Positions 1-58,242 of a DNA stretch of 58,242 nt are shown one piece after another (position 1 is the first letter of the stretch; the number at the start of each line of letters is the position of its first letter). The stretch spans positions 1 to 58,242 of the forward strand of contig CACDMX010000001.1 in the NCBI GenBank assembly GCA_902554035.1, read 5' to 3'. Under the pieces are notes generated by a model, which made no database searches, had not been told where the DNA came from, and saw nothing but the letters and a program-made list of their open reading frames with translations. This DNA comes from an uncultured Pelagibacteraceae bacterium. Lineage in GTDB: Bacteria > Pseudomonadota > Alphaproteobacteria > Pelagibacterales > Pelagibacteraceae. Both the position numbers and the translations under genes were made by a program.

Positions 1-11
1 CAGCTAATATT

Positions 12-443
12 TTATAATTTTCTTTCATCATCTTCTTGTTCTTTTATATCCTCTGATTCTCCATCAATAAAATTTTGATCTTCTTTTACTTTTTTTGAGT
101 AGTTTTTACTAACATTTTTTAAAAAAAATTTCCTTGTTGGAGGAAAAATAATTAGCAAGCCTAAAAAATCAGTCGCAAATCCCGGTAAAATTAAAAGGAC
201 TGTAGCAAAAGCAAGAGCTGCTCCAGAAACTATTTCATAAATTGGAAGTTCATTTTTAACTAATTGCGACATGCCTGCTTTTAGGGTATTAAAACCTTCA
301 TACCTTGCATAAAGTACTCCAATGAAAGCAGTTAAAAAAATAAGCGCTATTGTTGATAATGCTCCGATTTGTGATCCAATTTTTATAAATAAGTAAATTT
401 CAATAATTGGAACACCAATTATTAATAATAATAGTGTGTTCAT
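12..443 (-). CDS. fxsA: FxsA family membrane protein
   Basis: Small cytoplasmic-membrane protein of the FxsA family; in E. coli FxsA affects exclusion of phage T7 by the F plasmid, but its normal role is unknown. The 143 residues show a hydrophobic N-terminus that starts with a run of Leu/Ile, a second segment near residues 27-45, and a pair near 70-100 holding the LPGFATDFLGLL-type turn typical of the family. The last 35 residues are a charged Lys/Glu/Asp tail. It starts at an ATG at 443 and is divergent from the Tim44-like gene. Only 11 bases lie beyond its stop inside the window. Confidence 0.88.
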   Translation of the reverse strand: MNTLLLLIIGVPIIEIYLFIKIGSQIGALSTIALIFLTAFIGVLYARYEGFNTLKAGMSQLVKNELPIYEIVSGAALAFATVLLILPGFATDFLGLLIIFPPTRKFFLKNVSKNYSKKVKEDQNFIDGESEDIKEQEDDERKL

Positions 444-466
444 TTGCCCACAGTGTAAATTGCCAG

Positions 467-495
467 TTGAAATAAAGCAACATAGTACATATTAT
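467..495 (+). promoter_or_regulatory. Candidate sigma-70-type promoter of the Tim44-like gene
   Basis: TTGAAA (467-472), a 17-base spacer and TATTAT (490-495) make a good -35/-10 pair. Transcription would be expected to begin about seven bases after the -10 box, that is at about 502, which is the A of the chosen ATG. The message would then have no leader. In DNA this AT-rich such boxes arise easily by chance, so this is only a candidate. Confidence 0.3.
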
Positions 496-501
496 CAAAT
501 A

Positions 502-1095
502 ATGAATTATAGTTTTGAATACATTGATATAATACTCCTGGCAATGATTGCTGGGTTTATTTTTTTAAGATTAAGAGGAATATTAGGCAAAAGGACAGGT
601 TTTGAGGGAAAAATAACCGAAAGTTTTGAAGAAGATTTTAAAAAAAACATAATTAAAAAAAATAATAAAGAAAACGAGTTCAATGAAGATGCTAAAAATG
701 ATTTTTTAAAAGGCGCAAGGATTGCATATGAGACAATAATCACAGATTTTAGCGACCATGATAACAAACTCACAGAAAGCAAACCTCTTCTAAGTAAAAA
801 AATATTCAATCAATTTAATCAGGCCCTGCAAGACAGAGATAAAAGAGGTCACTTTGCAGAAATTACTTTTATTGGCATAAAGACAGCTGAAATTAAAGAA
901 CATAAAAAAATAAATGAAATTCTAAAAGTTACAGTTGAATTCGTTAGTGAAATTATAACCTGCATTAAAGATAAGGATAAAAATATTGTTTCAGGAGACC
1001 CAAAAAAAATAAAAAAAATCTATGATACTTGGGTATTTTCAAGAGATACTCGTTCTTCCAACCCAAATTGGCTGCTAGAAGAAATTTTAACATAA
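502..1095 (+). CDS. Tim44-like domain protein
   Basis: Member of the Tim44/TimA family. In mitochondria Tim44 helps import proteins across the inner membrane; in alphaproteobacteria the homologue is membrane-anchored and its role is poorly defined. From the ATG at 502 the protein has 197 residues: one transmembrane segment near the N-terminus (about 8-22), a basic linker beginning RLRGILGKRTG, which is a family hallmark, a Lys/Asn/Glu-rich region, and the Tim44 fold from about residue 70 to the end. A longer frame opens at 436, but it would overlap the divergent fxsA start and add a non-family leader, so 502 is preferred. The next gene begins directly after the stop. Confidence 0.82.
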   Translation: MNYSFEYIDIILLAMIAGFIFLRLRGILGKRTGFEGKITESFEEDFKKNIIKKNNKENEFNEDAKNDFLKGARIAYETIITDFSDHDNKLTESKPLLSKKIFNQFNQALQDRDKRGHFAEITFIGIKTAEIKEHKKINEILKVTVEFVSEIITCIKDKDKNIVSGDPKKIKKIYDTWVFSRDTRSSNPNWLLEEILT

Positions 1096-1518
1096 TTGAA
1101 AAAAAAAATAACAAATAAAGATAGAAAAGACTGGGATGAATTTATTAGAAGTAATGATAAACTTTTTAATAAAGATCAATTATATAAAGAAATTAAAATT
1201 GAAAGAAATGAAACAAAGAAAATTGATTTGCATGGATATTCACTAGAAAATGCAAATAGTACTGTAAGCAAATATATAAAAAAGTACCATTCTCAGAATA
1301 TTAAAAAGTTAACTATTATTACTGGAAAAGGTTCAAGGTCAAATACACAAAGTAACCCTTATGTTTCTAAAGATCTAAGTATACTCAAACATTCAGTGCC
1401 TGAATTTATCAAATCCAGTCCTGAACTTATGAGATTAATTAAAGAAATTAATAAAGCTGATGATCAGGATGGTGGAAGTGGAGCAATCAATATTTATTTA
1501 AAAAAATTTAAAGAATAA
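1096..1518 (+). CDS. Smr domain protein (putative endonuclease)
   Basis: Smr (small MutS-related) domain protein of 140 residues. Smr domains nick or bind branched DNA or RNA; the cellular target here is unknown. The signature is visible: [11 protein letters not shown] (about residues 43-53) and ITGKGSRS (about 75-82), matching the DLHG and TGxG motifs. It uses a TTG start that directly abuts the stop of the Tim44-like gene, and no in-frame ATG exists before the domain, so the two are probably translated together. Its 3' end overlaps the convergent hslU end by 11 bases. The standalone form with an N-terminal charged stretch is usual for alphaproteobacteria. Confidence 0.82.
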
Positions 1519-2878
1519 ACTTAGATAAGTCTGTATCTTTAACTAATTCGCCTAAATTCTTTTTAACATACTCAGAATTAATCGTAATTGTTTTTCCCGA
1601 ATTATCTGTAGCTGTGAAACTTATATCATCCAAAACTCTTTCAATAATTGTATGAAGTCTTCTAGCTCCAATATTTTCAACTGTAGAATTAACTTCTGTA
1701 GCAAGATTTGCAATTGTATCAATTCCATCTTCAGTAAATTCTAGTTCAACATTTTCGGTCTTTAAAAGTGCTTTGTATTGTTTAATTAAAGAATTATCTG
1801 GTTCCTTTAGTATTCTTTTAAAGTCGTCACTTGTTAAAGCATCAAGTTCTACTCTAATTGGTAGTCGTCCTTGAAGTTCTGGCAAAAGATCAGATGGTTT
1901 TGCTAGCTGAAAAGCTCCTGAAGCTATAAATAAAATATGATCTGTTTTTATTGGTCCATATTTTGTACTTACTGTTGTTCCTTCTATTAAAGGCAACAAA
2001 TCTCTTTGAACGCCTTCTCTTGATACATCTCCTCCAGCACGATCAGTTCTTCCAGAAATTTTGTCAATTTCATCAAGAAATACTATCCCATTATTTTCTG
2101 TTGAATTTTTTGCAGCTTTTATAATTTTATCCTGCTCAATCAACTTGTCTGACTCTTCATTAATTAAAATTTCATGAGATTCTTTTACAGTCATTTTCTT
2201 TTTCTTTGGTTTATTTCCCATGGATTTACCAAGCATTTCTCCCAAATTTATCATACCTACATTTGCACCAGGCATACCTGGAATTTCAAATGATGGCATT
2301 GAACTATTTTCACTAACTGCTATTTCAATTTCATTGTCATCTAAATCACCATTTCTTAATCTTTTTCTAAAACTTTCTCTTGTTGCTATACTAGCCTTGT
2401 TTCCAACTAAAGCATCTAGAACTTTTTCTTCTGCATTTTTTTGTGCAATAGCTGAAACTTCTTTTCTTTTCTTAACCTTTTCCATTGCAATTGCTATCTC
2501 TAATAAATCTCTGACAATTTGTTCAACGTCTCTTCCTACATAGCCAACTTCTGTGAAACGTGTAGCTTCTACTTTTACAAATGGTGCTTCAGCTAGTTTT
2601 GATAATCTTCTTGAGATTTCTGTTTTTCCAACACCTGTTGGACCAATCATTAAAATATTTTTTGGCAAAACTTCATCTTTCATTTCGCCTTCAAGAGCCT
2701 GTCTTCTCCATCTATTTCTTAATGCTATTGCCACAGCTCTTTTAGCTTTATTTTGACCAACGACAAATCTATCAAGCTCTGAAACTATTTCCCTTGGGGA
2801 CAGCGAACTTATATAGGATTTATTTTCATCTACATTTTTATCCTTAGGTACAAGTGTAGTAACGTTAGAATTTTCCAT
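1508..2878 (-). CDS. hslU: ATP-dependent protease ATPase subunit HslU
   Basis: AAA+ unfoldase that feeds substrates into the HslV peptidase, forming the cytoplasmic HslVU (ClpYQ) protease used in protein quality control. Of 456 residues, Walker A GPTGVGKT lies at 79-86 and Walker B with DEID near 264-272. The intermediate I domain lies between them. The C-terminus ends in KFIL; the HslU C-terminal tail docks into HslV pockets. The N-terminus is about 10-15 residues longer than in E. coli HslU (443 residues). Its ATG shares one base with the hslV stop (TAATG), so the two are translationally coupled. Confidence 0.97.
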
Positions 2879-3393
2879 TATATTTTCTCAATACTTATAT
2901 TTTCGTTTGTAAAAACACATATTTCAGAAGCTACTTTAATAGCTTTTTTTGCTATCTCCTCTGCGCTCAAATTTGTATCCATTAAGACTTTGGCTGAAGC
3001 AAGGGCATAATTTCCACCTGATCCAATTCCAATAACATCTCCTTCAGGTTCTAAAACATCGCCAGTACCAGAAATTATAAAGCTTTTTTCTTTATCACCA
3101 ATCGCCATTAACGCTTCTAATCTTCTCAAATATTTATCAGTTCTCCAATCTTTAGCTAGTTCAACAGCAGCCCTGGTCAAATTTCCAGCGTGTTTTTCTA
3201 ATTTGGACTCTAACCTTTCAAATAACGTAAGTGCATCTGCTGTTGATCCAGCAAATCCAGCAATCACATTTCTTTTCTCAATCTTTCTTACCTTGTTTGC
3301 AGTTTTTTTAATGACAGTATTTCCCATGCTAACTTGCCCATCACTAGCAACCACAACATCTTTATTCTTTCTTACCAAAACAATCGTTGTCAT
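2878..3393 (-). CDS. hslV: ATP-dependent protease peptidase subunit HslV
   Basis: Proteasome-beta-like peptidase of the HslVU protease. The 171-residue protein starts [10 protein letters not shown]; removal of Met exposes the catalytic N-terminal threonine. The [10 protein letters not shown] stretch (about 18-27) and the GFAGSTADA stretch near residue 46 match the family. It is the first gene of hslV-hslU and is divergent from hisB across 91 bases that hold an 8-bp inverted repeat. HslVU is heat-shock controlled in other proteobacteria, but I cannot identify a heat-shock promoter here. Confidence 0.97.
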
Positions 3394-3435
3394 AATAGTT
3401 AAATGGATATTATTTTTAATAGTTCAAGGGCCTTA

Positions 3436-3457
3436 TTAGTTATGTTGATATAACTAA
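3436..3457. promoter_or_regulatory. Inverted repeat between hslV and hisB (operator-like)
   Basis: TTAGTTAT (3436-3443) and ATAACTAA (3450-3457) are perfect reverse complements separated by GTTGAT. The site sits in the 91-base gap between two divergent operons, where no transcript should end, so a protein-binding site or an overlapping promoter element is more likely than a terminator. No regulator is identified. Confidence 0.35.
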
Positions 3458-3484
3458 ATAATGGGGATATACCTATAAAAAATT

Positions 3485-4075
3485 ATGAAGCGAAAAGCCA
3501 ATATCACAAGAAAAACAAAAGAAACATCTATCAAAGTAGATCTTAATATTGATGGCAAAGGTAAATATAAAATTGACACAGGAATTGGTTTTCTTAATCA
3601 TATGTTGGAACAATTATCAAAGCACTCTTCAATGGATCTGAGCGTAAAAGCCAAAGGAGACACACACATTGATTTACACCATACTACTGAGGACACAGGT
3701 ATTGCAATTGGAGAATGTTTAAAAAAAGCATCAAAAAATTTTATAGGTATAAAAAGATATGCACACGCCTTACTTCCAATGGATGAAACATTAACTAGAG
3801 TTGCAATAGATGTTTCAAACAGACCATATTTAATTTGGAATGTTAAATTGAAAGTAGAGAAATTGGGAGAGATGGACACAGAATTATTTAAAGAGTGGTT
3901 TCAAGCATTTGCACAATCAGCAGGTATTACTTTACATGTTGAAAATATTTACGGTGATAATAGTCACCACATAATAGAATCTTGTTATAAAGGACTAGCT
4001 AGGTCACTAAGGTCAGCGTTAGAATTAGATCCTAGAAATAAGAAAACTGTGCCATCTACAAAAGGTTCGTTATAA
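3485..4075 (+). CDS. hisB: Imidazoleglycerol-phosphate dehydratase
   Basis: Catalyses dehydration of imidazole glycerol phosphate to imidazole acetol phosphate in histidine synthesis. The 196 residues match the monofunctional enzyme, without the N-terminal phosphatase found in E. coli HisB. Metal-binding histidine clusters are visible: [13 protein letters not shown] near residue 61 and DNSHHIIES near 158. It is the first of five co-directional his genes (hisB-H-A-F-E). Thirteen bases separate it from hisH. Confidence 0.97.
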
Positions 4076-4087
4076 ATAAAAGAATTA

Positions 4088-4714
4088 ATGAAAGTCGCGA
4101 TAGTCGATTATAATTCGGGGAATATAAGCTCCGTAATAAACTCCTTTAAGGAAGTTGCTAAAGATAAAGTAAGTATTGAAGTAACCTCAGATATAAAGAA
4201 AATTAAATCTAGTGACAAAGTAGTTTTGCCAGGACAAGGTTCGTTTAAGAGTTGTGTAGATGCTTTAAAAAAAATCAATGGTCTTACAGAAACACTTAAC
4301 GAATTTGCAATTAAAAAAAAAAAACCACTCCTAGGTATTTGTGTTGGCTTACAAATGTTTGCTGATATCGGCTATGAAGAAACTGAAACAAAAGGATTTG
4401 GTTGGATTTCAGGCAAAGTCTCAAAAATAGATAATAAAAATGGAAAATTTAAACTTCCTCATATTGGTTGGAATGAAATAAATATACTGAAAGATAGTAT
4501 AATTTTTAAAGGTATAGAAAAAAATTCACATATGTATTTTGTTCATAGCTATGAATTGATCCCTGAAGATAAAACTGTAATTTCAGCAACAACAGATTAT
4601 TCATCAAATATTGTTTGTTCTATTGAAAAAGAAAACATCTTTGGAACTCAATTTCACCCAGAAAAGAGTGATAAGATGGGACTTAAAATAATTGATAATT
4701 TTATAAATTTATAA
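4088..4714 (+). CDS. hisH: Imidazole glycerol phosphate synthase, glutaminase subunit
   Basis: Class I glutamine amidotransferase subunit that makes ammonia for HisF. The 208 residues contain the nucleophile Cys85 in GICVGLQ (the usual motif is GICLGMQ) and the His190-Pro-Glu192 pair in QFHPEKS, completing the Cys-His-Glu triad. The oxyanion-strand PGQGSF lies near residue 48. The hisA ATG follows its stop with no spacer. HisH and HisF form the heterodimer that produces imidazole glycerol phosphate and AICAR, linking histidine to purine synthesis (purH is at 13852). Confidence 0.97.
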   Translation: MKVAIVDYNSGNISSVINSFKEVAKDKVSIEVTSDIKKIKSSDKVVLPGQGSFKSCVDALKKINGLTETLNEFAIKKKKPLLGICVGLQMFADIGYEETETKGFGWISGKVSKIDNKNGKFKLPHIGWNEINILKDSIIFKGIEKNSHMYFVHSYELIPEDKTVISATTDYSSNIVCSIEKENIFGTQFHPEKSDKMGLKIIDNFINL

Positions 4715-5431
4715 ATGAAAATTTTTCCAGCAATAGACATTAAAGATAAAAAATGTGTGAGGTTAGTTAAAGGAAACTTTAATAATAAAACTGAATATGA
4801 AATATCTCCAATTGAACAAGCTGAAAAATATAAGAATCATGGCTTTAAAAATTTACATATTGTTGACTTAGATGGAGCCTTAACCGGGGAAACCATTAAT
4901 ATAGATATTATTCAAAATATAGTTAGTAAATATGACTTTAAAGTGCAGATAGGTGGTGGCATTAGAAATTTTGAAAGTATTAAAAAATACACTGATGTTG
5001 GGGCTGATAAAGTAATTTTAGGAAGTGCAGCAATTAAAAATAAAAATTTTTTAAAAGAAGCATGTGAAAAATTTCCAAACAAAATTGCTTTAGGCTTAGA
5101 TGCCAAAGATGGATACTTGTCAGTATCTGGTTGGAAAGAAACATCTAATCAATTGGTATTGGATTACTTAAAAGAAATAAATGATTATGGTGTTAGTAGG
5201 CTAATTTATACTGATATAAATCAAGATGGTATGAAACAAGGTCCAAATTTTGATGAAACATTGAAAGTTGCCGAGATATCAAATTGTCCTGTGATTATAT
5301 CAGGAGGAGTATCATCATTAAAGGATATTCAAAAAGCCGAAACTTTGGAAAATATTGAAGGCATTATCGTTGGTAAAGCTATCTATGATGGTGATATTAT
5401 ATTAGAGGAACTAGTAAGAGAAGATGCTTAA
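4715..5431 (+). CDS. hisA: ProFAR isomerase (HisA)
   Basis: Phosphoribosylformimino-5-aminoimidazole carboxamide ribotide isomerase, a (beta-alpha)8 barrel of 238 residues. Catalytic Asp8 is in [10 protein letters not shown], and the second acid is in YTDINQDGM in the second half of the barrel. Phosphate-binding glycine loops are GGGIR (about 80) and SGGVSS (about 195). It overlaps the start of hisF by 8 bases, implying coupled translation. The half-barrel similarity to HisF is normal, as the two share ancestry. Confidence 0.96.
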
Positions 5432-6179
5432 AAATAGAATAATTCCCTGTTTAGATGTTAAGAATGGTCGTGTTGTTAAGGGTATCAATTTTGTTGATCT
5501 TAAAGATGCTGGAGATCCTGTTGAGCAAGCTAAAATCTATAGCGATGGTGGAGCTGACGAAATTTGTTTTTTAGATATTACCGCTTCTAATGAAAATAGA
5601 AATATTATTTTTGATGTTGTAGAAAAAACTTCAAAGAAATGTTTTGTACCTTTAACTGTTGGCGGAGGAATTAGAAGTATAGAAGATATAAATAAATTAC
5701 TTAATTGTGGTGCAGATAAAGTTTCAATTAATACAGCTGCAGTTGAAAATTCAAAAGTTGTTGTTGATAGTTCAAAAAAGTTTGGATCTCAATGTATTAT
5801 TGTTGCAATTGATGCAAAAAGAACTGAAAATAGCTGGGAGGTATTTACTCATGGCGGAAGAAATAAAACTGGAATCGATGCAATAGAATTTGCAAAAAAA
5901 ATGGAACAAAGTGGGGCAGGAGAGTTACTAGTTACATCTATGGATAAAGATGGCACAAAATCCGGATATGATATTGATTTAATGTTTAAAATATCTTCAA
6001 AAGTAAATATACCATTAATTGCTTCAGGGGGAGTTGGAAATTTGGATCATTTAGTAGACGGTATTAAGCTAGGAAATGCCAGTGCAGTTTTAGCAGCTTC
6101 TATATTCCATTTTGGAACATATACAATCAAAGAAGCTAAACAATATTTAAATTCTAAGAAAGTTCAGGTAAGATTATAA
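5424..6179 (+). CDS. hisF: Imidazole glycerol phosphate synthase, cyclase subunit
   Basis: Cyclase subunit that uses HisH-derived ammonia to make imidazole glycerol phosphate and AICAR. This (beta-alpha)8 barrel of 251 residues carries Asp11 in [15 protein letters not shown] and the second catalytic Asp in [13 protein letters not shown]. Phosphate loops are VGGGIRS and ASGGVG. The length matches the family. It overlaps hisA by 8 bases and is followed by hisE after one base. Confidence 0.97.
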
Positions 6180-6180
6180 A

Positions 6181-6453
6181 ATGTTGAAAGACTTAGAGGA
6201 ATTAATTAATTTAATAAGGGAGAGAAAAAAAAATCCCAAAGAAAATTCATATACAAACAAGCTATTAAATAATAAAAAATTAAGTTTAGAAAAAGTTAAC
6301 GAGGAAATTCAAGAACTAGTTGAGTCAATTGAGAAAAATTCAAATAAAATCCACGAAGCTGCAGATGTCATTTACCATCTTTTTGTTTACTTAGAAGCAA
6401 ATCAAATTAAAATTGAAGATATAATTGAAGAATTAAACAAAAGAAAAAAGTGA
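6181..6453 (+). CDS. hisE: Phosphoribosyl-ATP pyrophosphatase
   Basis: Hydrolyses phosphoribosyl-ATP to phosphoribosyl-AMP, the second histidine step. This is a short all-alpha protein of 90 residues in the MazG-like fold, with the acidic helix EEIQELVESIE and the EAADVIYHLFVYLE motif that binds magnesium. It is the standalone form; no hisI (phosphoribosyl-AMP cyclohydrolase) is fused to it or present in this window, so that step must be encoded elsewhere. Confidence 0.92.
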   Translation: MLKDLEELINLIRERKKNPKENSYTNKLLNNKKLSLEKVNEEIQELVESIEKNSNKIHEAADVIYHLFVYLEANQIKIEDIIEELNKRKK

Positions 6454-6459
6454 AATTTT

Positions 6460-6798
6460 ATGGGAAAGATAAAAATTATTTTTTTTATAATATTAGCCTT
6501 TGTTATTTATAAAGGGGTAGTAGCATTTAAGAATTTTGAGATCGGAGTTGGTGAAAGGGTTGCAATGCTTGAAGAAGAATCAGGCTTCACAAAAGAAGGG
6601 GAAGTAATAGGTCTTATTATGTACCTGGATGGTGAAATGCAGGAACATCTTTATGCTCCATCAAAATCAAAATGCCTAAAAATGAAAGAAATTGCAGAGG
6701 AAACTTCTTATGCGGATTATGAATGTACCGTTGTGTTGGCAGTGTTACAGGGAAATAAAATACTAAGTATTATTGAGGAGATTGAGGTCATCGAATGA
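6460..6798 (+). CDS. Small membrane-anchored protein, function unknown
   Basis: I do not recognise this 112-residue protein. It has one hydrophobic segment (about residues 4-20) with Lys before it, then a soluble, acidic domain with two cysteines (in KSKCLKM and YECTVV), which could form a disulphide if the domain is periplasmic. It starts 6 bases after hisE and overlaps the HIT gene by 4 bases (ATGA), so it is probably co-transcribed with the his genes. The coding reality is supported by the coupling at both ends. Confidence 0.7.
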   Translation: MGKIKIIFFIILAFVIYKGVVAFKNFEIGVGERVAMLEEESGFTKEGEVIGLIMYLDGEMQEHLYAPSKSKCLKMKEIAEETSYADYECTVVLAVLQGNKILSIIEEIEVIE

Positions 6799-7160
6799 AA
6801 TATGATGATAACAATATATTTGCAAAAATTTTAAGAGGTGAAATTCCTTGTAAAAAAATTTATGAAGATGAATTCGTTTTGTCATTTCATGATATTAGTC
6901 CTCAAAAAAAAATTCATGCTCTAGTTATTCCAAAAGGACAGTATGTAGATTTAGATGACTTCTCATCAAATGCATCATCGGAGGAGATTGTTGGTTTATT
7001 GAAAGGGATTAATGTTGTGGCAAAAAAATTAGGTATATCAGTAGATACTGGCAAGGGTTATAGGGCGCTCACAAATATAAGCGAGCACGGTGGGCAAGAA
7101 GTGCCACATTTACATTTTCATTTATTTGGAGGTGAAAAAATTGGCAAGATGGTTTCATGA
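6795..7160 (+). CDS. HIT family (HinT-like) nucleotide hydrolase
   Basis: Histidine triad protein, probably a purine nucleoside phosphoramidase of the HinT branch acting on AMP conjugates. Of 121 residues, the active-site triad is HLHFHLF with His105, His107 and His109; the N-terminus IFAKILRGEIPC is the usual family opening. It overlaps both neighbours by 4 bases, within a run of genes that continues from the histidine operon. Confidence 0.93.
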   Translation: MKYDDNNIFAKILRGEIPCKKIYEDEFVLSFHDISPQKKIHALVIPKGQYVDLDDFSSNASSEEIVGLLKGINVVAKKLGISVDTGKGYRALTNISEHGGQEVPHLHFHLFGGEKIGKMVS

Positions 7161-7669
7161 TAGAAAGAGTTTCAAGAAATTATTTAGAGATAAAATCGCT
7201 GAGCGATTTAAATGAGGTCACAAAACCTTCTCATGAGTATTCTATTGAGCTAGTAAAGCCAACAGATTTTCAACTTAATAAATTTTTTTATAAACAAATA
7301 GGAAAAAAATATTATTGGAGGGATAGATTAGAGTGGTCTGATCAAACATGGATAGAATATGTTTCTAACAAAAAATTATCTACATATATTTTAAAAGAAA
7401 AAGAAGAAATCGTCGGATATGTTGAACTAATTATTCATAGCTCTGAGAAAGAGGCTGAAATTGCATATTTTGGTATTTTAGAAAACTATTTTGGAAAAAA
7501 ACTAGGTGGCTATCTTTTAAGTCAAGCAATTAAAAAATCCTTTGAACAAAATGTAAAACGTGTTTGGCTTCACACATGTTCTTTAGATCATAAAAATGCT
7601 CTACAGAATTATATATCAAGAGGAATGGCAATTTTCAAATCAGAAATATTAAAAACAAAGATTGCCTAA
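7157..7669 (+). CDS. GNAT family N-acetyltransferase
   Basis: Predicted acetyl-CoA-dependent N-acetyltransferase of 170 residues; the substrate is unknown. The core strands EIVGYVELIIH and EAEIAYFGILENYFGKKLGGYLLSQAI (in two parts) hold the acetyl-CoA pyrophosphate-binding loop, here GKKLGG near residue 115. It starts in a 4-base overlap with the HIT gene and ends in a 4-base overlap with the convergent lolA gene, the two stop codons being interlocked in CTAA. Confidence 0.85.
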   Translation: MIERVSRNYLEIKSLSDLNEVTKPSHEYSIELVKPTDFQLNKFFYKQIGKKYYWRDRLEWSDQTWIEYVSNKKLSTYILKEKEEIVGYVELIIHSSEKEAEIAYFGILENYFGKKLGGYLLSQAIKKSFEQNVKRVWLHTCSLDHKNALQNYISRGMAIFKSEILKTKIA

Positions 7670-8232
7670 TTTATTTTTCTTTTTGGAATTTTAAAAATTT
7701 TTCTATTGATTTCTTGGTTTGTTTTTATCTTAGATATAAATGTTATAGCTAAATTTTGATAAATATCTTCCGTTTGCCACCCAATCAAATTATAGTTTTT
7801 ACTATTAAAATAAATGTTAATTTTATTATTTTGATTAATTATTGTAAAATTATAGTATTTATTCTCAATATTCCTAAAATCGAGATCTTCAATTTTATTA
7901 ATTAAAAAATTTTTATCTAGTATTAATTCTAAAGGTGTTTTGTTGAGTGGATAGAGATAATAACTGCTTTTATTTTTATTTGTTATTACTAAAATTTTTC
8001 CATTGGACACCATAATTTTTTGTTTTTTATTGTCATATTTGCAAAAAATTTTTTTGGGATACTCAATTGTACACTCTCCCACTTCAAGAAAATCATTTAT
8101 TCTTTGCTCAAAATTAAAAGTAATATTTTTAGTATTTTTTAAATTTAAAATAATTTTTTCCTTGATTGACGCTTTAAGTGGTTTAATAAAAAAAACAAAA
8201 ATTAATAAAAAAATAGATATTTTTTTCGTCAT
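7666..8232 (-). CDS. lolA: Outer-membrane lipoprotein carrier LolA-like
   Basis: Periplasmic chaperone that takes lipoproteins from the inner membrane to the outer membrane. The 188 residues begin with a signal peptide (Lys-rich start, hydrophobic core ISIFLLIFVFFI, likely cut after LKA), then ITFNFEQRI, the typical LolA opening strand. The sequence is highly divergent and AT-driven (Lys, Asn, Ile rich). Assignment rests on that strand, the size and the position directly after ftsK, a common alphaproteobacterial pairing. It overlaps the ftsK stop by 4 bases. Confidence 0.85.
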   Translation of the reverse strand: MTKKISIFLLIFVFFIKPLKASIKEKIILNLKNTKNITFNFEQRINDFLEVGECTIEYPKKIFCKYDNKKQKIMVSNGKILVITNKNKSSYYLYPLNKTPLELILDKNFLINKIEDLDFRNIENKYYNFTIINQNNKINIYFNSKNYNLIGWQTEDIYQNLAITFISKIKTNQEINRKIFKIPKRKIN

Positions 8233-10322
8233 AAAACATCTCTTTTTCCAACATGGTTTGCTTTACTTACAACACCTTCAGCCTCCATCATATCTATTAT
8301 TCTAGCTGCACGATTATAACCAATTTGAAGTTTTCTTTGTAAAAAAGATGTTGATGCTTTTCTCTCTGATTTTACTATTTCTAAAGCCGAATTATAAAGT
8401 TCATCTTTTTCAGAACTATTTGATAAATTTTCGGCATCTTCTTTCTCGTCAACAAAATTCAATATTTCATCTATATAATCTGGTTCTTCTTGTAATCTTA
8501 AATGATTATTAACCTTTTCTATTTCGTTTTCTGATACAAATGGAGCATGGATTCTTACCATTCTATTTGCAGCAGACATGAAAAGCATATCGCCTTTCCC
8601 AAGTAATTGTTCAGCACCTTGTTCACCTAAAATAGTTCTTGAGTCAATTTTTGAAGTTACTTGAAATGAAATTCTCGTAGGGAAATTTGCTTTTATAGTA
8701 CCTGTAATTACATCAACGCTTGGTCTTTGCGTTGCCATAATTATATGGATCCCAGCAGCTCTTGCCATTTGTGATAATTTTTGAATGTAATTTTCTATTT
8801 CTTTCCCAGCCACTAACATTAAATCAGACATTTCATCAACAATAACTACAATGTATGGCATCGGAAGTTTATGTTTAGAGTTGTAACCATCAATATTTCT
8901 CACTCCTTCTCTTGTCATAAGCCTGTATCTACTTTCCATCTCTTTAACAACCCAACCTAAAACTGAGGCGGCTTTTTTTGCTTCTGTTATAACTGGACAT
9001 AGTAAATGAGGAATGCCCTCGTAGGTAGACAATTCTAACATTTTAGGATCAATTAAAATAAATTTACATTTTTCTGGAGAATGCCGATAAAGCAAAGAAA
9101 GAATAATAGTATTAATGCAGACAGATTTACCCGAACCAGTAGTACCAGCAATTAGTAAATGAGGCATAGATGTAAGATCTCCAATTATAGGTACTCCAGA
9201 AATATTTTTACCTAATGCAATTGGCAACTTAACTTCTTTTTTAAAAAAACTATTATCAGATAAAATCTCGCTTAAATAAACATTTTCACGGGAAGGATTT
9301 GGAATTTCAATTCCAATTGTATTTCTTCCAGGCATTGTAGATATTCTAGCTGATTCCGAGCTAGTATTTCTAGCTATGTCATCGGATAAATTTATTATTT
9401 TAGATACTTTTACTCCAGCCGCAGGTTCAAACTCATTTAATGTAACAACTGGACCACTACTTATTTTTTTTATTTTTCCCTCAACACCAAAATCAAGTAA
9501 AATTTTTTCTAAGAAATTAGAATCAAGACCAGTAGGATTTACATCTTTATTTTTGTCTTTTTTTGATGGTACTTTTAATAAATCTACAGATGGTAAAACA
9601 AATTTATTTTTTTTAATAATATTTTCATTTTTAGTTTCTGAAAAAGAAAAATTTTCTTGCTTGGGGTTTTTTATTTCGTTTGCAACTTTGAAATTTGTTT
9701 CTTTTATTTCTTCCTCGTATGCTTGGTCACTATTTTTTTTTCTAAATATAATTTTAAATAAATTATTAATAAATGATTTAAAACTTCTTGGTTTAAAGTT
9801 TATACTAAGTAAAAAAAGAAACAAAATGATTATTAAAAATAAGTAATAATAAATATTATGATTCAAATTAATATTTGAAAATAAATAACCTTCACTTAAA
9901 AACTTTCCTAAGAAACCCCCATTTCCATTGATAGACAACCAAAAGGAGTGTTTAAAAAAAGTCGTGAAAAATAATGATCCAATTAAAGAATATAAAACAA
10001 CGAAAAATAAGTTTTCTAATAGTATGATTGTTTTCTTACTTCTAAAAACATTGATTCCGGTAACAAAAATCGTTAACGGAACAAGAATTGAAATTAGGCC
10101 AATAGATTGAAAAAAAATATCTGATACAAAACTTCCTTTCAAACCTAACAAGTTTTTAATTTCTTTGTTGTTAGTGAATATGAAATTAGGATCTTCTGGA
10201 GAATAACTTATAAGTGCCGCTAGTAGTAATAAACCTAAAATGGCAGTAGATAACCCCAATAATTCAATTAATTTATTAATAACAAATTCAAAGCTTTTTT
10301 TAACAATTTTTTTTATTTCCAT
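8229..10322 (-). CDS. ftsK: DNA translocase FtsK
   Basis: Septum-located motor that pumps DNA during chromosome segregation and division. The protein has about 697 residues from the ATG at 10322; a GTG at 10343 would add seven. The order is: four transmembrane segments (to about 170), a short Lys/Asn/Glu linker, then the motor with Walker A AGTTGSGKS near 390 and Walker B VVIVDEMSDLM near 500. The C-terminal winged-helix gamma domain (YNRAARIIDMMEAEGVV) recognises KOPS-like DNA. The linker is short compared with the E. coli protein (1329 residues), as in other alphaproteobacteria. lolA follows with a 4-base overlap. Confidence 0.95.
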   Translation of the reverse strand: MEIKKIVKKSFEFVINKLIELLGLSTAILGLLLLAALISYSPEDPNFIFTNNKEIKNLLGLKGSFVSDIFFQSIGLISILVPLTIFVTGINVFRSKKTIILLENLFFVVLYSLIGSLFFTTFFKHSFWLSINGNGGFLGKFLSEGYLFSNINLNHNIYYYLFLIIILFLFLLSINFKPRSFKSFINNLFKIIFRKKNSDQAYEEEIKETNFKVANEIKNPKQENFSFSETKNENIIKKNKFVLPSVDLLKVPSKKDKNKDVNPTGLDSNFLEKILLDFGVEGKIKKISSGPVVTLNEFEPAAGVKVSKIINLSDDIARNTSSESARISTMPGRNTIGIEIPNPSRENVYLSEILSDNSFFKKEVKLPIALGKNISGVPIIGDLTSMPHLLIAGTTGSGKSVCINTIILSLLYRHSPEKCKFILIDPKMLELSTYEGIPHLLCPVITEAKKAASVLGWVVKEMESRYRLMTREGVRNIDGYNSKHKLPMPYIVVIVDEMSDLMLVAGKEIENYIQKLSQMARAAGIHIIMATQRPSVDVITGTIKANFPTRISFQVTSKIDSRTILGEQGAEQLLGKGDMLFMSAANRMVRIHAPFVSENEIEKVNNHLRLQEEPDYIDEILNFVDEKEDAENLSNSSEKDELYNSALEIVKSERKASTSFLQRKLQIGYNRAARIIDMMEAEGVVSKANHVGKRDVL

Positions 10323-10385
10323 AAAATGAATCAAATTTATCACTTTGTATCATTTAATATTTATTGTTAAAATTAAATTTTAAAT

Positions 10386-11477
10386 ATGAAAGTATGTTTA
10401 ATAGGTAATAACTTAACAGCCCTATCCTTAGGAAAAAACTTAGTTAATAAGAAAATCGAAGTTTCAAACTACGTAATAACAAATAAAATAAGGACAAAAA
10501 CAAGCACTATTGGAATAACAAAAGATAATTTAGATTTTTTTAATAAGGAAATAATAAATCTAAAAAAAAAAATGACGTGGGATATTGATAAAATAGATAT
10601 TTTTTACGAAAAATATAAATATCAAAAAATTTTAAACTTTAAAAACTCTAAGTCTAAATTATTTTCCATATTTGAAAATAACCAAGTCTTCAAATGCTTA
10701 GAAAAAAGTTTAAAAAAAAATAAATATTTTAAAAGAATTTATATTAAAAATGATAAATTTCTTAAAAAGAGTTTAAGTAAAAATTTTGATATAATTATTA
10801 ATTGTGATGTAAACAACTTTATTACTAGAGAGTTCTTTTATAAAAAAATAAATAAAAACTATAATAGCAAAGCGTTTACATGTATCATTGAACATAAAAA
10901 CATCAAAAATAGAACAGCGTCGCAAATTTTCACAAAATTTGGTCCAATAGCCTTTTTGCCTTTATCAAATATTAAAACTTCAATAGTTTTTTCAGTAAGT
11001 TTTAGTAATAGAAAATTTGATAATCAAAAAATATTTGATTTAATCAGGTTTTATAATAACAAATATGAAATACTAAAATTTAGTAATTTAGAAAAATTTA
11101 ATTTATCTTTTTCACAATCGAGAAACTATTTTTATAAAAATATTCTTGCTTTCGGCGATGTTATTCATAGAGTTCATCCACTTGCAGGTCAAGGTTTCAA
11201 CATTACTATAAGAGATATAAAAATTTTATCAGAAATCATTCAAAAAAGATTAGAGTTAGGACTTCCTGTTGATACTTCAGTTTTAAAGGAGTTCGAAAAA
11301 AAAACAAAACATTTTAATTATATATTCTCATCAGCAATAGATGTAGTTCACGAAATTTTTAAATTTGATAATAAAATTGGTATTAACATCTCAAAAGAAA
11401 TTTTTAAATTTATAAATAATAACAAAAAATTTAACCAATTTTTTATTAAATATGCGAATAGAGGTATAGTTTTATAA
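10386..11477 (+). CDS. Divergent UbiH/UbiF-like FAD monooxygenase
   Basis: Probably a flavin hydroxylase of ubiquinone biosynthesis. The diagnostic part is AFGDVIHRVHPLAGQGFN (about residues 257-274), which combines the FAD-binding GD motif with the HPLAGQGxN signature of the UbiH/Coq6 group. The N-terminal dinucleotide site reads GNNLTALSLG instead of the usual GxGxxG, and the middle is extremely Lys/Asn/Phe rich. At 363 residues it is a little short (usual 390-410). Either it has drifted under AT pressure or it is losing FAD affinity. It is divergent from ftsK, a common alphaproteobacterial neighbour of ubiH. Confidence 0.72.
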   Translation: MKVCLIGNNLTALSLGKNLVNKKIEVSNYVITNKIRTKTSTIGITKDNLDFFNKEIINLKKKMTWDIDKIDIFYEKYKYQKILNFKNSKSKLFSIFENNQVFKCLEKSLKKNKYFKRIYIKNDKFLKKSLSKNFDIIINCDVNNFITREFFYKKINKNYNSKAFTCIIEHKNIKNRTASQIFTKFGPIAFLPLSNIKTSIVFSVSFSNRKFDNQKIFDLIRFYNNKYEILKFSNLEKFNLSFSQSRNYFYKNILAFGDVIHRVHPLAGQGFNITIRDIKILSEIIQKRLELGLPVDTSVLKEFEKKTKHFNYIFSSAIDVVHEIFKFDNKIGINISKEIFKFINNNKKFNQFFIKYANRGIVL

Positions 11478-11479
11478 TC

Positions 11480-12124
11480 TTATTGAATGGTATTATTATC
11501 AAAATTATCAAAACTATAGGTTTTAAGAATTTCTTCTAATTTTTCTTTTCTAAGACTTAGATTTTTTGTCTCCAATAAAGTTTGTTTTTCTTCTAAGGAA
11601 AAAGGTGATGCCATAGCTAGCGCATTTATTGTCTGTTCCAAACTTTGTTTTTCAAGATCGTTCCAATTAATTAAATAACCTTTTTTTTCAAATAAATTTT
11701 TAAGATCTTTAAATATCAATTTCAAATCTGAAAATTTAATTTCTTCGTTATTTTTTTTAACATCATTTTGATAATCGTTAAAACTTACTTCGCATTCACG
11801 ATACTTTTTTTCATTTTGAATTTCTCTTAAAATTTTAAACCTAGTTAAACCATTTAGAACTATTAAATATCTTCCATCATCTGTTTCATTAAAACTTATT
11901 ATTTTTCCTAAACATCCAACGTTAAAAAGTTCATCAAATGAATTATTTAATTTTTTTCTTGGTTGTACCATGCCAATTAATCTTGAACTTTTCATACTAT
12001 CGTTGATCATTTGTATATACCTAGGTTCAAAGATGTTTAATGGAACATTAGTACTTGGGAAAAATATGAAATTAGACAAGGGAAAAACAGGAATTCTGTT
12101 CGGAAATTTTTCTTTTTTATTCAT
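11480..12124 (-). CDS. LON substrate-binding domain protein
   Basis: Standalone N-terminal domain of Lon protease (214 residues) with no ATPase or protease part. The opening IPVFPLSNFIFFPSTNVPLNIFEPRY region (positions about 9-34) is the family hallmark: PLxxxxxFPxxxLPLxIFExRY. A second conserved stretch is RLIGMVQP. The C-terminal helical part contains LALASP-like ALAMASPFSLEEKQ. Function in bacteria is unclear; a role in protein quality control is inference only. It ends two bases from the UbiH-like gene on the other strand. Confidence 0.88.
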   Translation of the reverse strand: MNKKEKFPNRIPVFPLSNFIFFPSTNVPLNIFEPRYIQMINDSMKSSRLIGMVQPRKKLNNSFDELFNVGCLGKIISFNETDDGRYLIVLNGLTRFKILREIQNEKKYRECEVSFNDYQNDVKKNNEEIKFSDLKLIFKDLKNLFEKKGYLINWNDLEKQSLEQTINALAMASPFSLEEKQTLLETKNLSLRKEKLEEILKTYSFDNFDNNTIQ

Positions 12125-12194
12125 ATTTTTTTTTTTAAATTATACTAATATTTTTTAAATTTAATAATTTAATTTATTAAAATAAGCAAAATTA

Positions 12195-13381
12195 ATGAAA
12201 AAAAGTCATAAATTCCATTCAATCAGTGAAATGATAAATCAAGGAATAAATAAAGCTGAGAAGGGAAATTTTGACGAAGCTGAAAAAATATTTTTAAATA
12301 TTATAAATTTAGATGAAAATTGTTTGATTGCATATTTTAATTTATTTTCAATAAATGAAACATATTTTGATGAAAAAAAATTCAATAAAATTAAAAATAT
12401 TTCAAATAACACTAATTTAGGTGATTATGAAAAAAGTCTAGCAAATTATCTAATATCATTATTTGAGAGAAAAAACAAAAATTTTAAAAATGAAATTTAT
12501 TATTTAGATAAAGCCTATTCCTATTCCTATAAATCGAAATTGAATATTAATGAGCAGTCAGATAATTTTTTTAGAAAGACTATTCCAAATCTATTTAATA
12601 AAAAAAAATATATTGTTAACAAAGAAATTCAAAAAAAATTTAAAATTTTTAATCCTATATTTATAGTTGGTTTGCCAAGAACAGGTTCTACATTAATAGA
12701 AGCTATTTTATCATCAAATAAATTAAGAATTCCCAGTTGTGGCGAAAGCTCTATTATTAATTCTACAATTGTCAAGATGACGAGAAAAAATTTTGATTTA
12801 AGTAATTCTAGACTACATATTGATTATGACTCTTTTTCAAATACTATTTATGATAAATACAAAAAATTAGACTTATTAATCGATAAAAAAAATTTTTTCT
12901 TTATAGATAAATCGCTAGAGAATTTTTTTTATATAGATTTAATTTTGGATTTATTTCCAAATGCAAAATTTATTAATTCAAAAGAAATTTATTTCATACA
13001 AGTATTTCAATTTATCAAAAATTTCTAGTTCATTTAGGCTGGTCTTTTTCTTATAAAAAAATATTAGATTACATCGATAATTACTTGAAAGTTATCAAAT
13101 TTTTTAAAAATAAATATCCGAAAAGAATATATGATTTAGACTTAGAAAAGTTAATAGAAAATCATGAGAAAATATCAAAAGATGTATTTGATTTTTGTAA
13201 AATTAGCTGGGAACCAGATGTATTAAAATTTTACAAAAGAAAGGATCTTTATTCAAAAACTGCAAGCACAAAGCAGGTAAGAAAAAAAATCTATAACTAT
13301 GAAAAAGATAAATTTTTATCATATAATGACTTAGGCAATAAATTCTCGAGTGAATTTAATTGGTTAAAAGAATATTTCTAA
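12195..13381 (+). pseudogene. TPR/sulfotransferase protein, frameshifted
   Basis: Reads as one gene of about 395 residues in two frames. The first part (12195-13028) has TPR-like helices and the PAPS-binding loop FIVGLPRTGSTLIEAIL (about residues 155-171) of the sulfotransferase family. At the AAAA run 12980-12983 adding one A restores the frame: the text then continues SKRNLFHTSISIYQKFL and joins the second part, whose family-typical LEKLIENHEKISKDVF and KTAS motifs run to 13381. Without it the first frame stops at 13026-13028. It could be a true pseudogene, a phase-variable A-run or a sequence error. Neighbouring genes are unrelated. Confidence 0.78.
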
Positions 13382-13429
13382 AATAGCTTGCATAAAAAAA
13401 ACCTGTATTTATAATAAGCCCATAAATAA

Positions 13430-13504
13430 GCGGGCATAGCTCAGTGGTAGAGCGTCTCGTTGCCAACGAGAAGGTCGAGGGTTCGACCCCCTTTGCCCGC
13501 TCCA
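13430..13504 (+). tRNA. tRNA-Gly (anticodon GCC)
   Basis: A full cloverleaf can be drawn: acceptor GCGGGCA pairs with TGCCCGC, D arm GCTCAGTGGTAGAGC, anticodon stem TCTCG/CGAGA with loop TTGCCAA, and T arm GAGGG-TTCGACC-CCCTT. The anticodon GCC is at 13462-13464. The discriminator is T and the 3' CCA is encoded. This is the only tRNA I find in the window. Confidence 0.97.
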
Positions 13505-13516
13505 TGGAGTAAATAT

Positions 13517-13855
13517 ATGAGTGATTTATCTGAAAAAAAATGTGTTCCATGTGAAGGTGGAATACCTTCATTTGATCTTACAGAAATACATAAATATTTA
13601 AAAAAGGTAGATGGATGGGATGTAAAACAAGATGAGTCAAATAACTTTTACTTGATTAAAGAGTTTAAATTTGAAAATTTTATAAAAAGTCAGAGCTTTA
13701 TTAATAAAGTTGGAGAAATTGCAGAAAATGAAGGACACCATCCTGACATTTGGTTTGGTTGGGGTTACGCAAAAATTAAAATTTTTACTCATGCTATTAA
13801 AGGTTTAGCAGAAAGTGATTTCATACTCGCAGCTAAGATTGATAAAATATCCTAG
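13517..13855 (+). CDS. phhB: 4a-hydroxytetrahydrobiopterin dehydratase (PCD-like)
   Basis: Pterin-4a-carbinolamine dehydratase fold, which recycles pterin cofactor after aromatic hydroxylation. The 112 residues contain the active-site EGHHPDIWFGWG stretch (about 75-86) and the F-xx-F helix before it. The ATG at 13517 follows GGAG at 13506-13509 and lies only 12 bases after the tRNA CCA, so the gene is probably transcribed together with the tRNA and freed by tRNA 3' processing. A longer frame running into the tRNA is spurious. Its stop interlocks with the purH stop in CTAG (13852-13855). Confidence 0.92.
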   Translation: MSDLSEKKCVPCEGGIPSFDLTEIHKYLKKVDGWDVKQDESNNFYLIKEFKFENFIKSQSFINKVGEIAENEGHHPDIWFGWGYAKIKIFTHAIKGLAESDFILAAKIDKIS

Positions 13856-15393
13856 TGCCTAAAGTGTCTAGTTTTTGAAAAAATTAAAATAGTTCCAGTT
13901 TTGTCTGCATATTTTATTATTTCTTTATCTCTAATTGAGCCTGATGGCTGAATTATTGCTGATACTCCTGAACTTATTAGGGTTTCTATACCATCTACAA
14001 ATGGAAAAAACGCATCTGATGCTGCAATTATTTCATTATTTTCCTCAAAATTTTGAAATTTTTTCATTTTATTAACTGCAATTTTGCAACTATCTAATCT
14101 ACTTGGTTGTCCTGATCCAATACCAATCGTAGATCCATTATTAACGAGGACAATAGCATTTGATTTTACATATCTACAAACATTAAAAGCAAACAATAAA
14201 TTGTTAAAGGTTTTTCTACTAGGTTTTTTTCTTGAAACAATTTTAAAATTATTCGTTGAAAATTTTTTATTATCTGCAGTTTGCATCATTAAAGTATTAA
14301 AATTTAAAATTATATTTTGAATATCTTCTAATTTGATATTTTTAGAATCAATTATTCTTAAATTTTTATTTTTTTTTAAAATTTTAAGAGCATCATTATC
14401 TATACCGTTACCTATTACTACTTCTAAAAATATCTTATTAAGTTGTATAGCTATTTTTTTACTTATTTTAAAGTTACAAGAAACTATACCACCAAATGCA
14501 CTTATAGGATCGCATTTTAAAGCCAACTTATAACTTTCAACTTTATCTTTGTTAATTGACACGCCACATGGATTAGTGTGTTTTACAATAACAGTTCCTC
14601 TATTTTTAGGTAAAGATTTAGAAATTATAAGTGCAGAAAAAATATCATTGTAATTATTGTAACTTAGTTGTTTACCGTTTAATTGCTTTAACTTTATTTC
14701 ATTTTTAGTTGAGTAAATAGCAGCGTGTTGATGAGGATTCTCTCCATATCTTAAATTATGCAAAAGTTTTCCATATATTAATTTTTTTTTTGGAAATTTA
14801 TTTTTTGTTAAAGTATTAAAATAATTTGATATTAAAGAATCGTAATAAGCAGTTTCAGTAAAAGCTTCCTCGGACATTTTTTGTCTAAATAATAAAGACG
14901 TACCTCCGGCGTTTTTATTTAATTCATTTATTAATTTTGGATACTGTTCAACTTTTGTAATTACCGTTACAAAATTATAGTTCTTTGCAGCCGCTCTAAC
15001 TAATGTGGGACCTCCTATGTCTATATTTTCTAAAATTTTAGAATGATTATTTGAATTATTTAATATATTCTCGAATGGATAAAAATTTACAATTACTAAA
15101 TCAATCTCCTCAAAATTGTTTTTTAACAAATGTTTTTTATGTAATTTGTTATTTCTTTTGCTTAAAATACCTGCATGAATTTTTGGATGTAATGTTTTAA
15201 CTCTTCCATTTAAAATTTCTGAAAAATTTGTGTAATCTGAAACTTCAATACATTTATATTTTAGTTTTCTTATTTCTTTAAAGGTTCCCCCAGAACTTAC
15301 GATTTCTATATTATTTTTATCAAGAATTTTCAAAATTGATTTTAAATTTTTTTTATCTGATAGAGAAATTATTGCCCTTTTAATTTTTTTCAT
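13852..15393 (-). CDS. purH: Bifunctional AICAR transformylase/IMP cyclohydrolase
   Basis: Performs the last two steps of IMP synthesis. The 513 residues contain an N-terminal MGS-like cyclohydrolase domain (IISLSDKKN at the start, LNGRVKTLHPKIHAGIL near 65) and a C-terminal formyltransferase domain with VKHTNPCGVSI (about 270) and QPSGSIRDKEII (about 488). The length matches the family (E. coli 529). Its ATG overlaps the TGA of the upstream heparinase-like gene (ATGA), an arrangement that suggests co-transcription despite unrelated functions. Confidence 0.96.
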   Translation of the reverse strand: MKKIKRAIISLSDKKNLKSILKILDKNNIEIVSSGGTFKEIRKLKYKCIEVSDYTNFSEILNGRVKTLHPKIHAGILSKRNNKLHKKHLLKNNFEEIDLVIVNFYPFENILNNSNNHSKILENIDIGGPTLVRAAAKNYNFVTVITKVEQYPKLINELNKNAGGTSLLFRQKMSEEAFTETAYYDSLISNYFNTLTKNKFPKKKLIYGKLLHNLRYGENPHQHAAIYSTKNEIKLKQLNGKQLSYNNYNDIFSALIISKSLPKNRGTVIVKHTNPCGVSINKDKVESYKLALKCDPISAFGGIVSCNFKISKKIAIQLNKIFLEVVIGNGIDNDALKILKKNKNLRIIDSKNIKLEDIQNIILNFNTLMMQTADNKKFSTNNFKIVSRKKPSRKTFNNLLFAFNVCRYVKSNAIVLVNNGSTIGIGSGQPSRLDSCKIAVNKMKKFQNFEENNEIIAASDAFFPFVDGIETLISSGVSAIIQPSGSIRDKEIIKYADKTGTILIFSKTRHFRH

Positions 15394-17024
15394 GAAATTT
15401 TATTTAACTCCCATTTTATATTCTGATTTTGATTTTTAGTCATGCCAGAAATAAAAATATTTTGGTTTTCCGAGTAAGACCCTTTTTTTCCAAAATATAG
15501 ACCAGTTTCTAAATTTATCTCATAATTATCACATGAAAATTTCCAACCCTCTTTGTCAACTTCTATTAATATTGATTTATTATCTTGTGTTTTCATAATT
15601 TTTGCAGAGGGATATAAATGAAAACGTATTTCAAAGTTTTTATCCTTATAATGTTTCTTATTTATCAAAAAATCTGATCCAATAAATTTATTTTGTTCAG
15701 GAAAAAACTCAATTTTTCTTTCATGAATAATTCCATATTTTTTAAGATATCCATTGTGAGAAGCAATTACGTTCCAATAGTTTTTTTCAAATACTGAGGA
15801 TTTATTTATAATTTTTAATCCTTGTTCTATTTTTGAACTTTTATTTCCAATTTTTCTCAATTTACATGAAGAACTGTTTTCAATAATTATGGTGCTATGA
15901 GTTGCGGTAGTTTTTGATAATTCATTTAACTTATGTTTATAATTTTTGAAATATCCACAATTTGTAATTATTTTATTACCGCTTGAAATAATTTCAAATG
16001 ATAAAGCACCAGATTGATAATCTTTAGAAAATTTTTTTTCAGGGCTTGAACCTACATCCATTGCTAAAGTAATTTTCTTATTTTTTTGTATTAAATAACC
16101 ACCTATTTCATGATTGCTGTTTTTAAATTTGTAACCAAATTTAGATAGATAATTATCAAAATCACTATTATCTGACTCATAGTTTCCATTAAAAAGTATA
16201 CTTTTTTCTAAGTTTTGACAGACAAGTGAATAAGCATTACCAAAGTTATAAATTGTTTCATCAATATATTCAGGAATCTCATTCTGAGAATCTTTAATCC
16301 ATTCTCTTATTAAAACAAAATACTTATAATAAAAACAAAGTTGCCTTATACTTCTTGATTTAGGAAAGCCTTGAGTATCTAATGAATATTTAGCAATTTT
16401 TTTTAAAAAATTTAAGCCAAATTCTAAATATTTTGATTTATCCTGATAGGACAAACCTACAAGTATGATAGCTGAACAACCGATTAGTTTATTATCAAAG
16501 TTTTCAGATCTATTTACTTCATTTATTAAATGATTAGTTTGCTTTAGAATAATTTCATTAAACTTTTTTTTATAAGTTTCGTTACTATCTTCATAGGTTA
16601 ATTTTGAATTTGATATCCATGCAATTATCCTTTTTGATAGTGTATCAATTTCCCAGTTTTTTATATTGTACTTATTATAAGAATTGATCCAGTTAAGCAC
16701 TATAGTCTGTGTAATTGCTTGTGATGATTTTAGATCAAGGGTAAATAACCAAAAAAAATTATGTAGTTTTTTGTAGTCTTTTTCCTTAATACTTTTATTT
16801 TCCCAAATAGAACTTAACGAAAAATCTTCAATTTTATTTTTCTTTTTTTTATATTTAATTAAACAATCAATTAAATTTGGGTTTGGTTTATATTCTAAGC
16901 TTCTGTGTTCAATTTTAGAAATTTTTTTATTATAGACAATTGAATTTAAATATATATTTCTACTTTTATTAGTAATGAAAAAAAAAAATTGATTTAAATA
17001 GTTAATCGAATTTTTTAAAATCAT
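15390..17024 (-). CDS. Heparinase II/III-like protein
   Basis: Predicted polysaccharide-processing protein of 544 residues. The N-terminal half is an alpha-helical toroid-like region; the C-terminal half is a beta-rich heparinase II/III domain with ATHSTIIIENSSSC (about 375-388), the usual THSTxxxD/ENxSS stretch. No signal peptide is evident. Such genes in alphaproteobacteria often sit directly before purH, as here (4-base overlap), and are thought to act on cell-envelope or extracellular glycans; the substrate is not predictable. The sequence is very Lys/Asn/Ile rich. Confidence 0.85.
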   Translation of the reverse strand: MILKNSINYLNQFFFFITNKSRNIYLNSIVYNKKISKIEHRSLEYKPNPNLIDCLIKYKKKKNKIEDFSLSSIWENKSIKEKDYKKLHNFFWLFTLDLKSSQAITQTIVLNWINSYNKYNIKNWEIDTLSKRIIAWISNSKLTYEDSNETYKKKFNEIILKQTNHLINEVNRSENFDNKLIGCSAIILVGLSYQDKSKYLEFGLNFLKKIAKYSLDTQGFPKSRSIRQLCFYYKYFVLIREWIKDSQNEIPEYIDETIYNFGNAYSLVCQNLEKSILFNGNYESDNSDFDNYLSKFGYKFKNSNHEIGGYLIQKNKKITLAMDVGSSPEKKFSKDYQSGALSFEIISSGNKIITNCGYFKNYKHKLNELSKTTATHSTIIIENSSSCKLRKIGNKSSKIEQGLKIINKSSVFEKNYWNVIASHNGYLKKYGIIHERKIEFFPEQNKFIGSDFLINKKHYKDKNFEIRFHLYPSAKIMKTQDNKSILIEVDKEGWKFSCDNYEINLETGLYFGKKGSYSENQNIFISGMTKNQNQNIKWELNKIS

Positions 17025-17030
17025 TTTGTT

Positions 17031-17690
17031 CTAATTTATTTTTAAATCATAAATATTTTTTTTAATATTACCATTATTACTCTTAAATATTGTTGTTCCC
17101 GAAACAAGTATATTTGCTCCAGCATCTATCACTTGTTTACAATTTTCAAAGTTTATTCCACCGTCTACTTCTATATCAAAATTTAAATTATTTTTTTCTT
17201 TAATTGTTTTTAACTTTTTAATTTTTTCCAGCACTTCTGGTATAAACTTCTGTCCTCCAAACCCTGGATATACACTCATTACTAGCACCAAATCAATTTC
17301 TGATAAGAAATCTTCAACTATATCTATCTTAGTATTTGGATTTAATGATATTCCAACTTTTTTATTTAAACTTTTTATTAGATTAATAGAATCCTTTAAA
17401 TTTTCAGTAGCCTCTGGATGTATAGTTATAATATTTGCTCCAGACTCTGCAAAATCCTTAATATATTTATGTACTGGTGATATCATTAAATGAACATCAA
17501 AAATTAAATCAGTGTGTTTTCGTAAACTTTTAATTACAGGTGGACCAATAGTTAAATTAGGTACAAAATGACCATCCATAACGTCCACGTGTATCATGTC
17601 AGCTCCTCCTTCCTCTAATCTTTTAATTTCATTACCTAATTGACTAAAGTCAGCTGATAATATTGATGGTGAAATTTTTATTTTTTTCAT
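17031..17690 (-). CDS. rpe: Ribulose-phosphate 3-epimerase
   Basis: Interconverts ribulose 5-phosphate and xylulose 5-phosphate in the pentose phosphate pathway. This TIM barrel of 219 residues has SPSILSADFSQLGNEI at the start, the metal site in HVDVMDGHFVPN (about 35-46), MSVYPGFGGQKF (about 139-150) and the phosphate loop DGGI...VSGTTIF near the end. It lies 6 bases before the heparinase-like gene on the same strand, so rpe, the heparinase-like gene and purH probably form one transcript. Confidence 0.97.
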   Translation of the reverse strand: MKKIKISPSILSADFSQLGNEIKRLEEGGADMIHVDVMDGHFVPNLTIGPPVIKSLRKHTDLIFDVHLMISPVHKYIKDFAESGANIITIHPEATENLKDSINLIKSLNKKVGISLNPNTKIDIVEDFLSEIDLVLVMSVYPGFGGQKFIPEVLEKIKKLKTIKEKNNLNFDIEVDGGINFENCKQVIDAGANILVSGTTIFKSNNGNIKKNIYDLKIN

Positions 17691-17734
17691 TGATAATTAA
17701 TTTAACTAGTATCAATTTTAGTTTTTAATTTGAA

Positions 17735-18085
17735 TTAGTTTTTACCAAAAATTTGGTAAATTTGTGCCGCTATTTCGCTTTCTAAAGGAAAAGATAGCAT
17801 TCCCATGACAGAATAACCCAATAAATATGGGAATAAGTAAAATCTAAACATAAAAAAAAACCAAGCTACATAAAGTGGGACAATGGGTCTTACTATAAAA
17901 GAAGGTGTTATTGGTTTGAATAAATTTATTACTGGATCAGTAAACTTTACGAAAACTTTCATAAAAAAGAACTCTGAATTTTCTCTTTGGAAGATATTCA
18001 TCGCTACTCTTCCAATTAGTGTCCACATTATCATTCCCATTACATAATCAATTAAATACACAAGAGGATGAAAATTTGCAGACAT
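17735..18085 (-). CDS. YggT-like membrane protein
   Basis: Small integral membrane protein of 116 residues with two or three hydrophobic segments (about 8-28, 63-82 and possibly 85-100). The FVKFTDPVINLFKP stretch (about 45-58) resembles the TDPxLxPxR signature of the YggT family; a more typical YggT copy is at 29389. Its role is unknown; YggT relatives have been linked to osmotic tolerance and, in chloroplasts, cytochrome b6 maturation. It lies alone, upstream of rpe on the same strand with a 44-base gap. Confidence 0.65.
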   Translation of the reverse strand: MSANFHPLVYLIDYVMGMIMWTLIGRVAMNIFQRENSEFFFMKVFVKFTDPVINLFKPITPSFIVRPIVPLYVAWFFFMFRFYLFPYLLGYSVMGMLSFPLESEIAAQIYQIFGKN

Positions 18086-18104
18086 GAATTTTAGAAACTA
18101 ATAA

Positions 18105-18127
18105 AAGGGGCGATTAAATCGCCCCTT
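18105..18127 (-). terminator. Rho-independent terminator after the symporter gene
   Basis: AAGGGGCGAT (18105-18114) and ATCGCCCCTT (18118-18127) form a perfect 10-bp stem with a 3-base loop. It lies 14 bases past the symporter stop. Read on the minus strand the stem is followed by TTATTAG, a weak T-rich tail. It closes the DUF4212-symporter transcript before the YggT-like gene. Confidence 0.85.
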
Positions 18128-18140
18128 AAATTTTAATTAT

Positions 18141-19961
18141 TTAGTGTTGTTTGCCGAGTACCGATTTACCGCTAGGTATACGTACTTCGTCAACCATTCT
18201 TTGAGTAGCTGCATCTGGTGCTTTAGTTATTAAACTAACAATAACCATTGATACTAAACTAACTAATGATCCAACTATTCCGAATGTAAGCTGAGTTACA
18301 CCCCAGAATCCAGCTCCGCCATTTCGTACCCAAACTAGATACGCTGTACCAGCGGCTAGACCTAGAAGCATTCCTGCAACAGCTCCTGGTGCATTTGCTC
18401 TCTTCCACCATACTCCAAGTACAAGTGGGAAGAACAATCCTGACATCGCAAAGTCAAAAGCCCATATAACTGAACCTAAGATTCCTTGAATCTCAAGAGC
18501 AGCAATAGATGCTCCAGCAAAACCAATTAAGAATAATAATACCCTTGCAACAATCAGTCTTTTTGCTGTTTCCGCTTTAGGATTGATGATCTTGTAGTAA
18601 ATGTCATGAGACAGTGCGTTTGAAATCGCAAGAACTAACCCGTCTGCAGTTGACATGGCAGCAGCCATACCTCCAGCAGCAACTAGTCCTGAAATTACAT
18701 AAGGCAATCCAGCAATCTCTGGAGTAGCTAATACTACAGCTTTACCACCCATGAAAAACTCGTTTAACTCAAGTGTTCCATTTCCGTTAAAGTCGCTTAC
18801 AAACATTAAGTTAGCTTGGTTCCAGTTTTGGTACCAGTCTAATGCCTGTACATCAGAAATTGATTTACCGATAATTCCAGTTGAAAGGTTTGGATCCATC
18901 AATGATAGTTTTGATAATGTAGCTAACATTGGTGCTGAAGAATAAAGTAGGAATATAAAGAATAATGACCAACCTACTGATCTTCTAGCAGTTTTTACAC
19001 TAGGAGTAGTAAAATATCTCATCATTACGTGTGGCAATGAAGCTGTTCCAGCCATCATACAAACCGCTAATGAAATAAATTTCCAAGGTGTAGTGTTAAC
19101 TTCAGAATGTGCTTTAGTTATACCAGCTAAGCCTTTTGGCACTGTAGCTAAATCAGCTGCAGAATTTTTAACTGTACCTAAACCAAATTGACTTTCTAGT
19201 TCAGCAATTCTAGCTACTTCATCAGCTAGCATAAAGTGTGGAAAGAAACCGGCACCCATTTTATTGCTTATCCAGAATACAGGTATCAAGTATGCTATGA
19301 TCAGCACGATATATTGCGCAACTTGCGTCCAAGTAACTGCTCTCATACCGCCAAGCATAGAACACATCAAGATACTCGCTAAACCTACATAAACTGCAAT
19401 TCCAAATGGAATATCTAATGCTACAGAAGCAATTGTTCCTGTTGCATTGATTTGTGCTGTTACGTAAGTGAACGAAGCAACTGTTAAAACTATAACTGCG
19501 GATAATCTAGCTAAATTTCCACCGTATCTAGTACCAATAAAGTCTGGCACTGTATAACATCCAAACTTTCTTAAGTATGGAGCTAAAAGCGATGCAACTA
19601 GTACATATCCACCTGTCCATCCTACTAACAGAGCCATATAACCGTAACCCTTGAAGTAAATACCTCCTGCCATTGCAACGAATGAAGCACCAGACATCCA
19701 GTCTGCTGCAGTTGCCATTCCATTAAAAACAGTTGGAACTTGCCTTCCGGCTACGTAATACGCATCTGTTTGCATAGTTCGAGATAACCAACCAATCAAA
19801 GCATAAATTAAAACAGTAAACGCAACGAAGAAAATACCTATTAACTTCGCAGACATACCTGCTTGTTCAGCTATTGCCATTAAGATTATGAATACTAAGA
19901 ATCCCCCAGTATAAATTCCATAAACTTTTGGCAGGTTATCTATAAATTTTCCTTTAATCAT
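18141..19961 (-). CDS. Sodium:solute symporter large subunit (acetate permease-like)
   Basis: Sodium:solute symporter family protein of 606 residues with about 13 membrane segments, related to acetate permease ActP and belonging to the branch that pairs with a DUF4212 small subunit. Family motifs include ADWMSGASFVAMAG (about 89-102), and GGMRAVTWTQVAQY (about 204-217). Residues 390-401 (DFNGNGTLELNE) form an EF-hand-like calcium loop in a soluble insert. The gene is clearly richer in GC and Gly/Ala than its neighbours, fitting strong expression. The nearby acetyl-CoA synthetase suggests acetate or a similar short acid as substrate. Confidence 0.92.
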   Translation of the reverse strand: MIKGKFIDNLPKVYGIYTGGFLVFIILMAIAEQAGMSAKLIGIFFVAFTVLIYALIGWLSRTMQTDAYYVAGRQVPTVFNGMATAADWMSGASFVAMAGGIYFKGYGYMALLVGWTGGYVLVASLLAPYLRKFGCYTVPDFIGTRYGGNLARLSAVIVLTVASFTYVTAQINATGTIASVALDIPFGIAVYVGLASILMCSMLGGMRAVTWTQVAQYIVLIIAYLIPVFWISNKMGAGFFPHFMLADEVARIAELESQFGLGTVKNSAADLATVPKGLAGITKAHSEVNTTPWKFISLAVCMMAGTASLPHVMMRYFTTPSVKTARRSVGWSLFFIFLLYSSAPMLATLSKLSLMDPNLSTGIIGKSISDVQALDWYQNWNQANLMFVSDFNGNGTLELNEFFMGGKAVVLATPEIAGLPYVISGLVAAGGMAAAMSTADGLVLAISNALSHDIYYKIINPKAETAKRLIVARVLLFLIGFAGASIAALEIQGILGSVIWAFDFAMSGLFFPLVLGVWWKRANAPGAVAGMLLGLAAGTAYLVWVRNGGAGFWGVTQLTFGIVGSLVSLVSMVIVSLITKAPDAATQRMVDEVRIPSGKSVLGKQH

Positions 19962-19963
19962 AT

Positions 19964-20227
19964 TTAGCTACCCTCTCTTTCAGTATAACCAAATTCTTCA
20001 TCAATTTTTTCTTGTCTATTTGCAAACCAAAAAATTAGTATTACGAAAATTCCAAGAGACCCTTGACATGTCATATAATATGACAATGGATATCCAAACG
20101 GTCTAAAATTTGATGCTTCCATTTCGGCTCCGAAGAAAAAGATGCCAATTGAGAATACAAACCAGATCGCCAAAGTAATAAATAGGTGATTTCTAGTTTT
20201 TTCCCAATGTTGTGCTTGTTTTGACAT
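19964..20227 (-). CDS. DUF4212 symporter small subunit
   Basis: Putative small subunit (87 residues) of the sodium:solute symporter encoded 2 bases downstream. It has two membrane segments (about 14-35 and 49-69) and the conserved FGYPLSYYMTCQGSLGIFV region between and within them. The C-terminal cytoplasmic tail is acidic. It is preceded by a strong ribosome-binding site, GGGAGGA, which is unusual in this genome and again points to high expression. Confidence 0.92.
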   Translation of the reverse strand: MSKQAQHWEKTRNHLFITLAIWFVFSIGIFFFGAEMEASNFRPFGYPLSYYMTCQGSLGIFVILIFWFANRQEKIDEEFGYTEREGS

Positions 20228-20233
20228 TTTTAA

Positions 20234-20240
20234 TCCTCCC
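20234..20240 (-). promoter_or_regulatory. Strong Shine-Dalgarno of the DUF4212 gene
   Basis: On the minus strand GGGAGGA lies 6 bases before the ATG of the symporter small subunit. Most genes here have no obvious ribosome-binding site, so this one stands out. The palindrome CCTATAGG overlaps its upstream edge (20239-20246). The rest of the gap to 20345 is AT-rich and shows no clear element. Confidence 0.6.
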
Positions 20241-20345
20241 TATAGGTTAAAAGACGTGAGCATACTTATAAAAATTAATATTGAAACCCTTAAAATCCTA
20301 GTATTTAGTTAGTATTATTAAATATAAAACAACCTGAGCTAGAAA

Positions 20346-20972
20346 ATGGCGTTAAAGTATAGATTTAATCTAAAGGATATAAAGTTAGAGGACTTTAAAG
20401 TTTATCTACTCGCATTATTCAAAGCATTTATTCCGAAGAAAAAAATTAAGAATATAAATGACCTTAAAGAATTTATTCAAAAAAAATCTGCATGGGTATC
20501 GCAAGTAACTTTGTATGGATATTTAAAAACAAGAATGGGCACAAGATATGTTTTACACTTTGATAACGAAGTACTATTAGAATCAATAAATAAAGCTAAG
20601 TGGAATATTTATTCAGTCGCATTACAAGATCTCACTTTTTTTGCTTTTTCATATTTGAATACTTTTTTTAACTATCAAGAAATTGATAATGCAAAAAAGA
20701 TTTATGAGTCAATATTAGATGATGAAATTACTAATGGGATGCCAAGCGATGTAATAGAAAAAGGAAAAAAAGATTTTGAAGAACGTTTACAAAAAATAAA
20801 TTGGAAAAATCATTTCAAATCTTTACCTTTTAATGATAGTGCCTTGTCTTTATATGAATGGGCGCCTATCGCTGAAGAATTAAAAGTTTTAGATAGAAAA
20901 ATAGTTTTAAATTCAATGATTCTGAAATGGGACAATATAAAAGAAGAATTTATTAAACTAATTAAATTTTAA
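20346..20972 (+). CDS. Conserved-looking protein of unknown function
   Basis: I do not recognise this 208-residue protein. It looks soluble and mostly helical, with no signal peptide. Visible features are a middle stretch [26 protein letters not shown] (in two parts) and a C-terminal Trp-rich region. It lies between the divergent symporter pair and the convergent acetyl-CoA synthetase gene, with which it shares an interlocked stop site TTAA (20969-20972). A link to acid uptake is possible only from position. Confidence 0.7.
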
Positions 20973-22993
20973 ATATTTTTTCTATTAGTAACTAAACTTT
21001 CAACTACTGTAGGATCTGCTAATGTGGTAGTATCTCCTAGTTCATTATGTTCATTTGCTGCAATTTTTCTTAAAATTCTTCTCATAATTTTTCCGGATCT
21101 TGTTTTTGGAAGACCGGGAGAAAAGTGTATCAGGTCAGGAGTTGCTATAGGTCCGATTTGCTTTCTTACCCACAATTTTAATTCTCTCTCAAGATCTAAG
21201 TTTTCTTTTTCATTAGCATTTAAAGTCACATAACAGTATAAGCCGTTCCCTTTTATATCGTGTGGATAACCAACTACAGCAGCCTCTGCTACTTTAGGGT
21301 GAGCAACAAATGCACTTTCTATTTCGGCGGTACCTAAATTATGTCCCGAAACGATAATTACATCATCAACTCTGCCCGTAATCCAATAGTATCCATCTTT
21401 ATCTCTTCGACATCCATCACCAGTAAAATATTTTCCATCAAATTGAGAAAAATAAGTATCTATAAATCTTTGATGATCTCCATAAACAGTTCTCATTTGT
21501 CCTGGCCATGATTGAGCAATACAAAGTCTACCTTGACACTCACCTTTAAGTGTTTCACCTTTTTCGTTAACTATCACCGGCTTAATTCCATAAAATGGTT
21601 TAGTTGCAGACCCTGGTTTAAGATTGATTGCTCCTGTTTGTGGACTTATTAAAATTCCACCAGTCTCTGTTTGCCACCACGTATCAACAATAGGGCATTT
21701 TGAATTTCCAACAGTTTTGAAGTACCACATCCATGCTTCTGGATTTATTGGCTCACCCACGGTTCCTAGTAATTTAAGAGACTTTCTAGATGTTTTTTTA
21801 ATTGGAGCGCTTCCTTCTCTCATGAGAGCTCTTATTGCAGTTGGAGCAGTGTAAAAAATATTTACTTTATATTTATCAACGATTTGCCACCATCTTGAAC
21901 TATCTGGATATGTAGGTACTCCCTCAAACATTATCGTTGTTGCCCCATTGGAAAGAGGCCCATAGATAATATAGCTGTGGCCAGTTATCCAACCAATATC
22001 TGCTGTACACCAATAAATATCTTTTGGTTTATAATTAAAAATATATTGATGAGTCATTGAGGCATAAACCATATATCCCCCAGTTGTATGCAGAACTCCT
22101 TTAGGCTTTCCTGTTGAGCCCGAAGTATAAAGTATGAATAAAGGATCTTCTGCACTCATTTCTTCTGGTTCACAATGAGTTGAAACATTTTTTATCATAT
22201 CATTATACCAAACATCTCTTTCACTATTCCAATTAATGTAGTTACCGGTCCTTTTTACTACGATACATTTTTTTATATCCCTACATTTAGATAATGCTTG
22301 GTCAGTGATATCTTTCAATGATATAAGTTTTCCTCCTCTTATTCCTTCATCGGCGGTTATTACATAATCTGACTCACAATCATCAATTCTCCCAGCTATG
22401 GAGTCTGGAGAAAAGCCCCCAAATATAATTGAGTGAATAGCACCTATTCTTGCACATGCTAGCATTGTATAGGCTAGCTCAGGTATCATTGTTAAGTAGA
22501 TGGTAACTCTATCACCTTTTTTAACTCCTAATTGTTTAAGTCCATTTGCTACTCTTGAAACTTCTTTATGTAATTGTTTATAACTAATTTTTTTGGTTTC
22601 TTTTGGATCATCTCCGACCCATATTATAGCAGTTTTATCTTTTTTATCTTTTAAATGTCTATCAATACAGTTTTCAGATGCATTAAGAGTCCCGTCTTCG
22701 TACCATTTTATATAGACTTCATCTTTGCTGTATTTTACATTTTTAATTTTTTTATAAGGTTTAATCCAAGTTATCCTTTTTCCTTCTTTATTCCAAAACT
22801 CATCGTTATTTTTTAAAGATTTTTTATATTTTTTTTCGTAGCCTGATTTGTTTATTAAAGCTTTTTTAATCCACTCTTTTTTAGTTTTAATAATTAAATC
22901 GCTTTCAACATCTTTTTTCTTTAAACTAACTTTTTTAGGTTTTTTTGAAACTCTTTTTTTAAATTTTGTTTTTTTCTTAGATCTTTTTGCCAT
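20969..22993 (-). CDS. acsA: Acetyl-CoA synthetase
   Basis: AMP-forming acetyl-CoA synthetase, which activates acetate to acetyl-CoA in the cytoplasm. From the ATG at 22993 it has 674 residues; a TTG at 23008 would add five. The first about 30 residues are an unusual Lys/Arg-rich extension, followed by the family N-terminus. The P-loop [11 protein letters not shown] is near residue 288, WWQTETGG follows, and the regulatory lysine lies in [10 protein letters not shown] near 640, where acetylation inactivates Acs in other bacteria. The symporter pair nearby would supply acetate. Confidence 0.96.
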
Positions 22994-23004
22994 ATTTTTT
23001 TTGT

Positions 23005-23427
23005 TCAAATATTACCCATCTTATTTAAAATTTTCCAGCTTTTAGAGTCAATTTCCATTACTGATAATCTGCTCTGTTTTACAAGAGATAAATGTGTAAG
23101 ATCGTCATTTTTTTTGATATTTTCTAGTGTGACTGGTTTTTTTAATAGACTTTTAAATTTAACTTTAATCGCAACAAATTTTTTTTTTTGATCTGACGGG
23201 TCAATAAACCATTCTTTAATGACTTCAACAATACCAACTATCTCTTTACCAATATTTGAATGATAAAAAAAACATAAATCTCCGATCTTCATTTTTTTTA
23301 AATTGTTAGCAGCCTGATAATTTCTAACACCATCCCATACAGTACCTTTTTTACCATCCTTTTTTTGTTGATATATAGACCAAACGTCTGGTTCAGATTT
23401 TAATAGCCAATAGGTTTTTTTTCTCAC
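23005..23427 (-). CDS. EVE domain protein
   Basis: EVE-domain protein (PUA-like fold) of 140 residues, a family thought to bind modified bases in DNA or RNA. The opening KSEPDVWSI and the stretch [21 protein letters not shown] (in two parts, about 32-53) are diagnostic, followed by CFFYHS. It starts with GTG (23425-23427) because no ATG is available. It is directly upstream of acsA on the same strand, 11 bases before its ATG, so both may share a transcript. Confidence 0.92.
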
Positions 23428-23473
23428 TAAATATGTTTTATCATCATTGAATATAAATATATATTATAAAGTG

Positions 23474-25543
23474 ATGAATTCTAAATTTAATGAAGCTTTA
23501 ACTTTGTTTAAAAAGGGTGAGTTTTTACAATCAAAAAATCTTTGTTTAGAAGTTTTAAAAGAAGAGCCAAATAATTTTAGACCTTTTCATATCTTGGCTT
23601 TAATTTATTTTAAAGAAAAAGACTTTATAAAATCAAGAGAAAACATTGAAGAAGCTATTAAGATAAAAAAAGACTCTTTTGAGCTTTATAATCTTTTTGC
23701 TTTTATACTTTTTAATCTTAAAAAATTTGACTTAGCTATAAAAAATTGGGATCAAACAATAAAATTAAATCCCGATTTTGCTGAAGCGTATAATAATAAG
23801 GGAAATATATTATTTATGCAGAATAAATTTCAAGATGCATTAGTTAATTATGATAAATCAATTGAAATTAAAAAAGATTTTGCAGATGCTTTTAACAATA
23901 GAGGCAATGTTTTAAGAAAATTAAATAAAAAAAAAGATTCTATTGAAAGCTATAAAGAAGCTATAAAAATAAAGCCAAACTTTGCCCAAGCCTATAAAAA
24001 TTTAGGAAGTATTTTTAAAGAAATAAATGTTATAAATGACTCAATAAAAAACTACGAAGAAGCAATTAAAATTGATCCCTTATATTTAGATGCTTTGGTA
24101 GACTTAGGCAATATACTGCAAGAAAAAGGTGAGATTGTTGCAGCTTTAAATCATTTTATAAAAGTTCTCAAAATAAAATATAATTTTAAAAATTTGTTGG
24201 GTTTTTTTGCCCATGTTAAACTAAAAATTTGTCAATGGGAAGAAATTGATAAAATATTAGAGGATATTGAAAAAAAAGTTGCAGAAAAAAAACAGATTAC
24301 ACAGCCCTGGGTTTTTCTTACATATAATGACTCTCCTAAACTACAAAAAATTACCTCCGAAGTTTGGGCAAATAAAGGAACTGGTTCTTTAAAAGTTAAT
24401 CCTTACAAATTTGAAACTACACAAAAAAACAAAAAAATTAAAATTGGTTATTTTTCTTGTGATTTTCATAATCATGCAACAAGTTTATTAATGGCAAATT
24501 TATTCGAATTACATGATAGATCAAAATTTGAAATTATAGGATTTAATATAGGTAGAAAAATAGAAGATGATATGTATAAAAGAGTAAATTCAGCTTTTGA
24601 TAAATTTTTTAATTTAGAAGATAAATCAGACTCAGAAATTAGAAACTTTTCTAGAACTCAAAATATTAATATTGCAGTAGATTTAAAAGGCTACACAAAA
24701 AATAATAGATTTGAAATTTTTAAAGAAAGATGTGCGCCAATTCAAATAAATTATTTAGGCTATCCGGGAACTTTGGGCTCAGATTGTATGGATTATATTA
24801 TTGCGGATAAAATATTAATTCCTAAAGAAAGTCAAAAGTACTATTCAGAAAAAATAATATATCTACCAGATAGTTTTCAGGTAAATGATTCAATAAAAAC
24901 TATGACAAAAGAATTTTCTAGAGAAGAATTAGGTTTACCAAAAGATAAATTTATTTTTTGTTCTTTTAATGCAACTTTTAAAATTTTACCCAAAACATTT
25001 GATGTGTGGATGAATATGTTAAAAAAAGTTGAAAATAGCGTTCTTTGGTTACTGATTGATACTGAAGAAGCAAAAAAAAATCTTATTTTAGAGGCTAAAA
25101 AAAGAGGGATAAGCGATGAAAGAATTATATTTGCTAAGCGTCTGCCTTTTGATGAACATATTTCTAGACTTAGATTGGGAGATCTTTTTGTAGACACTTT
25201 TCCTTGCACTGGACATACAACTTGTAGTGATGCACTGAGGGCCGGTTTACCTGTTATAACTCTCCAAGGAAATTCTTTTGCAGGTAGAGTTTCATCTAGC
25301 CTATTGCATGTATTAGATCTAAAAGAACTAATTACTACGAATATTGAACAGTATGAAAATTTAGCAATAGAATTAGCTTCAAATAAAATCCACATGCAAA
25401 GTATTAGGTCAAGATTAAATGAAAATTTAAAAATAAAACCACTATTTGATTGTAAAAAATTTACAACCAATCTTGAAAAGGCATATTTAGAAGTTCACAG
25501 ATTATATTATCAGAATAATAAGGTAGACAATATTGAAGTTTAG
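23474..25543 (+). CDS. TPR protein with O-GlcNAc transferase-like (SPINDLY) domain
   Basis: Large protein of 689 residues from the ATG at 23474 (a TTG at 23447 is possible but less likely). Residues about 1-235 are six or seven TPR repeats (for example AEAYNNKGNILF, ADAFNNRGNVLR, AQAYKNLGSIF). From about 310 there is a GT41-type glycosyltransferase: GYFSCDFHNHATS (about 333), YLGYPGTLG (about 432) and the UDP-site stretch DTFPCTGHTTCSDALRAGLPV (in two parts, about 572-592). It probably adds a sugar to proteins; donor and targets are unknown. Confidence 0.9.
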   Translation: MNSKFNEALTLFKKGEFLQSKNLCLEVLKEEPNNFRPFHILALIYFKEKDFIKSRENIEEAIKIKKDSFELYNLFAFILFNLKKFDLAIKNWDQTIKLNPDFAEAYNNKGNILFMQNKFQDALVNYDKSIEIKKDFADAFNNRGNVLRKLNKKKDSIESYKEAIKIKPNFAQAYKNLGSIFKEINVINDSIKNYEEAIKIDPLYLDALVDLGNILQEKGEIVAALNHFIKVLKIKYNFKNLLGFFAHVKLKICQWEEIDKILEDIEKKVAEKKQITQPWVFLTYNDSPKLQKITSEVWANKGTGSLKVNPYKFETTQKNKKIKIGYFSCDFHNHATSLLMANLFELHDRSKFEIIGFNIGRKIEDDMYKRVNSAFDKFFNLEDKSDSEIRNFSRTQNINIAVDLKGYTKNNRFEIFKERCAPIQINYLGYPGTLGSDCMDYIIADKILIPKESQKYYSEKIIYLPDSFQVNDSIKTMTKEFSREELGLPKDKFIFCSFNATFKILPKTFDVWMNMLKKVENSVLWLLIDTEEAKKNLILEAKKRGISDERIIFAKRLPFDEHISRLRLGDLFVDTFPCTGHTTCSDALRAGLPVITLQGNSFAGRVSSSLLHVLDLKELITTNIEQYENLAIELASNKIHMQSIRSRLNENLKIKPLFDCKKFTTNLEKAYLEVHRLYYQNNKVDNIEV

Positions 25544-25557
25544 TTATTAATACTAAC

Positions 25558-26628
25558 TTATAATCTGACGCCCGAACCTTTTAAAAAAACCGCACTTTCA
25601 TCTAGAGCCCATCTAGGTTTGGCTGGATAATCTAATTTATTAAATTGTTTTTTTTTAAATTTTTCTAAACCAACCATAGCTATCATAGCAGCATTATCAC
25701 CACAAAATTCACTTGGAGTAAAAATTGGCTCAAAATTTTCTTCGTAACATAAATTTTCTAAAACTTTTCTGATACCTTTATTTGCAGCTACACCTCCAGC
25801 AACAATAAATTTATTAGAATTTTTATTAACTTTTCGAAACTCTTTAAATGCTACCTTTGTTTTTTTATATAAAATTTCTTCAATGGTTTTTTGAAATGAG
25901 GCAGCTAAGTCAAATTTTTCTGTCTGACTTCTTATTTTTTTTGAAATCATTAAAACTGCTGTCTTAAGCCCAGCAAATGATAAATTACAACCACCCTTGT
26001 TAATAATAGGCTTAGGCAATTTGAATTTATTTGGATCACCAAGCCTCGCATACTCCTCAATTTTTGGACCACCTGGAAATTCAATACCAATTAGTTTTGC
26101 TGTTTTATCAAATGCTTCACCCAGGGCATCATCAATTGTTGTTCCTAATCTTTTATACTTACCTAAGTTTTCAACACTAAGATATTGGCTATGACCTCCT
26201 GAGATTAAAAGCGCCAAGTAAGGATAGCTAACTTTTGAATCTAGTTTAGGACTCAACGCGTGACCCTCAAGATGATTAACTGCGATGAAAGGTTTTCCTG
26301 AAGATGCAGCAATAGCTTTTCCAAAGTTTAGTCCTACCGATAGACAAACTATTAGTCCTGGACCGGCAGTTGAAGCGATAGCACTTATATCATCAATTCT
26401 TATGCCACTATCCTTAATTGCTTTCTTTGTTATTAAATCAATTTTTTCAGCATGGGATCTAGCTGCAAGTTCTGGAACAACACCTCCAAACTCTTTATGA
26501 ACCTCAACTTGACTTGAAACAATATTTGATAAAATTTTTACAGATCCATCTGAATTTTCTTGTATTATTGATGCGGCTGTTTCGTCACAACTTGTTTCAA
26601 TACCTAATATTATTGGTTTTTTTTTCAT
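25558..26628 (-). CDS. tsaD: tRNA N6-threonylcarbamoyladenosine transferase TsaD
   Basis: Transfers the threonylcarbamoyl group to A37 of ANN-decoding tRNAs. Of 356 residues, the metal-binding histidines are His119 and His123 (NHLEGHALS), with LLISGGHSQY soon after and the nucleotide loop VAGGVAANKG near 278. The opening LGIETSCDETAAS is a family hallmark. It is convergent with the TPR/GT41 gene (14-base gap) and divergent from hemC across 60 bases. Confidence 0.97.
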   Translation of the reverse strand: MKKKPIILGIETSCDETAASIIQENSDGSVKILSNIVSSQVEVHKEFGGVVPELAARSHAEKIDLITKKAIKDSGIRIDDISAIASTAGPGLIVCLSVGLNFGKAIAASSGKPFIAVNHLEGHALSPKLDSKVSYPYLALLISGGHSQYLSVENLGKYKRLGTTIDDALGEAFDKTAKLIGIEFPGGPKIEEYARLGDPNKFKLPKPIINKGGCNLSFAGLKTAVLMISKKIRSQTEKFDLAASFQKTIEEILYKKTKVAFKEFRKVNKNSNKFIVAGGVAANKGIRKVLENLCYEENFEPIFTPSEFCGDNAAMIAMVGLEKFKKKQFNKLDYPAKPRWALDESAVFLKGSGVRL

Positions 26629-26688
26629 TAAATAAGCTTTTATAATTTATCCAATCTCAATGTAAGGTATGAATTATAAACTAATTAA

Positions 26689-27603
26689 ATGAAAAACAAA
26701 AAAATTATTATTGGTTCTCGTGGAAGTAAATTAGCACTAATTTATGCAGAAAGAGCAAAATCTGAGCTTAAAAAAATTTCAAGTGATTTTGATATTGATA
26801 TAAAAAAAATAACAACAAAAGGGGACATCATTCAAAACGTAAGACTTTCCGATACTGGAGGTAAAGGATTATTTTGTAAATTAATTGAAGATGATTTAAT
26901 TAATAATAAAATAGATATAGCTGTACATGCTCTTAAAGATCTTCCAACGAAAGAAACGGATGGTTTAGCTACAAATTGTTTTTTAAAAAGAAATGATCCA
27001 AGAGATATTTTAATTAGTAAAAATAATTTAGATTTAAAAAAATTAAAAAAAAATTCTATTGTTGGAACTTCTTCATTTAGAAGAGAGTTTCAGCTGAAAA
27101 AAATTAGACAAGATCTTAATTATAAGCTTATTAGAGGAAACGTTGATACGAGAATCAAAAAATTAAAAGAAAATCAATTTGACGCAATAATTTTGTCCCA
27201 TGCTGGAGTTAGATCGTTAAAATTGGACAGCAATATTGCTCAAATTTTTTCAATTTCTGAAATTATTCCAAGTGCTGGCCAAGGCGTAATTGCATTACAG
27301 TGCAGAAAACAAGACGAGAGAATTATAAAAATTCTAAACAAGATAAATCATAAAGAAACAAACTATTTAGTTGAAGCGGAGAGAAATGTTTTAAAAGTTT
27401 TGGAGGGTGATTGCGAAACAGCAATTGGAATCTTTGCAAAAATTGTAGATGACAAAATTATTTTAGAAGCTGAATTATTCTCTTTAGATGGAAAACAAAG
27501 ATTTTATGTAAAGTCTTCAAAAGATCTTAGTTTAGCGTCTGAACTGGGAAAAGAAGTAGGTGAAATTCTTAAAAAAAAATCTAAAAATTCATATAAGAAA
27601 TAA
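26689..27603 (+). CDS. hemC: Porphobilinogen deaminase
   Basis: Joins four porphobilinogens into hydroxymethylbilane in haem synthesis. The 304 residues include IGSRGSKLALIYAE at the start, the Arg/Lys-rich VGTSSFRREFQ (about 125), and Cys242 in EGDCETAIG, which carries the dipyrromethane cofactor (the usual motif is EGGCQxP). Length is typical. It is two bases from hemD, and the haem made here would serve the cytochrome c maturation genes at 36-40 kb. Confidence 0.96.
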   Translation: MKNKKIIIGSRGSKLALIYAERAKSELKKISSDFDIDIKKITTKGDIIQNVRLSDTGGKGLFCKLIEDDLINNKIDIAVHALKDLPTKETDGLATNCFLKRNDPRDILISKNNLDLKKLKKNSIVGTSSFRREFQLKKIRQDLNYKLIRGNVDTRIKKLKENQFDAIILSHAGVRSLKLDSNIAQIFSISEIIPSAGQGVIALQCRKQDERIIKILNKINHKETNYLVEAERNVLKVLEGDCETAIGIFAKIVDDKIILEAELFSLDGKQRFYVKSSKDLSLASELGKEVGEILKKKSKNSYKK

Positions 27604-27605
27604 TT

Positions 27606-28304
27606 ATGCATATTTTGTTTACAAGACCCTTAGAAGATTGCAAAGAAATAATGATTAAGTTTAAATTATTAGGACATGAGGTTTCACATATGCCCGTCAT
27701 AAGCGTTGAGAAAAAAAATTATAGCGAAATAAATTTTAAAGAATTTAAAGGTATAATTTTTACAAGTTCAAATGCAATCAAATATTTAAACTTAAAAAAT
27801 ATTGATAAGAAAATTAATTGTTTCTGTGTAGGATTTGCTACAGAAAAAAGTGCTAAGAATTTTGGTTTTCTTAATACATTTTCTGCAGATGGAAATGTGA
27901 ATAATTTAAAAGAAATTATTTTGCAAAATTTTAACTCATCTGAAGGAAAATTACTTTATGTAAGTGGAGAAATAATTTCTTATGAATTAGATAAAAAACT
28001 TATTTCCGAGGGATATAATGTTAAAAGACTTATTAATTATAAAACTAAACATGTAGAAAAATTAAATGAAAATTTTATAGAAAAAATGAAATTTAAAATG
28101 CCAAATATAGTTTATATATACTCTCAAAATAGTGCAGAAAGTTTTTTAAAATTAATTAAAAATTATAATTTGAGTAATCTATGGATTGATACAAATTTAA
28201 TGTGCATTAGTGAAAAAACATCATCTATTTTGAATGAAATTAAATGGAAAAAAATTTTTATTTTTAATCCTGGCGAAGAGGAATTTTTGCTATACAAGGT
28301 TTAG
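27606..28304 (+). CDS. hemD: Uroporphyrinogen-III synthase
   Basis: Closes hydroxymethylbilane to uroporphyrinogen III. The 232-residue protein is poorly conserved, as is normal for HemD. Recognisable points are the opening ILFTRPLEDCKE, the IIFTSSNAIKYL stretch (about 52-63) that matches the FTSxNAV motif, and VYIYSQNSAESFLK (about 164-177). Position two bases after hemC makes the call strong. The C-terminal NPGEEEFL end is unusual but harmless. Confidence 0.9.
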   Translation: MHILFTRPLEDCKEIMIKFKLLGHEVSHMPVISVEKKNYSEINFKEFKGIIFTSSNAIKYLNLKNIDKKINCFCVGFATEKSAKNFGFLNTFSADGNVNNLKEIILQNFNSSEGKLLYVSGEIISYELDKKLISEGYNVKRLINYKTKHVEKLNENFIEKMKFKMPNIVYIYSQNSAESFLKLIKNYNLSNLWIDTNLMCISEKTSSILNEIKWKKIFIFNPGEEEFLLYKV

Positions 28305-28306
28305 TT

Positions 28307-29392
28307 ATGGAAATATTTAATAATTTTAAAGAGCTTTTTTTATCAGTTTGGAATAAGGGAATTTTAGGAGTTGATATTTTTCAAATTTTTATTGGTGTTG
28401 GAATTTTTCTACTTTTTTTAATTTTTAGGGGAATAATAAGTAGAATAATTATTAAAAGGTTAGAAAGTGTTGCAAAAAAAACAAGCAACAAATTAGATGA
28501 TACTTTTGTTCAAGCAATGGAGGGACCAGCAAGATTTCTTCCAATTGTTATAGGTTTTTTTATAGCAAGTTATTACATGTCTTTTTCAGAAGATAGTAGA
28601 GCTGTTGTTGATACAATAAACAGAACATTAATTACTATTTTTATTTTTTGGGTCATGCATCAAATAATAGAACCTATTTCATACGTATTGAGTGGTTTAG
28701 GAAAGGTTTTGACTAGAGAGTTAATAGGATGGATTATTAAATCACTTAAAATTTTAATTTTCATCCTTGGTTTAGCTGCGGTGCTAGAACTTTGGGGAAT
28801 AAAAATTGGACCAATTATAGCAGGATTAGGACTTTTTGGTGTAGCAGTTGCATTAGGAGCACAAGATTTATTTAAAAATTTAATCTCTGGTATTTTAGTT
28901 TTAGTTGAGAAAAGATTTAAAATAGGGGACTGGATTCTTGTTGAAAATATTATAGAGGGAATTGTTGAAAAAATAGGATTCAGGTCAACTGTTATACGTA
29001 AGTTTGACAAATCAATAGCGATCATTCCAAATTTTCAATTTGCAGAAAACGCAGTAGTTAATATTAGTGAGACGACAAATTGGATAATAAGTTGGACGAT
29101 AAATTTACAATACGATACTACTGTAGATCAACTTAAAACAATAAGAGATGAAATAGAAGATTTTATAAAAAAAAATGAGGACTATAAGCCAGAACTTGGT
29201 TATGCAGTTAGAATAGATAAATTTGCTGACAGCTCAATAGATATGTACATTCGTTGCTTTACAAAGACAGATGATTGGGACGAGTGGCTTGCAGTTAAAG
29301 AAAGGCTTGCTATTTCAATAAAACAGATAGTTGAAAAACATAAAGCGTCATTTGCTTTCCCAAGTCAGTCTATTTATGTAGAGAAAAAATGA
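28307..29392 (+). CDS. MscS family mechanosensitive channel
   Basis: Small-conductance mechanosensitive channel of 361 residues that releases solutes on osmotic downshock. It has three or four membrane segments up to about residue 180, then the pore helix GLGLFGVAVALGAQDLFKNL (about 172-191), with the Gly/Ala packing pattern typical of TM3, and the beta domain FKIGDWI, followed by the cytoplasmic alpha/beta cage. It starts after hemD with a 2-base gap and overlaps the YggT gene by 4 bases. Confidence 0.94.
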   Translation: MEIFNNFKELFLSVWNKGILGVDIFQIFIGVGIFLLFLIFRGIISRIIIKRLESVAKKTSNKLDDTFVQAMEGPARFLPIVIGFFIASYYMSFSEDSRAVVDTINRTLITIFIFWVMHQIIEPISYVLSGLGKVLTRELIGWIIKSLKILIFILGLAAVLELWGIKIGPIIAGLGLFGVAVALGAQDLFKNLISGILVLVEKRFKIGDWILVENIIEGIVEKIGFRSTVIRKFDKSIAIIPNFQFAENAVVNISETTNWIISWTINLQYDTTVDQLKTIRDEIEDFIKKNEDYKPELGYAVRIDKFADSSIDMYIRCFTKTDDWDEWLAVKERLAISIKQIVEKHKASFAFPSQSIYVEKK

Positions 29393-29682
29393 TTGCAATT
29401 TTTTATTTAGCACTTCAAATATTAAAGCTTTATTCTTATGTGGTAATTGCCAATGTAATAATCAGTTGGCTTATTGCATTTAATGTTTTAAATACACAAA
29501 ATAGATTTGTTTATTCAATCTTAGAACTCACTTATAGATTAACTGATCCAATTTTAAATTATATTAGACGTTTTTTACCCAATCTAGGTAGTTTAGATAT
29601 ATCACCAGTAATATTACTTTTGTTGATTTGGTTTATAGAAATGTGTATGAAGCTTTACTTGGCACCAATTATATTTAACTAA
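29389..29682 (+). CDS. YggT family membrane protein
   Basis: Integral membrane protein of 97 residues with two hydrophobic stretches (about 5-30 and 70-92). The diagnostic stretch is LTYRLTDPILNYIRRFLPN (about 46-64), the YggT TDPxLxxxRRxxP motif. It overlaps the MscS gene by 4 bases, and folD follows after 4 bases. Pairing with a mechanosensitive channel fits the reported effect of YggT on osmotic tolerance, though that is inference. Confidence 0.9.
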   Translation: MIAIFYLALQILKLYSYVVIANVIISWLIAFNVLNTQNRFVYSILELTYRLTDPILNYIRRFLPNLGSLDISPVILLLLIWFIEMCMKLYLAPIIFN

Positions 29683-29686
29683 ATTT

Positions 29687-30532
29687 ATGATTTTGATAGA
29701 TGGAAAAAAAGCAGCTGCTGATCTAAGAGAAAAACTTAAAAAAGAAGTTTTTGAACTCAAAAGCAAACATAAAAAAGTTCCAGGACTTACAGTAATTTTA
29801 ATTGGAGAAGATCCACCAAGTAAAATTTATGTAAAAAATAAGGAACGATCAGCAAATGAGGTTGGCTTAAAGTCAGAAGTAATTAGGTATCCAGAAACAG
29901 TTGAAGAAAAAATAGTTTTATCAAAAATTGATGAACTAAATAAGGATGATAGTGTATCAGGTATTTTAGTGCAGCTTCCTCTGCCAAAACATATTGATAA
30001 GCAAAAAGTGATTGAAAAAATTTTACCAAGCAAAGATGTAGATGGATTTCATCCAATGAATGTTGGAAACTTATCATCAGGATATGAAAGTTCAGTTCCA
30101 TGTACACCACTTGGCTGCTATTTATTAATAAAAAATATTGAACCAAACTTAAGTGGAAAAAAAGCTGTCGTTGTAGGAAGATCAAATTTAAATGGAAAAC
30201 CAATGACTCAACTTCTTTTAAAAGAAAATTGCACAGTTACAATTACTCATTCTAAAACTCAAGATCTTAAAACTGAATGTTTAAAAGGTGATATTGTAGT
30301 TGCTGCAGTTGGTATACCCGAACTTGTAAAAGGAGACTGGATAAAAAAAGGTGCAATTGTTATTGATGTTGGAATAAATAAGACAGACAAAGGGATTGTG
30401 GGAGATGTTGCTTTTGATGAGGTTTCAAAAGTTGCAAAAGCTCTAACTCCGGTCCCAGGAGGCGTAGGTCCAATGACTATTGCTTGTTTGCTTAAAAACA
30501 CGATTGAATGTTTTAAAAGAATTCAAAAATAA
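29687..30532 (+). CDS. folD: Methylenetetrahydrofolate dehydrogenase/cyclohydrolase
   Basis: Bifunctional one-carbon enzyme converting 5,10-methylene-THF to 10-formyl-THF, needed by PurH at 13852. The 281 residues include the catalytic YVKNKERSANEVGL (Tyr and Lys near residues 48-52), LVQLPLPKHID, the NADP site VVGRSNLNGKP (about 161-171) and PVPGGVGPMT near the end. Length matches the family. Its stop is adjacent to the convergent psiE stop. Confidence 0.97.
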   Translation: MILIDGKKAAADLREKLKKEVFELKSKHKKVPGLTVILIGEDPPSKIYVKNKERSANEVGLKSEVIRYPETVEEKIVLSKIDELNKDDSVSGILVQLPLPKHIDKQKVIEKILPSKDVDGFHPMNVGNLSSGYESSVPCTPLGCYLLIKNIEPNLSGKKAVVVGRSNLNGKPMTQLLLKENCTVTITHSKTQDLKTECLKGDIVVAAVGIPELVKGDWIKKGAIVIDVGINKTDKGIVGDVAFDEVSKVAKALTPVPGGVGPMTIACLLKNTIECFKRIQK

Positions 30533-30916
30533 TTATTTTCTTTTAGTTTTTGGTTTAATGCCGAGTTTATCGCTATGTCTTAATCTTAAAATTACAATCG
30601 CAGAAGCAATTAGTGCTATAGCAACCGCTTCATAAACTAATCCAGAGGGATCCATTTCTTTACCTTGTAAAATTATAAATCGGGATAGAGCAGTAATAGC
30701 TATTAACAATGGTAAAGTAATACTTATAGATTGCTGACCCCAAAAAACTCTTACCATTGCCAATACCTCTAGATAAAGAAACATTAATAAAAGATCTGCT
30801 AGCGTAACAGATTGATTTAAGTACATCGTTTTAATCTCAATTCCAACTGCAATAACAGTACTAATCAAAATAATCGTCAAAAGGGCAAGCTGTAAATTTT
30901 TTGTAATATTTTCCAT
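30533..30916 (-). CDS. psiE: PsiE-like phosphate-starvation-inducible protein
   Basis: Membrane protein of 127 residues in the PsiE family, with four hydrophobic segments (about 10-28, 38-58, 68-85 and 95-113). The middle stretch LYLEVLAMVRVFWG and LSRFIIL are typical. E. coli psiE responds to phosphate starvation and cAMP-CRP; the molecular role is unknown. A ribosome-binding site AGAGGA lies just before its ATG on the minus strand. I see no convincing Pho box in the short gap to argG. Confidence 0.85.
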   Translation of the reverse strand: MENITKNLQLALLTIILISTVIAVGIEIKTMYLNQSVTLADLLLMFLYLEVLAMVRVFWGQQSISITLPLLIAITALSRFIILQGKEMDPSGLVYEAVAIALIASAIVILRLRHSDKLGIKPKTKRK

Positions 30917-30989
30917 ACTAATTATCCTCTATATACATTAATTTTTATTAAAAACTAGCGCTTGTTGACGCAACGTTTTAAAGAAATTT

Positions 30990-32171
30990 TTACAGTTTTT
31001 TTTTATGAAAATTAATAAATTTTTCAACATTTGACTTACTAAATGTTTTATTTTCCTCAAATGAAACTCTTCTCATTGAATATGCTCTACTTTTGGTTTC
31101 TCTTGAAATAATTATTACATTACCTTTGTATAATTTTAATTTTACTAATCCATTCACTTTCTGCCTATTGAAATCAACTATTTTTTGAATTTTATATCTT
31201 TCTTTAGAATACCAAAAGCCATTATAAATTAGTTCTGCGTAACGAGGCATGAGCGCGTCTTTTTTGTGCATAGTGTCTTTATCCAAAGTAACAGATTCAA
31301 TTGCTCTATGTGCTATCATTAACAAAGTACCACCAGGTGTTTCATAAACTCCCCTGGATTTTATTCTAATAAACCTATTTTCTACAAGATCCACTCTACC
31401 AATTCCATTTTTTCCTGCCATTACATTTAGTTTTTCTAAAAGATTTCCTGGCGATAATTTTTTACCATTTACAGATATTGGATCTCCATTTTTAAATCTT
31501 ATATTTACAAAAGTATATTTATTAGGTGATTTTTCAGGAGAAACAGTTCTTTGAAAAATAAATTCTGGCGGAGAATTTTTTGGATTCTCCAAAATTTTTC
31601 CTTCAGTAGATGTATGATATAAATTGTCATCTACCGAAAAAGGTGCCGCTCCTTTTTTGTCTTTAGGTATTGAAATTTTTTTGTTTTTTGCGTATTTAAT
31701 CAAATCCTTTCTTGATTTAAGTTTCCATTCTCTCCATGGTGCAATAACTTTAATTTTTGGATCAAAATAATGATATCCTAGCTCAAATCTAACTTGGTCG
31801 TTTCCTTTTCCTGTTGAGCCATGTGATACAGCGTAAGCATTAAACTTTTTAGCAATAAATATTTGTCTCTTCGCAATTAATGGTCGAGCAATTGAAGTTC
31901 CAAGCAAATATACACCTTCATACAAAGCATGACCTCTTAACATTGGAAAAACATAATCTTTCACAAATATATCTTTTAAATTTTCAATAATAATATTCTT
32001 AACACCTAATTTTTTTGCGTTTTTATAGATTTTATTTCTATTAATATTTTGTCCTATATCAGCCGTATAAGCTATTATTTCAGCATTGTAATTTTCTTGC
32101 AACCATTTTAGTATTATTGATGTATCCAATCCTCCCGAGTATGCGAGGACAATTTTTCTTTTAGATCTCAT
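30990..32171 (-). CDS. argG: Argininosuccinate synthase
   Basis: Condenses citrulline and aspartate in arginine synthesis. The 393 residues start with the ATP-pyrophosphatase loop LAYSGGLDTSIILKWL (about 9-24); other family motifs are SHGSTGKGNDQVRFELGYHY (about 115-134) and the C-terminal GANGIGRVD-like AGKNGIGRVDLVENRF. Length is usual for the short form (about 400). The IalB-like gene lies 8 bases upstream on the same strand, so the two may share a transcript. Confidence 0.97.
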   Translation of the reverse strand: MRSKRKIVLAYSGGLDTSIILKWLQENYNAEIIAYTADIGQNINRNKIYKNAKKLGVKNIIIENLKDIFVKDYVFPMLRGHALYEGVYLLGTSIARPLIAKRQIFIAKKFNAYAVSHGSTGKGNDQVRFELGYHYFDPKIKVIAPWREWKLKSRKDLIKYAKNKKISIPKDKKGAAPFSVDDNLYHTSTEGKILENPKNSPPEFIFQRTVSPEKSPNKYTFVNIRFKNGDPISVNGKKLSPGNLLEKLNVMAGKNGIGRVDLVENRFIRIKSRGVYETPGGTLLMIAHRAIESVTLDKDTMHKKDALMPRYAELIYNGFWYSKERYKIQKIVDFNRQKVNGLVKLKLYKGNVIIISRETKSRAYSMRRVSFEENKTFSKSNVEKFINFHKKKL

Positions 32172-32179
32172 TAATTTTT

Positions 32180-32686
32180 TTAGCTACAACTTTTCTTGGC
32201 AGAGTTATATGCTTTGGTGAATCCTAACAGAGAGTAGTGATCAATAGTTTGTGAACCTTTTTGATTATATCCTGTTATCATTATTCTTGATCCTCTTTTC
32301 ATGGTTTTTATCATTTTTTTTTCTTTATTGTTGTCTGCAATCCACGCAAAATTTTCTTTAGATATATCAAATTTATATTTATATTTTCCAGATCTTGCCA
32401 TTATTGAGTTTTTTTTATTGTATTCATAACCAGATGTGATGCTTATCTCATCTGAAATTTTTTCGTTAGGTCTAAATGTAACAAAAAGTCTTGCTTCTCT
32501 TACATTCGTTTTTGGTGCTTGCAAAATTGGCATTGACTGAGCAAAGCAGATTTTTCCAGTTTCGTTTTTAACAACATAAGTTTCCCAATCCTTATTTTTT
32601 AAAATCTTTTTAACTTCTTCGGCACTTACATTGCTTGTAATAATTAAAAAAAATAACGATAATTTTATTAATCTAATTAAGGACAT
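32180..32686 (-). CDS. IalB-like (invasion associated locus B) periplasmic protein
   Basis: Secreted protein of 168 residues. A signal peptide (Arg/Lys start, hydrophobic core LSLFFLIITSNVSA) is likely cut after Ala22. The mature part has WETYVVKNETGKICFAQSMP and ends in KKSC, matching the IalB family with its two conserved cysteines (in KICFAQ and KKSC) that probably form a disulphide. Bartonella IalB is linked to red-cell invasion, but the family is widespread in free-living alphaproteobacteria and its role there is unknown. It overlaps the aldo/keto reductase end by 10 bases. Confidence 0.82.
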   Translation of the reverse strand: MSLIRLIKLSLFFLIITSNVSAEEVKKILKNKDWETYVVKNETGKICFAQSMPILQAPKTNVREARLFVTFRPNEKISDEISITSGYEYNKKNSIMARSGKYKYKFDISKENFAWIADNNKEKKMIKTMKRGSRIMITGYNQKGSQTIDHYSLLGFTKAYNSAKKSCS

Positions 32687-33714
32687 GGATTTGGATATAT
32701 TTTTTGGACTTCATTAATTTCTTTAATAATTTCATCTGATAAATTTACATTTACACTTTCTATGTCAGTTTTCAACTGATCCATTGTAGTTGCGCCAATA
32801 ATTACACTGGTTACAAACGGTTGAATTTCACAAAATTTTAGAGACATTTGAGCCATATCAATACTATTTTTTTTTGATATTTGATAATAAGCTTCAACAG
32901 CCTTTTCCGCATTTGGTTTATTATATCTGGTCCAAAAGTCACCATCATGATCTAATCTCGATTTTTTTGGAATATTATTATTTCTATATTTTCCAGATAA
33001 ATATCCGATTGCCAAAGGAGAATAAGCCAATAGTCCTATTTTATCCCTAATAGAAATTTCGGCTAATCCAACTTCGTAGGTTCTATTTAATAGATTGTAT
33101 GGATTCTGTACTGACATCATCCTTGGAAGATTTTTTTCTTTAGAAATTTCCAAAAATTTATTAGTTCCCCAGGGGGTTTCATTTGACAAACCTATGTATC
33201 TTACTTTACCAGCATCAATAAATTTTTTTAAACTTCCCAAAATATCTTCAAATTTATTCCAGTTACCATCATCTTTATGTTCATACCCAAGTCTACCAAA
33301 GGTATTTGTATTTCTCTCAGGCCAGTGAAGCTGATAAAGATCAATATAATCAGTTTGCAATCTCTTTAAACTTCCTTCTAATGCTTCTGTTATATTTTTT
33401 ATTCCATACTGATTTCCTCCACCCCTTACGTACGATCTCATAGGACCGCAAACTTTTGTAGCTAAAATTACCTCATTTCTTTTTTTTGTTTTTTTAAACC
33501 AATTCCCAATAATTAATTCAGTATGTCCAAAAGTTTCAGGTTTAGGAGGTATGGAATATAGTTCTGCGGTATCCCAAAAATTTACTCCTTTATTTAAAGC
33601 ATATTCCATTTGCTCGAAAGCTTCATTTTGAGTATTCTGCTCTCCCCAAGTCATTGTACCAAGACATATTGTGCTTACATTTAGGTCAGTATTTCCTAGT
33701 TTTTTATAATTCAT
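32677..33714 (-). CDS. Aldo/keto reductase
   Basis: NADPH-dependent aldo/keto reductase of the Tas/YajO branch (345 residues). The TIM barrel shows LGTMTWGEQN (about 19-28), FWDTAELYSIPP with the catalytic Asp and Tyr (about 46-57), ILATKVCGP with the Lys, YIDLYQLHWPERN with the His, and the cofactor-binding SVIIGATTMDQL near the end. The substrate is not predictable. Its 3' end overlaps the IalB-like gene. Confidence 0.93.
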   Translation of the reverse strand: MNYKKLGNTDLNVSTICLGTMTWGEQNTQNEAFEQMEYALNKGVNFWDTAELYSIPPKPETFGHTELIIGNWFKKTKKRNEVILATKVCGPMRSYVRGGGNQYGIKNITEALEGSLKRLQTDYIDLYQLHWPERNTNTFGRLGYEHKDDGNWNKFEDILGSLKKFIDAGKVRYIGLSNETPWGTNKFLEISKEKNLPRMMSVQNPYNLLNRTYEVGLAEISIRDKIGLLAYSPLAIGYLSGKYRNNNIPKKSRLDHDGDFWTRYNKPNAEKAVEAYYQISKKNSIDMAQMSLKFCEIQPFVTSVIIGATTMDQLKTDIESVNVNLSDEIIKEINEVQKIYPNPCP

Positions 33715-33740
33715 AAAAATTTAATATTTATTTTGACTTC

Positions 33741-33769
33741 TTGAAAATTTATAAAAAAATTACTATATA
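33741..33769 (+). promoter_or_regulatory. Candidate promoter of the Bax-inhibitor-1 gene
   Basis: TTGAAA (33741-33746), 17 bases, TATATA (33764-33769). The predicted start of transcription is about 33776, the A of the ATG, so the message may lack a leader. TATAAT is also present at 33768-33773 but at poor spacing. AT richness makes this a weak call. Confidence 0.27.
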
Positions 33770-33775
33770 TAATTT

Positions 33776-34531
33776 ATGGATTTTAATAGACAAAATATTT
33801 TTCAAGCAACCACTGCTAAAAAAACTGTAGTTTGGGATGAGGGTCTCAGATCTTATATGCTTAAAGTTTACAACTACATGGCAACCGGTGTTTTGCTAAC
33901 TGGTATAATCGCTCTTTTGTCTTTTAAATCTTCTGTTGTCACAGACGCTAGTGGAACAATCATTAGCTTTACAAGTTTTGGAAATGCATTGTTTTTTTCA
34001 GGTTTGAAATGGATAGTAATGCTAGCTCCTCTAGGAATTGTTTTTTATATGAGCTTTGGAATCAATAAAATGAGCTCCGCGAAAGCTCAAACTGTTTTTT
34101 GGATTTTTGCTGCATTAATGGGTCTATCATTATCTTGGATACTATTAGTATACACTGGAGTAAGTGTTGCGAGAGTATTCTTCATAAGCTCAGCAACTTT
34201 TGGAGCTATGAGTTTATATGGTTACACAACTAAGAGAGATCTTACAAAGTTTGGATCATTTTTATTTATGGGATTAATAGGAATTATAATCGCATCTTTG
34301 GTAAATATATTTCTTAAATCTTCTATGATGTATTTTGTAATATCAATTTTAGGAGTTTTGATTTTTGTTGGTTTAACAGCTTATGATACTCAAAAAATAA
34401 AAAATATGTATTTATCATCTGACAGTGGAGAAGTTATAGGTAAAAAAGCTGTAATGGGCGCACTAACACTATATTTAGACTTCATAAATCTTTTTATTAT
34501 GCTCTTAAGGCTGTTCGGTCAGAGAAGATAA
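33776..34531 (+). CDS. Bax inhibitor-1/YccA family membrane protein
   Basis: Integral membrane protein of 251 residues with seven hydrophobic segments between about residue 35 and 245. Family features are the N-terminal RSYMLKVYNYMATGVLLTG (about 25-43), LYGYTTKRDLTKFGSF (about 148-163) and the C-terminal LTAYDTQKIKNMY with ALTLYLDFINLFIMLLRLFG (about 227-246), which holds Asp residues used as pH or calcium sensors in BsYetJ. Likely a calcium leak channel; exact role unknown. Confidence 0.93.
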   Translation: MDFNRQNIFQATTAKKTVVWDEGLRSYMLKVYNYMATGVLLTGIIALLSFKSSVVTDASGTIISFTSFGNALFFSGLKWIVMLAPLGIVFYMSFGINKMSSAKAQTVFWIFAALMGLSLSWILLVYTGVSVARVFFISSATFGAMSLYGYTTKRDLTKFGSFLFMGLIGIIIASLVNIFLKSSMMYFVISILGVLIFVGLTAYDTQKIKNMYLSSDSGEVIGKKAVMGALTLYLDFINLFIMLLRLFGQRR

Positions 34532-34536
34532 TCTAA

Positions 34537-34875
34537 TTAAAGTTTTTTCCAATTAATACTATTTAGCATTATTTCTAGGTCACTTGAATTTTTTAGAATT
34601 CTACCCCTAGTATCTGTAACCAAATATTTTAAATTTCTATTTTTTGGGTTAAAATTTTTACAAATATTGTACATTGCATTTTCTGTTGAGTTTCTAAAAA
34701 CTTTAAAACCTGCCTGTCGGTTTGATATTGTAAGGCCGTAATCTTTCCAAGATCCTTTTGATACCATTTTAGCATATAGGTTTAATATGATTTTTAATTC
34801 ATATTTTTCAAAAAAATATTTTTCTTCAACACTTTTTATTGAATTATTAATTATTAATTTTAAATTTTTATTCAT
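34537..34875 (-). CDS. DUF2794 protein
   Basis: Alphaproteobacterial protein of unknown function (112 residues). The stretch LKIILNLYAKMVSKGSWKDY (about 27-46) and FKVFRNSTENAMYNICKNF match the DUF2794 pattern, as does the ending TRGRILKNSSDLEIML. No signal peptide or membrane segment. It overlaps the end of yciB by 8 bases on the same strand, suggesting translational coupling. Confidence 0.8.
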   Translation of the reverse strand: MNKNLKLIINNSIKSVEEKYFFEKYELKIILNLYAKMVSKGSWKDYGLTISNRQAGFKVFRNSTENAMYNICKNFNPKNRNLKYLVTDTRGRILKNSSDLEIMLNSINWKKL

Positions 34876-35419
34876 TAATTTTGTGTTTACTGATTAATGG
34901 TACTTGAAAAGCAGTAAAAATAAAAGTTATAGGTAATAGTCCCCAAACTTTAAAATTAACCCAGAATTCTTCTGATTGCGTTCTCCACACAAATTCATTT
35001 AATATGGCTAAAAACAAAAAAAAATATATCCATCTTTTATTTAACAAATCCCATCCCTCTTGAGTTAGGGACAAAGATTTTCCCATTATTTTCTTTAAAA
35101 TTGGTTCATTTGAAAAAAATTTTCCAAAGAGCAAGGTAAATGCAAAAAGTATATTTATAATTGTTGGTTTAATATAAATAAAAATAGCGTTATTAAAATA
35201 AATCGTTAAACCACCAAATAAAGTTATCAAGACCCCACTAATCAATGGGACTGTGGGTATTTTTTTTTCAATTAACCAAACTACAAATAATGAAATTAAG
35301 GTTGCAAAAATAAAAGGTGGTATTGCTACTTTTAGATTTTTATCGCTATTATAATAAAAGAAAAAAAAGACCACCAAAGGTCCAAAGTCTGTGACAAATT
35401 TAACAAAAGATTTATTCAC
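34868..35419 (-). CDS. yciB: Septation/membrane protein YciB (IspZ)
   Basis: Inner-membrane protein of 183 residues with five or six membrane segments, implicated in cell envelope synthesis and septation (intracellular septation protein A). The opening FVTDFGPLVVFFFFYY, the ISGVLITLFGGLTIYF stretch (about 60-75) and NEFVWRTQSEEFWVNFK (about 142-158) are diagnostic. It starts with GTG at 35417-35419; no ATG lies nearby. Confidence 0.93.
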   Translation of the reverse strand: MNKSFVKFVTDFGPLVVFFFFYYNSDKNLKVAIPPFIFATLISLFVVWLIEKKIPTVPLISGVLITLFGGLTIYFNNAIFIYIKPTIINILFAFTLLFGKFFSNEPILKKIMGKSLSLTQEGWDLLNKRWIYFFLFLAILNEFVWRTQSEEFWVNFKVWGLLPITFIFTAFQVPLISKHKINE

Positions 35420-35495
35420 TATTAGATATTAACAGATTACCAAAACTTTTAAATTTTTTTATTGATTTTTTTAATTTAATACTCATATTTAAGAA

Positions 35496-35816
35496 ATGGC
35501 AATTCAAAAAGCAAAATTTTCAATAGGCGATGTGGTAAAACATAAACACTTTGATTTCAGAGGAGTTATATATGATGTAGATTTTGAGTTTAACAATTCA
35601 GAAGAATGGTATCAATCAATCCCTAAGAATGTCAGACCAAGAAAAGACCAGCCATTTTATCATTTACTTGCTGAAAATGATGAAATTACTTATGAAGCTT
35701 ACGTTTCAGAGCAGAATCTGTTAAATGATGACTCAGATGAGCCGATCAAACATCCACTAATTAATGAGATTTTTTCTGGGAGAAAAGGCTCAACATATTT
35801 TAAACCATCTAATTAA
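35496..35816 (+). CDS. hspQ: Heat shock protein HspQ
   Basis: Hemimethylated-DNA-binding/HspQ family protein of 106 residues, in E. coli a heat-shock protein that modulates Lon specificity. Clear motifs are FSIGDVVKHKHFDFRGVIYD (about 8-27), and QPFYHLLAENDE with AYVSEQNL (about 49-72). Its presence fits the HslVU and LON-domain genes also in this window. It is followed by a 179-base non-coding region with a long hairpin. Confidence 0.94.
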   Translation: MAIQKAKFSIGDVVKHKHFDFRGVIYDVDFEFNNSEEWYQSIPKNVRPRKDQPFYHLLAENDEITYEAYVSEQNLLNDDSDEPIKHPLINEIFSGRKGSTYFKPSN

Positions 35817-35883
35817 GAGACAAGTCATTTTTTAAACACATTTACCGCAAATCTTAGACATATCATTATTTTATAATTTACAT

Positions 35884-35942
35884 TCTGATCAGGAATGCAA
35901 TTAATTCCCTTATTATTTTCTCCCTCAGCATTCTTGATCAGA
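35884..35942 (+). ncRNA. Long hairpin between hspQ and ccmC
   Basis: In the 179-base gap, TCTGATCAGGAATGC (35884-35898) pairs over all 15 bases with GCATTCTTGATCAGA (35928-35942); the only imperfection is one G-T pair. The loop is 29 bases, pyrimidine-rich. TCTTTTTAAAAAA follows. It could be an hspQ terminator with an overlong loop, a small RNA, or an element in the ccm leader. The outer arms each contain a TGATCA palindrome, so a DNA-binding site is also possible. No gene is seen in the rest of the gap. Confidence 0.5.
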
Positions 35943-35995
35943 TCTTTTTAAAAAATAATTAAAAAATCTCAATTCTTAATATATAAAACTTCAAA

Positions 35996-36703
35996 ATGTT
36001 TAATTTATTTGACTTAGGAAAAATATTCGAAATTTCTTCGAGATCTGTAAAATACGTATTTATTTTATTTATAATTGTATTGACTATTGGATTAACAGAA
36101 TCTCTTTTTTTATCACCCGAAGATTACAAGCAAAGTCATTCAGTTAGAATAATGTATGTGCATGTTCCTGCTGCTTGGATGGCACTAGGTATATTTGCTG
36201 TTATAGCTTTTCTTTCATTTGGTACATTTATTTTTAAAAATAAAAATTTTTCTTTAATATCAAAAAGTTTAGCTCCTTCAGGATTCATTTTTAATATAAT
36301 TGCATTAATAACTGGATCAATATGGGGAAAACCAACATGGGGAACCTGGTGGGCTTGGGATGCAAGAATTACTTCTATGCTAATTTTAGCTTTATTTTAT
36401 TTAATGTATTTATTGTCATGGAGAATTATTACAAACAAAAATAGTGCTAACAAAATAAGCTCTTTAATTGCAATTGTTGGAGCCATTAATCTTCCGATTA
36501 TAAAATTTTCAGTTAATTGGTGGAACACATTACATCAAGGTCCATCATTAAAAATTATGGGTGATACAACTATTCATTCCTCTATGATTATACCTTTAGC
36601 TATAATGACTGCGGCATTTGCTCTATTCTCCTTGTTAATTTTTTTGATGAAATTTAATACGGAAATGATAAGGATTAAGAGTAAAGGATTAGATAGATTA
36701 TGA
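35996..36703 (+). CDS. ccmC: Haem exporter/handling protein CcmC
   Basis: System I cytochrome c maturation protein that delivers haem to CcmE in the periplasm. The 235 residues form six membrane segments. The tryptophan-rich WWD motif reads GKPTWGTWWAWDARIT (about 109-124), and periplasmic histidines are in VHVPAAWM (about 57) and NTLHQGPSL (about 176). It is the first gene of ccmC-D-E-F-G-H here; ccmA and ccmB are not in the window. The ccmD start overlaps its stop by 4 bases. Confidence 0.96.
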   Translation: MFNLFDLGKIFEISSRSVKYVFILFIIVLTIGLTESLFLSPEDYKQSHSVRIMYVHVPAAWMALGIFAVIAFLSFGTFIFKNKNFSLISKSLAPSGFIFNIIALITGSIWGKPTWGTWWAWDARITSMLILALFYLMYLLSWRIITNKNSANKISSLIAIVGAINLPIIKFSVNWWNTLHQGPSLKIMGDTTIHSSMIIPLAIMTAAFALFSLLIFLMKFNTEMIRIKSKGLDRL

Positions 36704-36933
36704 TCAATGAGATATTTTTAATGAATGGGTATGGAGCGTATGTTTGGTCAGCTTTTTTATTCACCATCATGTGTTTTGCATCATTATATTTGTTGACTAA
36801 GCTTCAATTGTTGAGAGAACAAAAAAAATATATTGCTAAATTTGGTTCATTGAGTGAAGCTAAGAGCGCTATTGCTAAAGAACAAAAAATAAATAAAGAA
36901 ATACTTTTAAATACTCTAATTTCTAAAATTTAA
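36700..36933 (+). CDS. ccmD: Haem exporter accessory protein CcmD
   Basis: Small membrane protein (77 residues) that aids release of holo-CcmE from the CcmABCD complex. It has the family opening [15 protein letters not shown] (about 8-22), one membrane segment and a basic cytoplasmic tail. The tail is longer than the usual 40-60 residue protein. Position between ccmC and ccmE confirms the call. Confidence 0.9.
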
Positions 36934-36947
36934 CTTTAAATCCAAAA

Positions 36948-37364
36948 ATGGTAAAAAAAGTTAAATTAAGAATAGCGTTTTTATTGGCATTAATACTATC
37001 AATAATTTTATCTCTTTTTTTAATTCTCCAATCTTTAGAAAAAGATGTGGTATTTTTTCTTTCGCCTACAGATATTAAAAATTTAGAGGAAATAGAAAAA
37101 AAAAAAATTAGAGTAGGAGGAATGGTAAAAGATAAATCTGTGAGTATAAATTCAAATAAAATAAATTTTATAGTCACTGATTTTAAAAATGAGATAAATG
37201 TGAGTTATTCAGGATCAGTTCCAAATCTGTTTTCAGAAAACAAAGGAGTTGTAGCAGAGGGATTTTTGCAAGATAGAAGTTATTTTAAAGCGGTAAAAAT
37301 TTTAGCAAAGCACGATGAAAACTACATGCCTCCAGAGGTGAAAGAAGCTTTAGGAGATAAATAA
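36948..37364 (+). CDS. ccmE: Cytochrome c maturation haem chaperone CcmE
   Basis: Periplasmic, membrane-anchored haem chaperone. Of 138 residues, one membrane segment lies near 9-28, then a beta-barrel (OB fold) with [12 protein letters not shown]. The haem-linking His122 and Tyr126 are in KHDENYMP (equivalent to His130 and Tyr134 of E. coli). The C-terminal tail is short. One base separates it from ccmF. Confidence 0.96.
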
Positions 37365-37365
37365 A

Positions 37366-39246
37366 TTGATACCTAATTTCATAGGATATTATTCATTAAT
37401 TTTTGGTTTAGCTTCTTCAGTTATTATTTTTATTCTTTCTCTAAAAAGTTATAAGATTAAAATAATTGATAAAAAAATTTTTTCTTTAAGTTTTTTACAA
37501 TTTTTTTTTGTATTAACTAGTTTTTTTAGCTTAGTTATTTGTTTTGTGATATCCGATTTTAGCAATGAAACTGTATTTAATAATTCTCACTCAAATAAAC
37601 CAATTTTTTATAAAATATCAGGAACATGGGGAAACCATGAAGGGAGTTTACTTCTATGGTTATTAGTTTTAACCCTATTTTTATTTTTATTTTTAATTTA
37701 TTCTAAAGATGAAGTTAAAAGGTACAGAATTTTAACCTTAGTATTTCAACAAGTAATTATAATTGGTTTTTTTCTGTTTGTTTTAATTACTTCAAATCCT
37801 TTTAATTATTTATTTCCAAAACCAGTTGAAGGGTTAGGCCTGAATCCTATTTTACAAGATCCAGCTTTAGCTATTCACCCTCCAATTTTGTATATAGGTT
37901 ATGTAGGCGCATCAATAATATTTTCATCGAGTCTTGCAGCTACAGTTGAAAATTATATTTCAAAAAGTTGGGCAAAAAACATTAAAATTTGGATTTTAGT
38001 TTCATGGATTTTTTTAACAGTAGGAATTATGTTGGGGTCTATTTGGGCTTACTATGAATTAGGATGGGGTGGTTTTTGGTTCTGGGATCCGGTTGAGAAT
38101 GTTTCTCTGATGCCCTGGATATGTTTAACTGCTCTGTTACATTGTATTTTAGTTCTTGAAAAAAGAGATTTTTTAAAAACTTGGACAATAATATTGTCAA
38201 TAGCAACTTTCACTTTAAGTATGTGTGGAACTTTTTTAGTAAGATCAGGTATACTTAATTCAGTACATACATTTGCAAATGATCCTTCTCGAGGTATTTT
38301 TATTTTAAGTTTTTTGTTTTTTTTAGTAATTATGTCCTTAGTAATTTTCTTTACTTTTTATCAAGAGAAAAAAGAAGATTATCAAAAAATTTATTTTTTA
38401 AGTAAAGAAGTCTCTATTTTGATAAATAATTGGTTTTTAATGTACTTTCTTTCTGTAATTTTGATTGGAACATTATATCCAATTTTTCTCGAGGTAATTT
38501 CAAATCAAAAAATATCCGTAGGTCCACCATTTTATAATAAATTAATTGTACCCTTTCTAATATTTTTTATGCTTTTCATGTCAATTGGGCCTAATTTTAG
38601 ATGGATTAAAGAAACAAATATCAAAAATAAATTTCAATTAATTTTATTTTTTTTTCTTTCAATGTTTCTGTCTTTAATTTTCTTAGAAAAAATTGGTCGT
38701 ACAGATTTATTTAATAGTCTCTTGTTGGTAGCTTCGTTACATTTAGTTTTTATAACAATAAAAGATTTTTTTTCAAAAAAAATTCATAATTTTTCAAAAA
38801 AAATTTCTCATTTTGGTTTCAGTTTATTAATTTTAAGTATTTTACTTAATGGAATTATGTCTAGTGAAATAACAATGAATCTAAAGGTTGGAGATAGTTT
38901 TAATTTTGGAAAGGAAAAAATTTTTTTTAAATCTTTAAAAAATAATAAAATAAACAATTATCAATCAATTACTGGTCATTTTATAGTCGTAGATGATAAA
39001 AAAAATATTTATGAATTTGAGCCAGAATTAAGAATTTATGATCAACCAGAGGTGGTTACTAGTGAAGCTGATATTAAAACAGATTTATTTGGAGATAAAT
39101 TTTTAGTTATAAATAAAATTAAAGGTGATGAATATTTTAATGTTCGTTACCAAATTAAACCATTTATGATTTGGATATGGATATCAACTTTACTTTTGGT
39201 AATCGGAGGCTCTATAAGTTTATATAAGAGATATTATGAAAAATAA
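37366..39246 (+). CDS. ccmF: Cytochrome c haem lyase subunit CcmF
   Basis: Large membrane protein (626 residues, about 13-15 segments) that transfers haem from CcmE to apocytochromes c. The WWD-type motif is WGGFWFWDPVENVSLMPW (about 234-251). Conserved haem-ligand histidines occur in WGNHEGSLLLW (about 88), LAIHPPILY (about 168), LLHCILVLE and SVHTFANDP. The start is TTG at 37366, which gives the canonical MIPNFIGYYSL beginning; no ATG fits. It overlaps ccmG by 11 bases. Confidence 0.96.
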   Translation: MIPNFIGYYSLIFGLASSVIIFILSLKSYKIKIIDKKIFSLSFLQFFFVLTSFFSLVICFVISDFSNETVFNNSHSNKPIFYKISGTWGNHEGSLLLWLLVLTLFLFLFLIYSKDEVKRYRILTLVFQQVIIIGFFLFVLITSNPFNYLFPKPVEGLGLNPILQDPALAIHPPILYIGYVGASIIFSSSLAATVENYISKSWAKNIKIWILVSWIFLTVGIMLGSIWAYYELGWGGFWFWDPVENVSLMPWICLTALLHCILVLEKRDFLKTWTIILSIATFTLSMCGTFLVRSGILNSVHTFANDPSRGIFILSFLFFLVIMSLVIFFTFYQEKKEDYQKIYFLSKEVSILINNWFLMYFLSVILIGTLYPIFLEVISNQKISVGPPFYNKLIVPFLIFFMLFMSIGPNFRWIKETNIKNKFQLILFFFLSMFLSLIFLEKIGRTDLFNSLLLVASLHLVFITIKDFFSKKIHNFSKKISHFGFSLLILSILLNGIMSSEITMNLKVGDSFNFGKEKIFFKSLKNNKINNYQSITGHFIVVDDKKNIYEFEPELRIYDQPEVVTSEADIKTDLFGDKFLVINKIKGDEYFNVRYQIKPFMIWIWISTLLLVIGGSISLYKRYYEK

Positions 39247-39757
39247 ATTTTTAATTATTTTGTTAATATTTTTTTTAAGTTTCTGTTTTTTTGTATTATA
39301 TAAAAGTTTAAACAGTTCAGGTATATATGTACCTGAAAAAAAAGAAGCTAGAGATTTACCTGAGTTTGTTTCTACAGAATTATTTTCTAATAAAAAAATT
39401 TCTTCAAAAGAAATATTTAGAGGCAGTAATTTCTATATTTTAAATATTTGGGCCAGCTGGTGTGCACCCTGTAGAGCAGAACATCCTCAATTGATAGAGT
39501 TAAGTAAAAATTCGTCAATCAAAGTTATAGGATTAAATTATAAAGATAATCCGAAAAACGCAAAAAAATTTTTAAATGAATTAGGAAATCCTTTCTCTAC
39601 AACTATAGTGGATACAAATGGTATAATTTCAATTGAGTTTGGTGGCTATGGAATACCTGAAACTTTTTTAATTAACAAAGATAAAAAAATAATAAAAAGT
39701 TTTATTGGAAATTTAACAAGAGACTCACTTAAAGAAATAAGTTTAATTATAAAATGA
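39236..39757 (+). CDS. ccmG: Thiol:disulphide interchange protein CcmG (DsbE)
   Basis: Membrane-anchored thioredoxin-like protein (173 residues) that keeps the CXXCH cysteines of apocytochrome c reduced. N-terminal anchor at about 4-22; active site WASWCAPCR with Cys76 and Cys79; the cis-Pro is in GYGIPETFLI (about 143-152). It overlaps ccmF by 11 bases and ccmH by 4. Confidence 0.95.
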   Translation: MKNKFLIILLIFFLSFCFFVLYKSLNSSGIYVPEKKEARDLPEFVSTELFSNKKISSKEIFRGSNFYILNIWASWCAPCRAEHPQLIELSKNSSIKVIGLNYKDNPKNAKKFLNELGNPFSTTIVDTNGIISIEFGGYGIPETFLINKDKKIIKSFIGNLTRDSLKEISLIIK

Positions 39758-40125
39758 AATTTTTAAGATTTGTTATTGTATTAGTTTTGTTATTAAATTA
39801 TTTTTCAATAACATATGCAAATAAAAATGATGAGTTAACTATTAAAATTTCAAAAAATTTGAGATGTTTAATTTGTCAAGGTCAATCCATTTACGACTCC
39901 CAGTCTGATTTTGCAATCAGTATGAAGCTTCTTATCAATAAAAAAATTGATGAAGGGTTAAGTGAAAAAGAAATTTATAAAATTTTAATTGAAAAATATG
40001 GGGAATGGATTGTTTATGACACACGTTTTAACAAAAATACGTTTATTCTATGGGGATTGCCAGTATTGTTATTTTTTTTAGGAGGTGCAATAATACTAAA
40101 AAAATTGGTTTTTCGTAAAATATAA
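39754..40125 (+). CDS. ccmH: Cytochrome c maturation protein CcmH
   Basis: Thiol-handling subunit of the cytochrome c lyase complex. The 123 residues have a cleavable or anchoring N-terminus (about 4-22), the LRCLICQGQ motif with Cys38 and Cys41, a helical bundle ending in YGEWIVYDTRFN, and one C-terminal membrane segment. No TPR-type CcmI domain is attached and no ccmI gene follows, so this function is either elsewhere or absent. Confidence 0.95.
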   Translation: MKFLRFVIVLVLLLNYFSITYANKNDELTIKISKNLRCLICQGQSIYDSQSDFAISMKLLINKKIDEGLSEKEIYKILIEKYGEWIVYDTRFNKNTFILWGLPVLLFFLGGAIILKKLVFRKI

Positions 40126-40154
40126 TTGTATATGTAAAAAGGATAAAATTTTTT

Positions 40155-40682
40155 ATGAAGCTAACATGTTTTAAAAAACACATTTTATTGTTTGGATTTT
40201 TTTTATTTATATTTACACCTTTAAAGGCAACAGATAATAAAAAAATTTCAAATAGTGAGCATGAAATTAATATTTTCACTGGATTGTTTGATTTTAGTGA
40301 CGATGGTAAGAGATCACAAATAATTGGTTTTCAACATCAAAATGAAAAACTTACTAGAGAAAGTTTTTTAGGTACTCTTTCACCAATTACAGGAGCTTTA
40401 ATAACACAAGATAGTGCTAGTTATTTTTACACAGGAGTTCAAGCAATGTATAAAGTTGGCAGCATAAATGTAACGCCAAGTTTCACACCTGGTCTTTATA
40501 GCCAGGGAGACGGTAAAGACTTAGGTCATATGATCGAGTTTAAAAGTGAAGTTCAATTATCTTTTGATCTACCAAAAGAGAGTCAATTTGGTTTTTCATA
40601 CAATCATATATCTAATGCAAGCCTGGGGGATAAAAATCCTGGGGCAAATAGTTATATGTTTAATTTTCTTAAAAAATTTTAG
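40155..40682 (+). CDS. PagL-like lipid A 3-O-deacylase / acyloxyacyl hydrolase family
   Basis: Predicted outer-membrane beta-barrel (175 residues) with a signal peptide (Lys start, ILLFGFFLFIF core, cut after LKA). The C-terminal FSYNHISNASLGDKNPGANS (about 149-168) closely matches the active region of PagL, which has the His-Ser pair (HxS, here HIS) and removes the 3-O acyl chain of lipid A; the protein ends in Phe, as is usual for barrels inserted by BamA. It follows ccmH by 29 bases on the same strand, without functional link. Confidence 0.82.
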   Translation: MKLTCFKKHILLFGFFLFIFTPLKATDNKKISNSEHEINIFTGLFDFSDDGKRSQIIGFQHQNEKLTRESFLGTLSPITGALITQDSASYFYTGVQAMYKVGSINVTPSFTPGLYSQGDGKDLGHMIEFKSEVQLSFDLPKESQFGFSYNHISNASLGDKNPGANSYMFNFLKKF

Positions 40683-40690
40683 AATAATTT

Positions 40691-41851
40691 ATGAGATTAA
40701 AAGATTGTCATAATTTTTATGACTTTAGAAAATTAGCTGAAAAAAAACTACCATCGCCAATTTTTCATTATATAGATGGCGCTGCAGATGATGAAATCAC
40801 TTATAAGAGAAATTCTAGTGCATTTAATGATGTTGACTTAGTACCGAATGTTTTAAGAGGTGTAGAAAATGTTGATTTATCAACAACAATTTTTGGAAAA
40901 AAAATTGATTTACCATTCTATTGTTCTCCAACAGCCCTTCAAAGACTTTTTCATTATGATGGAGAGAGAGCGGTGGGTAAAGCAGCTCAAAAATTCAATA
41001 CGATGTTCGGTGTTTCAGCTTTAGCCACAGTAAGTGTTGAGGAAATTTCCTCAATGATTGATACTCCAAAAATGTTTCAGTTTTATTTTCATAAAGATAG
41101 AGGATTGAATGACTCTTGTCTCGAAAGAGCTAAAGCAGCAAAATTTGATGTAATGGCTTTAACTGTAGATACAATAACAGGAGGAAACCGTGAAAGAGAT
41201 CTAAGAACTGGTTTTACGTCCCCTCCTAAACTAACATTATCAAGTCTTTTCAGTTTTGCTATTAAACCAATGTGGGGGATAAACTATTTAACAAAAGGTA
41301 AATTTGAATTGCCACATCTTCAAGATTATGTGAAAGAAGGTACCAGCACTAATACTTCAATCGGTAATTATTTTTCCACCATGTTAGATCAATCAATGAA
41401 TTGGAATGATGCTGAAAAATTGTGTTCACAATGGGGTGGGCACTTTGCTCTTAAAGGAGTGATGAGTGTTGAGGATGCTAAAAGAGCAGTAGATATTGGA
41501 TGCACAGGAATAATGGTATCAAATCATGGTGGAAGACAACTTGATGGTTCTAGATCACCATTTGACCAATTAGCAGAGATTGTTGATGCAGTTGGTGATA
41601 AGATAGATGTTATTTGTGAGGGAGGATTTCAAAGAGGGACTCATATGCTCAAAGCTTTATCTCTTGGAGCTAAAGCATGTGCAGGTGGTAGATTATATCT
41701 TTATGCATTAGCAGCAGCAGGACAGGAAGGCGTTGAAAGAGCTTTAGGACAATATCGTGCAGAGCTAGTGAGAGGTATGAAATTAATGGGATGTACAAAA
41801 ATAAGTGATTTAAGTAGAAAAAATCTAAGATTTAGAAAAAATGGATCTTGA
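40691..41851 (+). CDS. lldD: FMN-dependent alpha-hydroxy-acid oxidase/dehydrogenase, copy 1
   Basis: FMN enzyme of the L-lactate dehydrogenase/glycolate oxidase family (386 residues). It oxidises an L-2-hydroxy acid to the 2-oxo acid. The N-terminal FHYIDGAADDEITYKRN with catalytic Tyr, the substrate site ALTVDTITGGNRERDLR, and the catalytic His-Arg in SNHGGRQLDGSRSP (about 278-291) are clear. It overlaps the paralogue downstream by 11 bases. In a cluster with a TRAP transporter and an FAD-type dehydrogenase; L-lactate is the likely but unproven substrate. Confidence 0.93.
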   Translation: MRLKDCHNFYDFRKLAEKKLPSPIFHYIDGAADDEITYKRNSSAFNDVDLVPNVLRGVENVDLSTTIFGKKIDLPFYCSPTALQRLFHYDGERAVGKAAQKFNTMFGVSALATVSVEEISSMIDTPKMFQFYFHKDRGLNDSCLERAKAAKFDVMALTVDTITGGNRERDLRTGFTSPPKLTLSSLFSFAIKPMWGINYLTKGKFELPHLQDYVKEGTSTNTSIGNYFSTMLDQSMNWNDAEKLCSQWGGHFALKGVMSVEDAKRAVDIGCTGIMVSNHGGRQLDGSRSPFDQLAEIVDAVGDKIDVICEGGFQRGTHMLKALSLGAKACAGGRLYLYALAAAGQEGVERALGQYRAELVRGMKLMGCTKISDLSRKNLRFRKNGS

Positions 41852-42989
41852 TGATTGTCATAACTACGATGATTTTAGAAGATTAGCTAAAAAAAAATTA
41901 CCTTCACCAATTTTTCATTATATTGATGGAGGGTCAGATGATGAAGTAACATTAAGAAGAAATTCTAACTCTTTTAATTCATGTGATTTAATACCAAATG
42001 TTCTAAATGGAGTGGAAAATCCTGATCTTTCAACAATAGTATTAGGACGTAAAATAAATATTCCACTTTTTCTCTCACCTACAGCGATGCAAAGATTATA
42101 TCATCCAGATGGAGATAAAGCTTCAGCTAGAGCTGCAGAAAAATTTGGAACTTTTTATAGCATGTCAACTATGGCAAACACATCTATTGAGGAAATATCA
42201 AATATTTCAAGCGGACCTAAATTATTTCAATTATATGTCCACAAAGACAAATCAATTACTGATGATTTGTTGGATAGATGTAAAATGGCTAACTTTGATG
42301 GATTGTGTTTAACCGTCGACACTATAGTTGCTGGAAATAGAGAAAGAGATCATAGAACGGGCTTCACAACACCTCCAAAGTTTACTTTTAAAAGCTTTGT
42401 AGATTTTGCTTTAAGACCTGGGTGGTTATTTAATTATTTTACAAATAAAAAATTTGAATTATCAAATGTAAAAAACAAAACAGACAAAGGCACAAATATA
42501 ACTAAATCTGTGATTGAGTATATAAACGAACAATATGATCCAGCCATGAATTGGAAAGATGCAGAATACATCGTAAAAAAATGGAATGGTCCGTTCGCTT
42601 TAAAGGGTATAATGAGTTTAGAGGATGTAGAGCACGCAATAGATATTGGTTGTACAGCTGTGATAATATCAAATCATGGTGGTAGACAGCTAGATGGTTC
42701 ATTATCACCTTTTGACCAAATAAAAGAAATTTCAGATAAATTTGGTAATAAAGTTGAAATAATTTTAGATGGTGGAATCAGAAGAGGTACTCACGTCATA
42801 AAAGCAATTGCAGCTGGAGCAAAAGCATGCAGCTTTGGAAAGGGTTATCTTTTTAGTTTGAGCGCAGGTGGTCAAAAGGGTATTGAAAAAATGTTGCAAA
42901 ATTTGCATAAAGAAATTGAAAGGAATATGAAATTGATGGGTTGTAAAAATTTAAAAGAACTTAACTCTTCAAAATTAGTATATAGATAA
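41841..42989 (+). CDS. lldD: FMN-dependent alpha-hydroxy-acid oxidase/dehydrogenase, copy 2
   Basis: Tandem paralogue (382 residues) of the preceding gene, similar along the full length. The same catalytic segments are present: FHYIDGGSDDEVTLRRN, CLTVDTIVAGNRERDHR and SNHGGRQLDGSLSP. Substrate-region differences (for example SPTAMQRLYHPDG versus SPTALQRLFHYDG, and SMSTMANTS versus GVSALATVS) suggest the two copies differ in substrate, such as lactate versus a longer hydroxy acid. The ATG lies inside the end of copy 1. Confidence 0.93.
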   Translation: MDLDDCHNYDDFRRLAKKKLPSPIFHYIDGGSDDEVTLRRNSNSFNSCDLIPNVLNGVENPDLSTIVLGRKINIPLFLSPTAMQRLYHPDGDKASARAAEKFGTFYSMSTMANTSIEEISNISSGPKLFQLYVHKDKSITDDLLDRCKMANFDGLCLTVDTIVAGNRERDHRTGFTTPPKFTFKSFVDFALRPGWLFNYFTNKKFELSNVKNKTDKGTNITKSVIEYINEQYDPAMNWKDAEYIVKKWNGPFALKGIMSLEDVEHAIDIGCTAVIISNHGGRQLDGSLSPFDQIKEISDKFGNKVEIILDGGIRRGTHVIKAIAAGAKACSFGKGYLFSLSAGGQKGIEKMLQNLHKEIERNMKLMGCKNLKELNSSKLVYR

Positions 42990-42993
42990 TTAG

Positions 42994-44157
42994 ATGAAAT
43001 TAGCAGAAAATCTTAGAAGACTAGGTACTGAAACAGCATTTAAAATTTTAGCTGATGCAAAAAAATTAGAAGCTCAAGGAAAAAAAATAATTCACTTAAG
43101 CGTTGGTCAACCAGATTTTAAAACACCAAATCATGTTGTAGAAGCTACAAAAAAAGCTTTGGATGATGGTCATCATGGGTATGTTTTACCCAATGGAATA
43201 ATTGAATGTAGGCAAGCCGTAACAAGAAAAATTAAAAAGCTATATAACGCAGAAATTGATCCTGAAAGAGTAATTATCATGCCAGGTGGAAAACCGACCA
43301 TGTATTATGCAATAACACTATTTGGTGAGCCAGGTGCTGAGATTATATACCCAGATCCAGGTTTTCCAATTTATGAGTCGATGATAAATTTTACAGGTGC
43401 AAAAGCAGTACCCATAGATATGCTTGAAGATAAAGATTTTTCTATTAATCCAAAAAAAATACTATCTTTAATTAATGAAAATACACGATTAATTATATTA
43501 AATAACCCAAACAATCCCACCGGTGCTTTCACTGAAAAAAAAAAAATTGATGAGCTAGCAGAGGGATTAAAGAAATTTCCAAAAGTTGCTATTTTAAGCG
43601 ACGAAATTTACAGTAGACAAATTTTTGATGGAAAAAAAATGCCATCTTTTTTTGACTATCCTTTTTTATATGACAGATTAATTGTTCTTGATGGATGGAG
43701 CAAAGCATATTCAATGACAGGTTGGAGATTAGGTTGGGCAGTTTGGCCTGAAAAATTAATAGAACAAGTAATTAAACTTTGTGTAAATAATCATTCCTGT
43801 GTCAATGCAGCTATTCAATTTGGTGGAATTGCTGCTCTTGATGGACCAGATGACTCAATAAATTTTATGATGGAAAAATTTACAAAAAGAAGAAAATTAA
43901 TTTATGATGGTTTAAATAGTATTAAAGGAATTGATTGTAGTTTACCAGGTGGAGCATTTTACGCTTTTCCTAATGTTAAAGAAACTGGTATGAATGGTGA
44001 GGAATTTGCAAAAAAATGTCTTCATGAAGCTGGAGTTGCAATTGTTCCAGGAACTTCATTTGGAAAAAAGGCTAAGGATTATGTTAGATTTAGTTTTGCT
44101 GCTTCACAAGATAATATTTCTGATTCAATTGAAAATATTAAAAAAATGCTTGGTTAA
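42994..44157 (+). CDS. PLP-dependent aminotransferase, class I/II
   Basis: Aspartate-aminotransferase-fold enzyme of 387 residues. Motifs: SVGQPDFKTP (about 37-46), NNPNNPTGA (about 169-177), SDEIYSR (about 203-209), the PLP-lysine in DGWSKAYSMTGWRLGW (about 230-245), and the substrate Arg in YVRFSFA near the end. The substrate is not predictable. It starts 4 bases after the hydroxy-acid oxidase, so it may act on the 2-oxo acid made there, for example pyruvate to alanine; this is inference. Confidence 0.93.
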   Translation: MKLAENLRRLGTETAFKILADAKKLEAQGKKIIHLSVGQPDFKTPNHVVEATKKALDDGHHGYVLPNGIIECRQAVTRKIKKLYNAEIDPERVIIMPGGKPTMYYAITLFGEPGAEIIYPDPGFPIYESMINFTGAKAVPIDMLEDKDFSINPKKILSLINENTRLIILNNPNNPTGAFTEKKKIDELAEGLKKFPKVAILSDEIYSRQIFDGKKMPSFFDYPFLYDRLIVLDGWSKAYSMTGWRLGWAVWPEKLIEQVIKLCVNNHSCVNAAIQFGGIAALDGPDDSINFMMEKFTKRRKLIYDGLNSIKGIDCSLPGGAFYAFPNVKETGMNGEEFAKKCLHEAGVAIVPGTSFGKKAKDYVRFSFAASQDNISDSIENIKKMLG

Positions 44158-44199
44158 TTAGTCATATATTTTTTATTTTTTTTTTAATAATATATTCTA

Positions 44200-45573
44200 A
44201 TGAACTTAAATCTTCAAAACCAACTTAAAAAGATTCTCAACGATAGATTTTCTCTATCAGAGTCAACAAGAGCAAATTATGCTAGAGGTGAAGATACATA
44301 TGATCCTGTACTTTCTCAGGCAGTAGTTTTTCCTGAGACGAATGAAGAAGTGTCTCTAATTTTAAAGTTATGTAATGAAAATAAAGTACCAGTAGTTCCA
44401 TTTGGTACTGGCACTTCTTTAGAGGGCCATGCGGTAGGAAATGATAAAGGAATAACCATTTCACTTGAAAAGATGAATAAAGTACTAGTGGTAAACACTG
44501 AGGATTTTGATTGTAGAGTTCAAGCTTGTGTGACTAGAGAGCAACTTAATGAATATCTGCGAGAAGATGGTGTTTTTTTTCCAATAGATCCAGGTGCAAA
44601 CGCTGCTATTGGTGGAATGGCGTCTACATCTGCTTCGGGGACAATGGCTGTAAAATATGGGACTATGAAGTCTGTAATAACAGGATTAACAGTTATTTTA
44701 CCAAATGGAGATATCATAAATACTGGAGGTCGTGCAAAAAAAACTTCAGCTGGATATAATCTAACAAATTTATTTATTGGTTCAGAGGGAACATTGGGGA
44801 TTATAACAGAGGTCCAATTAAGATTATCACCTATTCCAGAAAATATAATCAGTGCCGTTTGTCAATTTCAAGAACTTGAGAATGCGGTAAAGACCGCACA
44901 AGAAGTAATTCAATATGGTATACCTATAGCAAGAATTGAAATGCTCAACAAAGATCAAATGGAGATAAGTATTAATTATTCAAAATTAGAGGATGTAAAA
45001 CCTTTACCAACATTATTTTTTGAGTTTCATGGAGATGAAATTTCAAATAAAGAGCAAATTAAAATTGTAGATGAAATATCAAAAAATAACAATGGTAGTG
45101 ATTTTAAGTGGGCCGAAACATTAGAAAAGAGAAATAAAATGTGGAGAGCAAGATGGGATGCTTGGTACTCTGTTAAAGCACTTATAAATAATGGACGAGT
45201 ATACACAACTGATATTTGTGTTCCAATTTCTAAAATTACTGAATGTGTTAAGTTTGCCGAGACAGAGGTTAAAAAACTTGGATTAAGAGGTCCAATGGTT
45301 GGTCATTTAGGTGATGGAAATTTTCATGTTATGCTTCCATATGATCCTTCAAAGAAAGGGGCGTATGAAAAAATTAAAAAATTTAATGATATCTTGATTA
45401 AAAAAAGTCTTGAGTCTGAGGGAACAATTACCGGAGAACATGGAATTGGACTGCATAAAAAAAAATACTTAATGGAACAACACGCAGATAATCTACCTTT
45501 GATGAAATCCATTAAAAGAACTATTGATCCAAATAATATTATGAATCCTGGAAAAATATTTGATTTAAATTAA
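44200..45573 (+). CDS. FAD-linked D-2-hydroxy-acid dehydrogenase (GlcD/D-LDH type)
   Basis: FAD enzyme of the VAO family (457 residues) resembling cytochrome-linked D-lactate dehydrogenase and GlcD. The FAD domain has VPFGTGTSLEGHAVG (about 66-80) and DPGANAAIGGMASTSASGT (about 129-147), GSEGTLGIITE follows (about 195-205), and the C-terminal part has GHLGDGNFHVML (about 367-378) with metal-site histidines and GEHGIGLHKKKYL. It would handle D isomers while the FMN pair handles L isomers. A TATA-like stretch lies just before the ATG. Confidence 0.92.
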   Translation: MNLNLQNQLKKILNDRFSLSESTRANYARGEDTYDPVLSQAVVFPETNEEVSLILKLCNENKVPVVPFGTGTSLEGHAVGNDKGITISLEKMNKVLVVNTEDFDCRVQACVTREQLNEYLREDGVFFPIDPGANAAIGGMASTSASGTMAVKYGTMKSVITGLTVILPNGDIINTGGRAKKTSAGYNLTNLFIGSEGTLGIITEVQLRLSPIPENIISAVCQFQELENAVKTAQEVIQYGIPIARIEMLNKDQMEISINYSKLEDVKPLPTLFFEFHGDEISNKEQIKIVDEISKNNNGSDFKWAETLEKRNKMWRARWDAWYSVKALINNGRVYTTDICVPISKITECVKFAETEVKKLGLRGPMVGHLGDGNFHVMLPYDPSKKGAYEKIKKFNDILIKKSLESEGTITGEHGIGLHKKKYLMEQHADNLPLMKSIKRTIDPNNIMNPGKIFDLN

Positions 45574-45670
45574 TTTTACTACTCTTAGTTGTAAATAATT
45601 TAGAATTAGACTAATTAGCACGGGACTCAGAAAAACATATATGCTTTAATTGTCATGTTAATTAACTAAG

Positions 45671-45675
45671 AGGAG
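45671..45675 (+). promoter_or_regulatory. Strong Shine-Dalgarno of dctP
   Basis: AGGAG, 9 bases before the dctP ATG at 45685, within AAGAGGAGAAATAAATC. The 111-base gap upstream also holds a 10-bp palindrome GTTAATTAAC (45657-45666). Strong ribosome binding fits the high expression expected of a solute-binding protein. I cannot place a convincing -35/-10 pair. Confidence 0.6.
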
Positions 45676-45684
45676 AAATAAATC

Positions 45685-46863
45685 ATGATTAAAAAAAAGA
45701 AGTCAGCGAAGTCTTTAATTACTTCAAGACGTAAATTTTTTAAGAAAGCAGCTACTGCTGGTGCTGTGATAGCTGGAGGTGCTTTTTTAGCAGGTTGTGA
45801 CCAGCAACAGGGAGGCTTTGGCGGAAGAGGGAAAAAAGTTACTCTCAAAATGCAAGCGGCATGGCCAAGCGGCGCAAACATTTTTTTTGAAATGGCTGGC
45901 GACTATGCAAGAATGGTTGAAGAAATGTCAGGTGGAGAACTCAAAATTGATTTGCAACCAGTTGGCTCAGTTGTAAAAACATCTGAAATTGGTCAAGCAG
46001 TAAGTGATGGTACACTAGACATGGGACATTGGGTTACAGCATATTGGTATGGTAAAAATCCAGCTGCTTCCTTGTTCGGAACAGGTCCATCTTACGGATT
46101 ATCATCCCAAGAAGTAATGGGTTGGATTGAATACGGCGGAGGTAGAGCTTTGTATGAAGAAACTTTGAAAAAAGTTGGCTTCGACTATGTAGGTTACTTC
46201 CATATGCCAATGCCAGCGCAGCCTTTTGGATGGTTTAAGAAAAATGTGACAAACGTTTCTGATGTAACAGGTATGAAATATAGAACCGTTGGATTGGCTA
46301 CGAACGTACTTACAGCAATGGGTATGGTGGTAAGACAACTTCCAGGTGGAGAAATACAACCAGCTATGAAAACTGGTCTTATTGATGCTGCTGAGTTTAA
46401 TAACCCAACATCAGACTCACAATTTGGTATGCAGGATGTATCCAAGCATTATCATTTAGGAAGTTTTCACCAATCTCAGGAGATGTTTGAAATTTGTATC
46501 AATAAAAAAAGACTAAATAGTTTATCACCAAAACACCAAGCAATCTTAAAGTACGCTGCTGGTAGTGCAAATAGTGATAACTACTTTAAAGCTTTAGTTC
46601 GTTATTCTGCAGATTTAAGCAAGTTGATGAATGAGCATGGCGTTAATGTTTATCAGACTTCTGATGCAATTCTTTCTGCACAATTGAAAGGATGGGATAA
46701 AGTAGTTGGTGAATTTTCTGCGAAAGATCCATTCTTCAAGAAAATTGTAGATTCACAGAAGAAATATGCAAAAACAGTAATGAAATATCTTCTTATGAAT
46801 CAACCAAACTACAGGTTGGCTTATGAGAATGAGTTTGGATCTTTAGGGAACGTAAAGATTTAA
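45685..46863 (+). CDS. dctP: TRAP transporter solute-binding protein (TakP-like)
   Basis: Periplasmic substrate-binding protein of a TRAP transporter (392 residues). The N-terminus has a Tat-type motif SRRKFFKK (14-21) and a lipobox-like LAGC with Cys38, so it may be a Tat-exported lipoprotein. The fold resembles TakP and the Thermus lactate-binding protein: AYWYGKNPAA, GGGRALYEE, FGWFKKNVTNVSDVTGMKYR with ligand Arg200, and DAAEFNNP with Glu237. That branch binds 2-oxo or 2-hydroxy acids, matching the oxidases upstream. A strong terminator follows, then the permease genes. Confidence 0.92.
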   Translation: MIKKKKSAKSLITSRRKFFKKAATAGAVIAGGAFLAGCDQQQGGFGGRGKKVTLKMQAAWPSGANIFFEMAGDYARMVEEMSGGELKIDLQPVGSVVKTSEIGQAVSDGTLDMGHWVTAYWYGKNPAASLFGTGPSYGLSSQEVMGWIEYGGGRALYEETLKKVGFDYVGYFHMPMPAQPFGWFKKNVTNVSDVTGMKYRTVGLATNVLTAMGMVVRQLPGGEIQPAMKTGLIDAAEFNNPTSDSQFGMQDVSKHYHLGSFHQSQEMFEICINKKRLNSLSPKHQAILKYAAGSANSDNYFKALVRYSADLSKLMNEHGVNVYQTSDAILSAQLKGWDKVVGEFSAKDPFFKKIVDSQKKYAKTVMKYLLMNQPNYRLAYENEFGSLGNVKI

Positions 46864-46879
46864 ATATTTTAAAATATTA
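46864..46879. repeat. AT-rich 16-bp palindrome after dctP
   Basis: AATATTTTAAAATATT is perfectly self-complementary and begins right after the dctP stop, just before the GC-rich terminator. It may add to RNA 3' end protection, or be chance in AT-rich DNA. Confidence 0.3.
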
Positions 46880-46882
46880 TAG

Positions 46883-46919
46883 AAAATGGGGGTTTATTAT
46901 AACCCCCATTTTTTTTTAG
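46883..46919 (+). terminator. Terminator/attenuator between dctP and dctQ
   Basis: AAAATGGGGGTT (46883-46894) pairs perfectly with AACCCCCATTTT (46901-46912) around the loop TATTAT, followed by a run of T. This is a textbook Rho-independent terminator. Because dctQ and dctM continue on the same strand, it likely stops most transcripts after dctP and leaves a small fraction for the permeases. Confidence 0.9.
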
Positions 46920-46953
46920 ACTAATTTCTATTGTGTTGTATGTTTAAGTCTTT

Positions 46954-47517
46954 ATGAAAAAATACATAAATTTTATTGATCAACTTAGCATTAAAGTAGG
47001 TAAATCTTTTTCTTGGTGTATACTTATTTTATGCCTCGGAACTTGTTATGAAGTAGTAATGGCATATGCATTCAATAAGCCGACCTTATGGAACTTTGAT
47101 TTTAGTCTTCAAATGTATGGTGCAATTTTTATGATGGCAGGCGCATACACTTTGGCTACAGCGGCACATGTAAGAGGAGATGTATTGTATAGATTGATGA
47201 AACCAACTAAACAAGCAAGATTAGATTTGGTTTTATATATCGTATTTTTTTTCCCAGGTGTACTTGCTTTAACATTTTACGGTTATGATTACGCTGCCTT
47301 AGCATGGCGTGTACAAGAAACAAGTTGGAGTAGCCCTGCCCAAATACAAATTTATATGGCAAAGTCATTAATTCCACTTTCAGGATTTTTTTTAACTTTA
47401 CAGGGTATCAGTGAAGTAATGAAATGCTTAATTTGCATTAAAGAAAAACAGTGGCCAGAGAGAATTGTTGTTTCTATGGAGACAGAGCAATTGCTAATGA
47501 AGAATCAAGGAAAGTAA
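46954..47517 (+). CDS. dctQ: TRAP transporter small permease
   Basis: DctQ-type small membrane subunit (187 residues) with four hydrophobic segments (about 17-38, 48-68, 90-110 and 132-155). The stretch MAGAYTLATAAHVRGDVLYRLM (in two parts, about 56-77) matches the family A-xxxxxHVRVD pattern. It forms the scaffold for DctM and lies 4 bases before it. The long spacer to dctP (90 bases) is filled by the terminator. Confidence 0.93.
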   Translation: MKKYINFIDQLSIKVGKSFSWCILILCLGTCYEVVMAYAFNKPTLWNFDFSLQMYGAIFMMAGAYTLATAAHVRGDVLYRLMKPTKQARLDLVLYIVFFFPGVLALTFYGYDYAALAWRVQETSWSSPAQIQIYMAKSLIPLSGFFLTLQGISEVMKCLICIKEKQWPERIVVSMETEQLLMKNQGK

Positions 47518-47521
47518 CGTC

Positions 47522-48883
47522 ATGTATTTCTATATACCCGATCCAGCAGTAGCTATGATTATGCTCGTATTCTTTTTAGGTGCAGTATTATTAGGATTCC
47601 CTATTGCTTTTACACTAATGGCAGTAGGTATAGGTTTTGGGTATTACGCTTATTTTGATTGGGCGTTGATGGAACATTTGTTTGATAATAGAATTTTTAA
47701 ATTGTTTGTTCAAAACACTTACACGGTTATGGATAATAATGTTTTGACTGCTGTACCCTTATTTTTGTTCATGGGATATTTAGTAGAAAGAGCAGGAATA
47801 GTATCAAGATTATTTTTTGCTATCAGACTAGCTTCACATAAACTTCCTGCCTCAATGGCTGTGGCAGCTCTTATAACTTGTGCGCTATTTTCAACAGCAA
47901 CTGGGATTATTGGTGCTGTTGTTACTCTAATGGGATTATTGGCATGGCCAGCTATGATAAAAGCTGGATATGACAAAAAATTCTCATCCGGAGTAATTTG
48001 TGCAGGAGGATGTCTTGGAATACTTATTCCACCAAGTATTATGTTAATAGTTTATTCTGTAATTGCTCAACTATCTCCTTTGAGACTGTTCGCAGCTGCA
48101 ATATTTCCGGGTCTTCTACTAGCATTTCTATATATTTTATATTCTGTGTCATTGGCACTTATAAATCCAAAGGTTGCTCCTAAACCAAGTAAAGAGGAAA
48201 TACCTCCAATAGGAAAAATTATTAAAGAGGTTTTCGTATCATTTGTTCCTCTTTTTACGTTAATATTACTTGTATTAGGCACTATTTTAGCAGGTTTGGC
48301 TACTCCAGCAGAAGCAGCTGCTGTAGGCGCTTTTGGTTCAATTGTACTAGCATTTTTTTACAAAACATTAAAATGGGACAATTTCAAAGATGCAGTTTTT
48401 CTTACAGCAAAAACTTCAGCTATGATTATGTGGTTGTTTGTAGGTTCTTGGACATTTGCATCTGTTTTTTCTTATTTAGGAGGGCATGAGGTTTTTGAAC
48501 ATTTTTTCAAATCGATTGACATGGCGCCATGGCAATTTTTAGTTTTGACACAATTAATTATTTTTTTATTAGGATGGCCTTTAGAATGGACAGAGATTTT
48601 AATAATTTTCGTTCCAATTTTTTTACCTTTAGTCGAATTTTTTGGTGTCAACCCATATTTATTTGCAATGTTAATTGCCTTAAACCTTCAAACATCTTTT
48701 TTAACCCCACCCATGGCAATGTCAGCTTATTATCTTAAAGGTGTTCAATCACAAAATGTAGAGTTAATGGAAATTTTTAAAGGAATAATTCCATTCTTAG
48801 GCATTGTTATATTCGCGATGGTTTTAATGTATATTTTTCCTGAGATTGCTTTGTGGTTACCAGAAAAACTATTTGCAGACTAA
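47522..48883 (+). CDS. dctM: TRAP transporter large permease
   Basis: DctM-type large membrane subunit (453 residues, about 11-13 segments) that carries substrate with sodium. Family motifs are VPLFLFMGYLVERAGIVSRLF (in two parts, about 79-99), GAVVTLMGLLAWPAMIKAGYD, LGILIPPSIMLIVYS (about 164-178) and ATPAEAAAVGAFG (about 260-272). The stop is 1 base before the amidase ATG. Confidence 0.95.
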   Translation: MYFYIPDPAVAMIMLVFFLGAVLLGFPIAFTLMAVGIGFGYYAYFDWALMEHLFDNRIFKLFVQNTYTVMDNNVLTAVPLFLFMGYLVERAGIVSRLFFAIRLASHKLPASMAVAALITCALFSTATGIIGAVVTLMGLLAWPAMIKAGYDKKFSSGVICAGGCLGILIPPSIMLIVYSVIAQLSPLRLFAAAIFPGLLLAFLYILYSVSLALINPKVAPKPSKEEIPPIGKIIKEVFVSFVPLFTLILLVLGTILAGLATPAEAAAVGAFGSIVLAFFYKTLKWDNFKDAVFLTAKTSAMIMWLFVGSWTFASVFSYLGGHEVFEHFFKSIDMAPWQFLVLTQLIIFLLGWPLEWTEILIIFVPIFLPLVEFFGVNPYLFAMLIALNLQTSFLTPPMAMSAYYLKGVQSQNVELMEIFKGIIPFLGIVIFAMVLMYIFPEIALWLPEKLFAD

Positions 48884-48884
48884 C

Positions 48885-50219
48885 ATGGATATTTTAAATT
48901 TATCCGTACGTCAAATTGTAGAAAAAATCAAAAATGCTGAGATAACATCCGTAGAACTTTGCAAATTATACATAGAGAGAATTAAAAAATTCGAAAAAGA
49001 TATTAAAGCTTGGGCTCATTTCGATGAAAAAATATTATTAGAAAAAGCTCACGAGTCTGATGAATTTAGGAAATCTGGTAATGCTCTTGGACCCTTGCAT
49101 GGGGTTCCAGTTGCTTTAAAAGATATTGTGGGCACTTATGATATGCCTACTGAATGCGGAACCCCTATAAGAAAAGGAAAATCAGCATCTCAAAATGCAG
49201 AAATTGTAGATTTACTAAAATCTTCTGGTGCTTTAATAATGGGGAAAACAGCTACATCAGAATTAGCTTTTTTAAGCCCCCCAAAAACAAGAAATCCCCA
49301 TGATTACAATAGAACACCAGGTGGATCCTCTAGTGGATCAGCAGCAGTAATAGCATCTCACATGGCACCACTTTCTATTGGATCTCAGACTGGGGGATCT
49401 ATTATCAGACCAGCATCTTATTGTGGGGTTGTTGGATATAAACCTTCATATGGTCTCATATCTAGAAACGGTGTACTTAGAACTTCCTCTAAACTAGATC
49501 ATATTGGTGTTTTTGGAAAAAAAGTTGAGGATGTTGCACTGTTAGCAAAAATTTTGATAAAAAAAGACACTTATGATGAAGCTTCAGTGCATTATTCTTC
49601 AGAACATTTATTAACTGAATGTTTGAAAGACCCAATTTATGAACCGAAGTTTATTTTTTATAAAACAAAAAGTTGGAATAAGGTTGATAAGAAGTCTAGA
49701 GAATCTTTTGAATTTTTTATTAAATCATTTAAAAAAAATATAGAAATATTTGATACACCATCATATTTTGAAAGAATATCGAAATATCATAAATTAATTC
49801 ATGAAGTGGATTTAGCGAATAATTTTAGCGATTATTATAAAAACTATAGAAAAAAACTCTCAAAAGAAATGATAAATGCTATTCAAAATGGAATGAAGCA
49901 CTCAGCGAAGGAGTATGCAGAAGCTATAGACTTTATGAAAAGAAGTTATGATTCTTATAAAGAAGTTTTTGAAGATTACTACGCTGTACTCACACCATCA
50001 AGCACTGGTGTAGCTGACAAAAGTCTTAAAAGTACAGGTTCAGCGGATTTTAATAGAGTTTGGTCATTTCTAGGTACTCCTTCAATATCTCTTCCTTTAC
50101 TTCAAGGGGAAAATAATTTACCATTAGGAATTCAAATGGTAGGCGCCAAATATGACGATCATAGGTTTTTAAGCACTGCTAGATGGCTAGAGACAAAATC
50201 AGAGGAGTATAATGAATAA
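48885..50219 (+). CDS. Amidase signature family protein
   Basis: Amidase of 444 residues related to GatA. The catalytic Lys-Ser-Ser triad is visible as Lys79 (VALKDIVG), Ser148 (PGGSSSGSAA) and Ser172 (QTGGSIIRPA). The start at the ATG 48885 directly follows the dctM stop; a longer frame from 48846 would overlap dctM and is not favoured. No gatB or gatC adjoins, so it is more likely a hydrolase of a small amide whose acid product joins the hydroxy-acid pathway; substrate unknown. Confidence 0.92.
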   Translation: MDILNLSVRQIVEKIKNAEITSVELCKLYIERIKKFEKDIKAWAHFDEKILLEKAHESDEFRKSGNALGPLHGVPVALKDIVGTYDMPTECGTPIRKGKSASQNAEIVDLLKSSGALIMGKTATSELAFLSPPKTRNPHDYNRTPGGSSSGSAAVIASHMAPLSIGSQTGGSIIRPASYCGVVGYKPSYGLISRNGVLRTSSKLDHIGVFGKKVEDVALLAKILIKKDTYDEASVHYSSEHLLTECLKDPIYEPKFIFYKTKSWNKVDKKSRESFEFFIKSFKKNIEIFDTPSYFERISKYHKLIHEVDLANNFSDYYKNYRKKLSKEMINAIQNGMKHSAKEYAEAIDFMKRSYDSYKEVFEDYYAVLTPSSTGVADKSLKSTGSADFNRVWSFLGTPSISLPLLQGENNLPLGIQMVGAKYDDHRFLSTARWLETKSEEYNE

Positions 50220-50388
50220 ATTAATTTCAATAATTGGAATATCATTTTCCCTTTTCTTTTTGATTGGGTTAGCAACTACATTAACCAGGTCTCCAATGAT
50301 AACTTTTCTAGACGTACTTCCAGTTTATATCATTATGGGAATAGCTATCACTTTTATGATATATGAAACTTTTTTTGATAAAAAATAA
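50212..50388 (+). CDS. Small two-segment membrane protein
   Basis: A 58-residue frame starting with ATG at 50212 inside the amidase end (8-base overlap) and ending with TAA at 50386-50388. It has two hydrophobic segments (about 5-22 and 33-51) separated by a short loop with TLTRSPM, and ends FFDKK. The overlap, the fully open frame over an otherwise empty gap and the membrane-like composition suggest a real gene. The layout resembles small accessory subunits of transporters, but I recognise no family. Confidence 0.6.
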   Translation: MNKLISIIGISFSLFFLIGLATTLTRSPMITFLDVLPVYIIMGIAITFMIYETFFDKK

Positions 50389-50415
50389 TTAAATATTTTT
50401 AAATTGAAAAAAAGA

Positions 50416-51210
50416 ATGAATTTAAATTATATATTTATTCTAGTTTTTGTAATTTATTTTGTTACCTGTATCTCAATTTATTTCTTACAAAGAAAACTTC
50501 TTTATCATCCCGCAGTTGATAATTATTTGAATGAAAAAAACCTAAATCACAAAATTCAAAAAATTTATGTAAAATCAGATAATGATTTAATTGGATGGTA
50601 TCATAAAAAAAATAAAAACTTCAAAACTTTACTTTTTTTTCATGGCAATGCAGGTAGACTTGAAAATAGAATTTATAAACTTAACGAAATTTCAAATCTA
50701 GATCTAAACTATCTTATTGTTGCCTATAGAGGATTTAGTGGAAATGGTGGCAGACCTAGCGAGCTTGGCTTGTATAAAGATGCCAATCAGTCAAAAAAAT
50801 GGTTAAATCAAAACGGAGTAAGGGATGAAGATATAATCCTGTATGGAGAATCTTTAGGTACTGCGATTGCCATAGATCTGGGTCAGAACTTCAAACTATC
50901 TGGAATAATATTAGAGTCACCATTTATATCAATGACAAAATTAGCAAAAAAATATTACCCATTTTTGCCAATTAATTTATTATTAAAAGATAAATACGAA
51001 AACTTAAAAAAAATTAAAAATATTAATTTTCCAGTTTTGGTAATGCATGGAAAAAAAGACAAAATTGTACCATTTTCAATGGGAAAGACTATTTTTGAAA
51101 ATGCTAATAAACCAAAATATAGTTATTTTAACGACTTTGATGATCATATGATGGAGTATAATCAAGATCTTATCAATTCCATTGAAAATTTTGTAGAACA
51201 GTTAAGTTAG
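50416..51210 (+). CDS. Alpha/beta hydrolase (BEM46/ABHD13-like)
   Basis: Serine hydrolase fold, 264 residues from the ATG at 50416 (a TTG at 50404 adds four). One N-terminal membrane segment (about 3-22), then FFHGNAGRLENR (about 74-85), the nucleophile elbow YGESLGTAIA (GxSxG, about 146-155), the acid in MHGKKDKIVPF and the His in FDDHMMEY near the end. The BEM46/ABHD13 branch usually has such an anchor; substrate unknown. Its stop interlocks with the ftsY stop in TTAG. Confidence 0.9.
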   Translation: MNLNYIFILVFVIYFVTCISIYFLQRKLLYHPAVDNYLNEKNLNHKIQKIYVKSDNDLIGWYHKKNKNFKTLLFFHGNAGRLENRIYKLNEISNLDLNYLIVAYRGFSGNGGRPSELGLYKDANQSKKWLNQNGVRDEDIILYGESLGTAIAIDLGQNFKLSGIILESPFISMTKLAKKYYPFLPINLLLKDKYENLKKIKNINFPVLVMHGKKDKIVPFSMGKTIFENANKPKYSYFNDFDDHMMEYNQDLINSIENFVEQLS

Positions 51211-52124
51211 TTTGTACCGATAAAAGCATCAGCAAATTTTTCTGCTTCAAAAATTTGTAAATCATCTTCTTTTTCACCAAGCCCTAAAGCAACAATTGGT
51301 AATTTATATTTCTTAGCTACAGCTATTAAAATTCCGCCTTTTGCGGTTCCATCAAGTTTTGTCATAATTAAACCTGTTATTGGAATTATTTTATTAAACT
51401 CCTCCACTTGATTTATTACATTTTGCCCAGAAGTTGCATCTAAAATCAATAATACTTCATGTGGAGCATTTGGATCAATTTTTTTAGTAACGTTTGCAAT
51501 TTTTTTATATTCTTCCATTAAATTTTTTTTATTTTGTAATCTTCCAGCAGTATCTATTAAAACATGAGTAAATTTATCTTTCATAGCTTCATCGACTGCT
51601 TTAAATGCAACGGACGCAGGATCAGAACCTTGTGAAGATTTAATTATACTTACATCTATTTTTTTAGCCCAGTTTTCTAACTGCTCAATTGCTGCAGCCC
51701 TAAAAGTATCAGATGCTGAAAAAATAACTTTATTGCCGTTAGATTTCAAAATTTTTCCTATTTTTCCAATTGTGGTTGTTTTTCCTACTCCATTAACACC
51801 AGAAACAAGAACTGCATTTAAATCAGTTTTATTAGTAAAAAAATCTTTTTTTTCTAGTGGAGACATCAAATCAATTATATATTTTTTGAGAAGTAAATTA
51901 ATTTCATCCACTTTATTTTTATTTGGATCAATTTTTTTTTCTGCAATTATTTTTTTAATTTCCTCAGATGGAATAATACCCACATCTGATTTTATCAAAA
52001 ATTCTTCAATTTCATCTAGTGTTTTGTCATCAAGTTCTTTTTTGACAATTATTTCCTTTAGTCCAGAAGCAAAAGTAGAAGCACTTTTTTTAAATCCTAA
52101 CTTAAATTTCTCAAAAATACCCAT
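51207..52124 (-). CDS. ftsY: Signal recognition particle receptor FtsY
   Basis: Membrane-associated GTPase receptor for SRP, partner of Ffh. The 305-residue NG-domain protein lacks the long acidic A domain of E. coli FtsY. P-loop GVNGVGKTTT is at 109-118, DTAGR near 192 and TKLDGTAKGG near 258. The ATG shares one base with the dapF stop (TAATG). Its gene and ffh are divergent across the dapF gene and the 159-base gap, a layout suited to joint control. Confidence 0.97.
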   Translation of the reverse strand: MGIFEKFKLGFKKSASTFASGLKEIIVKKELDDKTLDEIEEFLIKSDVGIIPSEEIKKIIAEKKIDPNKNKVDEINLLLKKYIIDLMSPLEKKDFFTNKTDLNAVLVSGVNGVGKTTTIGKIGKILKSNGNKVIFSASDTFRAAAIEQLENWAKKIDVSIIKSSQGSDPASVAFKAVDEAMKDKFTHVLIDTAGRLQNKKNLMEEYKKIANVTKKIDPNAPHEVLLILDATSGQNVINQVEEFNKIIPITGLIMTKLDGTAKGGILIAVAKKYKLPIVALGLGEKEDDLQIFEAEKFADAFIGTN

Positions 52125-52942
52125 TATAATTTTATTTTAATTTCCTTAATATCTGAAACTGGACCTGTCATAGATATAATTCCATCATATTCAATATTTA
52201 AAAAACCTTCTTTGAAATGAATATTGTTGTTATTGCCAGCAATTTTTTTTTCAAAAGCAACAACACCTGTTGCACAAGCAGCTGTCCCGCATGCTTTAGT
52301 TTGTCCAGCTCCACGCTCCCAAACATTTATCAAGATGTTAGTACTATCTTTTATTTGTGCAAATGTAACATTTATTCTTTCTGGGAATAATTGATGGTTT
52401 TCAATTAATGGTCCAATTTGTTTTAGGTTATATTTATTACAATCCTCAACAAAAAAAACTATATGTGGATTCCCCACATTTAATGCATAACCATCTTTAA
52501 ATTCTTCATTTCCAATTTTTAGATTTATATTTTTACAATCTATATTTTTTGATAAAGGAATTTTTTGCCAATTAAAAATAGGATCACCCATTACAATTCT
52601 AACACTATTTTCAGAAATTTTTTGAGCTTTTAAAACTCTATTACCAGCTAATACTGCAGTATGTTCTATTTTTTTTTCATCACATATAAGTTTTGCAACG
52701 CATCTACTTCCATTACCGCAAGCCTCAACTTCTTCACCATCAGAATTAAATATTGTAATGGGAATATAATTTGGAGCTTCAGGATTTATCTCATCAAGAA
52801 ATATTAATTGGTCAAAACCAATATTACCTCTTTTTCCTAACTCAACGATTTTTTCTTTAACAATAGAAATTGGATTTTTTCTTCTATCAATGATAAGAAA
52901 ATCATTACCTAAACCATCCATTTTAAAAGCTTTAAATTCCAT
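52124..52942 (-). CDS. dapF: Diaminopimelate epimerase
   Basis: Converts LL- to meso-diaminopimelate for lysine and peptidoglycan. The 272 residues contain the two catalytic cysteines: Cys75 in EACGNGSRC and the second near 218 in KACGTAACAT. The opening MDGLGNDFLIID and the NVGNPHIVFF stretch are typical. It is the first gene of dapF-ftsY. Confidence 0.97.
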   Translation of the reverse strand: MEFKAFKMDGLGNDFLIIDRRKNPISIVKEKIVELGKRGNIGFDQLIFLDEINPEAPNYIPITIFNSDGEEVEACGNGSRCVAKLICDEKKIEHTAVLAGNRVLKAQKISENSVRIVMGDPIFNWQKIPLSKNIDCKNINLKIGNEEFKDGYALNVGNPHIVFFVEDCNKYNLKQIGPLIENHQLFPERINVTFAQIKDSTNILINVWERGAGQTKACGTAACATGVVAFEKKIAGNNNNIHFKEGFLNIEYDGIISMTGPVSDIKEIKIKL

Positions 52943-52990
52943 ATATTTTTATGTTTATCTTATTTATTGACATTTTGAACCTCTATTATA

Positions 52991-53093
52991 GGTTATCGGA
53001 ATTTCCGCAAATACAGCATTTTGCGGTGTCTTTGGAAACAAAGAGATCGACACCAGTCAGCGAGGGTTCGCCCACTGGTGCGATAGCTGCTGG
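52991..53093 (+). ncRNA. Structured RNA leader of ffh (candidate cis-regulatory element)
   Basis: Pairings visible by eye: closing stem GTTATCG (52992-52998) with CGATAGC (53081-53087); hairpin 1 CCGCAAA (53005-53011) with TTTGCGG (53020-53026); hairpin 2 TGTCTTTG (53027-53034) with CAAA (53039-53042) and GACA (53049-53052), a GAAA loop and a GAGATC bulge; hairpin 3 CCAGT (53053-53057) with ACTGG (53074-53078), its inner part GGG-TTCG-CCC. Loop 1 CAGCA (53014-53018) can pair with TGCTG (53088-53092), a pseudoknot next to the ribosome-binding region. The 3' end is 8 bases from the ffh ATG. It is GC-rich against its surroundings. It lacks the conserved SRP RNA domain IV sequence, so a leader is favoured over 4.5S RNA. 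Confidence 0.72.
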
Positions 53094-53101
53094 ATGAAAT
53101 T

Positions 53102-54460
53102 ATGTTTGAAAATTTGACAAATAAATTTGAAGAAGTTTTTTCTTCTCTAAAGAAAGCACCTTCACTTGATGAAAAGCAAGTTGATGAGGGTATGAGAGGT
53201 ATTAGACAAGCCTTATTAGAAGCAGATGTATCTCTAGATGTTGCTAAAAATTTCATTGAGAGCGTTAAACCAAAAGCGCTAGGTCAAGAAATAATTAGAT
53301 CTACGTCACCCGGCCAAATGGTTATCAAAATAGTTTATGATGAGCTAGTTAAATTACTAGGTGAAAAAAATGAAGAAATTAACTTAAATGTTGTTCCTCC
53401 AGTTCCAATGATGTTAGTAGGACTTCAAGGTTCAGGAAAAACAACTACTACAGCTAAACTAGCTAAATTTTTAGAAATTAATAAAAAAAAGAAAATTATG
53501 ATGGTCAGTCTGGATGTTTATAGGCCAGCTGCACAAGAACAATTAAAATCTCTAGGTGAACAAAATAATATAATAACATTACCCGTCATTGAAGGACAAT
53601 TACCTGCAGATATATGCAGACGAGCAATGAGCGCTGCTAATTTAAATGGATCAGAAATAATTTTATTCGATACAGCGGGTAGAACACAAATTGATCTTCA
53701 AATGATGAGTGAAATTAAACAAATAGAAAATATAATTAAACCTTCAGAAACATTTCTTGTAGCAGATTCTCTCACTGGTCAAGTAGCCGCCGAGGTAGCA
53801 AAAGAATTTAAAAATACTGTAAATTTAACTGGAATAATTCTAACTAGAGCAGATGGTGACGCGAGAGGTGGAGCAGCTGTTAGTATGAAATATGTATCAC
53901 AGGTACCAATAAAGTTTTTAGGAGTAGGAGAAAAAATAGATAATATTGAAGTATTTCATCCGGATCGTATTGCAAACAGAATTTTAGGTATGGGTGATGT
54001 TGTTTCTTTAGTAGAAAAAGCAGCTCAGGACCTTGGAGAAGAAAATATTAAAAAAGCTGAGGAAAATTTAAAAAAAGGACAATTTTCATTAGAAGATTAT
54101 TTAACTCAATTAAGACAAATGAAAAAAATGGGAGGAATAGAAGGTGTTATGTCTTTTTTACCTGGTGTTTCTAAAATTAAATCTCAAATGGACGCTGCAG
54201 GAGTTGATGAAAAAATTATAACTAAAAATGAAGCAATAATATTATCTATGACTAAAAAAGAAAGAGAAGATCCAAAAATAATTAATGGATCTCGAAAAAA
54301 AAGAATTGCTAATGGCTCTGGAACTGATGCAGCCACTATCAATAAATTGCTAAAGCAATTTAAAATGATGTCTGAAATGATGAAAAAGATGTCAAAAGGA
54401 AATCTGAAAGGTATGACTGACAAAGGAATACCGCCAGAGCTTTTTAATCAATTAAAATAA
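53102..54460 (+). CDS. ffh: Signal recognition particle protein Ffh
   Basis: GTPase that binds SRP RNA and signal peptides for co-translational membrane targeting. The 452 residues contain the N domain, G domain with P-loop GLQGSGKTTTT (107-117), DTAGRTQ near 189 and TRADGDARGG near 249, then the methionine-rich M domain from about 325 with GSGTDAATINKLLKQFKMM (about 400-418). It is the first gene of ffh-rpsP-trmD-rplS-leuC-leuD-leuB and is preceded by the structured leader. Confidence 0.97.
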   Translation: MFENLTNKFEEVFSSLKKAPSLDEKQVDEGMRGIRQALLEADVSLDVAKNFIESVKPKALGQEIIRSTSPGQMVIKIVYDELVKLLGEKNEEINLNVVPPVPMMLVGLQGSGKTTTTAKLAKFLEINKKKKIMMVSLDVYRPAAQEQLKSLGEQNNIITLPVIEGQLPADICRRAMSAANLNGSEIILFDTAGRTQIDLQMMSEIKQIENIIKPSETFLVADSLTGQVAAEVAKEFKNTVNLTGIILTRADGDARGGAAVSMKYVSQVPIKFLGVGEKIDNIEVFHPDRIANRILGMGDVVSLVEKAAQDLGEENIKKAEENLKKGQFSLEDYLTQLRQMKKMGGIEGVMSFLPGVSKIKSQMDAAGVDEKIITKNEAIILSMTKKEREDPKIINGSRKKRIANGSGTDAATINKLLKQFKMMSEMMKKMSKGNLKGMTDKGIPPELFNQLK

Positions 54461-54473
54461 TGAAAGGTAAAAA

Positions 54474-54890
54474 ATGTTAAAGTTAAGATTATCAATGGGT
54501 GGAACAAAAAAGAGACCAGTATATAAAATAGTTGTTGCGGATAGTAGATTTTCAAGAGATGGAAGATTTATAGAAAAACTTGGTTTTTTTAATCCTTTAT
54601 TACCAAAAGATAAAAAAGAAAGGGTTGGTTTAGAAACAGATAGAATTAAATATTGGTTAGGACAAGGAGCGCAGCCTACAATTAGAGTTGCGAGAATTCT
54701 TGGAGAAAATCAATTAATGCCAATGCCGGCAAAAGGTAATAATCCACAAAAAGCCATACCTAAGAAGGATAGAAAGAAAAAAGATGAAAAAGCTGCTTCA
54801 GGTGAAGCACCTAAGGAAGAAGCAAAAAAAGCAGAAGCACCTAAGGAAGAAGCAAAAAAAGCAGAAGCACCTAAGGAAGAAAAAAAATAA
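54474..54890 (+). CDS. rpsP: Ribosomal protein bS16 with repeat tail
   Basis: Small-subunit protein bS16. Residues 1 to about 80 match the family ([30 protein letters not shown]). The remaining roughly 55 residues are a low-complexity tail that ends in two and a half copies of a ten-residue repeat [10 protein letters not shown], far longer than in E. coli bS16 (82 residues). The DNA repeat is 30 bases long, so the tail length could vary between strains. An AAGG motif precedes the ATG. Confidence 0.96.
54804..54881 (+). repeat. 30-base tandem repeat in rpsP
   Basis: Units at 54804-54833 and 54834-54863 are identical over 30 bases, and a third partial unit of 18 bases runs from 54864 to 54881. 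Being in frame (multiple of 3), gain or loss of units would keep rpsP readable. Confidence 0.95.
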
Positions 54891-54893
54891 TTT

Positions 54894-55580
54894 ATGTGGC
54901 AAGTACAAGTATTTACTCTTTACCCCGAAACTTTCCCTGGTCCATTATCAAAAGGACTTTATGGAAAAGCTTTAGAAAAGAAAAAATGGAATTTAAAAGT
55001 TGTAAATATAAGAGATTCTGCTGAGGATAAACACAAAACTGTTGATGATGCACCTTTTGGCGGAGGAGCTGGAATGCTTTTAAAAGCAGATATTTTAGCA
55101 AAGTCTATTGATAATAATTTGAAAGATGAAAGTAGAATTTTTTATTTATCTCCAAAGGGTAAAAAATTTGATCAAAAATTTGCAAAAGAACTTTCTAAAG
55201 AGAAATCAATCAATTTAATTTGTGGAAATTTTGAAGGTGTAGATGAAAGAATTTTATCTACAAGAAATATTGAGGAAATAAGTATTGGAGACTTTATTTT
55301 ATCCGGCGGCGAGTCAGCTGCTTTTGTGATAATTGACTCAATTTTAAGATTAATTCCTGGTGTACTTGGAAATGACTTATCTAAACAGGATGAAAGCTTT
55401 GAAAACGGTCTTTTAGAATATCCCCAGTATACTAAACCACAGATTTGGGAGAAAAAAGCTGTTCCAGATGTATTATTATCTGGAGATCATGCTAAAATTA
55501 AAGACTGGCGTTTGTCTCAATCTGAGGCTATAACACGCGTCCGTAGACCAGATTTATGGGAAAAATATAAAAAGAACTAA
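54894..55580 (+). CDS. trmD: tRNA (guanine-N1)-methyltransferase TrmD
   Basis: Methylates G37 of tRNAs to prevent frameshifting. The 228 residues start with the knotted SPOUT domain: [30 protein letters not shown] (about 51-68) and the SAM-binding [12 protein letters not shown] (about 128-139), then the C-terminal domain with PQYTKPQIW and [11 protein letters not shown]. It lies between rpsP and rplS in the classic order. Confidence 0.97.
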
Positions 55581-55596
55581 ATTGATAAATATTAGA

Positions 55597-56112
55597 ATGA
55601 AAAATATAGAAGAAATTAACAGATCAAACGTCAAAAAAATTCAGGCTGAAAAAAAGCTGCCTCAATTTTTTCCAGGAGATATTGTTAAAGTGGGAGTTAA
55701 AATAACTGAGGGAAAAAGAGATAGAATTCAATATTTTGAGGGTGTGTGTATTGCTAAGAAAAGTCGAGATATAAACTCATCATTTACTGTGAGAAAGATT
55801 TCTTTTGGTGAAGGCGTTGAAAGAACTTTTGCTTTGTATAGCCCTATAGTTGAATCAATAAAAGTTATAAGATCTGGAGAGGTAAGAAGAGCTAAATTAT
55901 ATTATTTAAGAGACAGAACTGGAAAATCTGCGAGAATAGCTGAAAAAATTAGAAAAAATATAGGAATTGAATTTGATGTTAAAAGTGAAACAGCAACTGA
56001 GGAAAATTTACAGCAGACTGAAGTAAAAAATGATATAAAAGAGAATGAGCAAGAGAAAATCAAAGAGGAAACTTCAGAAAATAAAGAAGAAAGTTTAAAA
56101 GAAAAAAAATAA
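55597..56112 (+). CDS. rplS: Ribosomal protein bL19 with acidic tail
   Basis: Large-subunit protein bL19 at the subunit interface. From the ATG at 55597 it has 171 residues (a TTG at 55582 adds five). The core has [16 protein letters not shown] (about 22-37) and [30 protein letters not shown] (in parts, about 85-115). After about residue 125 there is a roughly 45-residue tail rich in Glu and Lys, absent from E. coli bL19 (115 residues). Confidence 0.96.
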
Positions 56113-56122
56113 ATTTTTTTCA

Positions 56123-57526
56123 ATGCCGCATACACTTTACGATAAAATTTGGAATGATCATTTAGTTCATGAACAAGATGACGGTACAGCATTATTATTT
56201 GTTGATAGACATTTAATTCATGAGGTAACAAGTCCACAGGCTTTTGAAGGTTTACGAAATTCAAATAGAAAAGTGAGACAGCCATCTCTAACTTTAGCCG
56301 TAGCAGATCATAACGTACCAACTACAGATAGATCAAAAGGAATATCAGACCAAGAATCAAAAATTCAAGTAGAAACTCTAGAGGCAAATTGTAAGGAATT
56401 TGGAATAAAACTTTTTGGAATGAATGATAAGAGGCAAGGAATTGTACATGTAACAGGTCCAGAGCAAGGATTTACACAACCAGGAACAGTAATAGTTTGT
56501 GGAGACAGTCATACAGCTACTCATGGTGCATTCGGTTCACTAGCTTTTGGAATCGGAACCTCAGAAGTGGAACATGTTCTTGCAACACAAACATTAGTTC
56601 AGAAAAAAGCAAAAAATTTTAGAATAAATGTTAATGGAAAACTTCCATTAGGAGTAACATCAAAAGATGTTATTTTACAAATCATTGGAAAAATAGGGAC
56701 AGCCGGTGGAACAGGTTGTGTAATAGAATACGCAGGAGATTTAATTAGATCTTTAAGTGTAGAGCAAAGAATGACTATTTGTAATATGACAATAGAAGGT
56801 GGAGCACGAGCTGGGTTAATAGAACCAGACGAAAAAATATTTAATTATTTAAAAGGGAGACCTATGTCACCCAAAGGCTCTACTTGGGATAGAGCAGTTG
56901 AAGTTTGGAGTAATTTAAATTCAGATGATGGTTCTCATTTTGACAAAGAAGTAAGTTTAACTGCAGAAGAAATTATTCCAATGGTTACTTGGGGCACCTC
57001 TCCCCAAGATGTTATAACAATTGAAGGAAAGGTTCCAAATCCAAATACAGAAAAAGATCTTGATAAGAAAAGTTCAATTGAAAGATCTTTAAAGTATATG
57101 GGCTTGAAACCAGACACACTAGCAAAGGACATAAAAATTGATAAAGTTTTTATTGGAAGTTGTACAAATGGAAGAATTGAGGATTTAAGAGAAGCTGCAA
57201 AAATATTAAAAAATAAAAAAAAAGCTTCCCATGTTCACGCCATGGTAGTCCCTGGTTCAGGTTTAGTTAAACAACAAGCAGAGCAAGAGGGTTTAGATAA
57301 AATTTTTATAAATTCAGGTTTTGAATGGAGAGAACCTGGTTGTTCTATGTGTTTAGCAATGAATGCAGATAAATTAAAGCCTGAAGAAAGATGTGCATCT
57401 ACCTCTAATAGAAATTTTGAGGGAAGACAAGGCAGAGGCGGCAGAACACATTTAGTAAGCCCAGGCATGGCTGCAGCTGCAGCGATAGCTGGTAATTTAG
57501 ACGACGTTAGAAAGTATCAAAATTAA
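56123..57526 (+). CDS. leuC: 3-isopropylmalate dehydratase large subunit
   Basis: Aconitase-family enzyme of leucine synthesis, isomerising 2- to 3-isopropylmalate. The 467 residues include [14 protein letters not shown] (about 129-142), the iron-sulfur ligand [10 protein letters not shown] (about 348) and GCSMCLAMN with two further Cys ligands (about 408-416). The length matches the bacterial type (E. coli 466). The leuD ATG follows with no gap. Confidence 0.97.
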
Positions 57527-58132
57527 ATGCAAAAATTTATTTCTCTTAAAAGTATCCCAACATATTTGCCAATTGTAAATATAGATACAGATATGATTAT
57601 ACCAAAACAGTTTTTGAAAACGATTAAAAGAACAGGTTTAGGAAAAAATCTTTTTTTTGAATTAAGATATGATGAAAAAGGAAAAGAAATCTCAGACTTT
57701 ATCTTAAACAAAAAACCATTTTGTAATTCCAACATATTAATCACAGGAAAAAATTTTGGGTGTGGTTCTTCTAGGGAACACGCACCTTGGGCACTATTAG
57801 ACTTTGGAATTACTTGTATTATTAGTTCTAGCTATGCTGATATTTTTTATAATAACTGTTTTAAAAATGGAATTTTACCGATTGTTTTAAACGAGGATAA
57901 AATTAAGGAAATATCAGAATACTCAAATAGAAAAGAGGAGATTTCAGTCAACTTAGTAGATCAAAAAATTATATATGGAAACAATGAAATTTCATTTGAG
58001 ATAGACCCATTTAAAAAAAAATGTTTACTAGAAGGTTTAGATGATATTGCATTATCTCTTGAAAAATCTGATAAAATAAAATCCTTCGAAAATAAAGTTA
58101 AAAATCAAAGGCCCTGGATATTTAATGATTAA
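57527..58132 (+). CDS. leuD: 3-isopropylmalate dehydratase small subunit
   Basis: Small, swivel-domain subunit (201 residues) that forms the enzyme with LeuC. Motifs: VNIDTDMIIPKQFL (about 18-31), the substrate-binding loop NFGCGSSREHAPWALLDFG (about 77-95), and FYNNCFKNGILPI (about 106-118). It starts directly after leuC and its last bases overlap leuB by 8. Confidence 0.97.
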   Translation: MQKFISLKSIPTYLPIVNIDTDMIIPKQFLKTIKRTGLGKNLFFELRYDEKGKEISDFILNKKPFCNSNILITGKNFGCGSSREHAPWALLDFGITCIISSSYADIFYNNCFKNGILPIVLNEDKIKEISEYSNRKEEISVNLVDQKIIYGNNEISFEIDPFKKKCLLEGLDDIALSLEKSDKIKSFENKVKNQRPWIFND

Positions 58133-58242
58133 AGTAAAAAAAAGAAAAATTTTACTTCTACCAGGGGACGGCATTGGCCCTGAGGTAATAAACGAGGTTA
58201 AAAAAGTTATTAAATGGCTTAATTCAAAAAAGTCTCTAGATT
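58125..58242 (+). CDS. leuB: 3-isopropylmalate dehydrogenase, 5' part
   Basis: Partial gene cut off by the window end; 39 codons are visible. The start ATG at 58125 overlaps the leuD end by 8 bases. After a Lys-rich beginning it reads ILLLPGDGIGPEVINEV (about 9-25), the typical N-terminus of isopropylmalate dehydrogenases. Isocitrate dehydrogenase-like enzymes share it, but the leuC-leuD context decides the call. Confidence 0.93.
   Translation, partial: MIKVKKRKILLLPGDGIGPEVINEVKKVIKWLNSKKSLD

Follow-up and report, generated by a model that had tools for sequence, protein, structure and literature searches.

A conserved hairpin RNA with a C-rich loop follows hspQ in the sampled genera of the Pelagibacteraceae

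The gap downstream of hspQ in the Pelagibacteraceae encodes an RNA hairpin that is real, under selection as RNA and present in every genus of the family that was sampled. The gap may well constitute a small-RNA gene, driven by a response regulator and acting without Hfq through the hairpin loop, a reading to which we give roughly an even chance. Since SAR11 genomes carry hardly any spacers and only a small set of regulators, a non-coding element that persists across nine genera of the family, in the loci sampled, points strongly to a function.

In the window, by which we mean the whole stretch of 58,242 nucleotides that was analysed, the element occupies a gap of 179 nt (35817-35995) between hspQ (YccV-like; 35496-35816, + strand; TIGR02097 at 124 bits with a cut-off of 38, and PF08755) and ccmC (35996-36703, + strand; TIGR01191 at 224 bits with a cut-off of 186, and PF01578); the nearest named relatives of this ccmC are from Pelagibacteraceae. 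On the + strand, folding and covariation define a 5′ arm, TCTGATCAGGAATGC (35884-35898), and a 3′ arm, GCATTCTTGATCAGA (35928-35942), which enclose a loop of 29 nt (35899-35927) delimited by fold and alignment. The hairpin had been described correctly in an earlier note on this DNA, with 15 pairs including a single G-U, a 29-nt loop and TGATCA in each arm. Folding of the whole gap on the + strand yielded -26.6 kcal/mol (z -4.96), a value equalled by none of 200 shuffles, as compared to a z of -0.94 on the - strand, where 35 of 200 shuffles did equally well; the isolated hairpin reached a z of -6.0, again equalled by 0 of 200 shuffles. The centroid fold of the window gap contains no second stable hairpin. 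A search of the gap with Rfam 15 returned no match at gathering score and, at E up to 5, five sub-threshold matches only, all of them upstream inside hspQ. The earlier note had also proposed a search for the same hairpin elsewhere in the genome; the window's genome, which is 86% complete, carries a single strong copy at 76.7 bits and nothing above 19.3 bits elsewhere, a further match of 30.8 bits being the same hairpin on the opposite strand and not an extra copy.

For the comparison within the first genus, 80 loci were chosen as best ccmC matches and all taken as members of this genus without a taxonomy check; copies within one genus are not independent of each other, and in one locus (L069) the start of ccmC was set wrong by a few bases. 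In all 81 loci, that is, the window and the 80 found via ccmC, hspQ lies upstream of the element, and the gap is of similar size (approximately 160-200 nt). Once near-identical copies had been dropped, 41 non-redundant hairpins were aligned. The compensatory changes that the earlier note had suggested looking for in relatives are indeed there: 98.2% of the cells in the alignment pair, and double changes occur at 13 of the 15 pairs. In 500 shuffles, such values of pairing and covariation never arose, and sliding the partner arm lowered the pairing to 46.9% or less. The non-Watson-Crick cells, 94 in total, comprise 83 G-U, 1 A-C and 10 others. As an RNA made from the - strand would reverse these counts, the RNA must be read from the + strand, toward ccmC. 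The hspQ-ccmC hairpin thus displays the excess covariation, on one strand, by which a structured RNA is recognized. The RNA options of the earlier note, a small RNA or a ccm leader, are therefore strongly supported as far as RNA in general is concerned, by the compensation, by the one-strand G-U pairs and by the conserved loop.

Loci from other genera were anchored on hspQ, since this avoids dependence on hairpin similarity; 80 genomes were used, 70 of which matched, and 40 loci were fetched, to which L119 and L120 were added via R1, a profile model of the hairpin. The element follows hspQ in all 33 same-family loci of eight other genera (g2-g9), most of which were found via hspQ, and in these same 33 loci CUCCCU is located about 100 nt past hspQ, between pairing arms. 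In the sister family, the element was seen in none of nine loci, and another gene there follows hspQ almost directly. When arms of 13 nt around CCCT were compared, 113 of the 114 copies showed pairing at 12 or 13 positions, as against 21 of 570 controls with a shuffled 3′ flank; the sole miss is L051, where the script seems to have picked a later CCCT. This test had been redone on the CCCT motif itself, an earlier stem script having also taken ATCCC-type motifs and missed L080 (UUUCCCUC). Among representatives of the nine genera, the arms of a given copy pair at 0.99 and swapped arms at a mean of 0.55, with some genus pairs at 0.9-1.0. Mean identity amounts to 0.83-0.86 in the promoter block described below, in the arms and in the loop motif; it is lower in the 5′ loop half (0.51), from the stem to ccmC (0.60) and from the block to the stem (0.63).

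Searching R1 against 397 genomes of the order gave matches in 254 at E <= 0.01, those in G283, G057 and G067 being false. The G283 match (L121) lies inside a coding frame and was discarded, the true copy of this genome being L151; sister-family matches (L122, L123 and L142-L146) appear to represent one coding gene, on either strand, and were likewise discarded. Among the genomes listed, 20 of the same genus have no R1 match, several of them more than 90% complete; three unmatched genomes of this genus that were checked for hspQ (G040, G072 and G363) do not have it either. Missing assembly is a likely cause of these gaps.

Upstream of the hairpin, the alignment reveals a block on the + strand composed of four units at 11-bp spacing (GTCA.., AACAC.., GCAAA.. 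and GACA; 35824-35860), with C at 35826, 35837, 35848 and 35859; all four are C in 114 of 114 copies. A TATAAT hexamer (35872-35877, + strand) begins 13 nt past the last conserved C, and 111 of the 114 copies have TA at this fixed -10 place, 13-14 bases past the last C. Visual inspection had first picked out the four C positions, and the anchor used positions 14, 25 and 36; the TA was not an anchor, and the independent tests of the promoter are the C at position 3 and the -10 TA only. From the position of the -10 hexamer we infer that transcription starts about 7 nt further on, on the + strand at 35884, where the stem begins. Regulators of the OmpR/PhoB type bind direct half-sites at 10-11-bp spacing, the last of which is at -35, with a fixed distance to the -10. 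Judged by its sequence, the block has this architecture, and it is probably an OmpR/PhoB-type response-regulator promoter that starts at the hairpin and whose last unit is at -35.

Ten genomes of the family contain three to five Trans_reg_C matches each. The best class among these is PhoB, a name that NCBIfam assigns in the window's genome; a second class of response regulators reaches similar scores in all ten. In the five proteins read, this second class looks ChvI-like, while for the one second-class regulator tested none of the 25 NCBIfam models listed passes its cut-off. The ChvI site of S. meliloti, N-GCC-N8-GCC, shares the 11-bp spacing of our block (cited in PMC9731502), and the Caulobacter ChvI motif given in that report, TTGC-N3-GCAA, bears no resemblance to it (PMC9731502). 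With R2, a profile of the promoter built on sequence only, nothing better than E 0.097 was found beside phoB-class genes (about 8 kb, 10 genomes; the pst genes were not located there), and nothing better than E 0.074 beside the genes of the ChvI-like regulators.

R2 was also searched in 12 genomes of the family and two of the sister family. The element is its best match in 11 of the 12 family genomes and comes second, and weak, in G026 (E 0.16). The best match outside the element, at E 0.0044, is intergenic and far from hspQ in genome G005, where it is followed by a stem and by the loop motif ATTATCTCCCTC. This unlinked copy (locus L357, G005:C1:181600-182600, approximately 498-650; also fetched as L235) has a different stem, CAATCCTTTTCC / GGAAAAGGATTG, and a modest fold (z -2.2), and it is the sole second copy seen, in one genome. 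Of 14 lower R2 matches, 12 are within frames of at least 60 aa, with L237 outside such frames and L235 being the G005 copy itself. In 69 genomes of the first genus, TTATCTCCCTC occurs at 121 places, 106 of which were examined; 14 more coincide with places of the R1 element, and G146:C15 was left out. Together with the added loci L357 and L359, 108 were judged, 25 with hspQ beside the motif and 83 without it. Within these 83, 80 are located in frames of at least 70 aa, and one of the remaining three is again the G005 copy.

The most constant part of the hairpin is its loop motif, TCTCCCTC (35919-35926, + strand), which contains the invariant CCCT columns of the alignment and which we propose as a seed. 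Neither this motif nor the promoter block (35824-35878 with its -10) was contained in the earlier note. All 114 copies have CCCU in the loop, and 106 have CUCCCU; those eight that lack the longer form all belong to loci found via ccmC. Loop length varies, mostly between 17 and 38 nt, as does the 5′ half of the loop. A conserved, C-rich loop motif that is predicted to be single-stranded is what one would look for in a small RNA acting in trans through such a loop. Hfq (PF17209) was found in none of 14 SAR11 genomes, 12 of this family and two of the sister family, while the same profile does match in Caulobacter.

In the small-RNA model that we favour, a response regulator of the OmpR/PhoB family would bind the four direct-repeat half-sites at 11-bp spacing, which overlap the -35 region, with the -10 at its fixed distance. 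The transcript would begin at or just before the hairpin, and the RNA would consist mainly of a stem, at least 13 pairs long, presenting the C-rich loop, (U)CUCCCU, in single-stranded form. The stem would thereby serve as a scaffold that drifts with compensation, and the loop as the working part, which without Hfq would most likely pair with G-rich, GGGAG-like sequences resembling ribosome-binding sites in other mRNAs. Part of the transcripts may extend into ccmC. No conserved terminator was found after the hairpin, a T run being rare among 113 copies.

The genomes surveyed show no enrichment of sites that are complementary to the loop. AGGGAGA occurs 60 times in the window's own genome versus 74 times for the reversed control, and GAGGGAG before ATG occurs 164 versus 123 times in 15 family genomes, which does not amount to enrichment, given that two sister-family genomes in which the element was not seen yield 33 versus 25, an equal ratio. 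These counts lend the trans model no support. In a hand-picked set of 22 loci (20 from the listed places, favouring GAGGGAGA, plus L281 and L352), GAGGGAG stands just before a start-like ATG in six, which are to be read as leads only: glutamine-synthetase-like genes in two genera (L431 with a weak PF03951 match below cut-off, L436 without a Pfam match), SoxG, a permease of the cytosine/purine type, an alcohol dehydrogenase and a DctP solute-binding protein. GAGGGAGA, which is fully complementary to the loop core, is also found in what is presumably a 23S rRNA gene (L207, G000:C2:26482-26502). One could go further and envisage a stress-induced small RNA under ChvI-like envelope two-component control that, without Hfq, blocks, by means of its CUCCCU loop, the translation of genes for uptake and for nitrogen compounds whose start sites are of the GAGGGAG type, as a switch throughout the family; taken as a whole, we consider this scenario doubtful.

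The main competing explanation is that the ccm operon, which would run from ccmC onward with the pagL-like gene as its last member, has a regulated promoter here and a 5′ leader that includes the hairpin; the latter would then exert control in cis, either by protection of the 5′ end or through binding of a protein or an RNA to the C-rich loop. In its favour, ccmC lies about 156-188 nt past hspQ in 31 of the 33 loci from other genera, none of which had been found via ccmC, and the lack of a conserved terminator after the hairpin would suit a leader. In the two exceptions, L119 (g9) and L151 (g7), ccmC was not found within approximately 1.6 kb and 1.8 kb, respectively, downstream of hspQ; there, the element after hspQ is followed by pagL-like and lactate-dehydrogenase-like genes (PagL named by PF09411 in L119, the others by likeness). 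In the window, a pagL-like gene (40155-40682) and lactate-dehydrogenase-like genes come after the ccm block, the latter being two adjacent, similar genes (40691-42989), past the ccm/pagL block, that we take to be of the lldD type. As the next genes in L119 and L151 are those located past the ccm block in the window, the ccm block is absent at this place, and the element has been kept. The element is thus not always directly upstream of ccm genes, which speaks against a leader; the pagL-like gene, with which this gene block ends, is still downstream in both loci, however, so that a general operon leader is conceivable.

The sequence between hairpin and ccmC weakens the leader hypothesis in two further respects: it is poorly conserved, and from the hairpin to codon 20 of ccmC it contains no GGAG in 80 copies, so that the loop has no obvious cis partner in the ccmC start region. 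The unlinked copy in G005 points in the same direction. On the other hand, the ccmC mRNA is itself strongly regulated in strain HTCC1062, for which the microarray data in PMC5069961 record a 10.35-fold rise in sulfur-limited stationary phase, a 2.18-fold rise in control stationary phase and a 4.74-fold difference between the two. This rise, the strongest hint from outside our own analysis, fits a regulated promoter in the gap, provided that HTCC1062 carries the element, and the gap may then offer a possible reason for the stationary-phase rise; it suits a leader equally well as it does a small RNA with read-through. Taken together, the evidence leans toward the small RNA, and a leader is in our estimation possible but not probable. 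A TATATAA-like stretch is seen near the ccmC start in the window (35960-35995), and the same is seen in many relatives; it is possibly a separate ccmC promoter that gives a very short leader.

It is also conceivable that the C-rich loop is the site of an RNA-binding protein, with the RNA serving as a decoy or as a regulated site and no base pairing involved. A stem that drifts around a short, conserved loop motif would be compatible with this, as would the absence of enrichment among complementary sites; yet no candidate protein is known, and the C-rich single-stranded motifs of known small RNAs, as described in PMC5461406 and PMC4132741, pair with mRNAs, for which reasons we think a protein site rather unlikely. 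An intrinsic terminator of hspQ is suggested by the stable stem and the five T that follow it in the window (35945-35949, + strand), or the eight T in L002. However, tallied over the copies, this T run is not conserved, with at least five T after the stem in only 18 of 80 copies found via ccmC and 1 of 33 others, which speaks against the plain terminator that would have refuted the earlier note, and the loop, mostly 17-38 nt, is not that of an intrinsic terminator. A terminator would, moreover, leave the fixed loop motif and the promoter block unexplained, and is in our view very improbable; the terminator scanner that we used accepts loops of 3-8 only and could not report this hairpin. The earlier proposal of a palindromic DNA site for a dimeric regulator, drawn from the TGATCA in both window arms, does not hold up, with TGATCA present in both arms of 28 of 81 copies found via ccmC and of 0 of 33 copies from other genera. 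A variant, in which GATC would be tied to HspQ/YccV, could appeal to the neighbouring YccV-like gene, whose Pfam name is hemimethylated-DNA-binding protein, but both arms carry GATC in only 50 of the 81 copies found via ccmC and, again, in 0 of 33 others, and the 83 G-U cells would break the symmetry of a DNA site. Terminator, palindromic DNA site and GATC/HspQ link are all disfavoured by the cross-genus comparison, and we attach next to no probability to either DNA reading; a regulator site likely lies upstream of the hairpin instead, in the form of the 11-bp direct repeats.

Several known small RNAs share individual properties with the element. AbcR1/AbcR2 of Rhizobiales (Brucella, Sinorhizobium) are likewise alphaproteobacterial and, in the account of PMC5461406, recognize targets through a single-stranded CUCCCA in the first hairpin; they differ in having further hairpins and a second motif, whereas our element has a single main hairpin with a large loop, and we claim no homology. 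Of the two motifs that define the AbcR family, M1 (CUCCCA) and M2 (GUUCCC, between hairpins 1 and 2), the window loop has CUCCCU in place of the former, and its gap is without GUUCCC. LhrC of Listeria, as reported in PMC4132741, resembles our candidate in its UCCC target motifs, its dependence on the LisRK two-component system, its Hfq-independent effect on lapB and its sibling copies; unlike the latter, it comes from Firmicutes and has five near-identical copies of 111-114 nt with several motifs per RNA, and we claim no relation. ChvR of Caulobacter, as portrayed in PMC6237742, resembles the proposed small RNA in being alphaproteobacterial, independent of Hfq and controlled by a response regulator, in its case ChvI, but has at least three stem-loops, is described as specific to C. 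crescentus and targets chvT (PMC6237742).

Structured RNA motifs in long intergenic gaps, as is the case here, have been reported for SAR11 itself (Meyer 2009 for HTCC1062; Stav 2019 for HIMB5). The main text of Meyer 2009 (PMC2704228) does not mention ccm, and its section 10 covers other motifs. For HIMB5, Stav 2019 (PMC6429828) describes a small RNA and a further two candidates without explanation, in passages that do not name the gaps, and the hspQ-ccmC gap may be among these. Literature searches on an hspQ/ccmC small RNA and on Pelagibacter/SAR11 sRNA, structured or noncoding RNA gave, among the matches listed, no title or abstract start describing this RNA. Our results provide a concrete small RNA candidate and a promoter that are testable in cultured strains, and with them a handle on the response regulator acting there; if the reading based on the CUCCCU loop is true, it would represent a switch at the post-transcriptional level, common to the whole family, in the most abundant bacteria of the ocean. 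Elsewhere in the window, we noted a match to the ffh RNA motif (Rfam RF01793) at 53036-53088 on the + strand, with 56.7 bits.
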